Shown one piece after another: positions 1-64,000 of a DNA stretch of 64,000 nucleotides (within the stretch, counting starts at the first letter, position 1; each line of letters opens with the position of its first letter). The notes below the pieces were generated by a model. It had not been told where the DNA came from and made no database searches. It saw only the letters and a program-made list of their open reading frames with translations. Both the position numbers and the translations under genes were made by a program. The stretch is from Marinobacter sp. SS21 (GTDB lineage Bacteria; Pseudomonadota; Gammaproteobacteria; Pseudomonadales; Oleiphilaceae). The DNA is taken from positions 62,001 through 126,000 of the forward strand of contig NZ_JAQNDA010000003.1 in the NCBI RefSeq assembly GCF_028369065.1, read 5' to 3'.

Positions 1-1045
1 CCTGGTAGACTCCAATACTCTTGGGGGCCAGCGCCAGGTAAGTGACTGCTTGGGCGAGGGCCAAATCGCCTTCCGGCGACCCCAAACGCTCCTGGGCGTC
101 CCAGGCATCCAAGGCCAGCCGCAATGCCCGCGGATCAGCGTTACCGATGTCCTCACTGGCAATTCGCACCAGGCGTCGGGCGACATAGAGCGGATCGCAC
201 CCGCCTTCCAACATTCGGCACAACCAATACAACGAGCCATCCGGGTCAGATCCGCGAACGGATTTATGCAGCGCGGAGATCTGGTCGTAAAAAATATCAC
301 CGCCCTTATCAAACCTGCGCAGACTCGTCTGCAGGACCATTTCAAGGTTCTGCGGGGTAATTCTGGCGGCACCGGTGTCATCGGGTTCGGCCAGATCGGC
401 CCCCACCTCAAGCACGTTGAGGGCCCGGCGGGCATCGCCCCCTGCCGCACCGGCGATGAGTCCCAGCACTTCGTCGCTGACCACTACGCGGCCGGCCAGC
501 CCCTCCGGGGCTTCCAGTACACGCCGGAGCAACATCAAAATATCCTGCTCGCCGAGCTGCTTGAGTACGTAAACCCGGGTCCGCGACAGAAGCGCGCTGT
601 TGAGCTCGAAGGAGGGATTTTCGGTGGTTGCCCCGACAAAGATGAAGGTGCCGTCTTCGATATGGGGTAAAAAGGCGTCCTGTTGACTCCTGTTGAAGCG
701 ATGGACCTCATCAACGAACAACAGGGTGCCGCGGCTTTCGGAATGTTTGCGCAGCTTGGCCCGGTCGACGACGGCGCGAATATCCTTGACCCCGCTAAGC
801 ACCGCGGAGAGGGTTTCAAAGCTCAGATTGCCAACGTTCGCCAGCAACCGGGCAAAGGTGGTCTTGCCCACCCCGGGAGGTCCCCAGAGCACCATGGAAT
901 GCAGCTGTTCCTGCTCAATCGCCCGGCGCAAGGGTTTACCCGGGCCCACCAGGTGAGCCTGACCAACGTAATCGTCCAGCGAACCAGGGCGCATCCTGGC
1001 TGCCAGCGGCTCAAACCCTGCGTCGACGAACAGGCTGTCCTGCAT
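1..1045 (-). CDS. rarA: Replication-associated recombination protein RarA/MgsA (AAA+ ATPase), C-terminus outside the window
   Basis: Reading the minus strand from the ATG at 1045 gives an open frame that runs off the left edge (about 348 residues visible; family members are about 440-450). It contains a clamp-loader type Walker A (GPPGVGKTT), Walker B with DEVHRF, and the sensor region ATTENPSFELN typical of RarA/MgsA/WRNIP1. The family acts at stalled replication forks together with SSB and RecA. The start codon overlaps the lolA stop by one base (TGATG), so it is probably translated by coupling to lolA. The order ftsK-lolA-rarA is widely conserved in gammaproteobacteria. The part that is missing is the C-terminal tetramerisation region. 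Confidence 0.93.
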   Translation of the reverse strand, partial: MQDSLFVDAGFEPLAARMRPGSLDDYVGQAHLVGPGKPLRRAIEQEQLHSMVLWGPPGVGKTTFARLLANVGNLSFETLSAVLSGVKDIRAVVDRAKLRKHSESRGTLLFVDEVHRFNRSQQDAFLPHIEDGTFIFVGATTENPSFELNSALLSRTRVYVLKQLGEQDILMLLRRVLEAPEGLAGRVVVSDEVLGLIAGAAGGDARRALNVLEVGADLAEPDDTGAARITPQNLEMVLQTSLRRFDKGGDIFYDQISALHKSVRGSDPDGSLYWLCRMLEGGCDPLYVARRLVRIASEDIGNADPRALRLALDAWDAQERLGSPEGDLALAQAVTYLALAPKSIGVYQ

Positions 1046-1692
1046 CAGACCCCGTCCTGGATGACGTCAACGCCCTCCGGGTACTCCAGAGCGAATGTCG
1101 AGTCCGCCAATTCCGCGTTGAGCTGGATCTGGTCGAAACTGAGGATGCTGAGCTGAGCCAGGGAGTCTTCCAATCGCATCTCCTGCAGCTCGCCTCGATA
1201 GAACGAAAGGCGCAGCGACACAAACAGCGAATCCGGATTGCGGGGTAGCAGGGTGAATTCACGGGTATCCTGCCCAAGGCGGCGCTCGCTCACCTCGTAG
1301 TGTTCGGCAAGATTGTCGACTTCGCCACTGAGTAGCAACGCCGGAGTACTGGCCGCTCGATCATCCAGAGCATGAATCGTCACCTGCTCGAGATCCGGAT
1401 CATAGACCGAGACGCGCTCGCCATCGCTGACGATGAACTGCGCCATGGGCTCATTGGTTTCCCAATAGAACAGGCCGGGGCGCTTGGCCTTGAGCATGCC
1501 CCGGGATTCCTGAACCTGGCCACCGTTCTCGTCAACCAGTATCTGAATGAAGCGAGCCTGGTAAGTCCGATAGCCCCGCAGGGTCTGAGCCAGCTCCTCC
1601 GCTGCCGAAGACAGGGATTGGGCCGCGACCGGGGCCGTCAGCCAAACCGCCATGAATGCCAACAGGCCGGCGACTACGTTGCTCATTCTCAT
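1045..1692 (-). CDS. lolA: Outer-membrane lipoprotein carrier protein LolA
   Basis: This 215-residue protein has an N-terminal signal peptide (about residues 1-24, ending VAAQS), followed by a LolA fold (QTLRGYRTYQARFIQ, then RPGLFYWETNEP). LolA is the periplasmic chaperone that takes lipoproteins from LolCDE to LolB. Length is normal for the family. The gene lies between ftsK and rarA, its usual place. The start ATG is preceded by TTAGGAGAGCAACG, a good ribosome binding site, which is the last unit of a four-unit 12-bp repeat (see the repeat at 1695-1742). Confidence 0.95.
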   Translation of the reverse strand: MRMSNVVAGLLAFMAVWLTAPVAAQSLSSAAEELAQTLRGYRTYQARFIQILVDENGGQVQESRGMLKAKRPGLFYWETNEPMAQFIVSDGERVSVYDPDLEQVTIHALDDRAASTPALLLSGEVDNLAEHYEVSERRLGQDTREFTLLPRNPDSLFVSLRLSFYRGELQEMRLEDSLAQLSILSFDQIQLNAELADSTFALEYPEGVDVIQDGV

Positions 1693-1694
1693 CG

Positions 1695-1742
1695 TTGCTC
1701 TCCTAATTTCTCACCTGGTTTCTCACCTAGATTTTCACCTAG
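1695..1742 (-). repeat. Four tandem 12-nt units, each with a Shine-Dalgarno-like core, leading into lolA
   Basis: On the minus strand, four consecutive 12-nt units fill the whole ftsK-lolA gap. Units 1 and 2 begin CTAGGTGA, unit 3 begins CCAGGTGA and unit 4 begins TTAGGAGA. Unit 1 contains the ftsK stop codon TAG (1741-1739), and unit 4 carries the lolA ribosome binding site, followed by CG and the ATG. Because each unit has AGGTGA or AGGAGA, the leader offers several ribosome-binding-like sequences in register. Confidence 0.8.
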
Positions 1743-4369
1743 TCTCGCGGTGGGGGGGGTGCCAGAACTTCCCGCGACCCGTTGTGGCCCGCCGGACTGA
1801 CGACACCGGAGGCCTCCATGGCCTCCACCAGATTGGCCGCTCGGTTGTAGCCAATCTTGAATTTTCGCTGTACCGAGGAGATGGAAACCCGGCGACCTTC
1901 GGTGACGAAGGCCACGGCCTCGTCAAACAGCGCATCCCCCTCACTGTCGCCGCCACCTTCATTGAGCGTGGGAACTCCCGGCAGGTGTTCACCTTCGGCT
2001 CCATTAAGCACATCGTCCACGTAGATGGGTTCTCCACGGGCCTTCCAGGCACTCACCACGCGATGGACCTCATCATCATCAACGAAGGCGCCATGCACCC
2101 GGACAGGCAAACCGGTTCCCGGCGGTAGATAGAGCATGTCCCCGTGCCCCAGGAGCTGCTCCGCACCGCCCTGATCAAGCACCGTGCGCGAATCGATCTT
2201 GGACGAGACCTGGAACGAGATCCGAGTGGGAATGTTGGCTTTGATCAGCCCGGTTATCACATCCACCGATGGCCGCTGGGTGGCAAGTATCAGGTGGATA
2301 CCGGCGGCACGGGCCTTCTGCGCGATCCGGGCAATCAGCTCTTCCACCTTCTTGCCGACAATCATCATCATGTCGGCGAATTCGTCGATCACCACCACTA
2401 TGAATGGAAGCGCTTCCAGCTCGGGCCGTTCCTGCTCGTCATTGTTGAGGTACTCATCCGGTTGCCAGAGAGGGTCCAGCAACGGCTCACCAGCCTCCTG
2501 GGCCTCCTTCACCTTGCGGTTGTAACCGGCAATATTGCGTACGCCCAGGTTCGCCATCAAGCGGTAGCGACGCTCCATTTCCGCCACACACCAGCGCAAG
2601 CCGTTGGCGGCCTCTTTCATATCGGTCACAACGGGAGCCAACAGGTGGGGAATGCCGTCATAGATACTCAGTTCAAGCATCTTGGGATCGACCATGATAA
2701 AGCGGACTTCTTCCGGGGTGGCCTTGAGCAGCATGCTGATCAGCATGGCGTTGACCCCCACCGACTTACCTGAGCCCGTGGTACCGGCCACCAATAGGTG
2801 CGGCATCTTGGCGAGGTTGGCAACCACCGGGTTACCACCGATGTCGTTGCCCAGGGCCATCGTCAAGGCGGAACTGGACTCTTCGAACACCGGCGCTCCC
2901 AGCACCTCGCTCAAACGCACCATCTCGCGGCTCTCGTTCGGAATTTCGATACCGATAACCGATTTTCCCGGGATCACCTCAACGACTCGGACACTCAGCA
3001 CGGCCAGCGAACGAGCCAGGTCTTTCGCCAGATTGGATATTTTGCTGACCTTGACGCCAGGCGCCGGCTTGATTTCGAAACGGGTGATGACCGGGCCGGG
3101 ATTGACCTCAACCACTTCTACGGTGACCCCGAAATCCGCCAACTTCTCCTCAAGCAGGCGCGACATATGCTCAAGCGATTCTTCGGAATATCCCTTTTCC
3201 TGGTGCTCCTCGGGGGGGTCCAGCAATGAAATGGGTGGAATGGCACTTTCGATGTCTTCAAACAGCGTGGGCTGTTTACCACCGTCTTTCCTGGCCGGTT
3301 TGTCATCCCGTTTGAAAGGGGAAATTTTCAAGGATTTCGAGGGCCTTGAGGGCTCTTCCAGCGGCTCTTTAGGTGATTCTTTTGGCGATTCCTTACGTGA
3401 CTCTTTCCGTGAGTCTGGCGCGTTGGACTTGACCGGCCGGGCTGGCGCTACCGGCTCCGAATCCCAAGACGAAAAACTTTCCAACCGCGCCGGCTCCTCT
3501 GGGATCGACCGCAGGGTGTCGCCCAGCGCGGGCTCTTTCCGCTCAGCGGTCTTGTCGCTCACCCCGGTCCGCCCTGCCCTGCGCCCCATCCAGGGCAGTT
3601 TCCGCCACCAGCGGGTGACTTCAGCGTCTAGCGGTTCGGCCACTCGGGTATTCAGCACCGGCGGTTCCGGTTGGGCATCGGGCTGTGGCCTGGGTTGATC
3701 AACATCGGCGAGCGCCGACGCCTGCATCCGCTCCTGGACCGACGCCCAGCACCACTCATAGCCCTTCAAGGTCAATCCGCCCACCTGATCCATAAGCCAG
3801 AACCAGGACAAACCGGTGGTCACCGTCAGCGCGAACAGAAAGATGGCGACTAACAACAAAGTGGTCGCGGGCAGGTTGAAGAACAGCACCATGGCGTCGG
3901 ACACCGCCACGCCCATCACGCCGCCGGAGGATGCCGAAAGACCGAACAGCGAGTACAGGGAGAGCAGACTGGTGGCGGATAACGAAATCAGCGCAAAACC
4001 GCCGAATCGCACCATAAACAGCGGCCAATGCAACTCCATAGGATCGTTACGTCGCCGAATGAGCATGATCGCGTAGCCGGCGACCATGGTCGGGAACAGG
4101 AACGCCACATAGCCGAAGAAATCCATCAGCAAGCTAGCCAGCCAGGCGCCGGTGCGTCCCGCATAATTGGTGACATCGGTTTGGTGGCCAATGCTTGCCC
4201 AGCCCGGGTCCGCCGGACTGAAGGTGAGCAGAGACATAAACAGGTAGATAGCCAACACCACCAGCGCAATGACCGCGCCTTCACGCGCGCCCTGTCCGAC
4301 CAGTTTGCGAAAGCGCTGTTGCTTCTCGGTGAGTTCCGGTGACTTCTGTGCTTTTTTGGGCTCTGCCAT
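1739..4369 (-). CDS. ftsK: DNA translocase FtsK
   Basis: This 876-residue protein couples division to chromosome segregation at the septum. The N-terminus (about 31-185) has the usual four membrane segments. A linker of about 200-390 is proline/charge rich and includes a short KES repeat (about 321-336). The motor domain follows, with Walker A GTTGSGKS at 529-536 and a Walker B region ending VIDEFADMM. The C-terminal gamma winged-helix ([20 protein letters not shown]) recognises KOPS sites. The linker is much shorter than that of E. coli FtsK (1329 residues) but normal for Pseudomonas-type FtsK. The gene lies upstream of lolA and rarA in a probable operon. Confidence 0.97.
3371..3418 (-). repeat. 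In-frame 12-bp tandem repeat inside ftsK encoding (K-E-S-P/R) units
   Basis: Four degenerate 12-bp units (plus-strand pattern about NNGTGAYTCTTT; starts at 3371, 3383, 3395 and 3407) encode repeated Lys-Glu-Ser-Pro/Arg in the disordered FtsK linker. Unit number changes would keep the reading frame and only alter linker length. Confidence 0.75.
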
Positions 4370-4443
4370 GAAAACTCTGACGATTCCGTTACTGTGTGTC
4401 GTCCCTGCGGAAACCCGCGACGGTCTGGTTGTCTCCGCCCCAC

Positions 4444-5667
4444 TCAGCCCTTGAGGGCGTCTAATCCACGGGAAAGATCCTTTTTCAGATCCGCGCTGGA
4501 TTCGATACCGACGGATACCCGAATGAGGTTTTCGGTAATTCCGGCCTGGGCCTTATCTTCCGGAGACAGCCGGCCATGGGTCGTGGTCGCCGGATGAGTG
4601 ATGGTGGTCTTAACATCGCCAAGGTTGGCGGTAATCGAAATCATCCGTGTGGCGTCAATGAACGCCCACGCCGCTTCCCGGCCACCGCGCACCCGGAACG
4701 ACAGCACACCACCGAAACCACTTTGTTGTTTTAGCGCCAACTGGTGTTGCGGGTGCTGCTTGAGGCCGGCATAGAAGACTTCCTCTATGCCTTCCTGCTG
4801 CTCCAGCCATGTAGCCAACTCTAACGCATTCTCACAGTGGGCACGCATACGAATTGGTAACGTTTCCAGTCCCTTGAGGAACACCCAGGCGTTAAACGGA
4901 CTGAGGGTCGGACCGGCGGATCTCAGAAAGCCGTAGACCTCCTCCATCAGCGCGTTGGAACCAACAACCACGCCGCCAACACAGCGGCCCTGGCCGTCCA
5001 GGTACTTGGTGGCGGAATGAATCACCACGTCTGCGCCGAACTCCAGGGGGCGTTGCAAAATCGGCGTGCAGAAGCAGTTATCCACCACCAGCAAGGCGTC
5101 CGCAGACTTCGCCAACTGGGACAGCGCCTCCAGGTCGGCCACTTCGCACAACGGATTGGATGGGGTCTCCAGAAACAGCATCCGGGTGTTGGATCGGACG
5201 GCGTCCTGCCACTGACGCAAATCCGTCAGGCTGACAAACGAAATTTCAACGCCAAACTTGGCGAAGTATTTCTGCAGCAGCACATTGGTGGTGCCGAACA
5301 CACCGCGGGAACACACCACATGGTCTCCGGCTTTTAACAACGCCATACAGGTGCTAAGAATGGCCGCCATGCCAGACGCCGTTGCCACCGCACGTTCGCC
5401 GCCTTCCATTGCCGCGATTCGGGCCTCGAATGCCTGCACGGTGGGGTTGGTGAATCGGGAGTAAATGTTACCGGGCTCTTCGCCACCAAAACGCGCGGCA
5501 GCCTGGGCCGCACTGCCGTAGACAAAGCTGGAGGTTGGAAAAATCGGGTCGCTGTGCTCGAGCTGGGCCGTCCGTACCTGCCCGGCCCGTACTGCCAGCG
5601 TTTCGACCGACATGCCCTCTAAATCGGCCTCAGGAATGAAGGTATGCTCTTCTCGGCGATAGGTCAT
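4444..5667 (-). CDS. metZ: O-succinylhomoserine sulfhydrylase MetZ (PLP enzyme)
   Basis: The 407-residue protein belongs to the Cys/Met metabolism PLP family. It has the substrate motif [13 protein letters not shown] and the PLP lysine in [11 protein letters not shown] (K221). The gene follows purF, as in Pseudomonas, where the enzyme of this locus (MetZ) forms homocysteine from O-succinylhomoserine and sulfide by direct sulfhydrylation. The start ATG has a good site (AAGGAGCTGCAA). Separation from cystathionine gamma-synthase (MetB) rests on this context and overall sequence; a MetB or MetY specificity is the main alternative. Confidence 0.9.
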
Positions 5668-5711
5668 TTGCAGCTCCTTACAGTTTCCTGACGGCCCGGC
5701 ACGGCCACAGA

Positions 5712-7226
5712 TCAGTCTTCGTCGTTATGCAGATCAATGATCGCGTTGTCAGCCTTGGCCTTAGCGGACTTGTTCTTGTCGCTACGAAGCGCCTCGATGC
5801 GCTCGAGGTAGGCCTGGTCGACGTCCCCGGTGACGTATTGCCCATCAAACACTGAGCACTCCCAGGACTCAATCTCGGGGTTAACGTCGTTCACGCAGGT
5901 TATCAGATCGTCAAGATCCTGGTAGATCAGCCAGTCGGCACCGATCATCTCACAAATTTCTTCCACGCTTCGATCGTGGGCGATCAGTTCGCTCGCCGAT
6001 GGCATGTCGATGCCGTACACGTTGGGGTATCGAACTGGGGGCGCCGCAGAGGCAAAATAGACGTTTTCCGCCCCGGCATCGCGAGCCATCTGAACGATTT
6101 CCTGGCAGGTTGTGCCCCGGACAATGGAATCATCCACCAGCATCACATTCTTGCCACGAAACTCCAGGTCGATGGGATTGAGCTTCTGGCGCACCGACTT
6201 CTTGCGCATTTTCTGGCCCGGCATGATAAACGTCCGGCCAATGTAACGGTTTTTGATGAAACCCTCGCGGAACTTCACACCCAACCGATGCGCCATCTGC
6301 ATGGCGGAGGTTCGGCTGGTATCCGGAATGGGGATGACGACATCAATATCGTGATCCGGTCGCTCCCTCAGCACCTTGTCTGCCAGGGTCTCCCCCATTC
6401 GCAGGCGAGCCTTATACACCGATACCTTATCCATGATGGAATCTGGCCGGGCAAAGTAAACGTGCTCAAAAATACACGGGATCAGGTGCGATTGCTCTGC
6501 GCACTGCTGAGTATACAGGGTGCCATCGGTTTCGATGTACACCGCTTCACCGGGGGCGATATCGCGCACCAGGGTAAAACCGGCTGCACTGAGCGCGACG
6601 CTTTCCGAGGCGATCATGTACTCACGCCCCTCCTCGGTCTCCCGAACGCCGTAACAGACAGGCCGAATGCCGTTGGGATCGCGAAAGCCGACGATGCCGT
6701 ACCCCGTCACCATGGCAATGACCGCGTAAGCACCTTTACAACGCTGATGCACCGCCTTAACCGCAGCAAAAATCTCATCCTTGGTCGGATCAAGCTTGCC
6801 GAGTTTCTGCAGTTCATGGGCAAAGACATTGAGCAACACCTCGGAATCCGAATTGGTGTTGATGTGGCGAAGATCAGTACGGAACAGGTCCTGGCTCAGC
6901 TCATCGGCATTGGTGAGGTTGCCGTTATGGGCCAGCGTGATGCCGTAAGGACTGTTGACGTAGAACGGCTGCGCTTCAGCGGAACTGGAGCTGCCTGCGG
7001 TTGGGTAGCGTACGTGTCCAATTCCCACATTGCCAACCAGACGTCGCATGTGTCGGGTACGAAACACGTCTCGCACCAGCCCGTTGTCCTTGCGGAGGAA
7101 AAAACGGTCATCCTGAAAGGTGACAATGCCCGCCGCATCCTGGCCCCGGTGCTGTAAGACCGTCAACGCGTCGTAAAGCGCTTGGTTGACGTTAGAAGTG
7201 CTGACTATTCCGACAATTCCACACAT
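5712..7226 (-). CDS. purF: Amidophosphoribosyltransferase PurF
   Basis: This 504-residue enzyme performs the first committed step of purine synthesis, PRPP plus glutamine to phosphoribosylamine. It starts MCGIVGIV, so the N-terminal Ntn glutaminase nucleophile is Cys2 after Met removal. [10 protein letters not shown] follows, and the C-terminal phosphoribosyltransferase PRPP loop is [13 protein letters not shown]. Length equals the E. coli enzyme. It lies directly downstream of cvpA, the classical cvpA-purF pair, and upstream of metZ. Confidence 0.98.
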
Positions 7227-7261
7227 GGATAGGGTCTACTCCGAAGCGTTTAAGCTGAATG

Positions 7262-7807
7262 TTAGCGGTGAGCCGCCGCAGGTTCCATAAGGGTTTCTGA
7301 CTGCTCCTCAGCCGGGCCAAGAAACTGGGTAAAATCATCTCCCAGCGTCCGTCGGGACCAATCCTCAACCACCGACAGGCGGTCAATCATGATGGAGGTC
7401 TGCCACCAGGTATCATTAGCAAGCGGGGTGTAACGGGTAAAGGCGATTGCCACTATGACCACCACCACGCCACGCAAAAGCCCAAACGCCATCCCCAGCA
7501 CCCGATCGGTTGCCGTAAGGCCGGTCGCGTGGATCAGATGGCCGATCATGTTGTTTATGATCGCACCTACGATCAGCGTTGCAAAAAACAATATTGCAAA
7601 GGCTGCAATCAAGCGGACTAATGGGGTTTCAACCGAGTTCTCCAGAAGGGATTGCATCTGGGGATGGAAGGTTCGTGCGATGACAAAGGCACCCACCCAG
7701 GTCACCAACGACAGCGCCTCTTTGACGAAACCGCGCTTGAGGCTGATAAGAGTTGATACAGCTATGAGGGTGATGACCACCCAATCGATCCAGATCAGCG
7801 CATCCAT
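7262..7807 (-). CDS. cvpA: CvpA family membrane protein
   Basis: Starting at the ATG at 7807 (MDALIWIDWVVI) gives 181 residues with four hydrophobic segments, the family's usual size and N-terminus. A longer frame to 7876 adds 23 residues that do not resemble the family. CvpA is an inner-membrane protein linked in E. coli to colicin V production and envelope stress tolerance; its biochemical role is not settled. It is the usual partner upstream of purF, and its last codon is 35 bases from the purF start. Confidence 0.93.
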   Translation of the reverse strand: MDALIWIDWVVITLIAVSTLISLKRGFVKEALSLVTWVGAFVIARTFHPQMQSLLENSVETPLVRLIAAFAILFFATLIVGAIINNMIGHLIHATGLTATDRVLGMAFGLLRGVVVVIVAIAFTRYTPLANDTWWQTSIMIDRLSVVEDWSRRTLGDDFTQFLGPAEEQSETLMEPAAAHR

Positions 7808-7911
7808 GAATTCGCTACAAGAAGGCTCAGTGAAAAACGGAAGCGCAAATTCTATCAGGAATCCCCGGCACACCAAACTCCAATTGGCAGCGGGGACGCC
7901 ATGAATACCGA

Positions 7912-8532
7912 TTAACTGTCGTTTGAGGTGACCAGGCTATTCAAACCGAAGGCGGCGTCGAGCTTGCGTTTGGCTTGCTCAGCGGAAGCTTTATCGGCGA
8001 ACGGTCCGCAAAAGACCCGGGTTAACGCGGTATCGCCACGGGAAATCTGTTGCAGGTGGGAGCTGAAGCCCTGCTCCCGAACGTTATCCCGCAGCCGGCG
8101 CGCATTATCGGCATTACCAAAGCTTCCCAACTGAACCACCCAGGCACCTGCCAGAGAGCGGCTGAAATCCTGCTGATCTACGGTTTGGGGCTCCGGTTCA
8201 GGCTCTGGACTCCCGGACGCAACCGACTCGGCCACAGGGTCTGGGGCGGGCGCAGGCTTGGGAGGCGCGATGGGCTCCGGTGCGGGGGCCGGCGCCGCGG
8301 GCTTAGCTTCGGCGACAGGGTCGGCCGTTGGCTCTTCCTCGATGTGGTACGCCGGCGTCTCTACGGCCACCGGCTCAGGCATTTCAACTTCCGGGAAAGG
8401 CGGCTCCTCTGGAAGGCTAATGACGCGGGAAGATCGCTCGGAATGGGGCTCATCAAACAGCATGGGCACAAAAATAACCGCCAGCGACACCAGTACCAAC
8501 GCACCAATGACCCTTTGTTTAAGTCCGTCCAC
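7912..8532 (-). CDS. dedD: DedD-type SPOR domain protein
   Basis: The proposed start is the GTG at 8532 (MDGLKQRVIGALVLVSLAVI), which puts the single membrane anchor at the very N-terminus as in DedD and gives 206 residues; a frame from 8598 would add 22 more. A long Pro/Glu/Ala-rich periplasmic linker follows. The C-terminal SPOR domain (WVVQLGSFGNADNARRLRDN) binds denuded septal peptidoglycan. DedD-type proteins assist cell constriction. The gene lies between folC and cvpA, as in many gammaproteobacteria. Confidence 0.88.
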   Translation of the reverse strand: MDGLKQRVIGALVLVSLAVIFVPMLFDEPHSERSSRVISLPEEPPFPEVEMPEPVAVETPAYHIEEEPTADPVAEAKPAAPAPAPEPIAPPKPAPAPDPVAESVASGSPEPEPEPQTVDQQDFSRSLAGAWVVQLGSFGNADNARRLRDNVREQGFSSHLQQISRGDTALTRVFCGPFADKASAEQAKRKLDAAFGLNSLVTSNDS

Positions 8533-8659
8533 GATCTTTAATCCCCTGTTGATAGAGCGTCTTCCAGAAATACTAACCGGGCCTTGCCGAGAACTCAAAA
8601 CCAGCCTGCCTTAATGACCGATTTTTAAGGCGAGCCCGCCGACCTGGGCCAGCGTGGTA

Positions 8660-9961
8660 TCAGGCACCGAGTAACGCCTGCCTGGCTTCGGCGACAGTAA
8701 AAAATGAACCGAACACCAGAATCACATCCGCCTCGTCAGCCTCGGCGATGGCGAGCTGCAAGGCTTCCCCGACCGATATCGCCAGCGCCGGCGATTCGAT
8801 CCCCTCGACGCCCCCAATCCGCGCCTGCAGCTCCGCTACGGAGACGCCCCGGGGACAAGTCAGTCCGGCCAGATACCAGTAATCGACGACATCACGCAGC
8901 GCCTGTATCACACCCAGGCTGTCCTTGTCGGCAAGACAGGCGTAAATACCGCGAACCCGCTGGCCAGGCTGTTTCAGCTGACCCAACCGCTCCGCCAGCC
9001 ACGCCGCAGCGTGCGGGTTGTGACCGACGTCCACATATATATCAGGGGCTTGTGACAATCGTTCAAATCGCCCTGGCAAGTGTACCCGGCCCAAGGCATT
9101 CTCAATGGCGCCATCGCCCAATCCGGGCTCGAGCATCCAGGCGGCCACGACCGCCGCTGCAACGCTTTGCCGTGGCAGGCTAAGGCTCGGCAGTGCCAAG
9201 GAGCGATCCAGCGAGGGGCATCGCAGCACGGTCGAATCGGGCCCGCAATCGAGATGATAATCCGTGCCCAAGCGCATGAGCTGAACGCCCTGCGCTGCCA
9301 CTTGCTGCAGTACGGATCTCGGCGGCGACATTTCAGCATAAATTGCCGGTCTGCCGGCGCGCAGAATGCCGGCCTTTTCGAAACCAATGACTTCCCGGTC
9401 ATCGCCAAGGAAGTCCACATGATCAATACCTACCGAGGTGATAATTGCCAGATCCGCATCGACCACGTTCACGGCATCCAGCCGCCCGCCCAACCCTATC
9501 TCCAGCACCCAGTCCTCGACGCCGGCATCCGCCAGAGCCACAAAGGCAGCCAGCGTGCCGAACTCGAAATAGGTGAGACTGATCGCACCCCGGGCTTGCT
9601 CAACCCGCTCAAAGGCGGCGACAATCGCGTCGTCGGTCAGCTGTTGGCCGTCGATGGTGATCCTTTCGTTATAGCGGTGCAGGTGAGGAGAGGTATAGGT
9701 GCCGACATGACGTCCGGCCTGCCTGAGGATCTGGGCGAGGCAGGCCACGGTGCTGCCCTTGCCGTTAGTGCCGGCAACGGTGACGATACGCCCTTTCGGT
9801 GGCCGCCTAAACAGCCTTCGGAAAACCGTGAGAACGCGATCGAGCCCAAGATCGATTTCGGAGGGATGGATGGCTTCGAGGTAACTTAGCCAGCTCTCAA
9901 GACTCCCCCCCGCGCCCGGAGCTACCGGTCGGGGGGGGGCAGGATCAGGTTGCTTCGACAT
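8660..9961 (-). CDS. folC: Bifunctional dihydrofolate synthase / folylpolyglutamate synthase FolC
   Basis: The 433-residue Mur-ligase-fold enzyme adds glutamate to dihydropteroate and to reduced folates in the cytoplasm. The ATP loop is [14 protein letters not shown], with downstream signatures [13 protein letters not shown] and [10 protein letters not shown]. Length is typical. The N-terminal 17 bases of the gene overlap the end of accD, a long-standing neighbour, so translation is probably coupled. Confidence 0.95.
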
Positions 9962-10871
9962 CTGAGTCAGACTTCTCGCTCACTTCAAATTCTATTTCGG
10001 CATCCGGCTCAGGCTTACTCTGGTTAGTGAACTTCGCCAGGATACCACCGATACGATCGCGCATTTGATGGCGATGGACGATCATATCAATCGCACCGTG
10101 CTCAAGCAGGAACTCGCTCCGTTGGAAGCCTTCCGGCAGCTTTTCCCGAACAGTCTGTTCAATCACCCGCGGCCCAGCGAAACCAATCAGAGCATTGGGT
10201 TCGGCCATGTTCAGGTCTCCCAGCATGGCCAGGCTAGCGGACACACCGCCAAATACCGGGTCCGTCAAAACCGAAATGTAGGGAATGCCCTGCGCCTTCA
10301 TTTTCTCCAGCACCGCAGCGGTCTTGGCCATCTGCATCAGCGACAGTATGGCTTCTTGCATGCGGGCGCCACCGCTAGCGGAAAAGCAGACCAGGGGAAT
10401 ACGCTCCTCCAGGCAAATATTGGCAGCCTGGACGAACTTCTCACCCACCACCTGCCCCATCGATCCACCCAGGAAGTTAAATTCAAACGCACAGGCAACC
10501 AGGGGAATGCCTTGGGAAGTGCCGCGCATGGCGACCAGTGCATCCTTTTCGCCCGTGGCTTTCTGATTCTGAACCAAACGCTCTTTATAGCGTTTGCTGT
10601 CCTTGAACTTCAGTCTGTCCCACGGTTCCAGCTCAACGCCGATTTCAGAGCGTCCATCCGGGTCCAAAAAGATATCCAGCCGCCGTCGGGCGGACACACG
10701 CAAATGATGCTCGCACTTCGGGCAGACCTCCAGATTCTTGTCCAGTTCAGGCTTATACAGGAACGCGCCACACTTCGGGCACTTTTTCCACAAACCCTCC
10801 GGTACACCGGTACGCTGCTTGGATTCCGAGCGGATCTTGCTCGGCATAATCTTGTCCAGCCAGTTACTCAT
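9945..10871 (-). CDS. accD: Acetyl-CoA carboxylase carboxyltransferase subunit beta AccD
   Basis: This 308-residue protein has the N-terminal four-cysteine zinc ribbon (C31, C34, C50, C53) and a crotonase-like carboxyltransferase core with [16 protein letters not shown]-type features (here [12 protein letters not shown]) and [15 protein letters not shown]. With AccA it transfers carboxyl from biotin to acetyl-CoA, making malonyl-CoA. The C-terminal tail is acidic. It lies between trpA and folC, a common arrangement in beta- and gammaproteobacteria. Confidence 0.97.
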
Positions 10872-10918
10872 GATGTCATCCTGTCCTTCGATGCCTGCCT
10901 GCCCCGCACCTCCCCTAG

Positions 10919-11731
10919 TCAGGAGGCCAGGTCGTCCAGAGCGCTACGCATGGGTTGCAGCAGACCCTCGAGCGCCTGTTTAAGTTGCTCTGGATCCGCC
11001 TGATTTTTGGCTATTGTATCGACCAGAACACTACCGACAATTACACCATCGGATACCCGGCCAACGGCGGCAGCGGTTTCGGCATCCCGAATGCCAAAGC
11101 CGACGCCCACTGGCAACGATGTCAATTCGTGAATGTGCCGGACCTTGTCGGCCACTTCATCCACGTTGATGCGAGCGGCTCCGGTTACCCCTTTGAAAGA
11201 AACATAGTACACATAGCCAGAGGAATGTTTGCTGATGGCGCGAATACGTTCATCGGTGGTGGTTGGTGCCAACAGGAAAATCGGATCGAGGTCACGGGCG
11301 GCAAAGAGCGGCGCCACGTCGCCGGCCTCTTCCGGCGGCATATCGACAGTGAGGATACCATCGATCCCCGCCTCAACCGCGGCATCGGCAAACGCCTCAT
11401 AGCCCATGGCCTCCATGGGATTGAGGTAGCCCATCAACACCACGGGGGTGCCGTTATCTTTTTCGCGGAACTGTTTGACCATGCCAATCACCTGACGCAA
11501 GGAGGTGCCGTGCGCCAGTGCCCGCTCACAGGCCAACTGGATCACCGGTCCATCCGCCATCGGGTCTGAAAACGGCACCCCCAGCTCAATGATGTCTGCG
11601 CCGGATGCAACCAGTGTGTGCATCAGCTCGACCGTTTGGTCGGGATGGGGATCGCCCGCCGTGATATACGGAATCAGCGCCTTCCGGCCCTGGCCCTTGA
11701 GGTTGTTCAACACGCCTTCGATACGACTCAT
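10919..11731 (-). CDS. trpA: Tryptophan synthase alpha chain TrpA
   Basis: The enzyme cleaves indole-3-glycerol phosphate and passes indole to TrpB. Signature sequences are present: [18 protein letters not shown] with the catalytic Glu, and [12 protein letters not shown] in the phosphate-binding part. The start is placed at the ATG at 11731 ([11 protein letters not shown]), which has AAGGATT seven bases upstream and gives 270 residues; a TTG six codons earlier is possible but less likely. It forms a trpF-trpB-trpA unit ahead of accD. Confidence 0.96.
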
Positions 11732-11798
11732 GGAGAATCCTTGACTCAATCAGCGCAACCCAACGGGTGGCTGAGACAATTTCATTGGCTAGGCGGAC

Positions 11799-13019
11799 TC
11801 AGACTTCGATACCGTCGAGCTTGGCAATGGTATGGATGTCTTTGTCACCGCGCCCGGAAACATTGATGATGACCATCTGGTCCTTATCCATGGTGGCCGC
11901 CAGCTTGGTCCCGTAAGCGATTGCATGGGAAGACTCCAGCGCCGGCATAATACCTTCAACGCGGGTCAACTGACGAAAACCATCCAATGCTTCATCATCG
12001 GTCACCGACACGTAATTGGCGCGACCGATGTCCTTCAACCAGCTGTGCTCCGGCCCCACGCCTGGATAGTCGAGACCGGCACTGACGGAATGGGTGGCCG
12101 AAATCTGGCCATTGTCATCTTCCATCAAATAGGTGCGGTTGCCATGCAGAACACCGGGGCGACCGGCGCACAGCGGTGCGGCGTGCTGCCCGGTCTCAAT
12201 GCCATAACCACCCGCTTCGACGCCATACATCGCTACCTCTTCGTCAGTGAGGAAGGGATAGAACAGGCCAATGGCGTTGGAACCGCCGCCCACGCAGGCC
12301 ACCAGGGCGTCCGGCAACTTGCCGGCTTGTTTGAGACTCTGCTCCCGGGCTTCCCGGCCGATCACCGCCTGAAAATCACGCACCAGCATGGGATATGGAT
12401 GGGGGCCGGCCACGGTACCGATAATGTAGAAGGTGTCATCCACATGGGTCACCCAGTCACGCATGGCCTCGTTCATCGCATCCTTGAGGGTGCGGGTACC
12501 ACTCTCGACGGCATGCACTTCAGCCCCCAGGAGCTTCATGCGATAAACATTGAGCGACTGGCGCTGGACATCCTCGGCACCCATGAACACATGGCATTCC
12601 AGCCCCAGGCGCGCGCACACCGTGGCGGTAGCCACACCGTGCTGGCCGGCGCCGGTTTCCGCGATGACGCGCTTCTTACCGAGAAAACTGGCCAGCAGCG
12701 CCTGTCCAATGGTGTTGTTTACCTTGTGGGCACCGGTGTGATTAAGGTCTTCCCGCTTAAGCCAGATCTGGGCGCCCCCGGTTTCACGGGTTAATCGTTC
12801 GGCAAAGTACAATGGGCTCGGACGCCCCACGTACTCTGCGAGGTCCTTGTCGAACTTGGCCTGAAAATCCGGATCCTGTCTGAGCTGAAGGTATTCCCTC
12901 TCCAGAATCATCAATGAATCCATCAGCGTTTCGGACACGAATCGACCGCCGTAGGCCCCGAAGTGGCCCCGGGCATCCGGAAGTGTGCTCAGCAACTCTT
13001 TAGTCAGTTTTGTCGACAC
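11799..13019 (-). CDS. trpB: Tryptophan synthase beta chain TrpB
   Basis: The PLP enzyme condenses indole with serine. The PLP lysine is in [11 protein letters not shown] (K99 with the start used here), and the phosphate-binding glycine loop is [12 protein letters not shown]. The start is set at the GTG at 13019 ([10 protein letters not shown]), which has CGAGGTTCACC just upstream and gives 406 residues, the family's length; the longer frame to 13100 is translated trpF sequence in another frame. The gene therefore overlaps the trpF 3' end by 20 bases. Confidence 0.95.
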
Positions 13020-13629
13020 GGTGAACCTCGTTAATAAATGCGGTAATCCTGGAAAGATCTTTCTCGCCCTTTCGGACTTCGACACCGCCGCTGACGTCAA
13101 CGGCCCAGGGATGAACCTCGGCCACAGCGCGGGCTACGTTATCAGAGTTCAAACCACCGGCCAATATCAGTGGCAGTGGACGTTGTTTCGGAATCATCCG
13201 CCAATCAAAGGACTTGCCGGTGCCGCCGTACAACTGCGGGTCGTAGGCATCCACCAGGATACCGGCGGCTTCGGCATAGCGATCAAAGGCCGCAACCACA
13301 TCCTCCTCCCGCTGCACCCGAACGGCCTTGATCCAGCGGCGATCAAACTGGCTGCAAAATGCCGCCGATTCATCGCCATGAAACTGAAGCAGATCCAATG
13401 ACACCTGATCCGTTACCTGGCGCACATACGCCGGGTCGGGATTGACGAACAACCCCACCACAGAGACAAAGGCCGGTACAGAATCGGCAATAATCCTGGC
13501 AAGCTCCGTACTGACGGCGCGAGGACTTGGATCGTAGAACACCAGACCAATAGCGTCCGCTCCGGCTTCCGCTGCGGCTAACGCATCTTCAACTCGGCTG
13601 ATGCCACAAATTTTAATACGGGTCTTCAT
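13000..13629 (-). CDS. trpF: Phosphoribosylanthranilate isomerase TrpF
   Basis: This 209-residue TIM-barrel protein starts [17 protein letters not shown], the family's hallmark with the catalytic cysteine in [17 protein letters not shown] and [14 protein letters not shown] follow. It performs the Amadori rearrangement in tryptophan synthesis. Its ATG overlaps the truA stop (ATGA), and its end overlaps trpB, so truA-trpF-trpB-trpA look cotranscribed. Confidence 0.97.
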
Positions 13630-14531
13630 TCGGACCGTTCCGATCTTCGATGAATTTTGCTCATTGCCCGTGGCGCATTCTGCTCCCCTGAAAACCAGGG
13701 ACGAACAAATCCGGGCCCCGCCGCGGCCAGCGGCACGCCAGCCCCATCAGGATACCCCACATCCACCAGATACAAACCATAAGGCGGCGCGGTGACGCTG
13801 GCCAATCGACGGTCCCTGGCGGACAGAATCTCTCCGATCCAGCTTTCGGATTGTTCGCCACAACCCACCGCCATCAGCGCCCCGGCGATATTGCGCACCA
13901 TGTGATGCAAAAACGCATTGGCCTGCACATCGATGGTGACATAATCGCCACGTCGGCTGACCTCGATAAACTCAAGATACCGGTTTGGCGATCGCGATTG
14001 ACAGCCCGCGGCTCTAAATGAAGAAAAGTCGTGTTCCCCCACCAACGCCTGCGCGGCCCGATGCATGGCATCGACATCCAGCGGACGATAGGTCCAGGTG
14101 AGCTGACGACGCATAATGCCCGGCCTGACCGGCCCGTTATGAATGATATAGCGGTAGCGTCGATAGATGGCAGAAAAGCGGGCATGAAATTCCGCATCCA
14201 CCGCGCCCGCCCAGTGCACCGCGATGTCATCCGGCAGCGCGGTGTTCACCCCCATCACCCAGGACCTGAGGGTGCGGACCGACGGCGTATGAAAGTGGAT
14301 CACCTGATAGCTGGCGTGTACGCCTGCATCTGTCCGCCCGGCACAGACCAGCTCCACAGGGTGGTTTGCCACTCGTTGCACCGCCTTGGCCAGTTCGCCC
14401 TGTACGGATCGAACGCCGGATTTCTGGAACTGCCATCCATGGAACGCTTCGCCGTCATATTCGAAGACCATGGCGACTCGACCACCACCTATGGCGTTAT
14501 CGGTTGACAGTGCTGGGGGATCTATAAACAA
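13626..14531 (-). CDS. truA: tRNA pseudouridine(38-40) synthase TruA
   Basis: The protein modifies U38-U40 of tRNA anticodon stems. The catalytic aspartate is in [11 protein letters not shown] (D68 with this start), and the N-terminal strand is [13 protein letters not shown]. The open frame begins at a TTG (14531), giving 301 residues; the first ATG in frame is at 14471. Relatives often have a 15-25 residue lead before the conserved strand, so the TTG start is kept with moderate certainty. It is followed directly by trpF and preceded by fimV and its terminator. Confidence 0.92.
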
Positions 14532-14594
14532 GGGTCAATCCGCAATGATGTGAAACTTATGAGCGCCGGCTATCGCTCACGGAACCGGTAACGC

Positions 14595-14638
14595 AAAACG
14601 CCGGCCCGGTCGGGACTGAGCCCTTCCTACGGCCGGCG
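14595..14638 (-). terminator. Intrinsic terminator after fimV
   Basis: On the minus strand CGCCGGCC (14638-14631) pairs perfectly with GGCCGGCG (14606-14599), enclosing a smaller GGG/CCC hairpin, and is followed by TTTT. It lies about 30 bases after the fimV stop and before truA. Confidence 0.7.
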
Positions 14639-14667
14639 CTATGATCAACGAACGATATTATAACGTA

Positions 14668-17600
14668 TCAGGACAGAGTTTTAAGGAGATCCTGGGCCTC
14701 AACTTTCTGCTTATCGTCGCCCTCGATAGCCACTTCTTCCAAAATGTCCCTGGCGCCATCGGCATCGCCCATCTCGATGTAGGCACGAGCCAGGTCGAGT
14801 TTGGTGGCGGCCTCGTCGGTACCAGCGAGGAAGTCAAAATCATCTTCCTCGCCAAGCTCGGCTTCATCAATGTCCTGGAAGCCGCTCTTGGCCGGCGCTT
14901 CAGTTTGCTCGCCAGCTTCGGGCACGGACTCCTCGGCGACAGGTGCCTCTGGCCCCAGCTCGGGGACTTCGTCCAGCACCGGCGCTTCTTCGGACAGCGT
15001 GGTCTCTTCCAACAAATCATCCATGCTCAGGTCTTCAACATCCAAATCCATCTCACCAGCGGCAACGTCAGACTCCGGCTCGCCCTGAGCAAAGTCGGCT
15101 GCCTCCTCAATCAAGGCGAGGTCTTCATCGGAGACGTCCAGTTCGAGACCTTCGAGGCCTTCCAGCCCTTCGTCAGCAGGCTCCTCGCCCATTTCACCGG
15201 CAACCTTGTCGAGCTCGGCATCAAGCTCGTCAAGGAAGGACTCGTCCAACGCGTCCAGACCTTCGTCCGCCTCAGGCTCCAACTCTTGAAGCAGTTCTTC
15301 AGGCTCGCCAGCCTCCGCCTGGGGCAACTCGCCACCCAGCTCATCAGCCAACTCAATGGAAGTGAAGTCATCTTCCAGTTCAGGAGCTTGATCCTGTAGT
15401 TCTACGGATTCCAGGTCGTCGATGGATACGGAATCATCGTCCAGGTCGCCCAATTCCAGTTCGAGCTCACTGGCCGCTTCGGCCACATCCTCATCCAACT
15501 CGAATTCCAAGCCCCTATCTTCCGATTCGGGCTCTGCCGACGCAGACATCAACGCCTCGTCAATATCCTTGACTTCGGTTGCCGGCTCGGCCGCAGCCGC
15601 TTCGGTATCTTCCAGTTCGAGGTCAGACAGATCAAACTCGATTGCCTCTTCATCGGCGCTGGCGGCGTCTGCGACAGGCGCCGGCTCTTCGTCACCAAGA
15701 TCAAAATCGGCGAACGTTGCTTCGGTCTCATCGACGGATTCCTGAGCACTCACAGCCTCCGCCTGATCACCTGGCGGCTGCAGGTCCTTAACCTCATCGC
15801 GAAACGAGTCGGACAACAGTTCCGATTCGAGCTCGTCGATACTGGGGGTTTCTTCGGCTTCCGCCAGGCGGGCTCGCAAGGCGGTGGCTTCGGCCAGTGC
15901 CGAATCGTCATCCAGTGCTTCCAGCTCGCCATACTGCTTGTCGAAGGCGGCCCGATTCTGAGCGTCGGCATAGACGCCCAGCAGCTTCACACGAAGGTCG
16001 GAACGGCTGGGCTCACGGGAAATGGCGCCCTCAAGCGACTGCACCGCCTGATCCAGACGACCATAGGCAATGTAGGTATCCGCTTCGGCAAGCGGATCGG
16101 CAACCTCATCCTCGGCTTCGCCCGCTGCTGTGGTCAGCGGTACCGGTTCCGCGCCGGCTTCATCCTGATCGCCCTCTGACTCGAGCTGAGCATAAAATTC
16201 ACGCTCCTTGTTGGCGTTGCGACGGGCAACGCGCAACAACAGGAGCAGCAGCAAGACCAGACCGCCGCCCAATCCGATCTGGTACATCGGATTGCGCACA
16301 ATCATATCGATGATATTACCGGGGAATCCCTTCTCACTGTCCTGGGAATCCGCCTGCGGCGGAACGATGGCTTCGTCGGCCATCGAAGGCAGGCCGGTAT
16401 CGGTTATCGAAGATTCATCGGACTCAACCTCTGGAGCCATGGCATCTGCCGGAGCAGCTTCACCCATGGCCGCAGGTTCCGCTTCCGCCGCCAGCTCATC
16501 AGCAGCATCCTCAGCGTCCGCCGGCTGACCTTCATCGCCCGGCTGAACCTCAACGCGGTCTGGCCCAGCCCCCTCTTCGGTCACATCCAGGGCCGCGTCA
16601 CCATCCACGACATCGCCCGGAGCCTGGATTTCTACACCCGGCGGCGCAGACTCTACGCCATCTTGGGCGGCGAGCCCCTGTTCGAACTCGGCCAACTGGG
16701 AGTTCTTAAGCTCGAGCAACCGCCGCAGCGTTTCCACCTGGGATTGAAGATCCTCAACCCGTCCGCTTAATTCTTCGTTTTCGCGGCGGGTGCTTTCCAG
16801 TTCTTCCATCGCCACTGCACTGCCAGCGTCGACGCCACCTGCTAGCTGGCCGTCACCTCCGGCGGAGCCACCCTCTTCGGCGGTACGCGCTCCGGGCTGG
16901 TCAGCAACCAGCAACTTGAGCTCATCGCCCCCCGCTGCCGGCGTTGAATCGGACGCAAGCTGCGCCGCCTCTGCCGCTCGGGCATCAACCGGTCGCTGAG
17001 GCGTAGCGGTCAAAGCCTCGTTCTGCGCGGTTACCTGGCGAGTCGCCTCAGCGCGGGTCCGCGACTGAATCTGTTCCGGCGATGGCACCCGAAGAATCTG
17101 ACCACGCTTCATCCGATTGATGTTGCCATTGATGAACGCATCGGGATTGAGATCCTGGATCGCCAGCATGACCTGTTGATGGGACACCGAGGCATCTGGA
17201 CGCACGGCCGAGGCAATGGCCCAAAGGGTATCCGAAGGCCCGGTCGGGCCATAGGTATCCGCCGCCGGTCGGGTAGCGACAGGCGACGGAGAAGTTACCG
17301 GCGCTGCCGGAGTCGAGCTGACGGACGGCTGCTGCGCAGGCGCCGGCCGGGACTGAGCCGGTGCCTGTGGAACCTGAACCTGCTCGACGAGACCGGACTC
17401 TTCCGCATACACCGGAGGATCAACGAGAACGGCGTACTCCCGCATTAACCGCCCACTGGGCCAGGTCACTTCCAGCAAAAAATTAAGATAGGGTTCCTTA
17501 ACCGGCTCGGCTGAACTGACATTGACCACCAGGCTGCCGTTGGGCGCCGTGGTCACATTGAACTGGAGCTTGGTGAGGAAATAACTGCGAACGATACCAA

Positions 17601-17805
17601 CCTGACGGTAGGCTTCTGCAGGCGCAAGATTAACAAAGACTTCGCTGGAGTTGATGCCAGCGCTGCTACTGAGTGAAATATCGGCTTCAAGTGGCTCATT
17701 CAGAAAAGACTGGAGTTCAATTTCTCCGAGTCCCAGAGCCTGTGCGACTCCTGAGCCGAGTCCACCTGCCAACGCCAGGGCAACCGCAAGCTTGCGTACC
17801 TTCAT
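14668..17805 (-). CDS. fimV: FimV/HubP family polar landmark protein
   Basis: This 1045-residue inner-membrane protein organises the cell pole and type IV pilus/twitching machinery in relatives. It has a signal peptide (1-24), a FimV N-terminal domain (25-130), a Pro/Ala linker, a LysM-like peptidoglycan-binding segment (about 184-240), a coiled coil (about 333-377) and one membrane span (508-527). A very acidic cytoplasmic part of about 450 residues contains TPR-like sequence. It ends with the FimV C-terminal motif (KLDLARAYIEMGDADGARDIL). Length and acidity are typical. It lies between asd and truA, the conserved position in Pseudomonas. Confidence 0.95.
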   Translation of the reverse strand: MKVRKLAVALALAGGLGSGVAQALGLGEIELQSFLNEPLEADISLSSSAGINSSEVFVNLAPAEAYRQVGIVRSYFLTKLQFNVTTAPNGSLVVNVSSAEPVKEPYLNFLLEVTWPSGRLMREYAVLVDPPVYAEESGLVEQVQVPQAPAQSRPAPAQQPSVSSTPAAPVTSPSPVATRPAADTYGPTGPSDTLWAIASAVRPDASVSHQQVMLAIQDLNPDAFINGNINRMKRGQILRVPSPEQIQSRTRAEATRQVTAQNEALTATPQRPVDARAAEAAQLASDSTPAAGGDELKLLVADQPGARTAEEGGSAGGDGQLAGGVDAGSAVAMEELESTRRENEELSGRVEDLQSQVETLRRLLELKNSQLAEFEQGLAAQDGVESAPPGVEIQAPGDVVDGDAALDVTEEGAGPDRVEVQPGDEGQPADAEDAADELAAEAEPAAMGEAAPADAMAPEVESDESSITDTGLPSMADEAIVPPQADSQDSEKGFPGNIIDMIVRNPMYQIGLGGGLVLLLLLLLRVARRNANKEREFYAQLESEGDQDEAGAEPVPLTTAAGEAEDEVADPLAEADTYIAYGRLDQAVQSLEGAISREPSRSDLRVKLLGVYADAQNRAAFDKQYGELEALDDDSALAEATALRARLAEAEETPSIDELESELLSDSFRDEVKDLQPPGDQAEAVSAQESVDETEATFADFDLGDEEPAPVADAASADEEAIEFDLSDLELEDTEAAAAEPATEVKDIDEALMSASAEPESEDRGLEFELDEDVAEAASELELELGDLDDDSVSIDDLESVELQDQAPELEDDFTSIELADELGGELPQAEAGEPEELLQELEPEADEGLDALDESFLDELDAELDKVAGEMGEEPADEGLEGLEGLELDVSDEDLALIEEAADFAQGEPESDVAAGEMDLDVEDLSMDDLLEETTLSEEAPVLDEVPELGPEAPVAEESVPEAGEQTEAPAKSGFQDIDEAELGEEDDFDFLAGTDEAATKLDLARAYIEMGDADGARDILEEVAIEGDDKQKVEAQDLLKTLS

Positions 17806-17871
17806 GCTTTTTCCTTTCCAGTCTCCGTTATTCTTTACTGCTTCGTAAAACAGAATCGGACGAGGTTGGAT

Positions 17872-17892
17872 GACTTTCGTCTAGACAAAGTC
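17872..17892 (-). promoter_or_regulatory. Dyad in the fimV upstream region
   Basis: GACTTT (17872-17877), the palindrome GTCTAGAC (17879-17886) and AAAGTC (17887-17892) make a near-perfect 21-bp dyad about 70 bases upstream of the fimV ATG. On the minus strand it is preceded by an AT-rich TAATAATAATTAGA stretch that could be a -10 region, so it sits where an operator or a short 5' hairpin of the fimV message would be. No known binding motif is recognised. Confidence 0.4.
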
Positions 17893-18087
17893 TAATTATT
17901 ATTAGATTTCGGAATCGATCAATTGGCTAAGTATTGATGATAACTCTTGTTTTATCAATCAATCAGCCACATTCGCTCTACCAATTGTTCAGCACCTTGG
18001 CGGAACCTGCTGTTACCACTTGTGGTCAGCCAGCGTCCTATGTTCGCCAGTCTAGCCCACGAATCCTGCTTCGTGAACCAGCAATCC

Positions 18088-18133
18088 TCGAAAATAACAG
18101 GGGCGGAGGCTGAAATCAGCCTCCGCCCCTGTT
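18088..18133 (-). terminator. Strong intrinsic terminator after asd
   Basis: AACAGGGGCGGAGGCTGA (18096-18113) and TCAGCCTCCGCCCCTGTT (18116-18133) are exact reverse complements, 18 bp with only two bases between. On the minus strand the stem is followed by ATTTTCG, and it lies 55 bases after the asd stop. Confidence 0.85.
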
Positions 18134-18188
18134 CCGCTTCCGGAAACCGGACACAGTTGGCATTACGCCCGCCGCATCCGAACGCCGC

Positions 18189-19304
18189 TTAACGTTCCTG
18201 CAGAATCCGCAGCATCCGGCGTAGCGGTTCGGCCGCGCCCCACAACAGCTGATCGCCAACAGTGAATGCCGAGATATATTCCGGCCCCATCGACAACTTG
18301 CGAATACGCCCGATAGGCACGCTCAAGGTACCCGTCACCTTGGCAGGCGTGAGTTCCTGCATGGTGGCGTCCCGGTCATTGGGAATGACCTTAACCCAGT
18401 CGTTACCAGCCGCCAGTATCGATTCGATTTCAGCGATCGACAGATCCTTGCGCAACTTGATGGTCAATGCCTGACTGTGGGAACGCATGGCGCCGATGCG
18501 CACGCAGATACCGTCGATCGGTATCGGATTCTCGCCTCGGCCGAGAATCTTGTTGGTCTCGCACTGAGCCTTCCACTCTTCCTTGCTCTGGCCGCTATCG
18601 AGCTGCTTGTCGATGAACGGAATCAGGCTGCCGGCAAGGGGCACACCGAAGTTATCGGTGGAAAAGCCGTCAGAGCGCATGGTCTCGGTAACCTTGCGGT
18701 CAATGTCCAGAATGGCGGACGACGGATCTGCCAACAGCTCAGCAACACCGTCCCGCAGCTCACCCATTTGGGACAGCAGTTCCCGCATGTTCTTGGCACC
18801 CGCGCCGGAAGCCGCCTGATAGGTCATGGGCGACACCCACTCGATCAGGTCCTGCTCCAGCAGACCCCCAAGTGCCAACATCATCAGGCTAACCGTACAG
18901 TTGCCACCGATAAAATCCTTGACGCCTTTGTCGAGCGCTTCGTCGATCACCCCGCGGTTAACCGGGTCCAGCACGATGACGGAATGGTCCGCCATCCGCA
19001 GCGTGGAAGCGGCATCGATCCAGTACCCATCCCAGCCGCTGTCACGCAGCCGCTGAAAAACGTCCTGAGTGTAATCGCCACCCTGACAGGTCACGATCAC
19101 ATCCATTTGCTTGAGTGCCTCGATATCGAAAGCATCCTGCAGGGGTGGCACCCCTTCCTTACCCACATCCGGTGCCGGTTTGCCGGCTTGGGACGTGGTA
19201 AAGAACACCGGCTCGATATCGGCGAAATCGTTTTCTTCACGCATGCGCTGCATGAGGACGGAACCCACCATGCCACGCCAGCCTACAAGTCCAATTCGCT
19301 TCAT
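18189..19304 (-). CDS. asd: Aspartate-semialdehyde dehydrogenase
   Basis: The 371-residue enzyme reduces aspartyl phosphate to the semialdehyde, the branch point to lysine/diaminopimelate, methionine and threonine. It has the NADP loop [17 protein letters not shown] and the active-site cysteine in [11 protein letters not shown] (C136). Length and the WRGMVGS sequence match the Gram-negative E. coli-type enzyme. It is placed between leuB and fimV, as in Pseudomonas, and ends in a strong terminator, so it forms its own unit or the tail of the leu run. Confidence 0.97.
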
Positions 19305-19426
19305 GTGCGACCTTTGAACCTCATATTATGCCCGCCCTTACCCGTATCGCCGGCAAGGACAGGATGGATGATCCCGCAGCAACAGCGTCTTGTTGCCGTC
19401 GGGTTCGTTACAAGACCATCAATCCC

Positions 19427-20500
19427 TTAGAGCGCCGCCAGTACAGCTTCGCCCATTTCGCGGGTGGATACCTTCTGACTGCCTTCGGACATAATGTCCG
19501 CTGTACGCAGCCCCTGATCCAATACCCGGCTCACCGCAGCCTCAATTGCCTCCGCCGCCTCTTCCGCTTGCAGGCTGTACCGCAGCATCATCGCGGCGGA
19601 AAGAATGGTCGCCAGCGGATTTGCGACACCCTGGCCGGCAATATCCGGGGCGGAACCGTGGCACGGCTCGTACATGCCCTGCTTGTCAGCATTCAGGGAG
19701 GCGGATGGCAGCATACCGATCGATCCGGTGAGCATGGCTGCTTCGTCCGAAAGGATATCACCAAACATGTTGCCGGTCACAATGACATCAAACTGCTTCG
19801 GCGCCCGAACCAGCTGCATCGCCGCGTTGTCCACGTACATATGACTGAGTTCCACATCCGGGTACTCTTTGGCCAGCTCTTCCATGATCTCACGCCACAA
19901 TACGGTAACTTCCAATACGTTGGCCTTGTCCACAGAACACAGCTTCTTGTTGCGCTGTTGCGCCGCTTCGAAGGCGACACGGCCGATGCGACGGATCTCG
20001 GATTCGGTATAGACGTAGGTGTTGAAGCCCTGGCGCTCACCGTTTTCCAGTTCCCGCACACCCCTGGGCTGACCGAAATAGATGCCCCCAGTCAGTTCAC
20101 GCACAATCATGATATCCAAACCGGACACCACTTCCGGCTTCAGTGACGAAGCCGAGGCCAGCTGCGGGTAGAGGATGGCCGGACGCAGATTGGCAAACAG
20201 CTCCAAATTGGAACGCAGGCCCAGCAGGCCTTTTTCCGGCCGCCTTGCCATCTCCAGACCATCCCATTTGGGACCGCCAACCGCACCCAGCAGGATGGCA
20301 TCCGCCGCCCGGGCCTTGCTCAGGGTTTCCTCCGGAAGTGGCACGCCGGCGTCATCAATCGCGGCTCCGCCCACCAGTGCAGACTCGAACTGCAAGCCCA
20401 AATTGAACTTGTCGTTGACCTTACGCAGAACTTTCTCCGCTTCGGTGACAATTTCAGGACCAATACCATCACCCGGCAACAGCAATACTGACTTACTCAT
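19427..20500 (-). CDS. leuB: 3-isopropylmalate dehydrogenase LeuB
   Basis: The 357-residue enzyme makes 2-oxoisocaproate precursor by oxidative decarboxylation in leucine synthesis. It contains [11 protein letters not shown] at the start and the metal/NAD region MLPSASLN and [12 protein letters not shown]. The start is the ATG at 20500, preceded by AAGGAAAAGGAT; an open frame continues 41 codons upstream, through the leuD end, and is not used. It is the last gene of leuC-leuD-leuB, 16 bases after leuD. Confidence 0.97.
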
Positions 20501-20516
20501 CGTGTATCCTTTTCCT

Positions 20517-21164
20517 TTAGTGTCCAGCGTTGAACAGCCAGGGTGCGCTCTGGCGACGCTTGGCTTCGTAGTCTTTGATGCTATCGGCAGCTTCCAGAGT
20601 GACCCCGATGTCATCCAGCCCATTCAACAGGCAGTGGCGACGAAAATCGTCCACCTCGAAACTGTAAGACTCGCCAGCCGGAGTGGTTACCGTCTTCGAC
20701 TCCAGGTCAACGTCGAGCTGGTAGCCTTCCGCCTGCTCAGCCTCCTGAAACAGCTTGTCAACAATTTCTTCAGAAAGAACAATTGGTAACAAGCCATTCT
20801 TAAAGCAGTTGTTGTAAAAAATGTCCGCAAAACTTGGGGCAATAATGGCCCGAAAACCGAAGTCGTCCAAGGCCCAGGGGGCGTGCTCACGACTGGAACC
20901 GCAACCGAAGTTGCTTCGCGCCAACAGCACACTGGCGTTCTTGTAGCGCGGCTGGTTCAGCACAAACTCCGGATTTAGCGGACGCTGTGAGCAGTCCTGG
21001 TCAGGCTGGCCTTCATCAAGGTAGCGGAGTTCGTCAAACAGGTTCGGCCCAAAGCCGCTACGCTTGATCGATTTGAGAAACTGCTTGGGAATGATCATGT
21101 CCGTATCCACATTGGAACGGTCCATGGGGGCCACAATGCCCTGATGTTGCGTAAATGCGCGCAT
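20517..21164 (-). CDS. leuD: 3-isopropylmalate dehydratase small subunit LeuD
   Basis: This 215-residue swivelling domain starts with the family pattern [23 protein letters not shown] and has the conserved [15 protein letters not shown] loop. It pairs with LeuC to isomerise 2- to 3-isopropylmalate. It is encoded 20 bases after leuC and 16 bases before leuB. Confidence 0.97.
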
Positions 21165-21184
21165 GGGACTTGTCTCCTTGTGGA

Positions 21185-22603
21185 TCAGTGGGTCAGTTCG
21201 CGAACGTCGATAAAATGGCCGGCAATCGCGGCGGCAGCGGCCATGGCCGGACTCACCAGATGCGTACGCCCGCCAAAACCCTGACGTCCCTCGAAGTTAC
21301 GGTTGGAGGTAGACGCACAGTGCTCGCCCTGACCGAGCTTGTCAGCATTCATCGCCAGGCACATGGAGCAGCCCGGATCGCGCCATTCCAGCCCCGCCTC
21401 AACGAAGATCTTGTCGAGTCCTTCCTGCTCAGCCTGTGCCTTAACCAAACCGGAACCTGGTACGACCATGGCCTGCTTAAGGCTTGCAGCCACTTTCCGC
21501 CCCTTGACCACCGCAGCCGCTTCCCGGAGGTCCTCGATGCGGGAATTGGTACAGGAGCCGATAAAGACCCGATCCAGCTGAATGGCCGTGATCGGCATAT
21601 TGGCTTCCAGGCCCATGTACTTCAGCGCCCGAACAATGCCTTCCCGCTTGATTGGATCGGCTTCGGCGACCGGATCGGGCACATTGCCATCGACGCCGGT
21701 CACCATCTCTGGCGACGTGCCCCAGGTGACTTGCGGCTTGATGTCAGCGCCATCCAGTTCCACCACCTTGTCGAAGACCGCATCGACATCGCTGTGCAGG
21801 GTACGCCAATAGGCGACCGCGGCCTGCCACTGATCCCCCTTCGGAGAGAAGGGCCGGCCCTTGACGTAGTCGATGGTGGTGTCATCCACCGCCACCATGC
21901 CCACTCGGGCACCTGCCTCGATGGCCATGTTACAGATGGTCATTCGACCTTCCATGGACAGATCCCGAATTACGTCGCCACCAAACTCAATGGCATAGCC
22001 GGTGCCGCCGGCAGTACCGATCTTGCCGATGATCGCCAGTACCACGTCTTTACCCGTTACGCCGGGCCCGAGCTTGCCATTGACCCGCACCAGCATGTTC
22101 TTCATTTTTTTCTGGACCAGGCACTGGGTGGCGAGTACATGCTCAACCTCGGAGGTTCCGATGCCGTGGGCCAGGGTTCCGAACGCGCCGTGGGTGGAGG
22201 TATGGGAATCGCCACAGACGATGGTCATACCGGGCAATGTCGCGCCCTGTTCGGGCCCGATGACATGAACGATGCCCTGACGATGGTCCTTGATCTTGAA
22301 CTCAAGTATCCCGAATTCGTCACAGTTGCGATCCAGCGTTTCCACCTGGGTGCGGGAAACCGGATCGACGATTCCGTCGATACCCTTGTCACGATCGGTG
22401 GTCGGCACGTTGTGATCCGGCGTCGCCAGGTTGGCGTCGAGACGCCAGGGCTTGCGCCCGGCCAGACGAAGACCCTCGAAGGCCTGGGGTGACGTCACTT
22501 CGTGCAACAGTTGACGGTCGATATAGATCAGCGCAGAACCATCGTCGCGCTGCTTGACGAGATGATCGTCCCACAATTTGTCGTATAAGGTTTTACCCGC
22601 CAT
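21185..22603 (-). CDS. leuC: 3-isopropylmalate dehydratase large subunit LeuC
   Basis: The aconitase-family subunit binds a [4Fe-4S] cluster through cysteines in [10 protein letters not shown]-adjacent, FIGSCTNSR and [11 protein letters not shown] motifs, all present. The start is the ATG at 22603 ([11 protein letters not shown]), with GGAGCCTCCC directly upstream, giving 472 residues; 42 further in-frame codons upstream lie in the promoter region shared with the LysR gene. First gene of leuC-leuD-leuB. Confidence 0.97.
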
Positions 22604-22693
22604 GGGAGGCTCCTTAGCTCTCTCGGTGTCATTATGAGCAATATGGTATACCCTAGGATCGAATAACCTCAATTCATGTTTTTTATATATTGG

Positions 22694-22708
22694 ATTCCTA
22701 GCTGGAAT
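22694..22708 (+). promoter_or_regulatory. LysR-type T-N11-A dyad between leuC and the LysR gene
   Basis: The 126-bp divergent intergenic region contains ATTCC-TAGCT-GGAAT, an inverted repeat that fits the T-N11-A rule for LysR proteins. It ends 21 bases before the regulator's ATG, a usual autoregulation position. A second small palindrome, GGTATACC (about 22645-22652), lies nearer leuC. Binding by the neighbouring regulator is inferred from position. Confidence 0.5.
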
Positions 22709-22729
22709 AAAGGCATCGGTCAGTAACAA

Positions 22730-23659
22730 ATGGACAGCAACAGCCTTAAAGCGTTCGTGACGATTGTCGATCTTGGCTCCTTCTCAGAGGCGGCGGAGGC
22801 ACTGCACATCACCCAACCCGCGATCAGCAAACGGCTCGCCGCGCTGGAGGGCCAACTCGGCCATCCGCTCATCGACCGCAGTCAGCGTCACCTGCACTTG
22901 ACCGACGCTGGCGCCAGGCTGCTCCCCCACGCCCGCAGGATCCTGGATGAGTTCCACAACATGAAAGTGGCGCTGCGTGCAACGGACGGAGACATCGGCG
23001 GCGAACTCGATATCATCGCCAGTCACCACATTGGCCTGCACCACCTGCCCGCCTGGCTGCGACGATTTAGCCGGGAATACCCCCAGGTTCGCCTGAACCT
23101 GCAGTTCATGGAGTCGGAAAGCGCCTACGCCCAGATGCGCAAACGCAATGCTGAACTGGCCTTTGTCACCTTGAGCGACAGTATGGGCAGCCATTTCACG
23201 GTGTACGAGCAATGGCAGGACTCCATGGTGTTCGTCGCCGGCCCCGATCATCCCCTGGCCTCACTGCCCTCCCCAACCCTGGCGGATCTCAGCCAGTTCC
23301 CCGCGCTACTGCCGGATACCTCCACCGCCACCTACCGCGTGGTCAGCCGTTTGTTCCTGGAACACAGCCTTCCGCTGACGCCCCAGATGCCCACCAACTA
23401 TCTCGAAACCATCAAGATGATGACCAGTGTCGGGCTTGGCTGGAGTGTTCTACCTTTAAGCATGGTTGACGCCTCCATCACCCAACTGGCCATTCCCCAG
23501 TTGGTGACACGGGTATTGGGCGCCGTTGGCCTTCAGGGGCGAAAGCTCAGCGCGGCCGCCTCGGCGTTACAGGCGATCGTAAGAGAAGGTCAAGAAAAGT
23601 CACAGAAAACAGACGGAAATCCCCCAGTGAATCCCGCTAGACTGGCTACCCCGAAATAA
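22730..23659 (+). CDS. LysR family transcriptional regulator, divergent from leuC
   Basis: The 309-residue protein has an N-terminal LysR winged helix ([35 protein letters not shown]) and a substrate-binding LysR domain. It is transcribed away from leuCDB, an arrangement also known in Pseudomonas, which suggests control of the leu genes and of itself. Ligand unknown; an intermediate such as 2-isopropylmalate would be a guess. The ribosome binding site ahead of the ATG is weak. The C-terminus has a polar tail beyond the domain. Confidence 0.88.
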
Positions 23660-23680
23660 CCAATAACGACAGGAGATCAC

Positions 23681-24832
23681 ATGGGTTTCGACGACTACCT
23701 AAAGATCCTGGCCATGAAAGATGGCTCTGACCTCTACCTGAGCACCGGGGCTCCGCCCTGCGCCAAATTCCAGGGTACGTTGAAACCCATCGATCGCACC
23801 CCCTTGCCGCCGGGCGAGATCAAGAAAATCGCCTACGCCGTCATGGATGCGGAACAGGTTGAGGAATTCGAGCAGGAGCTGGAAATGAACCTGGCCTACA
23901 GCATTCCCAAAGTAGGCCGGTTCCGGATCAACATCTTCCGCCAGCGCAATGAAATTTCCATCGTCGCCCGAAACATCGTTACCGAGATCCCGAATGCCGA
24001 CAAACTGGGTCTGCCAACCATTCTCAAAGACGTGGTCATGTCGAAACGCGGCCTGGTGCTGTTCGTCGGTGCCACTGGTTCCGGCAAGTCAACATCGCTG
24101 GCGGCGCTAATTGACCATCGCAACGCCAATTCCAGCGGCCACATCATCACCATTGAGGATCCGGTGGAATACATTCACCGACACAAAAAGAGCATCGTTA
24201 ACCAGCGGGAAGTGGGCGTGGATACCCGAAGCTTCCACAAGGCCCTGAAAAATACCCTGCGACAGGCGCCGGACGTCATTCTAATCGGTGAGATCCGGGA
24301 CAGGGAAACCATGGAGCATGCCCTCGCCTTTGCCGAAACCGGTCACCTGTGCATCTCCACACTGCATGCCAATAACGCCAACCAGGCCCTGGACCGCATC
24401 ATTAACTTCTTCCCCGAGGAACGTCGACCTCAGCTGCTGATGGACCTGGCGATGAACCTCCGCTCTTTCGTCTCCCAGCGTCTGATCCCAACGGTCGACG
24501 GCAAGCGCTGCGCTGCCATTGAGATCCTACTGGGTACGCCAACCATCAGTGAACTGATCCTGAGGGGCGAGATTGACGGCATCAAGGAGATCATGGAGAA
24601 GTCCACCAACATCGGTATGCAGACGTTCGACCTGGCGCTGTTCAACCTTTGGAAAGATGGCAAGATCACCGAAGACGAGGCCCTCAAAAACGCCGATTCA
24701 GCTAACAACCTGCGCCTCAAAATCAAGCTACACGGCAATGATCCAGGCAGCAGCACCGGCTCCAATGGTGGTGGTTTCAGTTTGAGCCTCGAAGAAACCG
24801 AAGAGGCTGAAAACCAGGACCAGCCTGGCTGA
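23681..24832 (+). CDS. pilU: PilT/PilU family type IV pilus retraction ATPase
   Basis: The 383-residue hexameric ATPase has Walker A GATGSGKS (130-137), Asp box and Walker B (DVILIGEIRDRETMEHA), and the HVDTL-equivalent ETGHLCISTLHANN. It powers or assists pilus retraction. Length and the sequence NANQALDRIINFFP fit PilU better than PilT. The usual pilT partner is not adjacent, so it could also be a third PilT-like paralogue. The C-terminus ends in a Ser/Gly and acidic tail. It has AGGAG just upstream and is cotranscribed or not with the LysR gene 21 bases away. Confidence 0.85.
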   Translation: MGFDDYLKILAMKDGSDLYLSTGAPPCAKFQGTLKPIDRTPLPPGEIKKIAYAVMDAEQVEEFEQELEMNLAYSIPKVGRFRINIFRQRNEISIVARNIVTEIPNADKLGLPTILKDVVMSKRGLVLFVGATGSGKSTSLAALIDHRNANSSGHIITIEDPVEYIHRHKKSIVNQREVGVDTRSFHKALKNTLRQAPDVILIGEIRDRETMEHALAFAETGHLCISTLHANNANQALDRIINFFPEERRPQLLMDLAMNLRSFVSQRLIPTVDGKRCAAIEILLGTPTISELILRGEIDGIKEIMEKSTNIGMQTFDLALFNLWKDGKITEDEALKNADSANNLRLKIKLHGNDPGSSTGSNGGGFSLSLEETEEAENQDQPG

Positions 24833-24833
24833 G

Positions 24834-25976
24834 TTAACTGCCCTCTGGAGGCGGCCGCAACCACCGCCAGGTCAGGATCAGCGCCACCGCCGTGGCTGTG
24901 GCGCTGCCCCAAAACGCCAACTCGGTACCGTAGCCCTCAACCAGAAAGCCGGACAGCCACGCCCCGACCGCTCCGCCCGCACCGAAACTCAGCCCGCTGT
25001 ACAGGGCCTGACCCTGACCATGATGGCCCTTACCGAAATAGCCGTGGATGAACTGCACAGAAAGCGCATGCAACGCCCCATAGGAGGCGGCATGGAGCAG
25101 TTGCGCGAAGATCAGCACGGCCAACACACCGGTGGTCTCGGCAATAAGTATCCAGCGCAGCAGGGTTAACGCCAGGGCGGCGAGTGCGATCCGGCGTAGC
25201 GAAAAGCGACTGAGGAGCCGGTGCATGACCAGGAACACAACGATCTCCGCCAGAACACCCAGCGACCACAGCAGGCCAATGGCCAGCTTACCGTAGCCAT
25301 AGTGCTCCAAGTGGATACTGAAAAACGTGTAGTAGGCGCCGTGGGACACCTGTAGCAGGAAGTTCATCAGGAAAAACGCCAGCACAGACGTCGACGCCAT
25401 GATGGCGAGCAGTCCCCGGGTGTCCTCCTGCCCCTTCCGCGCGCCCGGCTCGGTCGGTAGGATGAAGGCGGAAACGACAATGCCTGCGAACACCGGCAGT
25501 ACAATCCAGGGCAACAGTCTGACCGGAACGATTTCCAGAATGGCCCCAACACCGGCCACGGTGCCGATAAAACCCACCGAGCCCCACAGCCGCACCCGGC
25601 CATAGCGCGCCCGGTCTGCACCCAGCCCCCGCAGCGTGATGACTTCATACAGCGGCAGGATGGCGTTCCAGAAGAAGGTAAACGCCAGCATGACCAGCAT
25701 TAAGCCGGCGAATCCGGGTTCCAGAAATACCCCCAGAAAACAACCGGCGCCTGCCAGGGCACCGATCCGCACCAGCCTTACGCGTTGGCCACTGCGATCA
25801 CCGAGCCAGCCCCAGACACTGGGCGCGATGATTTTGGTCAGCTGGATGGTTGCCATCAGGGTAGCAATCTGGAGATAACTGTACCCCCTATCTTCGAGAT
25901 AGAGGGACCAGTAAGGCAGCAAGGCACCGAGTAGTGCGAAGAACCAGAAATAGAGGTTGGACAGTCGCCAGTAAAT
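24834..25976 (-). CDS. MFS transporter, probable ATT start
   Basis: The protein is a 12-helix permease of the LacY/HcaT-like group (MFS_1_like); the substrate is unknown. A canonical-codon start is only available at TTG 25922, which would remove the first helix. Upstream in frame, with no stop, the sequence reads IYWRLSNLYFWFFALLGALLP, the usual first helix of this family, and the first codon ATT (25976-25974) is preceded by GAGGAAGGG. I therefore place the start at ATT, giving 380 residues; CTG at 25964 is an alternative. The gene begins 10 bases after the aroC stop, so it is probably cotranscribed with aroC. Confidence 0.82.
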   Translation of the reverse strand: MYWRLSNLYFWFFALLGALLPYWSLYLEDRGYSYLQIATLMATIQLTKIIAPSVWGWLGDRSGQRVRLVRIGALAGAGCFLGVFLEPGFAGLMLVMLAFTFFWNAILPLYEVITLRGLGADRARYGRVRLWGSVGFIGTVAGVGAILEIVPVRLLPWIVLPVFAGIVVSAFILPTEPGARKGQEDTRGLLAIMASTSVLAFFLMNFLLQVSHGAYYTFFSIHLEHYGYGKLAIGLLWSLGVLAEIVVFLVMHRLLSRFSLRRIALAALALTLLRWILIAETTGVLAVLIFAQLLHAASYGALHALSVQFIHGYFGKGHHGQGQALYSGLSFGAGGAVGAWLSGFLVEGYGTELAFWGSATATAVALILTWRWLRPPPEGS

Positions 25977-25986
25977 AAGCCCTTCC

Positions 25987-27081
25987 TCAGCGCTTCTCGA
26001 TGTCCGGAGTGGTCACCGTGACATCGGCATTCTGTGCCCGGTGCCGCAGGTAATGGTCCATCAGTACAATGGCCATCATGGCTTCGGCGATCGGGGTAGC
26101 CCGAATACCAACGCAGGGATCGTGGCGACCTGTGGTGATCACCTCCACCGGGTTGCCCTCCAGATCGATGCTGCGGCCTGGCAGCCGGAGACTGGACGTC
26201 GGCTTCAGGGCGATGCTGGCGAGAATCGGCTGGCCGGATGAAATTCCCCCCAGTACGCCGCCGGCGTGGTTGGAGGTAAAGCCATCGGGCGTCAGCTCAT
26301 CCCGATGCTCTGTGCCCTTTTGGGTGACACAGCCAAAACCGGCGCCGATTTCCACACCCTTGACCGCGTTGATGCTCATCAGGGCATGCGCCAGATCGGC
26401 GTCGAGGCGGTCGAAAATCGGCTCGCCCAGCCCCGGAGGAACACCCTCCGCCACCACGTTGATGCGGGCTCCAATGGAATTGCCCTCTTTACGCAGGGCA
26501 TCCATGTACTGTTCCAGCTCGGGCACCTTATCGGCATCCGGACAGAAGAAGGGGTTCTGATACACCTGGTCCCAGTCCAGCTTGTCCACCGAGATCGGAC
26601 CAAGCTGAGACAAGTAGCCACGGATGCGGATACCCAGGCGCTGTTCCAGGAACTTCCTGGCGACCGCACCTGCCGCCACACGCATCGCGGTTTCCCGCGC
26701 CGAGGAACGACCACCACCACGATAATCCCTGATCCCATACTTGTGGGTGTAGGTGTAATCGGCATGGGCCGGACGGAACTGATTGGCGATCTTGGAGTAA
26801 TCCTTGGAACGCTGATCGGTGTTTTCAATCAACAGGCCAATGGGCGTGCCAGTGGTCTTGCCCTCGAAAACACCAGACAGAATTCGTACCTGGTCCGGCT
26901 CCCGGCGTTGGGTGGTATGGCGGGATGTGCCCGGTTTGCGACGGTCGAGATCCTGTTGCAGGTCCGCCTCGTTCAGATCTATTCCCGGCGGGCAACCGTC
27001 GACGATGCAACCAAGAGCGAGGCCGTGGCTTTCGCCAAAGGTGGTTACCGTAAAGAGTTTTCCAAAGGTATTTCCAGACAT
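25987..27081 (-). CDS. aroC: Chorismate synthase AroC
   Basis: The 364-residue flavoenzyme makes chorismate from EPSP. Family sequences are present: [18 protein letters not shown] at the start, [11 protein letters not shown]-type ([17 protein letters not shown]) and [20 protein letters not shown]. Length equals the E. coli enzyme. It is followed by the MFS gene and preceded by prmB, a common prmB-aroC order. Confidence 0.98.
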
Positions 27082-27118
27082 AATTCAGAATCTTATATAG
27101 GTTATTGAATAACTGACC

Positions 27119-27139
27119 TTAAGGAGCCTCTGATTAACT
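27119..27139. repeat. Solitary end of an IS5-like element at the prmB stop
   Basis: TTAA followed by GGAGCCTCTGATTAACT (27123-27139) matches the first 17 bases of the terminal inverted repeat of the element at 35841-36138, and TTAA fits the YTAR target of the IS5 group. No second end is visible nearby. The prmB stop codon (27134-27136) lies inside it, so the final codons of prmB come from the element end. Confidence 0.7.
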
Positions 27140-28039
27140 ATTGCGGGCGCGCCAGGCGGACAACTCTTCCGCAGTTAATACGAACACGCCATCTCCGCCC
27201 TGCTCGAAATCCAGCCAGGTCAACGGCAGATCCGGGTAGGCGGCGTCCAGCGCCACCCAACTGTTGCCTACTTCCACGATCAGCAAGCCACCCGGAGTCA
27301 GATAATCGGCGGCCTGGACCAGTATCCGGTGGGCGATATCGAGACCATCGACGCCGGCTGCCAGCCCCAACTCCGGCTCATGGTGAAATTCTTCCGGCAT
27401 GGCGGCCAGATCCTCGGCATCGACATAGGGTGGATTGCTGAGGATGACATCATAGCGGCCATGCAGATTCTCGAAGAGGTCTGACTGTATCGCCTGGACC
27501 CGGTCGCCCACCTCATGGAAGTCGATGTTACGAGCGGCGACGACCAATGCGTCCGCGGAGATGTCGGACAGCTCCACCTCAGCCTCCTCAAACACCGTAG
27601 CAGCCGCGATACCGATGCAACCGCTGCCGGTGCAAAGGTCCAGTATCCGCCCTACCGGCTTATCCCCCAGCCAGGGCTGTAAACCGGACTGAAGCAGCTC
27701 AGCAATGGGTGACCGGGGGACCAGCACCCGTTCATCCACATAAAACGGCATCCCCATGAACCAGGCTTCGCCCAACATGTAGGCCAGGGGTATCCGTTCA
27801 TCGACGCGCCGGTGCGCTCGCTCCAGAATCAATTGCCGCTCCTGCCGGGTGAGGCGGGCATCGAGAAACAGCGTGTTGTTCTCCAACGGCAGGTGCAGGC
27901 TTCGCATCACCAGTTGAACCGCCTCGTCCCAGACGTTGTCACTGCCATGGCCGAAAAACAGGGGCGACGCTGCAAATTGCGATGAAACGTAGCGCAGGTA
28001 ATCGCGCACGGTGTGCAGATCATCTATGGGTTGGGTCAC
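27134..28039 (-). CDS. prmB: 50S ribosomal protein L3 glutamine methyltransferase PrmB
   Basis: The 301-residue SAM-dependent enzyme methylates a glutamine of ribosomal protein L3. It has the SAM loop [12 protein letters not shown] and the catalytic NPPY (202-205). It lies upstream of aroC as in many gammaproteobacteria. The reading frame ends inside the solitary IS5-like end, so the last two or three residues (ARNS) may be non-native; the catalytic core is complete. Confidence 0.95.
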
Positions 28040-28169
28040 GGCGAGACGGTTCCTTCTTCGGATGCCCTGGCGACCGCCAGTGCCGCCAGGATGTGTATCG
28101 AAACCGGATTATACGCCCTTTGCGCTCCGGTTCGCAGCCCCAACTCGGACGAGGCGCAGGCAGACAGCG

Positions 28170-29345
28170 TCAGATGGACAGTGGCCCCGAACTCATATGA
28201 TGCTGCTCGAACCGATCCAACGCCTGGGTCATCCGCTCCCGGCCCAGCTGAATCAGTTCCGGCGCTTTGTGGTAATCGTAGGTGCGACAGGCGTTCTTCG
28301 GAATATTGATCAGCAAATCCGGAGGATAGCCGGCAATTTTGTACTGCACCAAGGCGCTTTGCATGGTTTCGATCGTCAGGTTCATGATATCGAACTTGCC
28401 AATGCCTAACTTGTCCCAGTCGATGGCGCCGGTTTCGTCCAGCGTTTTCCTGCTTTCCCGCTTGGCAGAAGACTCCTGCCGCTCCAGCTCCCGACTGATC
28501 TTCGCTTCTGGGTCGTCGTCCAAAGCGTTCTCCGGATCACGCCTGCCGGTAAAGGCTTTCAGTGCATCCCAGTCGAAGAGACGGGATGCCTTGTCCCGCA
28601 CTTTTTGCACCCATTCCTCGACGTCCGATTGATCTTCCGGCTGTTCCTGAAATCCGGCATCCGCGACTCGTGGCGGCCGATCGTCCTCGCCGCTGAGATT
28701 GACCGCGAAAACCAAATCCGCGTGGGATGAAATGGTGGGGATAATGGGCAAGGGATTAAGCAAGGCGCCGTCGACCAGCACCCGGCCGTTATGGATCAAC
28801 GGCGTAATCACACTGGGGATGGCAATAGAAGCCCGGATCGCCTGATCCAACGGACCTTCCTGAAACCAGATTTCCTTGTGCGCCAGCAGGTCAGTCGCTA
28901 CCGCGGTGTAAGCGATGGGCAGTGATTCGATGCGGGTGTCCTGCAACAGATCCCGGACCACCGAGAACACCTTCTCGCCACGAATCGCCCCCACCGAATT
29001 GAAGGTTACATCGAGCAGTTTCAAGACATCGAACTGGCCAAGGCCGGTGACCCAGTCCTTGTAGTCCTTCATCTTGCCGGCGGCATACATGCCACCGATC
29101 AGAGCGCCCATGGAACAGCCGGAGATCGCGATGATCTCGTAGCCCCGCTCAACCAGGACTTCGATGGCGCCTATATGAGCGTACCCCCGGGCGCCGCCGC
29201 TACCCAGGGTCAGCGCGACCGTCCTCTTGGGCGGTGTTGTGGAGCTGCAAGCGCTTGGCTCATCCGCTGACGGCTCCGGGCGGTCTTCGCCTACACCGTC
29301 CTGCTCCAACGCTTCTGGCTGCCCCTGTTCCAAATCATTTACCAC
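28170..29345 (-). CDS. Patatin-like phospholipase (RssA/NTE type)
   Basis: The 391-residue protein has the patatin oxyanion loop GSGGARGYAHIGA, the nucleophile serine in SGCSMGALIGG and the catalytic Asp in DGALLNPLP. Such enzymes hydrolyse phospholipids or lysophospholipids; the precise substrate is unknown. The start is placed at the GTG at 29345, eight to nine bases after GGAGGT and just beyond the DUF4892 stop; the longer frame upstream overlaps DUF4892 and looks spurious. No signal peptide is seen, so it is probably cytoplasmic or membrane-attached. Residues about 220-300 form a charged insertion. Confidence 0.85.
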   Translation of the reverse strand: MVNDLEQGQPEALEQDGVGEDRPEPSADEPSACSSTTPPKRTVALTLGSGGARGYAHIGAIEVLVERGYEIIAISGCSMGALIGGMYAAGKMKDYKDWVTGLGQFDVLKLLDVTFNSVGAIRGEKVFSVVRDLLQDTRIESLPIAYTAVATDLLAHKEIWFQEGPLDQAIRASIAIPSVITPLIHNGRVLVDGALLNPLPIIPTISSHADLVFAVNLSGEDDRPPRVADAGFQEQPEDQSDVEEWVQKVRDKASRLFDWDALKAFTGRRDPENALDDDPEAKISRELERQESSAKRESRKTLDETGAIDWDKLGIGKFDIMNLTIETMQSALVQYKIAGYPPDLLINIPKNACRTYDYHKAPELIQLGRERMTQALDRFEQHHMSSGPLSI

Positions 29346-29361
29346 GATGTCGACCACCTCC

Positions 29362-30255
29362 CTAGGGCGCGGCAATAACCACAAGTTCCACACGGTCACC
29401 GGCTCGGGCCGGATCATCGGAAGGAATCGTCGGTCCGGCAATGACTTGTCGCTGTTGTTCAAGACTGATGCCGCTCTTCTGCAACAAGGCGGACATGGCT
29501 TCGGCGGCGTTGGTGGCCCGTTGCATGGACTCCGCCAGCGATTCATCCGATTTAATCGTCGAGTGGCTGATAATCACCACGTCGGCCCCGCTTGAGGCGG
29601 CCCATTCATTGAGCCTGCGCCGGTCCGTTGCATCCCACTCAAAGCGGTAGGTGAAACCACCGGTCCAGGGCACAATCAGCGGCCCACGCACCCGTCCGTT
29701 AGCCCCGCCCAGGCCCGGCACGACGGCATTGGCGCCCAGCTCGAGCTGTTCGGTCCAAGCGTATTCCCGATAGTTACCGCGAGTCACTGTATACACCAGG
29801 ATCAGGTAGTTGGTTTCGCCCTGCTGCACCACTGCGGCGAGATAATCCTGATTGGCGTCACGTCCATAGAGAATCGCCTGTCCAAAGATCTGGTTGGCCC
29901 AGACATTACTTCGGCCGCAGGCCCGTCCACTGCATTCGAACAGGATGTTCGCGCCAAGGGCGGCCAATGCTGAGCGATAGTATTCCCGTGCTTCCCGCCT
30001 GTTGGAATCGATGTCGATCTTGAGCAGCAGGCCCAGACCAGACACCGGCACCCGAGCCACCGACTCTGAGCGAATCTCGTCGTTGACCTCGCGGACCGGG
30101 CTGAGCAACACCCGGTGAGCCTGGGACTGGATGCGGGTCTCGGTCTCCGGTGACGCCAGGGGAAAGGGTTCAATCAGCGTCGCCGCGTCCACCGTCGTGG
30201 TGCCGACAACCCAGCCAATCAACAGAAACAGTGTGAAATGACGCCGTCTAATCAT
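29362..30255 (-). CDS. DUF4892 domain exported protein
   Basis: The 297-residue protein has a signal peptide (1-24, ending VDAAT), then a DUF4892 region (VARVPVSGLGLLLKID, ILFECSGRACGRSN, AAVVQQGETNYLILVYTV). The C-terminal part has sequence (DVVIISHSTIKSDESLAESMQRATNAAEAM) reminiscent of OmpA-like periplasmic modules. Function is unknown. It sits in an ATGA overlap with the hydrolase gene and directly before the patatin, so all three are probably one message. Confidence 0.8.
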   Translation of the reverse strand: MIRRRHFTLFLLIGWVVGTTTVDAATLIEPFPLASPETETRIQSQAHRVLLSPVREVNDEIRSESVARVPVSGLGLLLKIDIDSNRREAREYYRSALAALGANILFECSGRACGRSNVWANQIFGQAILYGRDANQDYLAAVVQQGETNYLILVYTVTRGNYREYAWTEQLELGANAVVPGLGGANGRVRGPLIVPWTGGFTYRFEWDATDRRRLNEWAASSGADVVIISHSTIKSDESLAESMQRATNAAEAMSALLQKSGISLEQQRQVIAGPTIPSDDPARAGDRVELVVIAAP

Positions 30256-31160
30256 GTTTCGTCAAGGAACTCCATCGTTGCGCACGCCACCGGCTCGATG
30301 TCGCCGTCCAGGTGGCAATGGTGGCCGCCGGGAACGGTTACCGTTGTGACACGGGGAGTTGCATCAATACGCGCCTGATAGCGCTCGCTTGAGGCGACCA
30401 GGCCTTTCTCTGCCCGGATCAGCAGTGTGTCGGTAGTGATATTGCCCAGGATCGCCAGCACCTGCGCCTCGTCGAACATCATCATGGAGGGGTGTCGCAA
30501 CCGGGCGTCAGTGCGCCAGCGGAAACCACCGTCCACCGACTGCAGATTACGAGGGACCAGGGCATGGGCAGCCTCATGGGACAACGGACTAAGACCGCCA
30601 GCTCGGATCTTGGCGGCCTCTTCCAGCGAACCATACACGGTACTGGCGCCGGAACCGCGATGGCGTTTGCCAATGGCACGGCGCAACTGGGGAATCAGTT
30701 CGGCCGGCTCTCGACTCAGGGGACCAAAACTGTCGATCACCACCAACTTCCGCACCCGCTCGGGAAAGGTTGCGGCAAACAGCATGGCGATCACCCCTCC
30801 CAGCGAATGAGCCACCAAATCCACCGGTTTATCGAAATGGGTTTCCAGCAACTCCGCCAGGTCGGCCACGTAGTCCACCAGCAGATAGGATTGGCTGGCA
30901 GCACGATGATCGGAATGGCCATGCCCCGGAAGGTCAAGCGCATACGTTTCCGCATGCTCTGCCACCACCGGCGCCAGCTTCACGAAGCTGAGACTGTTAT
31001 CCAGCCAACCATGTAGCATCACCACCGGGGGCCGGTCGCTGCCGACTTGTTTCCCTGGCCAGTGCAAGCCCGCCAGTACCAAGTGTTTCAGGGGCCAGCG
31101 AATTTCCCGGTATGCGGAGCCATGATCAGCCAAAGGTGCCATTACCGTTTTGTCGTTCAT
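30252..31160 (-). CDS. Alpha/beta hydrolase
   Basis: The protein has the alpha/beta hydrolase features: oxyanion loop MLHGWLDNSLSF, nucleophile elbow AHSLGGVIAM and a final His in VPGGHHCHLD. The start is the ATG at 31160, with AGGATCTCTGTA upstream, giving 302 residues; a further 16 codons upstream are open but lack a site. Related proteins near pilZ in Pseudomonas are called lipase/esterase-like, but the substrate is unknown. It overlaps DUF4892 by ATGA. Confidence 0.88.
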   Translation of the reverse strand: MNDKTVMAPLADHGSAYREIRWPLKHLVLAGLHWPGKQVGSDRPPVVMLHGWLDNSLSFVKLAPVVAEHAETYALDLPGHGHSDHRAASQSYLLVDYVADLAELLETHFDKPVDLVAHSLGGVIAMLFAATFPERVRKLVVIDSFGPLSREPAELIPQLRRAIGKRHRGSGASTVYGSLEEAAKIRAGGLSPLSHEAAHALVPRNLQSVDGGFRWRTDARLRHPSMMMFDEAQVLAILGNITTDTLLIRAEKGLVASSERYQARIDATPRVTTVTVPGGHHCHLDGDIEPVACATMEFLDET

Positions 31161-31207
31161 TACAGAGATCCTGCGGAACTGCATTACCCGAGCGCCAATC
31201 GCCCCCA

Positions 31208-31558
31208 CTACATGGTGTGGGTGGGCCGATCGGAGCTTAAGGCGCCGGCCAGATAAGATTCGATCTTGGTTCGGGCGGTCTCGTCGTCACCGTTAAATTG
31301 GACGCCAATGCCCGCGGCTCGATTCCCCTGTGCCCCCTTGGGAGTAATCCAGACCACTTTGCCAGCAACGGGGATTTTCTCGGGTTCGTCCATCAGGTTA
31401 AGCAGCAGGAAAACTTCGTCGCCAAGCTGATACTGTTTTTGGGTGGGAATAAACAGTCCACCCTGGCGGATATAGGGCATGTACGCTGCGTACAGCACCG
31501 CCTTGTCCTTGATCGTCAGCGTCAAAATACCACTGCGTGCACCAAATCCTGGCCCCAT
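31208..31558 (-). CDS. pilZ: Type IV pilus assembly protein PilZ
   Basis: Using the ATG at 31558 (MGPGFGARSGILTL) with GAGGATTATGTT upstream gives 116 residues, close to Pseudomonas PilZ (118). The protein is a single PilZ-fold domain with YIRQGGLFIPT and VAGKVVWITP. PilZ proper is needed for type IV pilus biogenesis, contacting PilB and FimX, and typically does not bind c-di-GMP because the RxxxR motif is absent, as here. It follows holB, the conserved holB-pilZ order. Confidence 0.93.
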   Translation of the reverse strand: MGPGFGARSGILTLTIKDKAVLYAAYMPYIRQGGLFIPTQKQYQLGDEVFLLLNLMDEPEKIPVAGKVVWITPKGAQGNRAAGIGVQFNGDDETARTKIESYLAGALSSDRPTHTM

Positions 31559-31613
31559 AACATAATCCTCAAAACACACGCCCAAAAGGGTCTAAAACTT
31601 ATTGTATTTCGCT

Positions 31614-31622
31614 ATCATAGCA
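31614..31622 (-). promoter_or_regulatory. Possible extended -10 promoter for pilZ
   Basis: On the minus strand TGCTATGAT (31622-31614) is an extended -10 sequence, about 55 bases upstream of the pilZ ATG. There is no clear -35. It would let pilZ be transcribed separately from holB. Confidence 0.4.
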
Positions 31623-31664
31623 GGCATTTATCAAACTTACCCGCAGGCCGCGAAGCCGATCGAT

Positions 31665-32720
31665 CTAGGGGGCCCGGCGCCTTCGGCTCGGCATAAAGTC
31701 CTGCCAGGCCATCAGCAGCCGTTCCGCTTCCAGCTCCGGGTTGACATTATAGATACCTGCGGCGCGAGCCTCCTGCAACTGCTGCAACAGGCCATGCACT
31801 CGCCATGGTGGGTTCGACGTTGCCAGGTATCTGAGCATATCCGCGCTATCGGGATCACTCGCGCGCCCCCCGGCGCCCAGCCTGGCCAGGTCAGCTGCCC
31901 AGTTCTCCATCAGCCAGAGAGTGCCCTCCAGGCCAAGGGTCTTGAAGGATTTTGCCGCCTCGGCAAGCGACAGCTCGTTTTTCATGAAACGACGGAAGGC
32001 GTCCAGCGCGTCCTGGCGTTGGCCGAGAAATTCGCCGTTGAGATATTCCAATGCGAGCCTGGGCGCTGAGCCCGCCAGGGTTAACGCTCGCAGGTGCTGA
32101 TCACGGGACGGAGCTTCCTGGTGGGTATCGCCTCTGGGCTGGAGTTCGAGCCAATCGAGCCCGACCTGGCTCGCTGGTGTAGCAATCGTCACACACTGAC
32201 AACGGGATCTCAATGTCGGCAAGATCGGTCGACCGCTCTCCTGCAGCAGCAACAGCACCACATCGTCTGACGGTTCCTCCAGGGTCTTCAACAACGCATT
32301 GGCCGCATTGAGGTTCAACTGGTCCGCCCGGTCGACCAGTATCACCTTGCGCCGAGCGACCTGCGGTGACGACACAGCGAACACCGACAAGGCCCGAATC
32401 TGGTCCACTTTGATTAAGCGTGATTTTTCCGGAGCATAGCGACGAATATCGGGGTGGGACTCGGCCGCCACCAGTTCGCATTGTTTACATTGCCCGCAGG
32501 GGGCTAGCCCCATCTCGCCACCGTTATCTCCAACGTTGACCGCTGCGGCAACCTGTTCGCACACCAACAGGTGTGCCAGAGACTCGGCAAGCACCTGTTT
32601 ACCGACGCCGCGGTCACCACCAATCAGTAACGCGTGAGTCAGGCGCCCTGCCCGCATACTGCCTTCAACTAAGCGCCAGGCGTCTGCAAGCCATGGCATG
32701 GACTGAACGGTTGGGTGCAC
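31665..32720 (-). CDS. holB: DNA polymerase III delta prime subunit HolB
   Basis: The 351-residue clamp-loader subunit has a zinc module (CGQCKQCELV), a degenerate P-loop (GGDRGVGKQVL, where the usual Ser/Thr is Gln, consistent with the non-hydrolysing delta prime), and the sensor region RSRCQCVTI. In the DnaX complex it helps load the sliding clamp. In Pseudomonas tmk precedes it; here the upstream gene is tgpA, four bases away, so the neighbourhood is rearranged. Confidence 0.92.
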   Translation of the reverse strand: MHPTVQSMPWLADAWRLVEGSMRAGRLTHALLIGGDRGVGKQVLAESLAHLLVCEQVAAAVNVGDNGGEMGLAPCGQCKQCELVAAESHPDIRRYAPEKSRLIKVDQIRALSVFAVSSPQVARRKVILVDRADQLNLNAANALLKTLEEPSDDVVLLLLQESGRPILPTLRSRCQCVTIATPASQVGLDWLELQPRGDTHQEAPSRDQHLRALTLAGSAPRLALEYLNGEFLGQRQDALDAFRRFMKNELSLAEAAKSFKTLGLEGTLWLMENWAADLARLGAGGRASDPDSADMLRYLATSNPPWRVHGLLQQLQEARAAGIYNVNPELEAERLLMAWQDFMPSRRRRAP

Positions 32721-32724
32721 TGGA

Positions 32725-34809
32725 CTAACCTTGCGTTTTCGTTGAGCCCGGATGTTTCAGGGCCTTTTTGTGGGATACCAACAGCCTTCTCAGGCGCATC
32801 AACGTCTGCCGTCTGCGGCCTGGTTTGTCGGGACTGAGGCCGCCATAGTAATGGTTGTTTAAGGTCTGGGCAAAGGAGCGCGCCAGCGCACCGGCCTGCG
32901 GAGCGTGGTGGGCGACCCGTTCGGCAATCTGCAGTGGTGTCTGGCCCTCCTCGAGGGGGATGCCTGCACGGCCAAGTTCCCGCCGCCAACGGACCAGCAG
33001 GCGCATCACCGAGTCCTGCGCCAGCAGCGAGCGTTGACGCCAGGCCGCGACCAGGCCAATGACCAACAACACCACCGCGACCAGCCCAGCAGTGATGTAG
33101 CCCAGGTCTTTCAACCCTATATTGCCGGGCAATCGAGACATCAGGTCCATCTGAGACTGGCCCTGATAACCAACCACCCATCGTTGCCACTGATAGTTGA
33201 CCTTGTCCAGTTGCAGCGACGCCCACTGGAGCAGCGCCAAATTGCCATAGCGCTGCGGCGAGGCCCAATTGTTTTCGAGAAACGAGCCTTCCTCGGCCAC
33301 GGCCTCCCGCAACCCTGACTGAATACGGCTTGGGGCAATCGCCGCGGTTGGGTCGATGCGGGTCCAGCCGGTCTCGGGCAACCAGGCTTCCACCCAGGCA
33401 TGGGCATCATACTGGCGGACGATCAGGTAGTCGCCACCCGCACCGAGCTCTCCCCCCTGGTACCCGACCACCACCCGCGCCGGAACACCCGCAGCTCGCA
33501 ACACAAATGTCGTTGCCCCGGCGTAGTGGGCACAAAAACCGCGCATGGCATCAAACAACAGGGTATCCACACCATTCTCTGGCATGACCGGCGGACGCAG
33601 GGTGTAATAATAGGGATTATCCCGAAAGCGGGCCAATAACGTTTCAACCAGCTCGCCGGAGGAGGCAGACTGCCGCTGCAGTTCCCGGGCCAGGGCTCGG
33701 GCACGCGGGTTACCGGTCGGCGGAAGCTGCAAAAACCGGCGCTCCATCGTTTCACTCAAGGCCGATACGTTGGGCACAGCGCTAGTTCGGGCCAGCCGAT
33801 AGCGAACCGGTGTATCCGCCGGCCGTCGAAAATGAAACAGCCCCCAGTCAGCGGCCTCCACATTATCGGATACGGCGGTCGAGTTATCGAGGGCAAAGGC
33901 CCACCGTTGGCCGGTCGGGTCCAACAGGACATCGTATTCACCAGGCTGAAGCTCCCCGACCCCGCCATCAGACAACACCCGGCCCGGCGGGCGCACCGGA
34001 GTGCGCTGGTGCTGACTCCATCGCTCGCCCTCGAATCGGTCCAGAATCAGCCCCCGCCAATAGCGATCCGCGCTCGCCGGTATCCCGCCACCGAAGCTGA
34101 CCCGGAAGGCCCGCTCGCTGCTTTGCGCCAGGCTGGAAATATCGCCCGGCGCCATGGAATCCGAAATCCCGGTCTTGGCCGCCCCGGACACCAGCGGCAC
34201 ACTCCACAGCGGCTCCAATCTGGGGAAAAACAGGAACAGCAGAACCACAATGGGCAGGCTCTTCAGGAACATTCCCCCCAGTCGGCGCCAGCCCAGGGCG
34301 AAGGCATGGGGTAACTCAGGCGCGTTAAGGACCTGTAAGCCAATCAGCAACATCAACACACCGGCGAGATTGAGTAGCGTCCAGAAAATACCCTGCTCGA
34401 ACAGAAAATTGACCGTCGCCAGGTAGGTGAGAATAAAGAACAACACGTAGTAGTCGCGCTCGGAGCGGGTTTCCAGCCACTTCAGGGCAACCGCAATCAC
34501 AAAGAACGAGGCAGCGGTATCCACCGTGAAGTGTCCGTTAACGGTCACCAGATAGGTGGCAATGAGCGCCACCATAATCAAGGTGCGGACCACCCGCCCG
34601 GGCAGCCGGATGCGCCCCAGCTGCGACAACCAGCGCCACCCCGCCAGCAAGACACAGGTGGTCAGCAACCAGACAGGCAACCGATCCCATTGCGGCAGCA
34701 GCAATACCCAGAATGCGCCGATGAGCCAAAGCAGCGCCCGACCGGGCACGGCTAAGGCACCGTCGGTATCCGAGCCATTGCCATGGAGTCTGCGGAGTAA
34801 ACGGCTCAT
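32725..34809 (-). CDS. tgpA: TgpA-type membrane transglutaminase (DUF3488)
   Basis: The 694-residue protein has at least five N-terminal membrane spans (residues 25-200), a periplasmic transglutaminase domain with triad C426 (GFCAHYAG), H470 (DAHAWVEAW) and D486 (IDPTAA), then a final span and a cytoplasmic DUF4129-like tail. Pseudomonas TgpA is an essential periplasmic transglutaminase; its substrate is unsettled. It is coupled by ATGA to the DUF58 gene, as usual, and is followed by holB after four bases. Confidence 0.92.
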   Translation of the reverse strand: MSRLLRRLHGNGSDTDGALAVPGRALLWLIGAFWVLLLPQWDRLPVWLLTTCVLLAGWRWLSQLGRIRLPGRVVRTLIMVALIATYLVTVNGHFTVDTAASFFVIAVALKWLETRSERDYYVLFFILTYLATVNFLFEQGIFWTLLNLAGVLMLLIGLQVLNAPELPHAFALGWRRLGGMFLKSLPIVVLLFLFFPRLEPLWSVPLVSGAAKTGISDSMAPGDISSLAQSSERAFRVSFGGGIPASADRYWRGLILDRFEGERWSQHQRTPVRPPGRVLSDGGVGELQPGEYDVLLDPTGQRWAFALDNSTAVSDNVEAADWGLFHFRRPADTPVRYRLARTSAVPNVSALSETMERRFLQLPPTGNPRARALARELQRQSASSGELVETLLARFRDNPYYYTLRPPVMPENGVDTLLFDAMRGFCAHYAGATTFVLRAAGVPARVVVGYQGGELGAGGDYLIVRQYDAHAWVEAWLPETGWTRIDPTAAIAPSRIQSGLREAVAEEGSFLENNWASPQRYGNLALLQWASLQLDKVNYQWQRWVVGYQGQSQMDLMSRLPGNIGLKDLGYITAGLVAVVLLVIGLVAAWRQRSLLAQDSVMRLLVRWRRELGRAGIPLEEGQTPLQIAERVAHHAPQAGALARSFAQTLNNHYYGGLSPDKPGRRRQTLMRLRRLLVSHKKALKHPGSTKTQG

Positions 34810-35834
34810 AAGGCGTTATCTCTTGATTTGGATCCCATCCATTGCGTCGTCGGCAACCCGAACACCGCCAATTCACGGAGACAGCTGGCAGTGTGGGCCG
34901 GCCCGCAATCGGGCTCAATCCTGATTCCAGGCAAGCGTAATCCAAACGAATCCTGAGCCTTGGATCGCTCCATTACCTGGGCAACGAGGTAACTCAAGCG
35001 AAGTTCCAGGTCGACGCCGGGGAAGGCCTCAAAGTCCAGCCAGCTCGGACTGCCCTGCTCCCCTTCCCAGTCGGCAATCACCATCTCACCGCTTCGGGCA
35101 TAGCGCTTCCACTGAACCCGTTGGCTCAAATCGCCCTGCCGCCAGGGCCGAAACTCAGCCTGATCCTGCCCCGCCACCGAAACCGACGCATCCGAAGACT
35201 CGGCGTCATCGGCAGTGAGCCAATGCCCCTCTGGCGGTGTAATCGGTTTTGGGTAGACAATGGCGGCACTGACGGGGCGTATCCAGGACCAGGCTTTCAA
35301 TAAACCGAACGGAAACCGGGTTTCAACCCGAACCCGCTCCGGTAATAAATAGCCACGGCGTTCGCCCTTTGTCATCAACACCAGGTCGGCCGTTTCGTGA
35401 GCCAGCACATGGGAAAGGGTGGCACCGCTCTCCGGCAGACTGAGCCTGATGGCAATCGCATCCGACGCATCCGCCGCGCCGCGAAACACAAACGGTATGC
35501 GCTCGCCGACGTGGCCGTCCCCCACTTGAACCAGCGTCAGCTTGAGGCCAGACAGGTTTTTGTGGGTCTGGTGCATGGCTGCCACGAACACCACGCCGAG
35601 CAAAAAGGTCATCAGGTAAATGAGGCTGTTTTGGTAATTGATCCCGGTGAGCAGCATGACCACCAACAACAAGCCAAACACCAGCCCCATGGCGGTAGGG
35701 AGGATAAAAATATTACGTTGCATGAACTGTTGCGCATCCGACCTTGGGATCCTTCGGTCCACCCAGCCCCGCCATCTCTGTCCGATCCACTGCACTGGTA
35801 TTCCCACCTCATTGCTGCGATTTGAATGCGCCAT
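34806..35834 (-). CDS. DUF58 domain protein (partner of TgpA)
   Basis: The 342-residue protein has two membrane spans near residues 45-85 and a C-terminal DUF58 region (EFRPWRQGDLSQRVQWKRYARSG-like). DUF58 proteins usually sit between a MoxR ATPase and a TgpA protein. The partner TgpA follows, but no moxR lies upstream. The ATG at 35834 is only six bases from the end of the inserted element at 35841-36138 and has no good ribosome binding site; internal start M38 is an alternative. Confidence 0.87.
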   Translation of the reverse strand: MAHSNRSNEVGIPVQWIGQRWRGWVDRRIPRSDAQQFMQRNIFILPTAMGLVFGLLLVVMLLTGINYQNSLIYLMTFLLGVVFVAAMHQTHKNLSGLKLTLVQVGDGHVGERIPFVFRGAADASDAIAIRLSLPESGATLSHVLAHETADLVLMTKGERRGYLLPERVRVETRFPFGLLKAWSWIRPVSAAIVYPKPITPPEGHWLTADDAESSDASVSVAGQDQAEFRPWRQGDLSQRVQWKRYARSGEMVIADWEGEQGSPSWLDFEAFPGVDLELRLSYLVAQVMERSKAQDSFGLRLPGIRIEPDCGPAHTASCLRELAVFGLPTTQWMGSKSRDNAL

Positions 35835-35840
35835 GGCTAA

Positions 35841-36138
35841 GGAGCCTCTGATTAACTCCGAATCGCCTCTGCGCGATCTGAAGGCTGTAGATGCAAGACG
35901 CGGTTCGCAGCCAATGGCCCTGTTTTGATAAAAAACTTGGCCTTGGCAAGAGCCGCAACGCCGCAGGTGCAGCCTTCAGAACGCGCCCTGCGGGGCGTTC
36001 AGAGCCATCCACACTCGGCGTTGCGCCTTTTTGCAAGGTCCAGACATTACTGCCAAGTCCAGACATAACTAAAAAGTCGCGCCTTGATTGTGAATGGCTC
36101 TGAATGCCAGAGGAGATCCGGAGTTAATCAGAGGCTCC
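35841..36138. mobile_element. 298-bp IS5-group-like miniature inverted-repeat element with CTAA target duplication
   Basis: Perfect 20-bp inverted repeats end the element (GGAGCCTCTGATTAACTCCG at 35841-35860 and its complement at 36119-36138), continuing imperfectly for about another dozen bases. It is flanked on both sides by CTAA (35837-35840 and 36139-36142), fitting the YTAR target and 4-bp duplication of the IS5 group. Inside is a second perfect inverted repeat of 11 bp (TTCAGAGCCAT at 35999-36009 and ATGGCTCTGAA at 36093-36103) and a pair of near-identical GTCCAGACAT direct repeats near 36040-36065. No transposase frame is present, so it is a MITE that depends on an element elsewhere. 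Confidence 0.85.
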
Positions 36139-36342
36139 CTAACAGGACCGCGATTCACCGAATCCGTTCACAAACCCTGGATTCTCCGCTTGAAATGCTG
36201 GCGCTCAAACCAAATACTTTACCTTAGGAGCCCGTGTAAGTACTCCGTATTCCTTTCAGTTTTTACACGACTCCACAGGAACGCCTCTGACAGGAGTATT
36301 TTCAGAAGCCCCCATTCCTTGCCTAATTACTAGAGGCTGGCC

Positions 36343-36960
36343 ATGACACGTCACCTACCGCTGCTCACCGCAATCACCGGCGCAGTTATGTCCGTGCCCG
36401 CCTGGGCCGGTGTACAAACCCTGACTTCCGATGAGATGGTGGAAACCTACGTCAAGGACTCTGCCGTTATCGTGGTACCGCGCCAGCAGCAGAAGCCCGA
36501 GGCCGACCGGCGTCGAATTTTGCAGTCCCTGACCATTTCACCGGGGGAACCGGTGTTGACTGAAGCGGAGGAACAGGCCTACCGGGACGCCGCCCAGCAT
36601 TACCAGGGCCTTACCCAGGACGATGCATTACAGCAGGCCGAGGCCGAATTCCTGCGACGGGCATTGCTGGTGCCTCAGGATGAGATCGCCCTTGCTCAGC
36701 CTCCCGAGTTTTTCATTCCCAACCAACCCCCGATCATTTTCGGCGAGCAACTGGAGATTCCGGACGGGCCCTTCAACCAGACCTTCCTGAACGACCAGTT
36801 AGGTTTGAGTTTTGACGGCCAGAACCTGAACCTGTCCATCGGCAATCCGCCGGGTATCGACCAGATCACTCTGCCCCAAGGCATCAACGAAGGCCCCATA
36901 ACTCTGACGCCCCGGCCTGGCGGGGGATTCGATCTGTCCATTCAAGTGCCGGATCAATAG
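36343..36960 (+). CDS. Exported protein of unknown function
   Basis: The 205-residue protein has a signal peptide (1-22, ending AWAGV). I do not recognise the family. A helical, Gln/Glu/Ala-rich middle (about 70-110) is followed by a Pro/Asn-rich part (about 118-150) and a C-terminal Gly/Pro-rich repeat-like stretch ending FDLSIQVPDQ. There is no cysteine and no membrane span besides the signal. AGAGGCTGGCC precedes the ATG. It stands alone on the plus strand between the inserted element and the convergent DUF6160 gene. Confidence 0.7.
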   Translation: MTRHLPLLTAITGAVMSVPAWAGVQTLTSDEMVETYVKDSAVIVVPRQQQKPEADRRRILQSLTISPGEPVLTEAEEQAYRDAAQHYQGLTQDDALQQAEAEFLRRALLVPQDEIALAQPPEFFIPNQPPIIFGEQLEIPDGPFNQTFLNDQLGLSFDGQNLNLSIGNPPGIDQITLPQGINEGPITLTPRPGGGFDLSIQVPDQ

Positions 36961-36986
36961 GCTGCAGCCTGTTGCCTCGGCACTTT

Positions 36987-37063
36987 CCAAATTTCCAAAA
37001 CTCCCAAATTTCCAAAACTCCCAAAATTCCCCAAACTTTCCAAATTTCCCAATCTTTCCATTC
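36987..37063. repeat. G-less tandem repeat, about 17-19 bp units
   Basis: Two exact 17-bp copies of CCAAATTTCCAAAACTC (36987-37003, 37004-37020) are followed by two diverged copies (from 37021 and 37040). The plus strand has no G over the whole stretch, so the minus strand is a run of GG, GGG and GGGG tracts separated by A/T. It lies between two convergent genes. No coding role is apparent. Confidence 0.75.
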
Positions 37064-37156
37064 GATTAATTCGTGCAGCTCTTACCGATCATGCTGGGCT
37101 ATCGGCGCTAGCCAAGAAGCTCCCTCAGGAGGGAGCCCTTCATCCATCGGAATTTC

Positions 37157-37190
37157 AACAAAAAAAGGCCACCCCGAGGGATGGCCTTTT
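37157..37190 (-). terminator. Intrinsic terminator for the DUF6160 gene
   Basis: On the minus strand AAAAGGCCATCCC (37190-37178) pairs with GGGGTGGCCTTTT (37175-37163), with one G-U pair and a two-base loop, and runs into a T tract. It lies 22 bases after the stop of the gene at 37212. Confidence 0.85.
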
Positions 37191-37211
37191 CAGCAACCGA
37201 TGTCGCTTGGC

Positions 37212-38222
37212 TTAGTGACCGTAGACAGTCATCTGAGCGTCGATGGCGATATCAGTCATGTACACATCCCCGATAGACGGTGCGGCAGAGCTGCCCATAC
37301 GGATGTTGGTCAGATCCAGATCTCCGGAGAAGTTGTTGACGTTGAACGCCAGGGCATCGCTGCCAGCAGCATTGGTGGCCTTGCCCACATCAACCTGAGC
37401 GTGGGCGAAGCTGGTGTCGGTCAGAGTGTTGCCTGAAGCGTCGGTGATGACCAGTCCGTTGGTGTCGGCGCCGCGACGGTTGTGCAGTTCGAAGTCCATG
37501 TAGGTGCCAACGAAATCAGCGTTCAGGGTACCCTGAGCATTGAAGTAGGCGTTGATGTTCATCACATCGGTATCTTCCTGGATCACGATGTCGATCGGGC
37601 CCAGCAGGCCGCTCATGTTCAGATCAGATACCAGCGTGGTGCTGGTCCCACCGTTGGCACGGCGCTCGGCATCCAGGGCACCGACAGTGGCGGTGCTCTT
37701 GGCCAGGCTCACCGAGCCTACGCTCATACCAAAGTCCACCGGCAGGCCGGAAACAGAACGAATGCCGATCACCAGGTCACCGTCCTGGATCTCAGGCATA
37801 GAGGCTTCGTAGCTGGCGGAACCGTCCGCTTGGGTCTCGGTGTTGTTCCAGGTCACGTTGCCTGCAGCGCTGGCACCCACCAGGTAGGTGTTACCCACAG
37901 CCTGGGCACCAGTGTCGCCAATACCGCCAGCACCGGCCACGTCAATGAACAGTTTAATGTCGTCCAACGCGCCGGCCGTGCCGCCAGCACCGGTCAGCGG
38001 GTTGGCCGCACCACCGATGGTGACATCGTTGATCGCCAGGAAGCCGTCGTCCTGGTAAGCGATTTCACCGACGCTGACGTTGGCTTCGAGTTCAATGGTG
38101 ATACCGGACTGACCGGTCACCGCGCCCATGGTGGCGTCGTCCATGGCTTTCAGTTCCGCCTGGGCGGCGAAGGGTACAGCAGCAACCGCAGTTGCCAGAG
38201 CAAGTTTTTTCAGGCCTTTCAT
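37212..38222 (-). CDS. DUF6160-type exported protein
   Basis: The 336-residue protein has a signal peptide (1-22, ending AAQAEL), then a short conserved N-terminal sequence (LKAMDDATMGAVTGQSGITIEL) seen in DUF6160/FilA-like proteins, and a beta-rich, Gly/Ala/Asp-rich rest without cysteine, ending TVYGH. FilA-like proteins accompany a putative pilus-like system in Acinetobacter; here the assignment rests on the N-terminal sequence only. A good site (AAGGAGAAC) precedes the ATG, and its own terminator follows. Base composition is like the neighbours. Confidence 0.7.
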   Translation of the reverse strand: MKGLKKLALATAVAAVPFAAQAELKAMDDATMGAVTGQSGITIELEANVSVGEIAYQDDGFLAINDVTIGGAANPLTGAGGTAGALDDIKLFIDVAGAGGIGDTGAQAVGNTYLVGASAAGNVTWNNTETQADGSASYEASMPEIQDGDLVIGIRSVSGLPVDFGMSVGSVSLAKSTATVGALDAERRANGGTSTTLVSDLNMSGLLGPIDIVIQEDTDVMNINAYFNAQGTLNADFVGTYMDFELHNRRGADTNGLVITDASGNTLTDTSFAHAQVDVGKATNAAGSDALAFNVNNFSGDLDLTNIRMGSSAAPSIGDVYMTDIAIDAQMTVYGH

Positions 38223-38408
38223 TTTGTTCTCCTTATCTAAGGATCTATTTATCTATTATTTTTTTGTCGCGGTTCATTCCATAACCGCAAGGCCAGTTTT
38301 GCAGAGCAAGAGACGGGTTTCTGAGATACGGCGCACAATATTTAACGATCCACTTACACCCCATTACACACTTCTGAGAACCCATTCACCCTTTGTAACA
38401 GAACCCGT

Positions 38409-38999
38409 TCACCCTCCCTGGGAAGTCCCCGTTGCGGCGGCCGGAGATGATGGCTGGGAGGCGAACACGATGGATTCGAATTCGCCGCGGACGGCATCGC
38501 CATAGGCATAGCCATCGTCGGATTTCTGATATTTAGTAGCCAGAACCCGAGCCTCGCCGTTGAGGTATTCCAGTTCGATGTTGACCTGGGGCTCCGCCGA
38601 CTGCCCGCTGCCGGTGGGCAGGTACTTGTAGATCACCGCCGAACCCAGAATGCGGCCATTGGCAGCCTGGGCCTGCAACGCCGTTCTGACGGATTCGAGC
38701 ACCAGCGCCGGATTGATTCCGGCGGTGTCTTCCCCGGGCCTGATGGCCCAGACAAACTTGACGTCGCCGCTGGGCATCAGCGCGGCTCCGAAAGGCGCGA
38801 AATCTCCGTAATATTCAAGCAGCGCCTTGGCCTTCTTGAGCGTATGACCACCGAGAAACTGCAGGTTCTGATCCACCTCTTGCTGGATCTGGGCCGCGGT
38901 TGGCTGCTGCCTGGCCGTTTCGGATGCGGCAGCACCTGCCGAACCAACCCCCAGGACACAGGTCATCGCCAGGGCGGAAAAAATACCGGTCTTATTCAC
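38409..38999 (-). CDS. Exported protein of unknown function upstream of the DUF6160 gene
   Basis: The start is the GTG at 38999, preceded by AGGAGG five bases before, giving 196 residues. A signal peptide (about 1-27, ending GAAAS) is followed by a mixed alpha/beta part (LKKAKALLEYYGDFAPFGAALMPSGDVKFVWAI) and a Ser/Ala/Pro tail. The pattern, including a GD..F..PF segment, recalls small periplasmic proteins but I recognise no family. It is transcribed in the same direction as the DUF6160 gene, 186 bases upstream of it. Confidence 0.7.
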   Translation of the reverse strand: MNKTGIFSALAMTCVLGVGSAGAAASETARQQPTAAQIQQEVDQNLQFLGGHTLKKAKALLEYYGDFAPFGAALMPSGDVKFVWAIRPGEDTAGINPALVLESVRTALQAQAANGRILGSAVIYKYLPTGSGQSAEPQVNIELEYLNGEARVLATKYQKSDDGYAYGDAVRGEFESIVFASQPSSPAAATGTSQGG

Positions 39000-39148
39000 A
39001 AGGCCTCCTGATTTAGCTTTGGGTATCGCGTGAATGTGCGACATAGAAATCGACACACCTCGCTACCACGTTCAACCAACTCAAAACTTTGCGATAATAG
39101 CGAGCTTGCAGCGGCAACAACCGCGTGGTCCATCAACTTGAGCAAGTA

Positions 39149-40477
39149 ATGTCCAATCACTTTTACATCCTGCACGCTGAGTCTCAGCAACACCGTGATC
39201 GTTTTCTCACTGCGCTCTCCTGCTGGTCCGGCTTCGTTTGTTTTGGTAATCCGTTCGCGCCGGATTTCGACCCCGCCCGCCCGCCCTGGCTTGCGGCCAG
39301 GCCGACGGAGCGGTTTCTGATCCATTCCGACAACACCGAACAGCTGGTGGCACTGCAGCGGGCCAGCGAGACGCTGCCCGGGAATGCCAGATTGGCAGGC
39401 ATGTTCGATTACGAGGCGGGCTCTCTGCTGGAACCGGCGCTGCGGAAACTCGCGCCGGAATCCGGGCGGGTGGTGATTGCAGCCGGCCTCTATCTCTGGT
39501 GGTTGCAGCCGATTGCCGGCTCAGGGTGGGCATTCGAGCTTCACCTGGCGGAAGGCTGTAAAATCGAGGTGGTCGATACCCTGACGCAGTTACTCGAGGA
39601 AACGGCCGCGCCAGTCACACCCGAGCAAAGGCCCCTCGCCCTCGGATCGTTTCACGCCGACGAACAGCAAGCCCGGTTCGAGCGCAACGTCAACCGCATT
39701 CTTGACTACATTCGCAGCGGCGACTGCTATCAAGTCAATCTGTCCCAGCGTTTTCGCAGTGCCTACTCAGGCCCTCTTTGGCAAGCGTACAGCCACCTGA
39801 TAAGCCAGTTTCCAACGGGTCATGCGGCCTATCTGACCGTGGGTCCCGGTCCGGTGCTGTCGATCTCACCGGAGAGTTTTCTTGAAATCAATGGCGACCA
39901 GGTCGTGACCCAGCCCATCAAAGGCACTCGTCCCCGGGGCAGCTCCGACGAGGAAGACCGCCGGCTGGCAGCGGAACTCAGCAACAGCCTGAAGGACCGG
40001 GCTGAAAACGTGATGATCGTCGACCTGTTGCGCAATGACTTGGGCCGATTCTGCGTACCCGGCAGCATTCGGGCCGACAAGTTGATGGCTCTGGAAAGCT
40101 ACCGCAACGTCCACCACCTGGTGAGCACCGTGTCCGGACGATTGGCCCCAGGCCATCAGCCACTGGCGGCGCTGTGCCAGGCCTTTCCTGGCGGCTCGAT
40201 CACGGGTGCACCCAAGATTCGGGCCATGGAGATTATTGCGGAACTGGAACTGACCGAGCGTGGCCCCTACTGCGGTTCGGCGTTTTACCTAACCAGCGCT
40301 GGCGATTTGTACAGCAACATAGCGATCCGCACGCTGTATGGAGACGGGGAGTATCTCTACTGCCACGGTGGTGGGGGGATCGTGGCGGACTCGGATCCGG
40401 GCTCGGAATACCAGGAAACCCTGGACAAGATCGGTCCCATGATGAAGGCGCTGGAGCGGCGGTTCGGTCAGGCCTGA
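39149..40477 (+). CDS. pabB: Aminodeoxychorismate synthase component I PabB
   Basis: The chorismate-utilising enzyme makes 4-amino-4-deoxychorismate for folate. It carries the PabB-type QPIKGTRPRG (the lysine that forms a covalent intermediate), SFLEINGDQV upstream, and the C-terminal PGGSITGAPKIRAMEII. The start is the ATG at 39149 (MSNHFYILH), giving 442 residues; a GTG eight codons earlier is possible. Neither has a strong ribosome binding site. It lies convergent to thrH; the order pabB-thrH-cysH is also seen in Pseudomonas. Confidence 0.93.
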   Translation: MSNHFYILHAESQQHRDRFLTALSCWSGFVCFGNPFAPDFDPARPPWLAARPTERFLIHSDNTEQLVALQRASETLPGNARLAGMFDYEAGSLLEPALRKLAPESGRVVIAAGLYLWWLQPIAGSGWAFELHLAEGCKIEVVDTLTQLLEETAAPVTPEQRPLALGSFHADEQQARFERNVNRILDYIRSGDCYQVNLSQRFRSAYSGPLWQAYSHLISQFPTGHAAYLTVGPGPVLSISPESFLEINGDQVVTQPIKGTRPRGSSDEEDRRLAAELSNSLKDRAENVMIVDLLRNDLGRFCVPGSIRADKLMALESYRNVHHLVSTVSGRLAPGHQPLAALCQAFPGGSITGAPKIRAMEIIAELELTERGPYCGSAFYLTSAGDLYSNIAIRTLYGDGEYLYCHGGGGIVADSDPGSEYQETLDKIGPMMKALERRFGQA

Positions 40478-40522
40478 GACGAATCGCCCACGCCCGTCAT
40501 TCGGACGTGGACGCCGCGGCGA

Positions 40523-41134
40523 TCAGCTGACGCGGTTGCTCAAGCGCAGGAATGTTTCCTTCAGACTCTCGTAATCGTGCACCGCCGGGAACTGCGGGAA
40601 TTCGTCGATCACGTTTTGCGGGGCATGGAACAGAATACCCTCTTCCGCCTGGGTCAACATGGTGGTGTCGTTGTATGAATCACCGGCGGCAATGACCCGG
40701 TAGTTCAGCAGTTGGAAGGCTCGAACCGACTGGCGCTTGGGATCCCGCTGGCGAAGCAGGTAATTGGTGATGCGGCCCTCGTCGTTCACTTCCAGTTTGT
40801 GGCAAAGCAGCGCCGGATGGCCCAATTTGGCCATCAACGGCATGGCGAATTCGTAAAAGGTGTCAGACAGGATAACGACCTGAAAACGCTCCCGCAGCCA
40901 GTCGAGAAACTCCCGCGCGCCTTCGAGCGGCTCAAGCTCACCAATGACTTCCTGAATCGCCGGCAAGCCGTAGCCGTGCTCGTCCAGCAAGCGCAGGCGC
41001 TGCTTCATCAGAACGTCGTAATCTGGAATATCCCGGGTGGTTGCCTTGAGCTCCTCAATGCCGGTTTTTTCGGCGAACGCAATCCAAATTTCCGGGATCA
41101 GTACCCCTTCCAGGTCAAGGCAAGCGAGTTCCAC
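40523..41134 (-). CDS. thrH: ThrH phosphoserine/homoserine phosphatase
   Basis: The 203-residue HAD enzyme has the family motif DLEGVLIPEIW (in place of DxDxT) and GDSYNDTTM. Pseudomonas ThrH has phosphoserine phosphatase and homoserine phosphotransferase activity. The start is a GTG at 41134 with TAGGAGAAAACT upstream. It lies between pabB and cysH as in Pseudomonas. Confidence 0.93.
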   Translation of the reverse strand: MELACLDLEGVLIPEIWIAFAEKTGIEELKATTRDIPDYDVLMKQRLRLLDEHGYGLPAIQEVIGELEPLEGAREFLDWLRERFQVVILSDTFYEFAMPLMAKLGHPALLCHKLEVNDEGRITNYLLRQRDPKRQSVRAFQLLNYRVIAAGDSYNDTTMLTQAEEGILFHAPQNVIDEFPQFPAVHDYESLKETFLRLSNRVS

Positions 41135-41516
41135 AGTTTTCTCCTAGGTCTTGGAAGCCCTTAAACAACGCCGAACCGACCTTGCAAGGCTAGGCCGGAT
41201 CTACCGTTTTCCCAGGCTTCCATTGATAAAAGGCCGATTGGTCAAAAGGCCAAATGATTAAATGGCGATATCACGCCTTACTGGCTGGTCGTATGATAGA
41301 AAAAACCGCCGCCGAATGCACCGGGCAGTTTCAGGGCATAACGATATGCACCCATCTTCTTTTGGCAATGCTGCATATAATGATAGATTTGCCCAATACT
41401 TACAGCGCTTGAAGGTCCCCGCGCCCCTTTTTGGTCTTGCCCACTTTTCAGACCCAGAAGCTCCGGTCCACTTCCCCACGCTGATGACACAACCAACGAC
41501 TCCCGATTAGAGACTT
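41135..41516. other. Intergenic region thrH-cysH with a cysH promoter
   Basis: The 382-bp divergent region contains a perfect -10 hexamer TATAAT at 41376-41381 on the plus strand, about 135 bases before cysH, without a good -35, as expected for an activator-dependent promoter (CysB is encoded next door). A 10-bp palindrome CCTTGCAAGG (41180-41189) and two direct AAAAGGCC copies near 41226-41250 lie upstream. No gene is seen. Confidence 0.55.
41376..41381 (+). promoter_or_regulatory. -10 element, probable cysH promoter
   Basis: TATAAT, exact consensus; no matching -35 at 16-18 bases upstream, so activation by a regulator such as CysB is likely. Position fits a 130-base leader for cysH. Confidence 0.5.
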
Positions 41517-42239
41517 ATGACAGACATCTACACACTTCAGCAGGAACTGGCCGACGCCAGCCCGCGGGCCATTCTGAAAGCGGCGTTGGCCCGCTACGAC
41601 AACATCGCGATTTCCTTCAGTGGCGCGGAAGACGTGGCCCTTATCGAACTCGCCCACAAGCTCACCGATAATCTCAAGGTGTTCACCCTGGATACCGGTC
41701 GCCTACACCCGGAAACCTACGAATTCATTGATCGTGTACGGGAACACTACAACATTGACATCGAAGTGATGTTCCCCGACGCCGACGAGGTGGCGGACCT
41801 GGTCAGCCGTAAGGGCATGTTCAGTTTCTACCAGGATGGCCACAAAGAATGCTGTGGGATTCGCAAGGTCAATCCCCTGCGCCGCAAGCTGGCGACACTG
41901 GATGCCTGGATCACTGGCCAGCGTAAGGATCAAAGCCCTGACACCCGCAATGATGTACCAGTGGTGCAGATTGACGAAGCCTTCTCCACGTCCGACAAGA
42001 CACTGGTCAAGTTCAATCCGCTGGCACACTGGACGTCCAAAGAAGTGTGGGACTATATCCGCATGAGCGAAGCCCCGTATAACAAGCTGCACGAGCAGGG
42101 ATTTATCAGTATCGGTTGTCAGCCCTGCACCCGGCCGGTATTGCCGGGACAGCACGAGCGGGAAGGACGGTGGTGGTGGGAGGAAGCCACCAAGAAGGAG
42201 TGCGGTCTGCACTCGGACAACATCATCGCGAAAGACTGA
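41517..42239 (+). CDS. cysH: Phosphoadenylyl/adenylyl-sulfate reductase CysH
   Basis: The 240-residue enzyme reduces activated sulfate to sulfite. It has the PP-loop [10 protein letters not shown], the four-cysteine set C112-C113 (KECCGIRK) and C201-C204 (GCQPCTRP) that binds a [4Fe-4S] cluster, and the catalytic cysteine in KKECGLH (C229). The cluster cysteines mean it is the APS-reductase type of Pseudomonas and plants, not the cluster-free E. coli PAPS reductase. cysB lies convergent downstream. Confidence 0.95.
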
Positions 42240-42251
42240 GCCGCTGGATCT

Positions 42252-42313
42252 GGCCTCCTACGGAGGCCGCTTGCTCCCCTCGCACATCTCCAGGGCAGCT
42301 CTGGGTGTGCGAG
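42252..42313. terminator. Hairpins between convergent cysH and cysB
   Basis: GGCCTCC-TAC-GGAGGCC (42252-42268) and a longer hairpin CTCGCACA (42279-42286) / TGTGCGAG (42306-42313) fill the 85-bp gap between the two stop codons. Neither has a T tract, so termination in either direction is plausible but not certain. Confidence 0.45.
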
Positions 42314-42324
42314 CGCCAGTGCTC

Positions 42325-43302
<978 letters not shown>

Positions 43303-43495
43303 CTACCCTGTCGCTCCCCTGAAAACCGACGAACTCCGTTCCATGAATGTGTCGTATCGGAACCTGCTTGGCGAAAGAATACGCATATCAATATTATTTT
43401 TCATGCCTTTTTAGAATATGTGCTTTCGTTTAGTCAGTTTAGACCATTTATAGCGAACCGGTGGCCCGGTTTCTCGCAATTTGTTCTATCAACTC

Positions 43496-43528
43496 TTGAC
43501 TTCAATAGGGTAAACCACACAATTTGTG
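43496..43528 (+). promoter_or_regulatory. Promoter upstream of the MalT-type regulator, with a dyad over the -10
   Basis: TTGACT (43496-43501), 16 bases, then CACAAT (43518-43523) resembles a sigma-70 promoter 50 bases before the regulator's ATG. The -10 is overlapped by an 11-bp odd-centred dyad, CACAATTTGTG (43518-43528), where a protein could bind. Confidence 0.45.
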
Positions 43529-43570
43529 CTGTTAACGGACTGAAAACACGTAAAGAGTGACCTGGCGCCC

Positions 43571-46258
43571 ATGTTGCTGACCACCAAATTCCTTCGACCT
43601 GCTGCCGACGTGCGCGCCGTTCATCGAACCCGGCTTTTGCGTCTTCTGGAGCCGGAGCAACCGAAACGACTGAATCTGGTGGTGGCGCCGGCCGGGTATG
43701 GCAAAACCACACTAGTCAGCCAATGGTGTGCGGGTTTGGCCGACCGGGTCGCCTGGCTCGCTCTCGATGAGCATGACGATGTGCCTCGCCGATTCTGGCA
43801 TTACGTAGCCGGTGCCATTGCCCATGACGGTGCCGAGCCAATGGCGGACGTCATCGCTCTCATTCAGACCTATCCAGACAACGAACTCGACGGCGCCGTC
43901 ACCGCGTTACTCAACACGCTGGCCCAGAGCCCTGATGCACGGATTCTGGTCCTGGATGATTTTCATGTCATCAAGGACCCGCAAATCCTCCGCCAACTGG
44001 CCTACTTTATCGATTATCTGCCGCCGCAAATTACCGTAACCGTAACCTCCCGCGTTGAGCCGGCGTTGCCGGTGCCCCGCTGGCGGGTCCGCCGCTGGGT
44101 CTGCGACATCCATCCACAACTGTTGGCCTTTTCCGAGACTGAGTGCCGAAATTTCTTTCGTCACTACATGGGGATAGCGCTAAGCGACGATGCCATTAAG
44201 CAAGTTTGGCGGGACACCGAAGGCTGGGTGGCCGCGATGCAACTGTCGGCACTGTCTGGACGGGAGATGGACCCGCAATCCAAGTCCTTGTCGTCGCCAC
44301 TGACGGTGGATGAACGCAAGATCAGTGACTATGTGCTGAGCGAAATCCTCGACCAGCAGCCCACCGATGTGGCGCGGTTCTTGATGGACACAGCCTGCCC
44401 CCCCAGGCTGTGTGCATCACTGTGCGATTCGATTCGGGTCAGCCAGGACAGCCAGCACTACCTGGAACGGTTGTTGAAGGATAACCTTTTTCTGATTCCA
44501 CTGGACTCCGATCACCACTGGTTCCGCTATCACGATCTGTTCCGGGAAGCGCTGCTGCAGAAGGCAAGACAACAGGATCCAGAGCGGGTTGAGGCGCTGC
44601 AGATCAAGGGCATCGAATGGCTGCTGGGCCACAACCACATCCAGGAGAGCATCGCCCAGTTGGTGGATCGCAAAGATTGGCCATGGCTTGCCCAAGTACT
44701 GGAACAGCATGGTAACAATCTGATTCATGCCGGCTTCCATTTGCCGGTGCTCGATTGGTTACAGAAACTGCCGACGCCCCTGATGCGTTCCAGTCCCCAG
44801 CTGATGATGCTGAGAATCTGGGGCCTGTTCTTTGCAAACCGGCTGGACCGGATCGAGCCCGAACTCACCGAACTGGAAAACGAGCTGGACCGGCGAGTGG
44901 CCGATTCCCACCCCGATGCCGAGGGCGCATTAGGGCTGGGAAGCGAAATGTCCCTGATACGCTCTTACCTGGCCCGCAGTCGCAGCGATGAAAAAAGCGC
45001 CACGGACCTGACCCAACAGGTACTGAGGGACATCGACCACACTCGCATCCCTCTCAAGTCCGTGACCTATTACGGTTTGGGGTTGGATTACTTCGGCAAG
45101 GGCGAGCTGACAGCGGCGGAAGATGCACTGCGCTCCTCCGTCCAGCACGGACAGTTCGAACGTAAACCCAGCACGGTGCTGTCCAGCGGGGGGTTACTGG
45201 CCTGGATCCAATGCAGCCGGGGCGACATCGATCAGGCGCTGGAGACCTCATCTGAAATCCGTGGCTGGGTAGACCAGCACTATTACGACCCGCAACAGCC
45301 ACGACTGATTTCCTGCTGGCAGAATAGCGTCATGGTGGAAATCTACCGGGAGCGCAATGACCAGCAATTGGCGGAAGCCTACCTGGTCCCGCTGCTGGAG
45401 CACCTGCAAAGCGGCACCGAACCCGGACAGCACGTCATCATCCAGTATGTCCGCGGCCATCTGGCCTTTAGCGAAGGTCGGTTCGAGGCAGCGATCGAAG
45501 CGCTGGACGATGCCGCCGCCACCGCTGGGCAAAGGCACTGTCACATCGTGTTTGAGCCACCCGCCAGCGGTGCATTGCTGTTGCGCTGTTACCTCGCCCT
45601 GGAGGATAGAAGCCGAGTACTGGCCTGGCTCAAACGCTGCGACGAATTACCGTCGACAAGCCCACTGCCCCGAACCCAGAACGAACTCAGTGCCGGGCGT
45701 GCCCTGGTTTATCTGGGCAAACCTGCGCTCGCCAAGCAGCGGCTGAACGCCCTGCTGACGGAAACCACGGAAACTGTGAGCGTACGACAGCATGTGGAAG
45801 CCAGATTGATCCTCGCCGCCTGCGAGTTAGCCGAAGGCGATTATGCGGGTGCTCTGGCAATCCTTAGTGAGGCCCTTACCAGAGGCGAGGCAGCGGGATT
45901 CCTGCGCCTGTTTCTTGATGAAGGCCTGCCGATCCGCCAAGCGATGCTTGAAACGGACGTGATGCACTCCCCCGGCCGTTGGACCAGCACCCTTCGTCAG
46001 CTGCTGCTGGCCTGTACTGAGCCAATGGGCACCAGTATTGCCGGCACCGGCGCCGTGGCGTTGGTGGAAGCGTTGAGTCAACGGGAACAGGAGGTTCTGC
46101 AACTGATCCATGAGGGTCTGGCCAACAAGGAGATTGCCATCAGGATGGATGTGGCAGGCGCCACCGTGAAAGCGCATATCCGTAACCTGTACGGTAAGCT
46201 TGCGGTCAGCAGCCGCACCGAAGCGCTGGCAAAAGCTCGTCAGGTCGGATTGCTGTGA
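43571..46258 (+). CDS. MalT-type LuxR transcriptional regulator (STAND ATPase)
   Basis: The 895-residue protein has an N-terminal P-loop (APAGYGKTT, 39-47) of the MalT/AcoK STAND class, a Walker B (ILVLDDFH), a long helical-repeat sensor region and a C-terminal LuxR HTH (REQEVLQLIHEGLANKEIA, about 830-895). Such proteins are ATP-dependent, ligand-triggered activators. Similar LuxR genes lie near the pabB-thrH-cysH block in Pseudomonas. There are no maltose genes here, so inducer and targets are unknown; it may control the RNA gene directly downstream or itself. No strong ribosome binding site is seen. Confidence 0.88.
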   Translation: MLLTTKFLRPAADVRAVHRTRLLRLLEPEQPKRLNLVVAPAGYGKTTLVSQWCAGLADRVAWLALDEHDDVPRRFWHYVAGAIAHDGAEPMADVIALIQTYPDNELDGAVTALLNTLAQSPDARILVLDDFHVIKDPQILRQLAYFIDYLPPQITVTVTSRVEPALPVPRWRVRRWVCDIHPQLLAFSETECRNFFRHYMGIALSDDAIKQVWRDTEGWVAAMQLSALSGREMDPQSKSLSSPLTVDERKISDYVLSEILDQQPTDVARFLMDTACPPRLCASLCDSIRVSQDSQHYLERLLKDNLFLIPLDSDHHWFRYHDLFREALLQKARQQDPERVEALQIKGIEWLLGHNHIQESIAQLVDRKDWPWLAQVLEQHGNNLIHAGFHLPVLDWLQKLPTPLMRSSPQLMMLRIWGLFFANRLDRIEPELTELENELDRRVADSHPDAEGALGLGSEMSLIRSYLARSRSDEKSATDLTQQVLRDIDHTRIPLKSVTYYGLGLDYFGKGELTAAEDALRSSVQHGQFERKPSTVLSSGGLLAWIQCSRGDIDQALETSSEIRGWVDQHYYDPQQPRLISCWQNSVMVEIYRERNDQQLAEAYLVPLLEHLQSGTEPGQHVIIQYVRGHLAFSEGRFEAAIEALDDAAATAGQRHCHIVFEPPASGALLLRCYLALEDRSRVLAWLKRCDELPSTSPLPRTQNELSAGRALVYLGKPALAKQRLNALLTETTETVSVRQHVEARLILAACELAEGDYAGALAILSEALTRGEAAGFLRLFLDEGLPIRQAMLETDVMHSPGRWTSTLRQLLLACTEPMGTSIAGTGAVALVEALSQREQEVLQLIHEGLANKEIAIRMDVAGATVKAHIRNLYGKLAVSSRTEALAKARQVGLL

Positions 46259-46262
46259 GCAA

Positions 46263-46278
46263 TGTGATTCAGGTCACA
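46263..46278 (+). promoter_or_regulatory. Perfect CRP/Vfr-type site
   Basis: TGTGA (46263-46267), six bases, TCACA (46274-46278), extended by AA and TT to AATGTGA...TCACATT. It starts four bases after the regulator's stop codon. Its centre (46270.5) lies about 38-40 bases before the start that follows the -10 TATGCT (46297-46302), close to the class II geometry at -41.5. Confidence 0.75.
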
Positions 46279-46308
46279 TTTTCTGCCTGAAAAAGCTATG
46301 CTCTACGC

Positions 46309-46488
46309 CCTTTGGACGATCCCTCTACGCCCCCTGAGCTTTTATGATCGTACTGTCGGTGAGGGTCACCTCACCCGGATTTCTGAAACTTCAGGCCTTC
46401 AGATTTCTTGTTCCGCGTTGGACAACGCGAGGGGGCCATCCACCCCCGCCTTCCTACAGTGCCACCCTTTTGGTTGGCACTTTTTTTT
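46309..46488 (+). ncRNA. Candidate small RNA, about 180 nt, CRP/Vfr-controlled
   Basis: Between the LuxR regulator and dinG, a -10 (TATGCT) behind a CRP-type site is followed by hairpins GGTGAG/CTCACC (46358-46375), CGCGTT-GGAC-AACGCG (46414-46429) and GGGGG/CCCCC (46431-46447), then an intrinsic terminator. No open frame in it is supported: the frames that cross it continue through the terminator. Neither flanking gene needs this sequence. It could instead be a long 3' end of the regulator's message, but the promoter signals argue for a separate RNA. No known RNA family is recognised. Confidence 0.55.
46458..46488 (+). terminator. Intrinsic terminator of the candidate RNA
   Basis: AGTGCCA (46458-46464) pairs with TGGCACT (46475-46481), with an extra CC/GG step inside and TTTT in the loop, followed by an uninterrupted T tract (eight T's from the end of the stem, 46481-46488) on the plus strand. 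Confidence 0.85.
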
Positions 46489-46515
46489 GCCTTCCGGCAC
46501 CAGCAACCCTGTTGG

Positions 46516-48660
46516 TTACGGCTCGATCAGGCGCCGGAATGGCGGTAAGGCATCCAGCAGGAGTCGCCCGTATCGCCGAGTCACGATCCGTCGGTCCAGA
46601 ATGGTAACCCGCCCCTGATCCTGCTCGGTGCGCAACAGCCGTCCTACCGCCTGAACCAGCTTAATGGAAGCGTCAGGCACGGTGATTTCCATAAACGGGT
46701 TCCCGCCTCGTCCCGTCACCCATTCTGCAAGACTGGCCTCGATTGGATCATCGGGCACCGAAAAGGGTAACCGGGTGATCACCACATGGCTGAGGTAGTG
46801 GCCCGGTAAATCAATGCCTTCGGCAAAACTGGCAACGCCAAACAGGACGCTGGGCTTATCGCCGTCGATTCGCTCTCGATGCAGCCGCAGTACTTCACCC
46901 TTGGCCATATCGTCCTGGGTAGTGATCAATCCGGGGTACTGCTCGGCCAACCGGTCCCGCACGGTGTGCATCTGGCGACGCGCGGTAAACAGCACCAGCG
47001 TGGCCTTGTCCGCGGCCCAGAGATCCGGAAGCCGTTTGACCAACGCCTCGGTGAAGTCATCGTCTGTCGGCAACGAGCGCATCGCGGGCACCTCGACGCT
47101 GGCCATTTCGGCGTAACGGAACGAGCTGGGCACCACCATAAATCGGCTCTGCTCCGGCAGCCCGGCCCGCGACCGCAGGCGGTCAAACTTGCCGAGGGCC
47201 GTCAGCGTGGCACTGGTGAGTACGGCCCCATAGGCCCGTGACCACAATCGGCTGTAGAGCAGATTGTCCGCCAGCACCGGACTGCTGTAGAGGGTGATAT
47301 CCTCGACGTGTTCCCAACGTTGCTTTGTCGTCCAACGAGCGACCGGCGGCGCCTTGCCCTTGCCCTCGTCGGGCTTCTCACACCAGGCAACCCACAACCG
47401 TAACTGATCTTCGGCCCGACTGTGGAAGGAGCCAATCACCGGATACCAGGCTTCCGCCGTGTCCCGATCCACGTCGCTGTCTTTCTTGTCGTCAAACGCC
47501 TTTTGCAACTCGTCCGCCAGCACCCCAAGCTGGCGCACCAGCGCGGCCGTGGCGACCTGGGCGGTAGCGGCAAGAGCAGCCACTGACGACGGCACCTCCC
47601 CTTCCGGGAAACGCCACTGGTCCTGGCGGCGGTCCTCGCTCAGTTCCCAGTCGTGACCGCGATCGACCTCGTCAAACACTTGCTGCAGCACCAGATCCAC
47701 GTCCCGCGCCGACTCACTGATCTTATCGACTGTTTTCGCCGCCAGGGTGCCTGGCGTCAGGTATGGAGGAATCTTCGCCAACGCCTGGGACAGTTGCTTC
47801 AGCCATTGCCGGGTGCCGTGCAGCGGCACCGATGCGGCAAAGTGATTCAGCGCCTTGTCCGGCAGATGGTGGGCCTCGTCGAAGATGAACAGTGCGTTTT
47901 CCGGATCGGGCAAAATGGCGCCGCCACCCAGTGCAAGATCGGCCAGCACCAGATCATGATTGGCCACCACCACGTCAGCATCTTCCACGCCTTTGCGGGC
48001 ATCGAAGAAGGCACAGCTGTCGAAGTAACTGCAATGGCGATTGGTACACTGGCGGTGGTCGGTGGTGACCTGTCGCCACACCTCATCGGGAATCTGGCTG
48101 GCCCAGTGGTCGCGGTCACCGTCCCATTCCTGGGAGCCATAGCGCGCCAGCATGTCTTCAAAAAACTCTCGGGTTCCCGGCTCCTGCTCCTTATCGTTAT
48201 CCAGCAGGAACAGGGGCATGGTTTCACTGTCGCCGGCCCCCTCATCATGGAGGCGGGCCTCAAGGCGGGACATGCACAGATAACGCCCCCGGCCTTTTGC
48301 CAGACACCAACTGAATTTGAGGTTGCTGTGAGCCTTGAGGTCGGGTAAGTCCTTGTTGACGATCTGATCCTGCAGCGCCACCGTGGCGGTGGATATGACC
48401 AGGGTTTTGCCCAGCGCACGAGCAATCGGAATGGCCGCGATCAAGTAGGCCAGAGTCTTGCCGGTACCGGTCCCGGCTTCCACCACGCAACTGGCCGGCG
48501 GCGAGGTGCGCAGGCCGTCGCTTTCGGTAATGCTACCCAGATAACGCGCAATTTCGGCAATCATCAGGCGCTGCCCGTAGCGGGCGCGAACGCCCTTGCC
48601 CTCAAGGACACTGCGGTAGGCTTGCTGTATTTCCTGCTTGACGGTTTCGGTAAGAGCCAT
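46516..48660 (-). CDS. dinG: ATP-dependent DNA helicase DinG
   Basis: The 714-residue XPD-like 5'-3' helicase has Walker A EAGTGTGKT (61-69), the four iron-sulfur cysteines C129, C205, C210 and C216, and DEAHHLP. It unwinds R-loops and recombination intermediates. It starts exactly at the gspB stop (TGATG), so it is the third gene of gspA-gspB-dinG by coupling. No LexA box was searched for or seen. Confidence 0.95.
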   Translation of the reverse strand: MALTETVKQEIQQAYRSVLEGKGVRARYGQRLMIAEIARYLGSITESDGLRTSPPASCVVEAGTGTGKTLAYLIAAIPIARALGKTLVISTATVALQDQIVNKDLPDLKAHSNLKFSWCLAKGRGRYLCMSRLEARLHDEGAGDSETMPLFLLDNDKEQEPGTREFFEDMLARYGSQEWDGDRDHWASQIPDEVWRQVTTDHRQCTNRHCSYFDSCAFFDARKGVEDADVVVANHDLVLADLALGGGAILPDPENALFIFDEAHHLPDKALNHFAASVPLHGTRQWLKQLSQALAKIPPYLTPGTLAAKTVDKISESARDVDLVLQQVFDEVDRGHDWELSEDRRQDQWRFPEGEVPSSVAALAATAQVATAALVRQLGVLADELQKAFDDKKDSDVDRDTAEAWYPVIGSFHSRAEDQLRLWVAWCEKPDEGKGKAPPVARWTTKQRWEHVEDITLYSSPVLADNLLYSRLWSRAYGAVLTSATLTALGKFDRLRSRAGLPEQSRFMVVPSSFRYAEMASVEVPAMRSLPTDDDFTEALVKRLPDLWAADKATLVLFTARRQMHTVRDRLAEQYPGLITTQDDMAKGEVLRLHRERIDGDKPSVLFGVASFAEGIDLPGHYLSHVVITRLPFSVPDDPIEASLAEWVTGRGGNPFMEITVPDASIKLVQAVGRLLRTEQDQGRVTILDRRIVTRRYGRLLLDALPPFRRLIEP

Positions 48661-49418
48661 CAGCGTGGGCTTACCCAGTCACGCACGACACCCACACGGA
48701 ACTGTCGGCCATGGAGGCTCAGCTCCACGCCTTCCTCGGTAATTCGCTCGACCCGAATCCCACTGAAGCTGTCGCCGATTCTGAGGTAGTGGTTGTTGAT
48801 CATCACCCGACGACCGGACGGATCCGAGGCGTAGATGTGGCTGTTGAAGATCAGGCTGGGCACCTGTCGCTGAAAGGATAACGGCAACTCGACCAAATGC
48901 GGCACCCGCTCACCATAGTCATAGCGATCCGACAATGGCGATTCCGCCACGGCCTCATTTCGTCGTGGCGAGGGCACAATGACCGTTGGCCGTTGGGCAA
49001 CTGCCGTTCGTTGGGGGTTGGCGGTGTCTCGACTCGGCTCGGGCGCAGGCACCGGCGAACTGACGGGCAGACTAACCCCCGCGGCAGAATTCGACACCAT
49101 TAGTGGTGGCTCCGCGTTTGTTGTCGTCTCCGCGGTCGGTGCAGGTGCTACGCTAGGCGCAGTCACTGTGGCAGGGTCCGACAACCGCTCGCCCGAAGTG
49201 GGTTGTACCGACTCAATCAGGCCTGCCGACTGTCCAGGCCAGAACACATAGGCTAGCACGGCCGCATTAAGCAGCAGCGCCAACGCAATCCAAACCGCAG
49301 CGGGTATGGATCTGGGCTGGGGGCGATGAATAAGCTGGACCTGCTGGCCAAGATCAGGCACCTGTCCTTGGCGCCGCTCGGTCTCGGACTTCCGCAGCGC
49401 ATCAAGTATGTAAGACAT
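48660..49418 (-). CDS. gspB: GspB-type type II secretion assembly protein
   Basis: The 252-residue protein begins MSYILDALRKSETERRQGQVP, the GspB/PulB signature, with one membrane span (about 40-60), a Pro/Thr/Ala linker, and a C-terminal periplasmic GspB domain (RQVPSLIFNSHIYASDPSGRRVMINN). With GspA/ExeA it helps the GspD secretin cross the peptidoglycan in Aeromonas. It follows gspA by one base and runs into dinG. Confidence 0.88.
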   Translation of the reverse strand: MSYILDALRKSETERRQGQVPDLGQQVQLIHRPQPRSIPAAVWIALALLLNAAVLAYVFWPGQSAGLIESVQPTSGERLSDPATVTAPSVAPAPTAETTTNAEPPLMVSNSAAGVSLPVSSPVPAPEPSRDTANPQRTAVAQRPTVIVPSPRRNEAVAESPLSDRYDYGERVPHLVELPLSFQRQVPSLIFNSHIYASDPSGRRVMINNHYLRIGDSFSGIRVERITEEGVELSLHGRQFRVGVVRDWVSPR

Positions 49419-49419
49419 G

Positions 49420-51144
49420 TCAGTTGAAATCTCCCGATCTCAATAGCCGGGGCACGCCTGGGTTGAGGTCATTGTTCACCTGGATCAGTGTCATGGCTCC
49501 GGCAATGCCATCCACCTTCAGGCCTTTCTTGCCCTGGTACCAGCGGACCTGACTCGGGTAGTCCATCGCCTTGACCCTGGTCCGTTCGTCCACATCGTTG
49601 CCATACAACTCCGCAAGTTGCATCAGCTGCGCGCTCAACCAGAGCTCTTTGCTGCTGGCCAGCTGACTGTTGCGATTCTCCGACAGGTAAGGCGGCAAGC
49701 GCCACAGTATGATGAAATCACCGAACCAGTATCTTTCCAGCTCGCCGAACCGCACCGTCTGCTGTTCACCGTTTGGCAGCTGCAACCGGGCATGATCGCT
49801 ATCCAGTGAAGCCAGGGCTACGAAGCGAGTCGCACCTTGCTCGTCGACCAACCGCAGGATGGCGGGACGGTTGAGCTGTTCCAGACTGCGGCGGGTACCT
49901 TCCCGATAGAGACAATCCAGGCTTCGGCTCTTGGCAAATTCACAAGCTACCGGATATTCCGACGGTACATATTGTTCCCCCCAAAGCTGAAAGAGGGCTT
50001 CAAAGGCTTGTCGCTGGGAGAGGCCACCGGATTCAAACTGGAACTCGGGCCGGCTTTCCACTGGCGAAGCCGGCGGCGAGGCGGAATCATCCGGGGCTGA
50101 GCCCGAGGTCGCAGGCGCCGGCCGTTCGACCGTGCCGGCAGCGGATAAATCCGTGTGGTCTTCAATGCCATTGGCCACGGCTTGCTCAATGCCCGCCAAG
50201 CCTGGCCCCAGACCCGCGCGGAAGAACTCCATGGCCACCATCGTAAGCGCGACCGCGACAACCATGCAGGTCACCAGTACCGGCGCACCGTAACGACGTG
50301 TCGAGCGATGAGCCGTATGTCTCCGGCCCGCGCCGGGCTGCTTGCCGATCACTTCTTTGGCGGCAACCTTGATGGTCTCGGCACCCACCCGATGCTCCCC
50401 TTCGGCATAAGCCCCCAACAGCGCCCGGTCACAGATCAGGTTGATCAACCGGGGAATCCCGGCGCTGAGCTTATACAGACTCTTGATCGCTCCGGGGCTG
50501 AACAGCTCACCCCGCACCCCGGCGACGCTGAGCCGGAAACGCAGGTAGGATGGCAGGTCGTTCCTGCCCAGGGAATCCAGGTGGTAGCGGGCCGTCACCC
50601 GCTGGTTGAGCTGCCGCAGTTCGGGTTGGGCGAGAATGTCGTTGAGTTCAGGCTGGCCGATCAGAACAATCTGCAGCAGCTTCTTCTCCGCCGTTTCCAG
50701 ATTGGTGAGTAGCCGCAGCTGTTCGAGCACCTCTGCGGACAGGTTTTGCGCCTCGTCGATCAGCAGTACTTTATGACGCCCCGCGGCGTAGGCCTCCAGG
50801 AGATCCTGATTGATAAGATCCACCAGCCGCTTGATGGAGGAGCCCGCCGGATGGGCAATGCCCAACTCATCGCAGATGCTGGACAACAGCTCCCGGGCGG
50901 ACAGCCGGGGATTGAGCACAATCGCCATATCGACGTTGTCCGGGGCGTTATCGATGAAACAGCGACTCACCGTGGTTTTACCAGTGCCCACTTCCCCAGT
51001 GATGACAATAAAGCCGCCCTGCCCCCCGACGCCATACATCAGGTGGGCGAGCGCCTCTTTATGGCGATCGCTCAGGTAAAGGTAACGTGGGTCCGGGGCG
51101 ATGGAAAACGGGGGTTCCCGAAACCCAAAAAATTCATAGTACAT
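49420..51144 (-). CDS. gspA: GspA/ExeA-type AAA ATPase with peptidoglycan-binding domain
   Basis: The 574-residue protein has the ExeA start MYYEFFGFREPPFSIAPDPRYLYLS, Walker A GEVGTGKT (50-57), Walker B LLIDEAQNLS, one membrane span (about 288-306), a periplasmic part with a C-terminal peptidoglycan-binding PGB_1 domain (VRWYQGKKGLKVDGIAGAMTL). It supports outer-membrane assembly of the type II secretion secretin. First gene of gspA-gspB-dinG; the rest of the gsp set is not in the window. Confidence 0.9.
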   Translation of the reverse strand: MYYEFFGFREPPFSIAPDPRYLYLSDRHKEALAHLMYGVGGQGGFIVITGEVGTGKTTVSRCFIDNAPDNVDMAIVLNPRLSARELLSSICDELGIAHPAGSSIKRLVDLINQDLLEAYAAGRHKVLLIDEAQNLSAEVLEQLRLLTNLETAEKKLLQIVLIGQPELNDILAQPELRQLNQRVTARYHLDSLGRNDLPSYLRFRLSVAGVRGELFSPGAIKSLYKLSAGIPRLINLICDRALLGAYAEGEHRVGAETIKVAAKEVIGKQPGAGRRHTAHRSTRRYGAPVLVTCMVVAVALTMVAMEFFRAGLGPGLAGIEQAVANGIEDHTDLSAAGTVERPAPATSGSAPDDSASPPASPVESRPEFQFESGGLSQRQAFEALFQLWGEQYVPSEYPVACEFAKSRSLDCLYREGTRRSLEQLNRPAILRLVDEQGATRFVALASLDSDHARLQLPNGEQQTVRFGELERYWFGDFIILWRLPPYLSENRNSQLASSKELWLSAQLMQLAELYGNDVDERTRVKAMDYPSQVRWYQGKKGLKVDGIAGAMTLIQVNNDLNPGVPRLLRSGDFN

Positions 51145-51254
51145 GGACGTCCAGTCAGGTGCTGTGCCAAAAAGCCCGGGATTTCGAACCGTAGGCTGCC
51201 TACCGTCGCAAAATCATCGCCGTATCATACCGCCGCGCTCCCTGGCTTGCCATC

Positions 51255-52742
51255 TCAAGTTCCACCGGTTTGCGCGTTGTTCACCAGACGGAGTTCCCGT
51301 TGCGAGCGTTTCTGCTGGTCTCTGAGCCGGGCGACGCAGCGCTCGAGGGTCATGGAGATGCGAGCATGGGAGCGGATCATGGAAATTTTTGGCCAAGTGG
51401 CGCGTTCGCCCTCCAGGATCATCTGTCGCACGGTTTTGGGATCGGGGTTCGCCAGCATGTGACGGTAATGACGCAGCGAATACTGCGGCGCGATGGTGAC
51501 ATCACCAAAATAACGCTGAGCCATGATGGTGTGCATGTGCCCTGAGAGCTGTCGCAGTAGTTCGGGCTTGACCCGCTTGCGCAGGTAGTCAAACACCCCC
51601 TGGCCATGGAACTGAACTTCGGACTTGAGAAAGTGCCACGGCAGCTGACCGAGACTCAGTTTTTCGTCAACACCGCGCCGATTCAGGAACGGCACCACGT
51701 GGGGATTGGTTTGACTAACGATGGTGAAGTTGACGTCATAAAGGTGCATCAGGCGCTCAATGGGCAGATCACTGACCACCGAGCCGTCGACAAATTTCTG
51801 CCGCGACATATAGGGCAGCACGCTGCCATACAGGTCTTTTTTCATCAGGGTGACGGGCGGATAGACCCCAGGCACTGCGGCACTGGCCAATGCCGCACTC
51901 CAAATCAGCAGATAGGGCGACGTGTATCCGCACAACAGTCGCGCTTTCTGATTGGTCTGCACCGGCGAAACGCTGATGTTGATGGAGCGCCCGGTCTTCT
52001 GGAACGCCTCTTCAAAGGTGTACTCCCCCATGTTCGCACGCAGGCAATCCTTGAGTTGCTGCTGGTCCATCAAGCCATCGCCACGGAAGGCGCTCAGCAA
52101 GCCCTTCCATTTCCAGGCTTGCAGGTGGTGGTTCTCCGGCACAAGCATGTCGGGGATTTCGTCGTCAGTATGGACCCCGAGAATACCCGCAATGATCGCA
52201 CCGACACTGGAGCCGGCCACCACCTGAGGCAACAGCCCTTTTTCCCAAAGCGCCTTGATAACGCCAAAATGGAACATGCCCAGGGTGGCGCCGCCGCTCA
52301 GCAACAGCGTGGGACGGCCAAAGCTTGTGAAAGTATCTCGAAAAAACTGGAGCTTGTCCTCCAGGGAGAATTCAGGAATGGGCTTGTCACAGAGGAAATT
52401 GAGGGATTCACAGACCTGATTGATATACTCCTCAATCAGGTGCTTGGTGCCCACCCGGGAACGGGAGTACAAGGCGGCATTGCCCATGTTACCCAAATCA
52501 TGATGCAGCCCTTCCCGGAGGGCACGCCTCAGGCGTTCAAAATCAGACTGTTGATGATACTGTCTCAGATTACTGAGTCTGTCGTAGATCAACTCGTAGT
52601 GGTATAGGTCGGACGCGAAATCCTCCTTCCATTCTACGTTGCCTTCCAGGTAATCGAGTTCAAGCGCCGCTGCTTTCCAAACCTCGTAATTGGGTGCGGT
52701 CGCTAGCATTTTCCGATATTTGCGAATGCGCGAATCTGCCAT
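51255..52742 (-). CDS. Patatin-like phospholipase with DUF3336 N-terminus
   Basis: The 495-residue protein has an N-terminal DUF3336 region (about 1-130) of the TGL/SDP1-like lipases, then a patatin domain with LSGGATLGMFHFG, serine in AGSSVGAIIAG and Asp in DGSVVSDLP. It is related to the eukaryotic Tgl3/4/5 and SDP1 triacylglycerol lipases. Substrate is not known; membrane or storage lipid is likely. It follows mlaA in the same direction after 57 bases, so the two may be cotranscribed. Confidence 0.87.
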   Translation of the reverse strand: MADSRIRKYRKMLATAPNYEVWKAAALELDYLEGNVEWKEDFASDLYHYELIYDRLSNLRQYHQQSDFERLRRALREGLHHDLGNMGNAALYSRSRVGTKHLIEEYINQVCESLNFLCDKPIPEFSLEDKLQFFRDTFTSFGRPTLLLSGGATLGMFHFGVIKALWEKGLLPQVVAGSSVGAIIAGILGVHTDDEIPDMLVPENHHLQAWKWKGLLSAFRGDGLMDQQQLKDCLRANMGEYTFEEAFQKTGRSINISVSPVQTNQKARLLCGYTSPYLLIWSAALASAAVPGVYPPVTLMKKDLYGSVLPYMSRQKFVDGSVVSDLPIERLMHLYDVNFTIVSQTNPHVVPFLNRRGVDEKLSLGQLPWHFLKSEVQFHGQGVFDYLRKRVKPELLRQLSGHMHTIMAQRYFGDVTIAPQYSLRHYRHMLANPDPKTVRQMILEGERATWPKISMIRSHARISMTLERCVARLRDQQKRSQRELRLVNNAQTGGT

Positions 52743-52799
52743 CGCCAGCGTTCCTTTTGATTACCCACGACACCCCTCACCGAGCATGCCGTGGGTTCA

Positions 52800-53564
52800 T
52801 CAGAAATCGTCGAGCATCAAATCGTCGCCATCCTGGGCGAACGGATCTTCAACCGGTTGCCCATCGTTGATCAGGAACTCCCGTCGTTGCAGGTAAGCAC
52901 TCCTGAGAAACGAGTATTTGTCGCCGGACAGGAAGCTTTCCGCAGGGATCAAATCGGCACGCCGATCAACCACCTGCACAAAGCGTGCATAATAGTTATC
53001 CGGACTTTCAACATAGTCCCATAACGACGGAAGTACCACTAAATCGGTAGTCAATCCGGTGAAGTCCCGCGGGTTGGATGGCCCGAGAAATGGCAACATC
53101 AGGTATGGCCCGCCACCCACGCCCCAATGCCCCAGGGTCTGGCCGAAATCCTCGGGGCGCTCCGGCAGGTCAAAGACTGTGGCCACGTCGATCAGACCGC
53201 CCAGTCCAAATACCGTGTTGTAGGTGAACCGGCCCGCTGCAACCACGGCGGATTCCCCTTTGAGCTGGAGAATGCTGTTGACCAGGTTGCGCACTTCACT
53301 GAGGTTGCTGAAGAAATTGGTGATACCGCGATCAACGAAATTGGGAGTTACCGTCCGATAGCCCTGGGCCACCGGTCGTAGAAACCATTGGTCCATGAAT
53401 TCGTTGAACCGGAATATCTTGCGGTTCCAGTTTTCAAAAGGATCAGCGACGGTAGATACCGAACTTTCCGGCGGGCTGGGCTGGGCAAACAGGCCAGGGG
53501 CCAGGGCCAGTAAAACCATTAGCAGCAGGGATTGTTTACGAAGCAACGCGAAACTTTGGCTCAT
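52800..53564 (-). CDS. mlaA: MlaA/VacJ family protein, without a lipobox
   Basis: The 254-residue protein (start ATG 53564, CAGGATCGAT upstream) has the MlaA hallmarks DPFENWNRKIFRFNE, LNS-type (VNSILQLKG), GRFTYNTVFGLGGLIDVA and ARFVQVVDRRADL. MlaA extracts mislocalised phospholipids from the outer leaflet of the outer membrane. Unlike E. coli MlaA, it contains no cysteine at all, so it cannot be a lipoprotein of the usual kind; the hydrophobic N-terminus (about 13-22) looks like a type I signal peptide ending in GLFAQ. Confidence 0.9.
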   Translation of the reverse strand: MSQSFALLRKQSLLLMVLLALAPGLFAQPSPPESSVSTVADPFENWNRKIFRFNEFMDQWFLRPVAQGYRTVTPNFVDRGITNFFSNLSEVRNLVNSILQLKGESAVVAAGRFTYNTVFGLGGLIDVATVFDLPERPEDFGQTLGHWGVGGGPYLMLPFLGPSNPRDFTGLTTDLVVLPSLWDYVESPDNYYARFVQVVDRRADLIPAESFLSGDKYSFLRSAYLQRREFLINDGQPVEDPFAQDGDDLMLDDF

Positions 53565-53662
53565 ATCGATCCTGAGGTTGTGCTTTCCATCTTGTTTCGT
53601 CAAAAATACCGCACCACGGAACACCCTATTCCTGGCCTTGTGAAATAACCAGAGGAACCGCC

Positions 53663-54073
53663 ATGCCCGTACCCGGCAAACCCGTTCGAAGCATCACCCT
53701 TTCCCTACGATGGGGCGATATGGATGCTTTGGGTCACGCAAACAACACCGTGTACTTCCGATTCTTCGAGGAGGCCCGGATGGACTGGCTGGCCTCACTC
53801 GGCCTGGGTGACAACAATGCCCCCACCGGTGCGGTCATCGTGACAACCGGTGCAACCTTTATCAAAGAAATCAGGCACCCGGCGACTGTCGAGGTGCAAA
53901 CATACGTGGGAAAGGCTGGAAATTCCAGCCTGGATACCTACTACACCCTGACCGACACAGAGAACGGGGAGCTCTATGCCGAAGGCTATGCCAAAGTGGT
54001 CTGGGTAGACCGACAACTGAGGTCCTCCACCCGTCTGCCAGACAGCCTTCGCAGCCTGGCAGACGGAGCTTAG
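53663..54073 (+). CDS. Acyl-CoA thioesterase (4HBT hot-dog fold)
   Basis: The 136-residue protein has the hot-dog 4HBT active-site pattern RWGDMDALGHANN (D19/D21, H25, N27-N28) and YFRFFEEARMDW. It hydrolyses acyl-CoA thioesters; the chain-length preference is unknown. AGAGGAACCGCC precedes the ATG. It is divergent from mlaA and convergent with the KAS III gene. Confidence 0.88.
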   Translation: MPVPGKPVRSITLSLRWGDMDALGHANNTVYFRFFEEARMDWLASLGLGDNNAPTGAVIVTTGATFIKEIRHPATVEVQTYVGKAGNSSLDTYYTLTDTENGELYAEGYAKVVWVDRQLRSSTRLPDSLRSLADGA

Positions 54074-54084
54074 GCCCCCGCGAT

Positions 54085-55206
54085 CTATCGGCGACGCACA
54101 ATCACGCTGCCAATGGAATATCCGGCGCCGAAGGAGCAAATCACACCCAAGGCGCCGGACTCCAGGTCACCGCTGTGTTTGTGAAACGCTATGACGGAAC
54201 CCGCCGACGAGGTGTTGGCGTATTCGTCAAGAATAACCGGCGCCTCCTCCACCGTGGCATCTCGTCCGAGCACACGGCGGGCAATTAACTGGTTCATATT
54301 AAGGTTGGCCTGGTGAAGCCAGAGCCGGGCCAGATCGGAGGGACTCATCGACAGGCTTTCCAGATGGCCCTGAATGGTCTCCGCCACCATCGGCGACACT
54401 TCTTTGAATACCTTTCGACCCTGTTGCACGAACAGCTTGTCCAATTGCCCAATACCGCTTTCATCACCGCGATTCAGGAAGCCGAAGTTATTACGGATGT
54501 TGTTGGAGAACTTGGTCTTTAGGCGAGTGCCGAGAATATCGAAGCCCTTGCCCTCAGCCACGTCGCTGTCGCGCTCCACCAGAATGGCGGTGCAGGCATC
54601 ACCAAATATGAAATGGCTGTCCCGATCACGGAAATTTAGGTGGCCTGAGCAGATTTCCGGGTTCACCACCAACACTGCTCGTGCGGTGCCGTTCTCAACG
54701 GCGTTCACCGCGGCCTGCAAGCCAAAGGTGGCGGAGCTGCACGCCACATTCATATCATAGGCGAAGCCGTCGATGCCCAGTGCCTGCTGGACTTCAACCG
54801 AAATAGCCGGATACGGACGCTGCATGTTTGAGCAGGCTACGATCACCGCATCCACGTCAGCCGCGGTTTTACCGGCCTGTTCCAGCGCTTCCTTGCACGC
54901 CGCGACGGACATATCACATTGAACCGATGGCTCGTCGTTGCTTCGCTCCGGGATGCTCGGGCACATGCGCTCGGGATCAAGAATTCCCTCACGGTCAACG
55001 ACATGCCGGCTCTTGATGCCGGAAGCCTTTTCGATAAAGGCAGAGGAAGAAGGCTGCAACGCCTCCATCTCGCCCCGGGCTATGGCTTCCGCATGTTGAG
55101 CGTTATGGAGTTCGACGAAAGCATTGAACGCCTCGACCAATTCATCGTTAGAAATTGTTGCTGGCGGTGTATAGAGTCCCGTACCGCTGATAACAGCTTT
55201 AATCAC
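54085..55206 (-). CDS. Beta-ketoacyl-ACP synthase III (PA3286-like KAS III)
   Basis: The 373-residue thiolase-fold enzyme has the catalytic cysteine in DMNVACSSATFG (C156), the His/Asn pair in WLHQANLNMNQLI and EYANTSSAGS. The start is the GTG at 55206 (MIKAVISGTGLYTPP), the family start, with GGGG just before; a GTG four codons earlier is open. The P. aeruginosa relative PA3286 condenses acyl-CoA from beta-oxidation with malonyl-ACP; such a role here is an inference from sequence and lipid neighbours. It is longer than E. coli FabH (317). Confidence 0.87.
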   Translation of the reverse strand: MIKAVISGTGLYTPPATISNDELVEAFNAFVELHNAQHAEAIARGEMEALQPSSSAFIEKASGIKSRHVVDREGILDPERMCPSIPERSNDEPSVQCDMSVAACKEALEQAGKTAADVDAVIVACSNMQRPYPAISVEVQQALGIDGFAYDMNVACSSATFGLQAAVNAVENGTARAVLVVNPEICSGHLNFRDRDSHFIFGDACTAILVERDSDVAEGKGFDILGTRLKTKFSNNIRNNFGFLNRGDESGIGQLDKLFVQQGRKVFKEVSPMVAETIQGHLESLSMSPSDLARLWLHQANLNMNQLIARRVLGRDATVEEAPVILDEYANTSSAGSVIAFHKHSGDLESGALGVICSFGAGYSIGSVIVRRR

Positions 55207-55369
55207 GCGTAACCCCACAGTGTGTTATTGAAAGTAATCTCGTAGAGCGAGAATACTAGCATATTCTTTATTAACTACTTGCTCCCTCTTGAGCCCACCG
55301 GCCTAGCGGGTTGATTGGCGGACAAAAAATGGCCCTGATGGCCGGATCAATGGCCGTCGACAAGGCTCA

Positions 55370-58300
55370 CTAGACTTTGACGCCGGCCCACTGCTTGTCG
55401 AGTCGTTTAACGGAGATTGGCATTCGGGTGCCCAGTTGCTGCGCGAAATAGGACACCCTGAACTCCTCCAGCATCCACCGGTACTGCACCAGTTCCGGAT
55501 CGCGAACACCCTGGCGCTGCTGGTACTCCAACTTCTTCGCATATCGCGCCCACAGCGGTTCGATGGCGTGCAGAAATTCCCGCTCACGCCCCATCTCTCG
55601 GGGCATTTTCTCAAGACGGATATCGGCGGCCTCAAAATAGCGCTCAAGCTGTTCGAGCCAATCGACCGGCGTAGCCACCAGAAAACCCGGGTAGACCAGC
55701 TGCTCCAACTGAAACTTCAAATCCGCCATGCTGTTGGCAAGGGCCAGATTAATTTTGCCCTTAAGCTGTTTCATCACCCGATGATAGCCCGTCATCGCAC
55801 GGTGCAGCACCTCGTCGGCCCGCTCCAGGGCTGCAAAGAAATCGCCCCGGTGTTTCTCGTAGACGGCATCAAACGCATTTCCGCTGCGGGGCAGCACGTC
55901 GCCCAGAAAATGCGTCATGGCGGTGGCTAACAGGAAATCATCCAACAACACACGGGCCTGACCTACCGGAGCGAACAACAACGCCGATGCTTTAAAATGA
56001 AGCAAGCGTCGGTCGATGCCGTCAAGTGAATTGCCAAGGCGGTTCAGTATCAACCGGGCAACGGCCTTGCGGGTTTCGTCTTCGGCAGTGAGCGGATCGA
56101 GATAGCGGGTGCAGCCCACCTTCCTGCCACGGTCTTGCAATGCGGGATAGACCGTGACCTGCATCCCCCCTTTTTCGGTTTTAATAACCTCTGGGAGCTC
56201 GCCGAACTGCCAATCCTCAGCATCTGGCAGGGTCTCCGCCTGGGTCAGGGATCCACTTTCGATCAGCTCGGCTTCGGCGCGTCCTTCCAGGCGATCCTGC
56301 AGTTCATCGGCATCCCGGCCCTGGGCGATGATCTTGCCCTGGTCGTCGACCACTTTAACGTTCATTCGCAGGTGGGCTGGCAACGCCGTTTCGGCCCAGC
56401 TCCCCGGATCAATCCGTACCCCGGTCATCCTGCGCAGCTGGTCGCCAAGCTTCAGCGCCAGCGGCTCATTGGTAGGCTCCATGGCCTCCAGGGCCGCATC
56501 GACAAAATCAGGCACCGGCACAAAATTACGGCGCAGCGATTTCGGCAACCCCTTGATCAGGGCTATGCACTTTTCCCGCACCAAACCCGGAACCAGCCAC
56601 TCCAGGCGCTGGTTCGGCAACTGCTTCAGTGCCATCACCGGCACCTTCAAGGTGACACCGTCATCCGCCGCGGTGGGCTCAAACTGGTAAGACAGCGGGT
56701 AACTGACTCCCTCCCACTCCAGGTAATCCGGATACAACTGGTCTGCCGACTCCTGCACTGTACGCTGCAGGATGTCGGCCTCGGTGAGTTCCAGTTGTTG
56801 CAGTTCCTGTTCTGGTAACGCCTGCCACCACCGCTCGAAGTGTTGGCCGCTGACCACTGCTGCCGGGAGGCGTTGATTGTAAAACTCCGCCAGCACCTCA
56901 TCGTCCACCAACAGATCACGCCGGCGGCTCTTTCGCTCCAGCTCATCGACGGATGCCAGCAGCGCCTGATTACGCTGAATGAATGGCGCCTTGGTGTGAA
57001 AGTCACCCTCGACGAGTGCCCGGCGGATGAACAAAATCCTGGATTCCACCGGATCAATCTTGCTGTAGCCGATTCGACGCCGCGGAACGATGTCCAGACC
57101 ATAGAGCGTCACCTTCTCGTAGCCGATGACCTGGGCCCGCTTTCGCTCCCAATGGGGCTCAAAGTAATTTCTTTTAACCACATGACTGGCCAGCGGCTCG
57201 ATCCACTCCGGTTCAATCCGCGCCACCATCCGGGCAAACACCCGACTGGTTTCCACCACCTCAGCGGCGACCAACCACTTGGGCGCGGTCTTGGCGACCT
57301 TGGAACCGGGAAATATCGCGACCTTACGATTACGGGTGGCCAGGTACTCGCGCTTCTCCAGTTTGGTAGCCACCTGCCCCAACAGTCCCGCAAGGATGGC
57401 GGTATGAATGGCCTGGTAACTGGCGGCGTGCTGATTGAACGCCAACTTCTGCTCGCGGCAGATCAGGGTCAGCTGGCGATGGATATCCCGCCACTCGCGC
57501 ATTCGAAGCCAGGACAGGAAATATTTTTTACACAGCTTCTTGAGCTGGTTCTGTGACTGCTCCTGGCGCTGTTCCTCGTAGAAGTTCCATAAATTGAGCA
57601 GGCTGATAAAGTCTGAGTCCTTATCAACAAATTCGGCGTGGGCCTGATCGGCAGCCTGTTGCTTCTCCTGAGGGCGTTCCCTGGGATCCTGAATGCTGAG
57701 GCCGGCGATAATAATCAGGACTTCGTCCAGACTGCGCTGCTCAGCGGCTGTCACGAGCATGCGCGCCAGCCGCGGATCCAATGGCAACCGGGCCATGGTC
57801 CGCCCTAAGGGGCTGACCCTGCGTTGGCCATCCACCGCATTGAGCTCTTCCAACAGCTTGTAGCCGTCGTTGATGAGCCGGTTATCCGGCGCCTCCAGGA
57901 ATGGAAAATTGCGGATCTCTCCCAGGCCAGACGTAGCCATCTGGAGTATGACCGACGCCAGATTCGTTCGCAGGATCTCCGGATCCGTGTACTCGGGGCG
58001 ATTCAGGAAATCGGTTTCGTCGTAGAGGCGAAAGCAAATTCCCGGCGCCACCCGGCCACAACGTCCCGCCCGCTGGTTGGCACTGGCCTGGGAGACGGGT
58101 TCCACCGGCAATCGCTGAATCTTGGAACGCACGCTGTAGCGGCTGATGCGGGCAACGCCGGTATCGATCACATAGCGAATGCCTGGCACCGTCAACGACG
58201 TTTCGGCCACATTGGTGGAGAGCACGATACGACGGCCCCGGTGGGCCTGGAACACCCGATTCTGTTCCTGGTTGCTTAACCGGGAGTACAACGGCAGAAC

Positions 58301-59293
58301 TTCGGAGTGCTTGAGATCGGCATGGCGTAACTGTTTGCTCAGGTTACGAATTTCCCTTTCCCCGGGCAGGAAGATCAAGACGTCGCCAGGGCTCTTCTTG
58401 GCCTGACGCTCGTGGCTCTCGATTTCCGCTAACGCGCTCAACACGGCGTCCGACCAGCTCTGATCTCGGTCGTCCTCGTCGCCCGACAACGGTCGGTAAC
58501 GCATCTCAACGGGATAGGTGCGCCCGCTGACCTCGATAACCGGTGCGTCGCCGAAAAAATCGCTGAAACGCTCCACTTCGATGGTGGCGGAGGTGATGAT
58601 AACCTTTAAGTCCGGCCGTTTGGGCAATAGCTGCTTGAGATAACCGAGCAGGAAATCAATATTCAGGCTCCGCTCATGAGCCTCATCGATGATCAGCGTG
58701 TCGTAACGATCCAGGAACCGGTCATGCTGAACTTCCGATAGCAGGATGCCATCGGTCATGACCTTGATTCGGGATGTCTCACTGGTGGTATCGGTGAAGC
58801 GAATCTGGTAACCCACCTGATCGCCAGTCTGCTCCCCCAGCTCTTCCGCAATTCGCGCAGCCACGCTACGCGCAGCGATACGTCGCGGCTGGGTGTGCCC
58901 AATAAGCCCTCGAATTCCCCGCCCCGCATTCATGCAGATTTTTGGAATCTGGGTGGTTTTGCCGGAGCCGGTTTCTCCGGCGACGATGATGACCTGATGT
59001 TTCTCCAGCGCCTCGGCGATATCGTCAACCCGGTCGCTGACCGGCAATCCGGCTGGGAACGAGGCCTGACGATGGCCGTCACGACGCTGGCGCACCCGCT
59101 CCTGGCCACGGGCCAGCACCTCGCCAAGCTGCTGTAGCTGGCGTTCATCGGGCTGGCCTTTATAGCGATGAACCAGCCGGCGGATCTTGGCTGCTTCGCT
59201 TTGTGCACACAGGTCGAGTTGATCCAGCAATGCCGTTGCCTGGGGGCTGTAGACCGGCGTGGATCGTTTGCTGGGCTTTCGTGACTGCTTCAT
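55370..59293 (-). CDS. hrpA: ATP-dependent RNA helicase HrpA
   Basis: The 1307-residue DEAH/RHA helicase has Walker A GETGSGKT (106-113), DEAHERSLNIDF, SATIEVERFSDFF, TNVAETSLTVPG and QRAGRCGR in the helicase core, then HA2/OB regions and a long C-terminal extension (DUF3418-like) of the bacterial HrpA family. E. coli HrpA rescues collided ribosomes. Length equals E. coli HrpA (1300). It lies between the KAS III gene and fadD. Confidence 0.96.
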   Translation of the reverse strand: MKQSRKPSKRSTPVYSPQATALLDQLDLCAQSEAAKIRRLVHRYKGQPDERQLQQLGEVLARGQERVRQRRDGHRQASFPAGLPVSDRVDDIAEALEKHQVIIVAGETGSGKTTQIPKICMNAGRGIRGLIGHTQPRRIAARSVAARIAEELGEQTGDQVGYQIRFTDTTSETSRIKVMTDGILLSEVQHDRFLDRYDTLIIDEAHERSLNIDFLLGYLKQLLPKRPDLKVIITSATIEVERFSDFFGDAPVIEVSGRTYPVEMRYRPLSGDEDDRDQSWSDAVLSALAEIESHERQAKKSPGDVLIFLPGEREIRNLSKQLRHADLKHSEVLPLYSRLSNQEQNRVFQAHRGRRIVLSTNVAETSLTVPGIRYVIDTGVARISRYSVRSKIQRLPVEPVSQASANQRAGRCGRVAPGICFRLYDETDFLNRPEYTDPEILRTNLASVILQMATSGLGEIRNFPFLEAPDNRLINDGYKLLEELNAVDGQRRVSPLGRTMARLPLDPRLARMLVTAAEQRSLDEVLIIIAGLSIQDPRERPQEKQQAADQAHAEFVDKDSDFISLLNLWNFYEEQRQEQSQNQLKKLCKKYFLSWLRMREWRDIHRQLTLICREQKLAFNQHAASYQAIHTAILAGLLGQVATKLEKREYLATRNRKVAIFPGSKVAKTAPKWLVAAEVVETSRVFARMVARIEPEWIEPLASHVVKRNYFEPHWERKRAQVIGYEKVTLYGLDIVPRRRIGYSKIDPVESRILFIRRALVEGDFHTKAPFIQRNQALLASVDELERKSRRRDLLVDDEVLAEFYNQRLPAAVVSGQHFERWWQALPEQELQQLELTEADILQRTVQESADQLYPDYLEWEGVSYPLSYQFEPTAADDGVTLKVPVMALKQLPNQRLEWLVPGLVREKCIALIKGLPKSLRRNFVPVPDFVDAALEAMEPTNEPLALKLGDQLRRMTGVRIDPGSWAETALPAHLRMNVKVVDDQGKIIAQGRDADELQDRLEGRAEAELIESGSLTQAETLPDAEDWQFGELPEVIKTEKGGMQVTVYPALQDRGRKVGCTRYLDPLTAEDETRKAVARLILNRLGNSLDGIDRRLLHFKASALLFAPVGQARVLLDDFLLATAMTHFLGDVLPRSGNAFDAVYEKHRGDFFAALERADEVLHRAMTGYHRVMKQLKGKINLALANSMADLKFQLEQLVYPGFLVATPVDWLEQLERYFEAADIRLEKMPREMGREREFLHAIEPLWARYAKKLEYQQRQGVRDPELVQYRWMLEEFRVSYFAQQLGTRMPISVKRLDKQWAGVKV

Positions 59294-59426
59294 GGACTGG
59301 AAACACCGTGGAGCTGGGGAAGCTCTGATCTATCGCCAATCATCGGCGGCTCTCAAAGACTCCCTGGGTATGTTCGGAGAAGTCGGTTCGGGGATGTAGT
59401 CTACCGTTATTGACGATCGCAATGAA

Positions 59427-59451
59427 CGAAAAAACCCTGCCGTGGCAGGGT
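59427..59451 (-). terminator. Intrinsic terminator of fadD
   Basis: On the minus strand ACCCTGC pairs with GCAGGGT (59434-59440 with 59445-59451) around a four-base loop, followed by six T's. It is 49 bases after the fadD stop. Confidence 0.85.
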
Positions 59452-59499
59452 CTTTGGAGAGCAGGGGCCGGACACACCGGCCAGTCCGTTAACGGAGCC

Positions 59500-61173
59500 T
59501 TACTTGACGGCCTCGTCACGAAGTTCCCGACGCAGGATTTTACCGACGTTGGTCTTCGGCAATTCCTCACGGAATTCGAACAGTTTGGGCACCTTGTAAG
59601 CGGTCAGACGCTCGCGGCAGAATTCCTTCAGCTCGCCCTCGGAAAGATCCCCCGAAGACGGTACCAGGAAGACCTTGACGGCCTCGCCACTCTTCTTGTC
59701 TGGCACACCAACAGCGGCACACTCGACCACTTTCGGGTGGCTGCTTACCACGTCTTCGATTTCGTTCGGGAAGACATTGAAGCCAGACACGATAATCATG
59801 TCCTTCTTGCGATCGACGATGCGGATGAAGCCGTCTTCCTGGATCAGCGCGACGTCACCGGTACGCAGGAAGCCATCGTCGGTGAAGGACTTCTGTGTGT
59901 CTTCCGGACGCTGCCAGTAACCGCGCATAACCTGCGGTCCCTTGACGCAAAGCTCACCCGGTTCACCCAGCGGAGTCTCATTACCTTCGTCATCAATGGT
60001 CTTGATGGTGGTGTTGCAGATTGGCAGACCAATGGTGCCCAGCTGAATCGCACTGGGTGGGTTGAACGTCACCACTGGAGAAGTCTCGGTCATACCGTAG
60101 CCTTCGGTGACTTCACAGCCCGTTACCCGCTTCCACATTTTGGCGGTATCGCTGGTAAGCGCCATACCACCGGATGCGGTGAGCTTCAGGCCGCTGAAGT
60201 CGAGACCTTTGAATTCTTCGTTGTTGCACAGAGCCACAAACAACGTGTTCAGGCCGAGAAACGCGGTGAACTTGTGCTTCTTCAGTTCCTTGACGAAGCC
60301 CGGGATGTCACGCGGATTCGGAATCAGCACATTGTGGCAGCCCGCCTCCAGCATAATGCCGCAGTTCAGGGTGAAGGAGTAAATGTGGTACAGCGGCAGC
60401 GGTGCGATGACCACTTCCTTACCCTCTTCGATCATTGCGCCCATCATCGGACGGGTCTGCAGCAGGTTGGCAACCAGGTTGCCGTGGGTCAGCATTGCCC
60501 CTTTGGCCACACCAGTGGTACCACCGGTGTACTGCAGTACCGCGATATCGTCCTTCTTGGCTTCAACCGGGGTGAACTTCTCTTTGCTGCCAGCGCTCAG
60601 CACGGCCGGAAGCTTATGAGCTTTCGGCAAATTGAACGGCGGGACCATCTTCTTGACGTGCTTGATCACGGCGTTGAGCAAGGTCCGTTTGATGGGCGAA
60701 TGCATGTCCGCGATCTCAGTCACGATGACGTGCTCAATGCCAGTGTGCGGGAGCACCTTCTCGGCATTTTCGGCCATGTTTGCCAACACCACCAGAGCCT
60801 TGGCACCGGAGTCGTTGAACTGGTGCTCCATCTCCCGGGTGGTGTACAGCGGATTCGTGTTGACCACGATCAGACCGGCCCGCATGGCGCCGTAGACCAC
60901 CACCGGGTATTGGGTCACGTTCGGCATCTGGACAGCAATGCGGTCGCCCGGCTTAAGGTTGGTCTTATTTTGGAGCCAGGCGGCGAAGTTGCGACTTTGC
61001 GTGTCCAGATCACGATAGGTCAGCGTGACACCTACGGCGCTGAACGCGGGGCGATCGGCAAATTTCTTTACCGCCTGATCAAATACCTCAATCATGCTTT
61101 GGTATTGTTCCAGGTCCACCTCACGGGGCGTGCCCGCCGGGTATTTATCCTGATAGAACTGCGCAAAATCCAT
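59500..61173 (-). CDS. fadD: Long-chain fatty acid-CoA ligase FadD
   Basis: The protein has the AMP-binding motif YTGGTTGVAKGAML and the fatty-acyl-CoA signature GWLHTGDV-type (TDDGFLRTGDVALIQEDGFI), followed by DRKKDMIIVSGFNVFPNEIE. The start is the ATG at 61173 with AGGAGATGGTGTG upstream, giving 557 residues; seven earlier codons are open. It activates imported fatty acids for beta-oxidation or lipid synthesis at the inner membrane. It has its own terminator, and maoC is divergent. Confidence 0.95.
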   Translation of the reverse strand: MDFAQFYQDKYPAGTPREVDLEQYQSMIEVFDQAVKKFADRPAFSAVGVTLTYRDLDTQSRNFAAWLQNKTNLKPGDRIAVQMPNVTQYPVVVYGAMRAGLIVVNTNPLYTTREMEHQFNDSGAKALVVLANMAENAEKVLPHTGIEHVIVTEIADMHSPIKRTLLNAVIKHVKKMVPPFNLPKAHKLPAVLSAGSKEKFTPVEAKKDDIAVLQYTGGTTGVAKGAMLTHGNLVANLLQTRPMMGAMIEEGKEVVIAPLPLYHIYSFTLNCGIMLEAGCHNVLIPNPRDIPGFVKELKKHKFTAFLGLNTLFVALCNNEEFKGLDFSGLKLTASGGMALTSDTAKMWKRVTGCEVTEGYGMTETSPVVTFNPPSAIQLGTIGLPICNTTIKTIDDEGNETPLGEPGELCVKGPQVMRGYWQRPEDTQKSFTDDGFLRTGDVALIQEDGFIRIVDRKKDMIIVSGFNVFPNEIEDVVSSHPKVVECAAVGVPDKKSGEAVKVFLVPSSGDLSEGELKEFCRERLTAYKVPKLFEFREELPKTNVGKILRRELRDEAVK

Positions 61174-61464
61174 CACACCATCTCCTGTTTCCATTTGTGC
61201 TTATAATCATTATCGGGCACGGCCGACTGAACCGCGTCGATCGACCGGAACAAGCTAACACCGCCCGGTTGAAATTTTATTGAATATTATGACTGGCAGG
61301 CTGCACTGTTTTTCACATGGCATCGTCATTGATCACCAAATGATCGAAAAACAACCAGACGAAAGTCTCAACCCAAAAAAGTCGGGAGAGAATAGCAGTT
61401 TTGAGAACGATGAGGTAGCTTTCAACGTCTCGAGTCGTTCACCCTCCCCCGACGAGGCCAGGTA
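61174..61464. promoter_or_regulatory. fadD-maoC divergent regulatory region
   Basis: The 291-bp gap holds a 10-bp palindrome GTCGATCGAC (61236-61245) and an AT-rich stretch near 61270-61290, compatible with divergent promoters. I find no clear match to the PsrA or FadR operator consensus by eye. No gene is seen in it. Confidence 0.4.
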
Positions 61465-61950
61465 ATGGATCAGTCTCCCGATCAGCTTAAAAATGTGACC
61501 TACGACGAACTGCAGGTCGGAGATAGCGCAACCTTTTCCCGCACGCTCACCGAGGATGAACTTGTGCTGTTCGCCGCCGTTTCCGGGGACATAAACCCGG
61601 TTCATCTGGACGATCAATTTGCGGCCGGCACGACATTCAAGGAACGCATTGCTCACGGCATGTGGAGCGGGTCTCTGGTTTCCGCCGCTCTGGCGACGGT
61701 GCTTCCTGGCCCTGGCACAATCTATCTGGAGCAGAACCTGGCGTTCAAGCGGCCGGTAAAGCTCCAAGACACCCTGACCGTCACTCTGACCGTTTTGGCC
61801 AAGGAGTCGAAAAACCGGGTAGTGATCCGTTGCGATGTCCGCAATCAACATGATCAAAAAGTTGTGATCGGCGAAGCCAAGGTCATGGCGCCGAGCCAAT
61901 CACTGACCTTACCCAAACCCCGGTTGCCCAAGATCACGATCGAATATTAG
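61465..61950 (+). CDS. MaoC-type (R)-enoyl-CoA hydratase
   Basis: The 161-residue hot-dog protein has the hydratase 2 motif SGDINPVHLDD (D42, H47) and RIAHGMWSGSLVSA. Relatives (PhaJ) convert enoyl-CoA to (R)-3-hydroxyacyl-CoA for PHA or lipid A; this role is inferred. The upstream sequence GAGGCCAGGTA precedes the ATG. It lies next to fadD, as in Pseudomonas. Confidence 0.87.
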   Translation: MDQSPDQLKNVTYDELQVGDSATFSRTLTEDELVLFAAVSGDINPVHLDDQFAAGTTFKERIAHGMWSGSLVSAALATVLPGPGTIYLEQNLAFKRPVKLQDTLTVTLTVLAKESKNRVVIRCDVRNQHDQKVVIGEAKVMAPSQSLTLPKPRLPKITIEY

Positions 61951-61970
61951 CCAGGCAAGGCACGAACCGA

Positions 61971-62900
61971 TCAAGACGGCAGGAAGTCAATCGGGAACCG
62001 CACCGTCCGTTGCTCCACATCACTGGCACCAAAATCAAACAGCAGCACCCGATTGGCCACTCGTTGTTCGAGGCTCGGGTTTGCCAGTTCGGAGCTGACC
62101 ACTTTACAGTGTGAGACCCGCCCATCGGGTTCGATGATGAGTTCCAGCAGGAGCTTGCCCTCAAGAGCCGGATTCTGACGCAACTCCCGGCGATACAGCG
62201 CATACAGGGCCGACTTCTGCGCTTCAAATACCTGTCGAATATTGCTCATGGCCCTTTGCGACGTCGCTTGTACCGGTGCCGGTGTGGCTTTGGCGACCGG
62301 CGCCACCACCGGCGCTTCCACCTGTGCCACGGTATGCTGCGAAAGCAGCACCTTCCGGGTTGGCGCGTCGGATTCAATCACACCGCCGCTGCCCGATAAT
62401 GCGTCTGCCGTCACCGTCGGCGCACCGGCGTGAACCTCCTCCGGTGATGACGAAACGTTGGCAGACAGCTCATTCCCGTCGCTCATTACCGGCGCTTTCA
62501 TCTCGGCCAGTTGGCTTTGCAAGGCCAGTAGGCCAGACCGGGATGCAACCTGTCGGGCCTGCTCCACCGTTTGTGTTCTCGGAGTTTGTGCTCTCCTGTC
62601 AGGCTCCGGCTCGGGGCCAGGCTCGCTTACTCGCGGTATGGCAGGAGCAGGAAGCTCCACAGCCGACGCTGCCGGCGGTATCGGTTGGCGCTGCTCAACT
62701 GGACGAATTAGCCGTGTCACCTGAGGTGCCACGGACTCTCTGGCAGGCGCTTGCAGGGAGGCCAACTCCAAACGGGGAATGACAAGGGCCGGAATGCTGG
62801 CCAACACCAGCAGGGCGGCAAACACCAGCCCGAAGCGTCCCTGATCGCTACGGTCATTCGACCAGGGTAACAGGTGACCGCTGTCTCCGCGGCTATCCAT
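61971..62900 (-). CDS. TonB-like protein with AgmX/PglI-type C-terminus
   Basis: The start is the ATG at 62900, which overlaps the preceding ExbD stop by eight bases, giving 309 residues; an open frame continues 79 codons upstream but is antisense-like garble. One membrane span (about 24-41) is followed by a Pro/Ala/Val-rich periplasmic linker and a C-terminal domain (LLLELIIEPDGRVSHCKVVSS...) of the AgmX/PglI type, which in TonB-like proteins grips a partner. Fourth gene of the ExbB-ExbD-ExbD-AgmX operon. Confidence 0.82.
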   Translation of the reverse strand: MDSRGDSGHLLPWSNDRSDQGRFGLVFAALLVLASIPALVIPRLELASLQAPARESVAPQVTRLIRPVEQRQPIPPAASAVELPAPAIPRVSEPGPEPEPDRRAQTPRTQTVEQARQVASRSGLLALQSQLAEMKAPVMSDGNELSANVSSSPEEVHAGAPTVTADALSGSGGVIESDAPTRKVLLSQHTVAQVEAPVVAPVAKATPAPVQATSQRAMSNIRQVFEAQKSALYALYRRELRQNPALEGKLLLELIIEPDGRVSHCKVVSSELANPSLEQRVANRVLLFDFGASDVEQRTVRFPIDFLPS

Positions 62901-63387
62901 TGGCCACCTCGCCGCGGGTTCTGACGGCAAGCCGCACCTGTCGGTAGTTTTCCTCCACACAGGTCTGCATGATCTTGCGCAACAGACGGTACTGGGTGTT
63001 CTTTTCCGCCAAGACCGTGATTTCAAATCCCGCCTCCGGCACTCCGCTCTGCTGCGGCCGCAACTGCCGCAGGTGATTTGCCAGATCGGCCACGACGTCA
63101 TCAGCCGCCGGGATGTCGGCCAGTCGGGCAACCTCACGACCGTTCAACAAAATCGCTTCGGTCGTGATCAAAACGGTCAATGTATCGGCCGCCGGCGCCT
63201 CAGCGGTTGATTGCGGCAAGTCCATACCGGATTCAGAACGCAGCACCTTGACATCGGACGAGTTCACCATCAGGAAGAACACCAAAATGGTAAAGATGTC
63301 CATCAGCGACACCAGGTTTAGCCCCCCCGGCTTATGCATTCGCTGGTAATGACGGCGCCGGCTCTGGGCCCGACGAGAAGCCTTCAT
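62893..63387 (-). CDS. ExbD/TolR family protein (second copy)
   Basis: The 164-residue protein has a basic N-terminus, one membrane span (LVSLMDIFTILVFFLMVNS) with the channel aspartate D30 in the ExbD/TolR position, then a periplasmic domain with TLTVLITTEAILLNG. It overlaps the other ExbD stop by four bases (ATGA) and runs into the AgmX-type gene. Confidence 0.87.
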   Translation of the reverse strand: MKASRRAQSRRRHYQRMHKPGGLNLVSLMDIFTILVFFLMVNSSDVKVLRSESGMDLPQSTAEAPAADTLTVLITTEAILLNGREVARLADIPAADDVVADLANHLRQLRPQQSGVPEAGFEITVLAEKNTQYRLLRKIMQTCVEENYRQVRLAVRTRGEVANG

Positions 63388-63914
63388 CGTCCAGCCTCCA
63401 GCGCCAGGGAGGCGGACTCGCGTTCTGACGCTATCTCTGCATCTGCCAGCGCCACATCCGGAAACAACTCTGCAGTCACCAAGCTGGCTGCCACCACGGC
63501 CTGGTAGGAACGAAGGGTATCCATAGTGGCGATCAGGGTCTGGTAATCGGTGCTGAGTGGCACTTCCAGTACTACGTCGGTTTTATCCGGGACCCGCTGT
63601 TTGATCTGAATCAACAGCTCACGCAGTCCATTGTAGTCATGCCTTCCCTCCACCAGAGGTAAAACTCCGATCAGGCCGTGCCCGCTATCCTCAACTTCGA
63701 TGCCATGGGCTGACAGGCTAACCCGCAGGGCCAGGTCTTCCGCCGCGGGGGCCTTGCCCGGGTCCATCCCCGGGAAGTTCAGCTCAATCATGCGCAGTTG
63801 ACTGAACACCATGCCGAGCAACAAGACCGGTACCAATACAATCATCAAGTTAAGAAAGGCGGTGATATCCATCTCCGGATTGGAGATTTTCCGCCGCTGC
63901 TTGCGTCTCATCAT
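63384..63914 (-). CDS. ExbD/TolR family protein (first copy)
   Basis: The 176-residue protein has RRKISNPEMDITAFLNLMIVLVPVLLLG with the channel aspartate in EMDITAFLN, the ExbD consensus, and a periplasmic part with LALRVSLSAHGIEVED. GGGGGCGTGCA lies just before the start, and M1/M2 are adjacent ATGs (63914, 63911). It is encoded 11 bases after the channel protein's stop. Confidence 0.87.
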   Translation of the reverse strand: MMRRKQRRKISNPEMDITAFLNLMIVLVPVLLLGMVFSQLRMIELNFPGMDPGKAPAAEDLALRVSLSAHGIEVEDSGHGLIGVLPLVEGRHDYNGLRELLIQIKQRVPDKTDVVLEVPLSTDYQTLIATMDTLRSYQAVVAASLVTAELFPDVALADAEIASERESASLALEAGR

Positions 63915-63925
63915 TGCACGCCCCC

Positions 63926-64000
63926 TCAGACAGCCTGGGTTGGTGCCTGGTCGGCAATGTTGTTCAACAACTTCACGCCCGCCATTTCAAAACTGTCCAC
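63926..64000 (-). CDS. MotA/TolQ/ExbB-type proton channel protein, C-terminal end only
   Basis: The last 24 codons before the TGA at 63926 read MAGVKLLNNIADQAPTQAV at the end, with the rest outside the window. The assignment to an ExbB/TolQ-type channel rests on the two ExbD genes directly downstream and is therefore contextual. Confidence 0.55.
   Translation of the reverse strand: MDSFEMAGVKLLNNIADQAPTQAV

Follow-up and report, generated by a model that had tools for sequence, protein, structure and literature searches.

Does the gap without any gene that separates a MalT-type regulator (stop at 46258) from the convergent dinG host an RNA gene of its own and, if so, what drives this gene and on what does it act? 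We addressed this question in a 64,000-nucleotide stretch of Marinobacter DNA (hereafter, the window). A first-pass annotation of the window had put the length of the gap at 257 bp, which is correct (46259-46515), and had proposed that it contains a stand-alone RNA gene.

Table 1. Features of the RNA locus and of its predicted target (window coordinates)
Feature	Position	Strand	Basis or remark
MalT-type large ATP-binding LuxR-family (LAL) regulator, 895 aa	43571-46258	plus	TPR_MalT and GerE domains
CRP/Vfr-type site TGTGATTCAGGTCACA	46263-46278	plus	conserved TGTGA-N6-TCACA type, predicted
Promoter 20-mer CTACGCCCTTTGGACGATCC, proposed regulator site	46303-46322	plus	degenerate pattern, genomes of the genus
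Second CTACGCCC, direct repeat 22 bp downstream	46325-46332	plus	TACGCC here in 92 of 99 loci
-10 element TATGAT	46343-46348	plus	TANNNT conserved
Small RNA, about 134 nt, 5' end inferred	46355-46488	plus	covariance model, covariation
Hairpin 1, GGTGAGG-GTCA-CCTCACC	46358-46375	plus	covariation
Seed hairpin	46377-46408	plus	inner stem 46382-46387/46398-46403, loop 46388-46397 ACTTCAGGCC; MFE fold
Seed UUCAGGCCUU	46390-46399	plus	holds UCAGGCCU
Hairpin 3	46414-46429	plus	MFE fold; corresponding helix with 88.1% of cells paired
Hairpin 4, G/C-rich in the window	46431-46447	plus	GGGTTC..GAACCC hairpin here in many relatives
Intrinsic terminator, hairpin and T8	46459-46488	plus	terminator helix with 97.8% of cells paired
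dinG	46516-48660	minus	convergent to the RNA gene
DUF6160 protein gene, predicted target, 336 aa, signal-like N-terminus	37212-38222	minus	PF19657
Predicted pairing site AAAGGCCTGAA	38209-38219	minus	nt +4 to +14 (codons 2-5) of the DUF6160 gene

The gap hosts a structured RNA conserved beyond the genus

We compared the gap with 38 genomes by blastn and found matches in 22 of them, counting the window's own, every one within the same genus. Within the matched core, nucleotide identity amounts to 73-83% (in G002, 94% over 33 bases), and for the regulator protein identity is about 55-60%. The regulator adjoins the match in all 21 other matching genomes, and the order of regulator, RNA and convergent dinG is kept in 20 out of 20 relatives with both flanks in the fetched locus. 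The matching genome without dinG beside the match is G002, whose contig stops there. In this genome (C27:1-1676) the RNA is broken early in the seed hairpin near the start of the contig, perhaps by an insertion element or an assembly break. G000 (C12:800-4600) carries two ORFs of 233 amino acids with a near-identical N-terminus (MPRKTR..LPGVPAHVVQRGHNRDA), lying about 1.1 kb apart, which we take to resemble a REP-type transposase.

A covariance model built from 21 sequences (R1) matches 100 of the 124 genomes of the genus, with weak or partial matches in G041 and G050, and 112 of the 163 genomes of the family, spread over 7 of its 16 genera. We then considered an alignment of 99 RNAs (A2) with a structure composed of hairpin 1, the seed hairpin, two further hairpins and the terminator. 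Overall, 93.5% of the cells are paired, as compared to 36-54% (53.7% at most) when the partners are slid, a measure on which this structure is favored because it was drawn from one row. Changes on both sides are found in 24 of the 34 pairs (shuffled mean 11.5). They affect five of the seven pairs of hairpin 1, with 95.3% of cells paired, and five of the six pairs of the inner stem of the seed hairpin, with 97.8% of cells paired. When run unaided, RNAalifold returns 16 pairs and a shorter CUGA/UCAG hairpin in which some of the seed would be masked; we favor the long inner stem because of its changes on both sides. The seed loop holds UCAGGCCU in all 99 RNAs.

Folding of 46354-46488 yields -52.4 kcal/mol (z -4.36), and none of 200 shuffled sequences folds as well. 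The three hairpins proposed by the first-pass annotation all form in this MFE fold, and the intrinsic terminator with a T tract that it described is present as well, although a simple terminator scan does not list it. The RNA thus ends in a U-rich 3' tail. The same annotation had staked its proposal on the conservation of hairpins and promoter in relatives, and both are conserved.

We found no sign of a conserved coding sequence. ORFs of at least 12 amino acids ending in the RNA have a start column common to at most 13 of the 99 RNAs, and ORFs of at least 60 amino acids from the two through-running starts of the window are seen at only 6 and 11 of the 99 loci. Moreover, indels of 1-2 nt are frequent in the alignment. 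These data argue for an RNA that is not protein-coding.

The view that the RNA belongs to no known family also held: Rfam 15 has no match in the whole window at the gathering score, and within the RNA stretch the best E-value is 1.2, short of gathering. We considered membership of suhB/mmgR (RF00519), to which the terminator end is similar, and rejected it (15.1 bits versus a gathering score of 41, E 1.2). Literature searches on small RNAs of Marinobacter returned nothing relevant. Taken together, the comparison of genomes indicates that the small RNA gene is real.

Promoter elements are kept at near-fixed spacing

To describe the promoter we relied on a motif-anchored set of 99 distinct loci from seven genera, from which six loci near an end had been dropped and in which duplicates had been collapsed. 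The TGTGA-N6-TCACA reported by the first-pass annotation is present in the window as TGTGATTCAGGTCACA. A CRP-type site with at least 8 of 10 matches occurs in 99 out of 99 loci and is perfect in 64, and the maximum in a control scan over a stretch of regulator coding sequence is 7. In 92 of the 99 loci the site starts exactly 40 bp upstream of the 20-mer CTACGCCCTTTGGACGATCC. This conservation at a fixed distance points to a CRP/Vfr-regulated promoter with a predicted site.

Since the 99 loci were anchored on the 20-mer, its conservation among them is by construction, and the genome search provides its own test. The degenerate pattern is found exactly in 98 of the 124 genomes of the genus, and additionally with one mismatch in G104. 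Allowing up to two mismatches, it occurs in 14 of 341 genomes of the order, 13 of which belong to the family; the remaining one is a two-mismatch match. In contigs representing one genome per species, the exact 20-mer identifies 76 stretches: 73 from Marinobacter, and one each from Tamilnaduibacter, Mangrovitalea and a MAG labelled Halomonas. Among the carriers are M. nauticus and M. salarius. The three not titled Marinobacter correspond to G174, G160 and G152, all in the window's family. An exact-match search for viral carriage gave no matches.

Second matches to the 20-mer, with one or two mismatches, occur in three genomes. Read at the level of ORFs, they fall at the beginning of a histidine-kinase gene in G008 and G102 (FleS-like by inspection) and near the end of an ORF in G080 (DUF58-like by inspection). 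The reversed-pattern control of the search also matches in a number of genomes. We treated these extra copies as chance and rejected them as further regulator targets.

Downstream of the 20-mer, TANNNT starts 40 bp from its first base in 94 of the 99 loci and 39 bp from it in the other five; the control, a stretch of the regulator gene, has the hexamer at a rate of 0.003 per position. The 20-mer, the direct repeat CTCTACGCCC, with copies 22 bp apart in the window, and the seed hairpin are the most conserved parts of the locus, and all three had been missed by the first-pass annotation. The -10 element that it had chosen, TATGCT, does occur in the window, at 46297-46302, but it is not conserved; the conserved -10 is TATGAT. 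This shifts the predicted start from near 46309, as previously placed, to near 46355, 7 nt past the -10, and puts the CRP centre at about -84.5 instead of the class II distance of -38 to -40. A simple promoter scan of the region called no promoter here. By comparison, the near-fixed spacing of CRP site, 20-mer and -10 and the conserved terminator helix are those expected of an RNA gene with its own predicted promoter and intrinsic terminator.

The conserved stretch 46303-46332 could instead be part of a longer RNA that starts near 46309, with the 20-mer acting as an RNA element. The 20-mer is indeed as strongly conserved as the RNA seed, and the genome of the window offers TATGCT just upstream. 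However, the lack of conservation of TATGCT, the near-fixed distances between CRP site, 20-mer and TANNNT with only the consensus letters of the -10 held, as in promoters, and the coincidence of the 20-mer with the regulator gene make this explanation improbable. We therefore retain the start near 46355.

The neighboring regulator and the RNA promoter occur together

The regulator shows the LAL architecture, with TPR_MalT and GerE domains, and does not reach the NCBIfam cut-off for the MalT equivalog (426 versus 537 bits). At a threshold of E <= 1e-100, it is present in 98 of the 124 genomes of the genus, and all 98 carry the promoter 20-mer. Among the 26 genomes without the regulator, only one, G104, has the 20-mer. 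The regulator also adjoins the RNA in the 12 loci that we read in six other genera. Since the presence of the regulator and that of the promoter 20-mer coincide almost perfectly, the neighboring regulator is not incidental. Co-occurrence and position lead us to assign it tentatively to the repeats, the second of which is unusually near the -10, and to propose it as the dedicated activator of the RNA.

The exception, G104 (87% complete), has an intact RNA (118 bits), a CRP site with 9 of 10 matches and the 20-mer with one mismatch. In the 4.5 kb read upstream (G104:C19:11000-19000), the regulator is reduced to a C-terminal match of 19 residues (E 0.018), and the genome has no DUF6160 match. We read G104 as a module in decay, but it is also the one case of an RNA lacking its regulator and may signal that the RNA can work on its own.

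A remnant of the module is apparent in G041 (C1:2304000-2310500). Sequence resembling the 3' end of the regulator and TTTTTGTGA run into the 3' half of the RNA and the terminator beside dinG, as if one deletion had removed parts of both regulator and RNA.

These observations bear on whether the stretch could lack its own promoter and belong entirely to the regulator mRNA, as 3' UTR and terminator. The CRP site begins 5 nt past the regulator stop, and the terminator ends the stretch in the same direction, both in line with this reading. Yet the CRP site and the -10 are conserved at near-fixed spacing, the internal structure and the loop of the RNA are strongly conserved, and G104 retains RNA and promoter in the absence of the regulator. 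We consider this reading highly improbable and continue with a separate RNA gene.

The seed is complementary to the start of DUF6160 genes

We searched ten genomes for AGGCCTGAAG and read the fetched matches (locus L231 included). Among the matches listed and read, the only recurrent site at a translation start corresponds to codons 2-5 of genes encoding DUF6160 proteins. In the window, the DUF6160 gene lies about 8 kb from the RNA gene, and its product exceeds the gathering score of PF19657 (120 versus 27 bits).

A degenerate search for MKGLKK in the 124 genomes of the genus returned matches in 97. The match starts exactly at a DUF6160 match in 93 of them, namely 92 with the regulator and G094 (58% complete), which lacks it. 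ATGAAAGGCCTGAARAAR was read in all of these 92. Matches to ATGAARGGNYTNAARAAR in G074, G088 and G113 were rejected as DUF6160 on reading, and the fourth match outside DUF6160 is an unrelated site in G128. In four genomes (G016, G044, G082 and G128) the DUF6160 protein is altered (MKGLNK, MKGLKR) and the DNA site ATGAAAGGCCTGAA is intact. The 92 genomes and these four together place ATGAAAGGCCTGAA in 96 of the 97 genomes of the genus with both regulator and DUF6160; the 97th, G107, was left out of the reading.

The same holds in the other genera, where 11 of the 12 genomes bearing the small RNA have GGCCTGAA at one or more DUF6160 starts. The twelfth, G152 (68% complete), has no DUF6160 match. 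The best DUF6160 copy matches the seed of its own genome perfectly over 10-13 nt, and other copies match less or not at all. The predicted pairing spans 10 bp in the genome of the window and reaches 13 bp in other genera. The Mangrovitalea genome (G160) has an altered seed, GGCCUCU, which the start of a paralog, ATGAGAGGCCTGAAG, matches over 12 nt. This single case is possibly a compensatory change of seed and site. Several genomes of the genus also encode DUF6160 paralogs that start with MKSLKK or similar. These paralogs retain AGCCTGAA, which departs from the seed site by a single mismatch, and may be weaker targets.

Outside DUF6160 genes, the loci that we fetched contain 1,851 mechanical ORF starts, and only one of these has GGCCTGAA within 20 nt. 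A search of 194 genomes of the order detected DUF6160 in 24, of which 18 lie outside the family. We tried 20 loci of other families and could read the DUF6160 start in 18; none of these starts has GGCCTGA within 30 nt. Altogether, these comparisons point to a conserved complementarity, predicted in silico, between the RNA and the translation start of its target.

A real RNA could nonetheless have targets other than DUF6160, acting on other messages or on a protein, with the DUF6160 start conserved for its own reasons, such as the signal peptide or codon choice near the AUG. The signal peptide may partly fix MKGLK, one DUF6160 protein from another family also begins with MKGLKK, AAA, GGC and CTG may simply be favored codons, and G104 has the RNA with no DUF6160 match. 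In addition, duplex energies calculated in the window alone rank DUF6160 9th of 118 ORF starts and do not single it out. As this single-genome rank is indecisive, the target call draws on conservation. Across 67 distinct DUF6160 starts, codons 2-4 are nearly frozen to one synonym each (Lys2 AAA in 67, Gly3 GGC in 66 and Leu4 CTG in 67), whereas the commonest synonym at codons 5-25 has a frequency of 0.35-0.94 and Leu9 is CTG in only 30 of 67 (0.45). Synonymous freezing therefore ends at the edge of the complementarity. Furthermore, the DNA site outlasts changes in neighboring amino acids, the MKGLKK gene of the other family uses CTT and not CTG, the Mangrovitalea paralog fits its own altered seed, and regulator, promoter and DUF6160 are absent together, as described below. 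We regard an RNA without DUF6160 as target as unlikely.

The invariant loop might also serve RNA-RNA dimerization through a kissing homodimer of the self-complementary AGGCCU, with or without mRNA targets. AGGCCU, within 46388-46399, is present in 99 out of 99 RNAs. However, the UC upstream of it, not itself part of the palindrome, is just as invariant, and the complementarity to DUF6160 runs past the palindrome, reaching 12-13 nt in several genera. Dimerization is thus a very unlikely reason for the conservation of the loop, which we interpret as a seed for DUF6160 mRNAs.

What the target does can be approached from its predicted features. The structure predicted for DUF6160, with moderate confidence, is beta-rich (mean pLDDT 73.5). 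Comparison with the PDB gave no fold match at E <= 0.001, and a sequence search had no hit at E-values up to 1. DUF6160 has a weak full-length similarity to FilA, a putative pilus system protein (NCBIfam NF050077) with a link to Acinetobacter; membership was rejected (42 bits versus a cut-off of 220). The genes flanking DUF6160 in the window (38409-39056 and 36343-36960) have no Pfam or NCBIfam match. Because of the signal-like peptide and the predicted beta-rich fold, the output is probably a set of surface or periplasmic proteins, and DUF6160 probably an exported family of this kind. The first-pass annotation had envisaged a role in carbon or virulence-type physiology. No finding bears directly on such a role, and the predicted output is instead DUF6160. 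A literature search on DUF6160 led to PMC11687729.

Regulator, promoter and DUF6160 are inherited and probably lost together

At a presence threshold of E <= 1e-8, DUF6160 occurs in 98 of the 124 genomes of the genus, with one to six matches each. The full set of regulator, promoter and DUF6160 occurs in 97 genomes, and 24 genomes have none of the three. Mixed states are limited to G094 (58% complete), G110 (82%) and G104 (87%). The co-occurrence of regulator and DUF6160 has a P-value of 6e-24 (Fisher test, with relatedness ignored).

We mapped the module on a dinG tree of 99 rows, comprising 86 genomes with the module and 13 of the 26 without it. All 13 module-less genomes on the tree are also devoid of DUF6160. 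The tree requires eight state changes, at least six of which are forced by well-supported branches, and long branches leave some placements unsure. The absences are most simply explained as losses, since six other genera have the module. The joint absences probably arose through six or more losses.

Four genomes of another family (f20), Pseudomonas-like in gene order, show a different arrangement: thrH, pabB, two regulators of the MalT-type kind in tandem, DUF6160, and then cysH (three genomes) or cysB (one). A gap of about 250 nt between the second regulator and DUF6160 is conserved. This gap holds one weak CRP-like site, and a scan for boxes matching CTACGCCC in 7 of 8 letters found none. 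R1 detects nothing in the four stretches at E <= 1, and single motif pieces of the RNA locus are scattered in them. Because this gene order occurs without the RNA, the association of regulator and DUF6160 reaches beyond the RNA, and it is probably older. In P. aeruginosa, PA1759 and PA1760 were considered as counterparts. Our literature search found no work on PA1760, and the main text of the work retrieved for PA1759 does not mention it.

Proposed mechanism and comparison with known systems

We think it quite probable that the regulator and CRP/Vfr drive a trans-acting small RNA that pairs with the start of DUF6160 mRNAs and blocks their translation. The gene of this RNA of about 134 nt would occupy 46263-46488. 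Its promoter would be of the sigma-70 type without a good -35, and would need two activators: CRP/Vfr-cAMP bound at about -84, and the signal-bound MalT-type regulator at the CTACGCCC repeats. We infer that both proteins activate transcription from the conservation of the sites and the co-occurrence. The invariant loop UCAGGCCU, possibly with the help of Hfq, would then pair with AAAGGCCTGAA in codons 2-5 of DUF6160 mRNAs, hiding the start region from the ribosome and lowering DUF6160 synthesis. Small RNAs that pair at this position usually block 30S loading, so repression is the likely sign of the regulation.

More tentatively, and with slightly less than even confidence, we suggest that a MalT-type sensor has this RNA as its dedicated and nearly only output, and that a single start-proximal seed lets the RNA control a multigene family of surface proteins whose members are dispersed, in a module that tends to go as a unit. 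In f20, tandem regulators lie directly upstream of DUF6160 and no such RNA was found; the Marinobacteraceae may therefore have swapped direct transcriptional control for an RNA relay. If so, the locus would be an example of a small RNA that entered a pre-existing link between a regulator and its target family. Our searches of the literature and of Rfam found no description of this RNA family, for which we propose an activator, cAMP as a second input and a specific mRNA site, in marine bacteria that can be cultured and several of which degrade hydrocarbons. The module also ties a LAL regulator and DUF6160, both of unknown role, into one regulatory unit.

Three known systems offer a comparison. 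In enterobacteria, the regulator SgrR is encoded beside the gene of the small RNA SgrS, its presumed target for activation. Both loci place a regulator next to a small RNA that pairs, here by prediction, near the start of an mRNA for a membrane or exported protein. Unlike SgrR, the present regulator is a STAND/LuxR protein of the MalT type whose gene runs towards the RNA, and a CRP site is added; unlike SgrS, the RNA presents its seed in a hairpin loop, has no conserved coding part and shows no detectable sequence relation. CyaR and Spot 42 are base-pairing small RNAs under CRP control. They share with the present RNA a CRP-type site at the promoter, an intrinsic terminator and pairing in the start region (predicted here), and differ from it in that the present RNA has no Rfam match and has an additional local regulator. 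Finally, the mal promoters of E. coli depend on MalT and CRP, with direct-repeat sites near -35. The present locus has CTACGCCC as its repeat and an RNA as its product, and its regulator falls below the MalT equivalog cut-off, whereas the combination of a MalT-type regulator, CRP and direct repeats is common to both.
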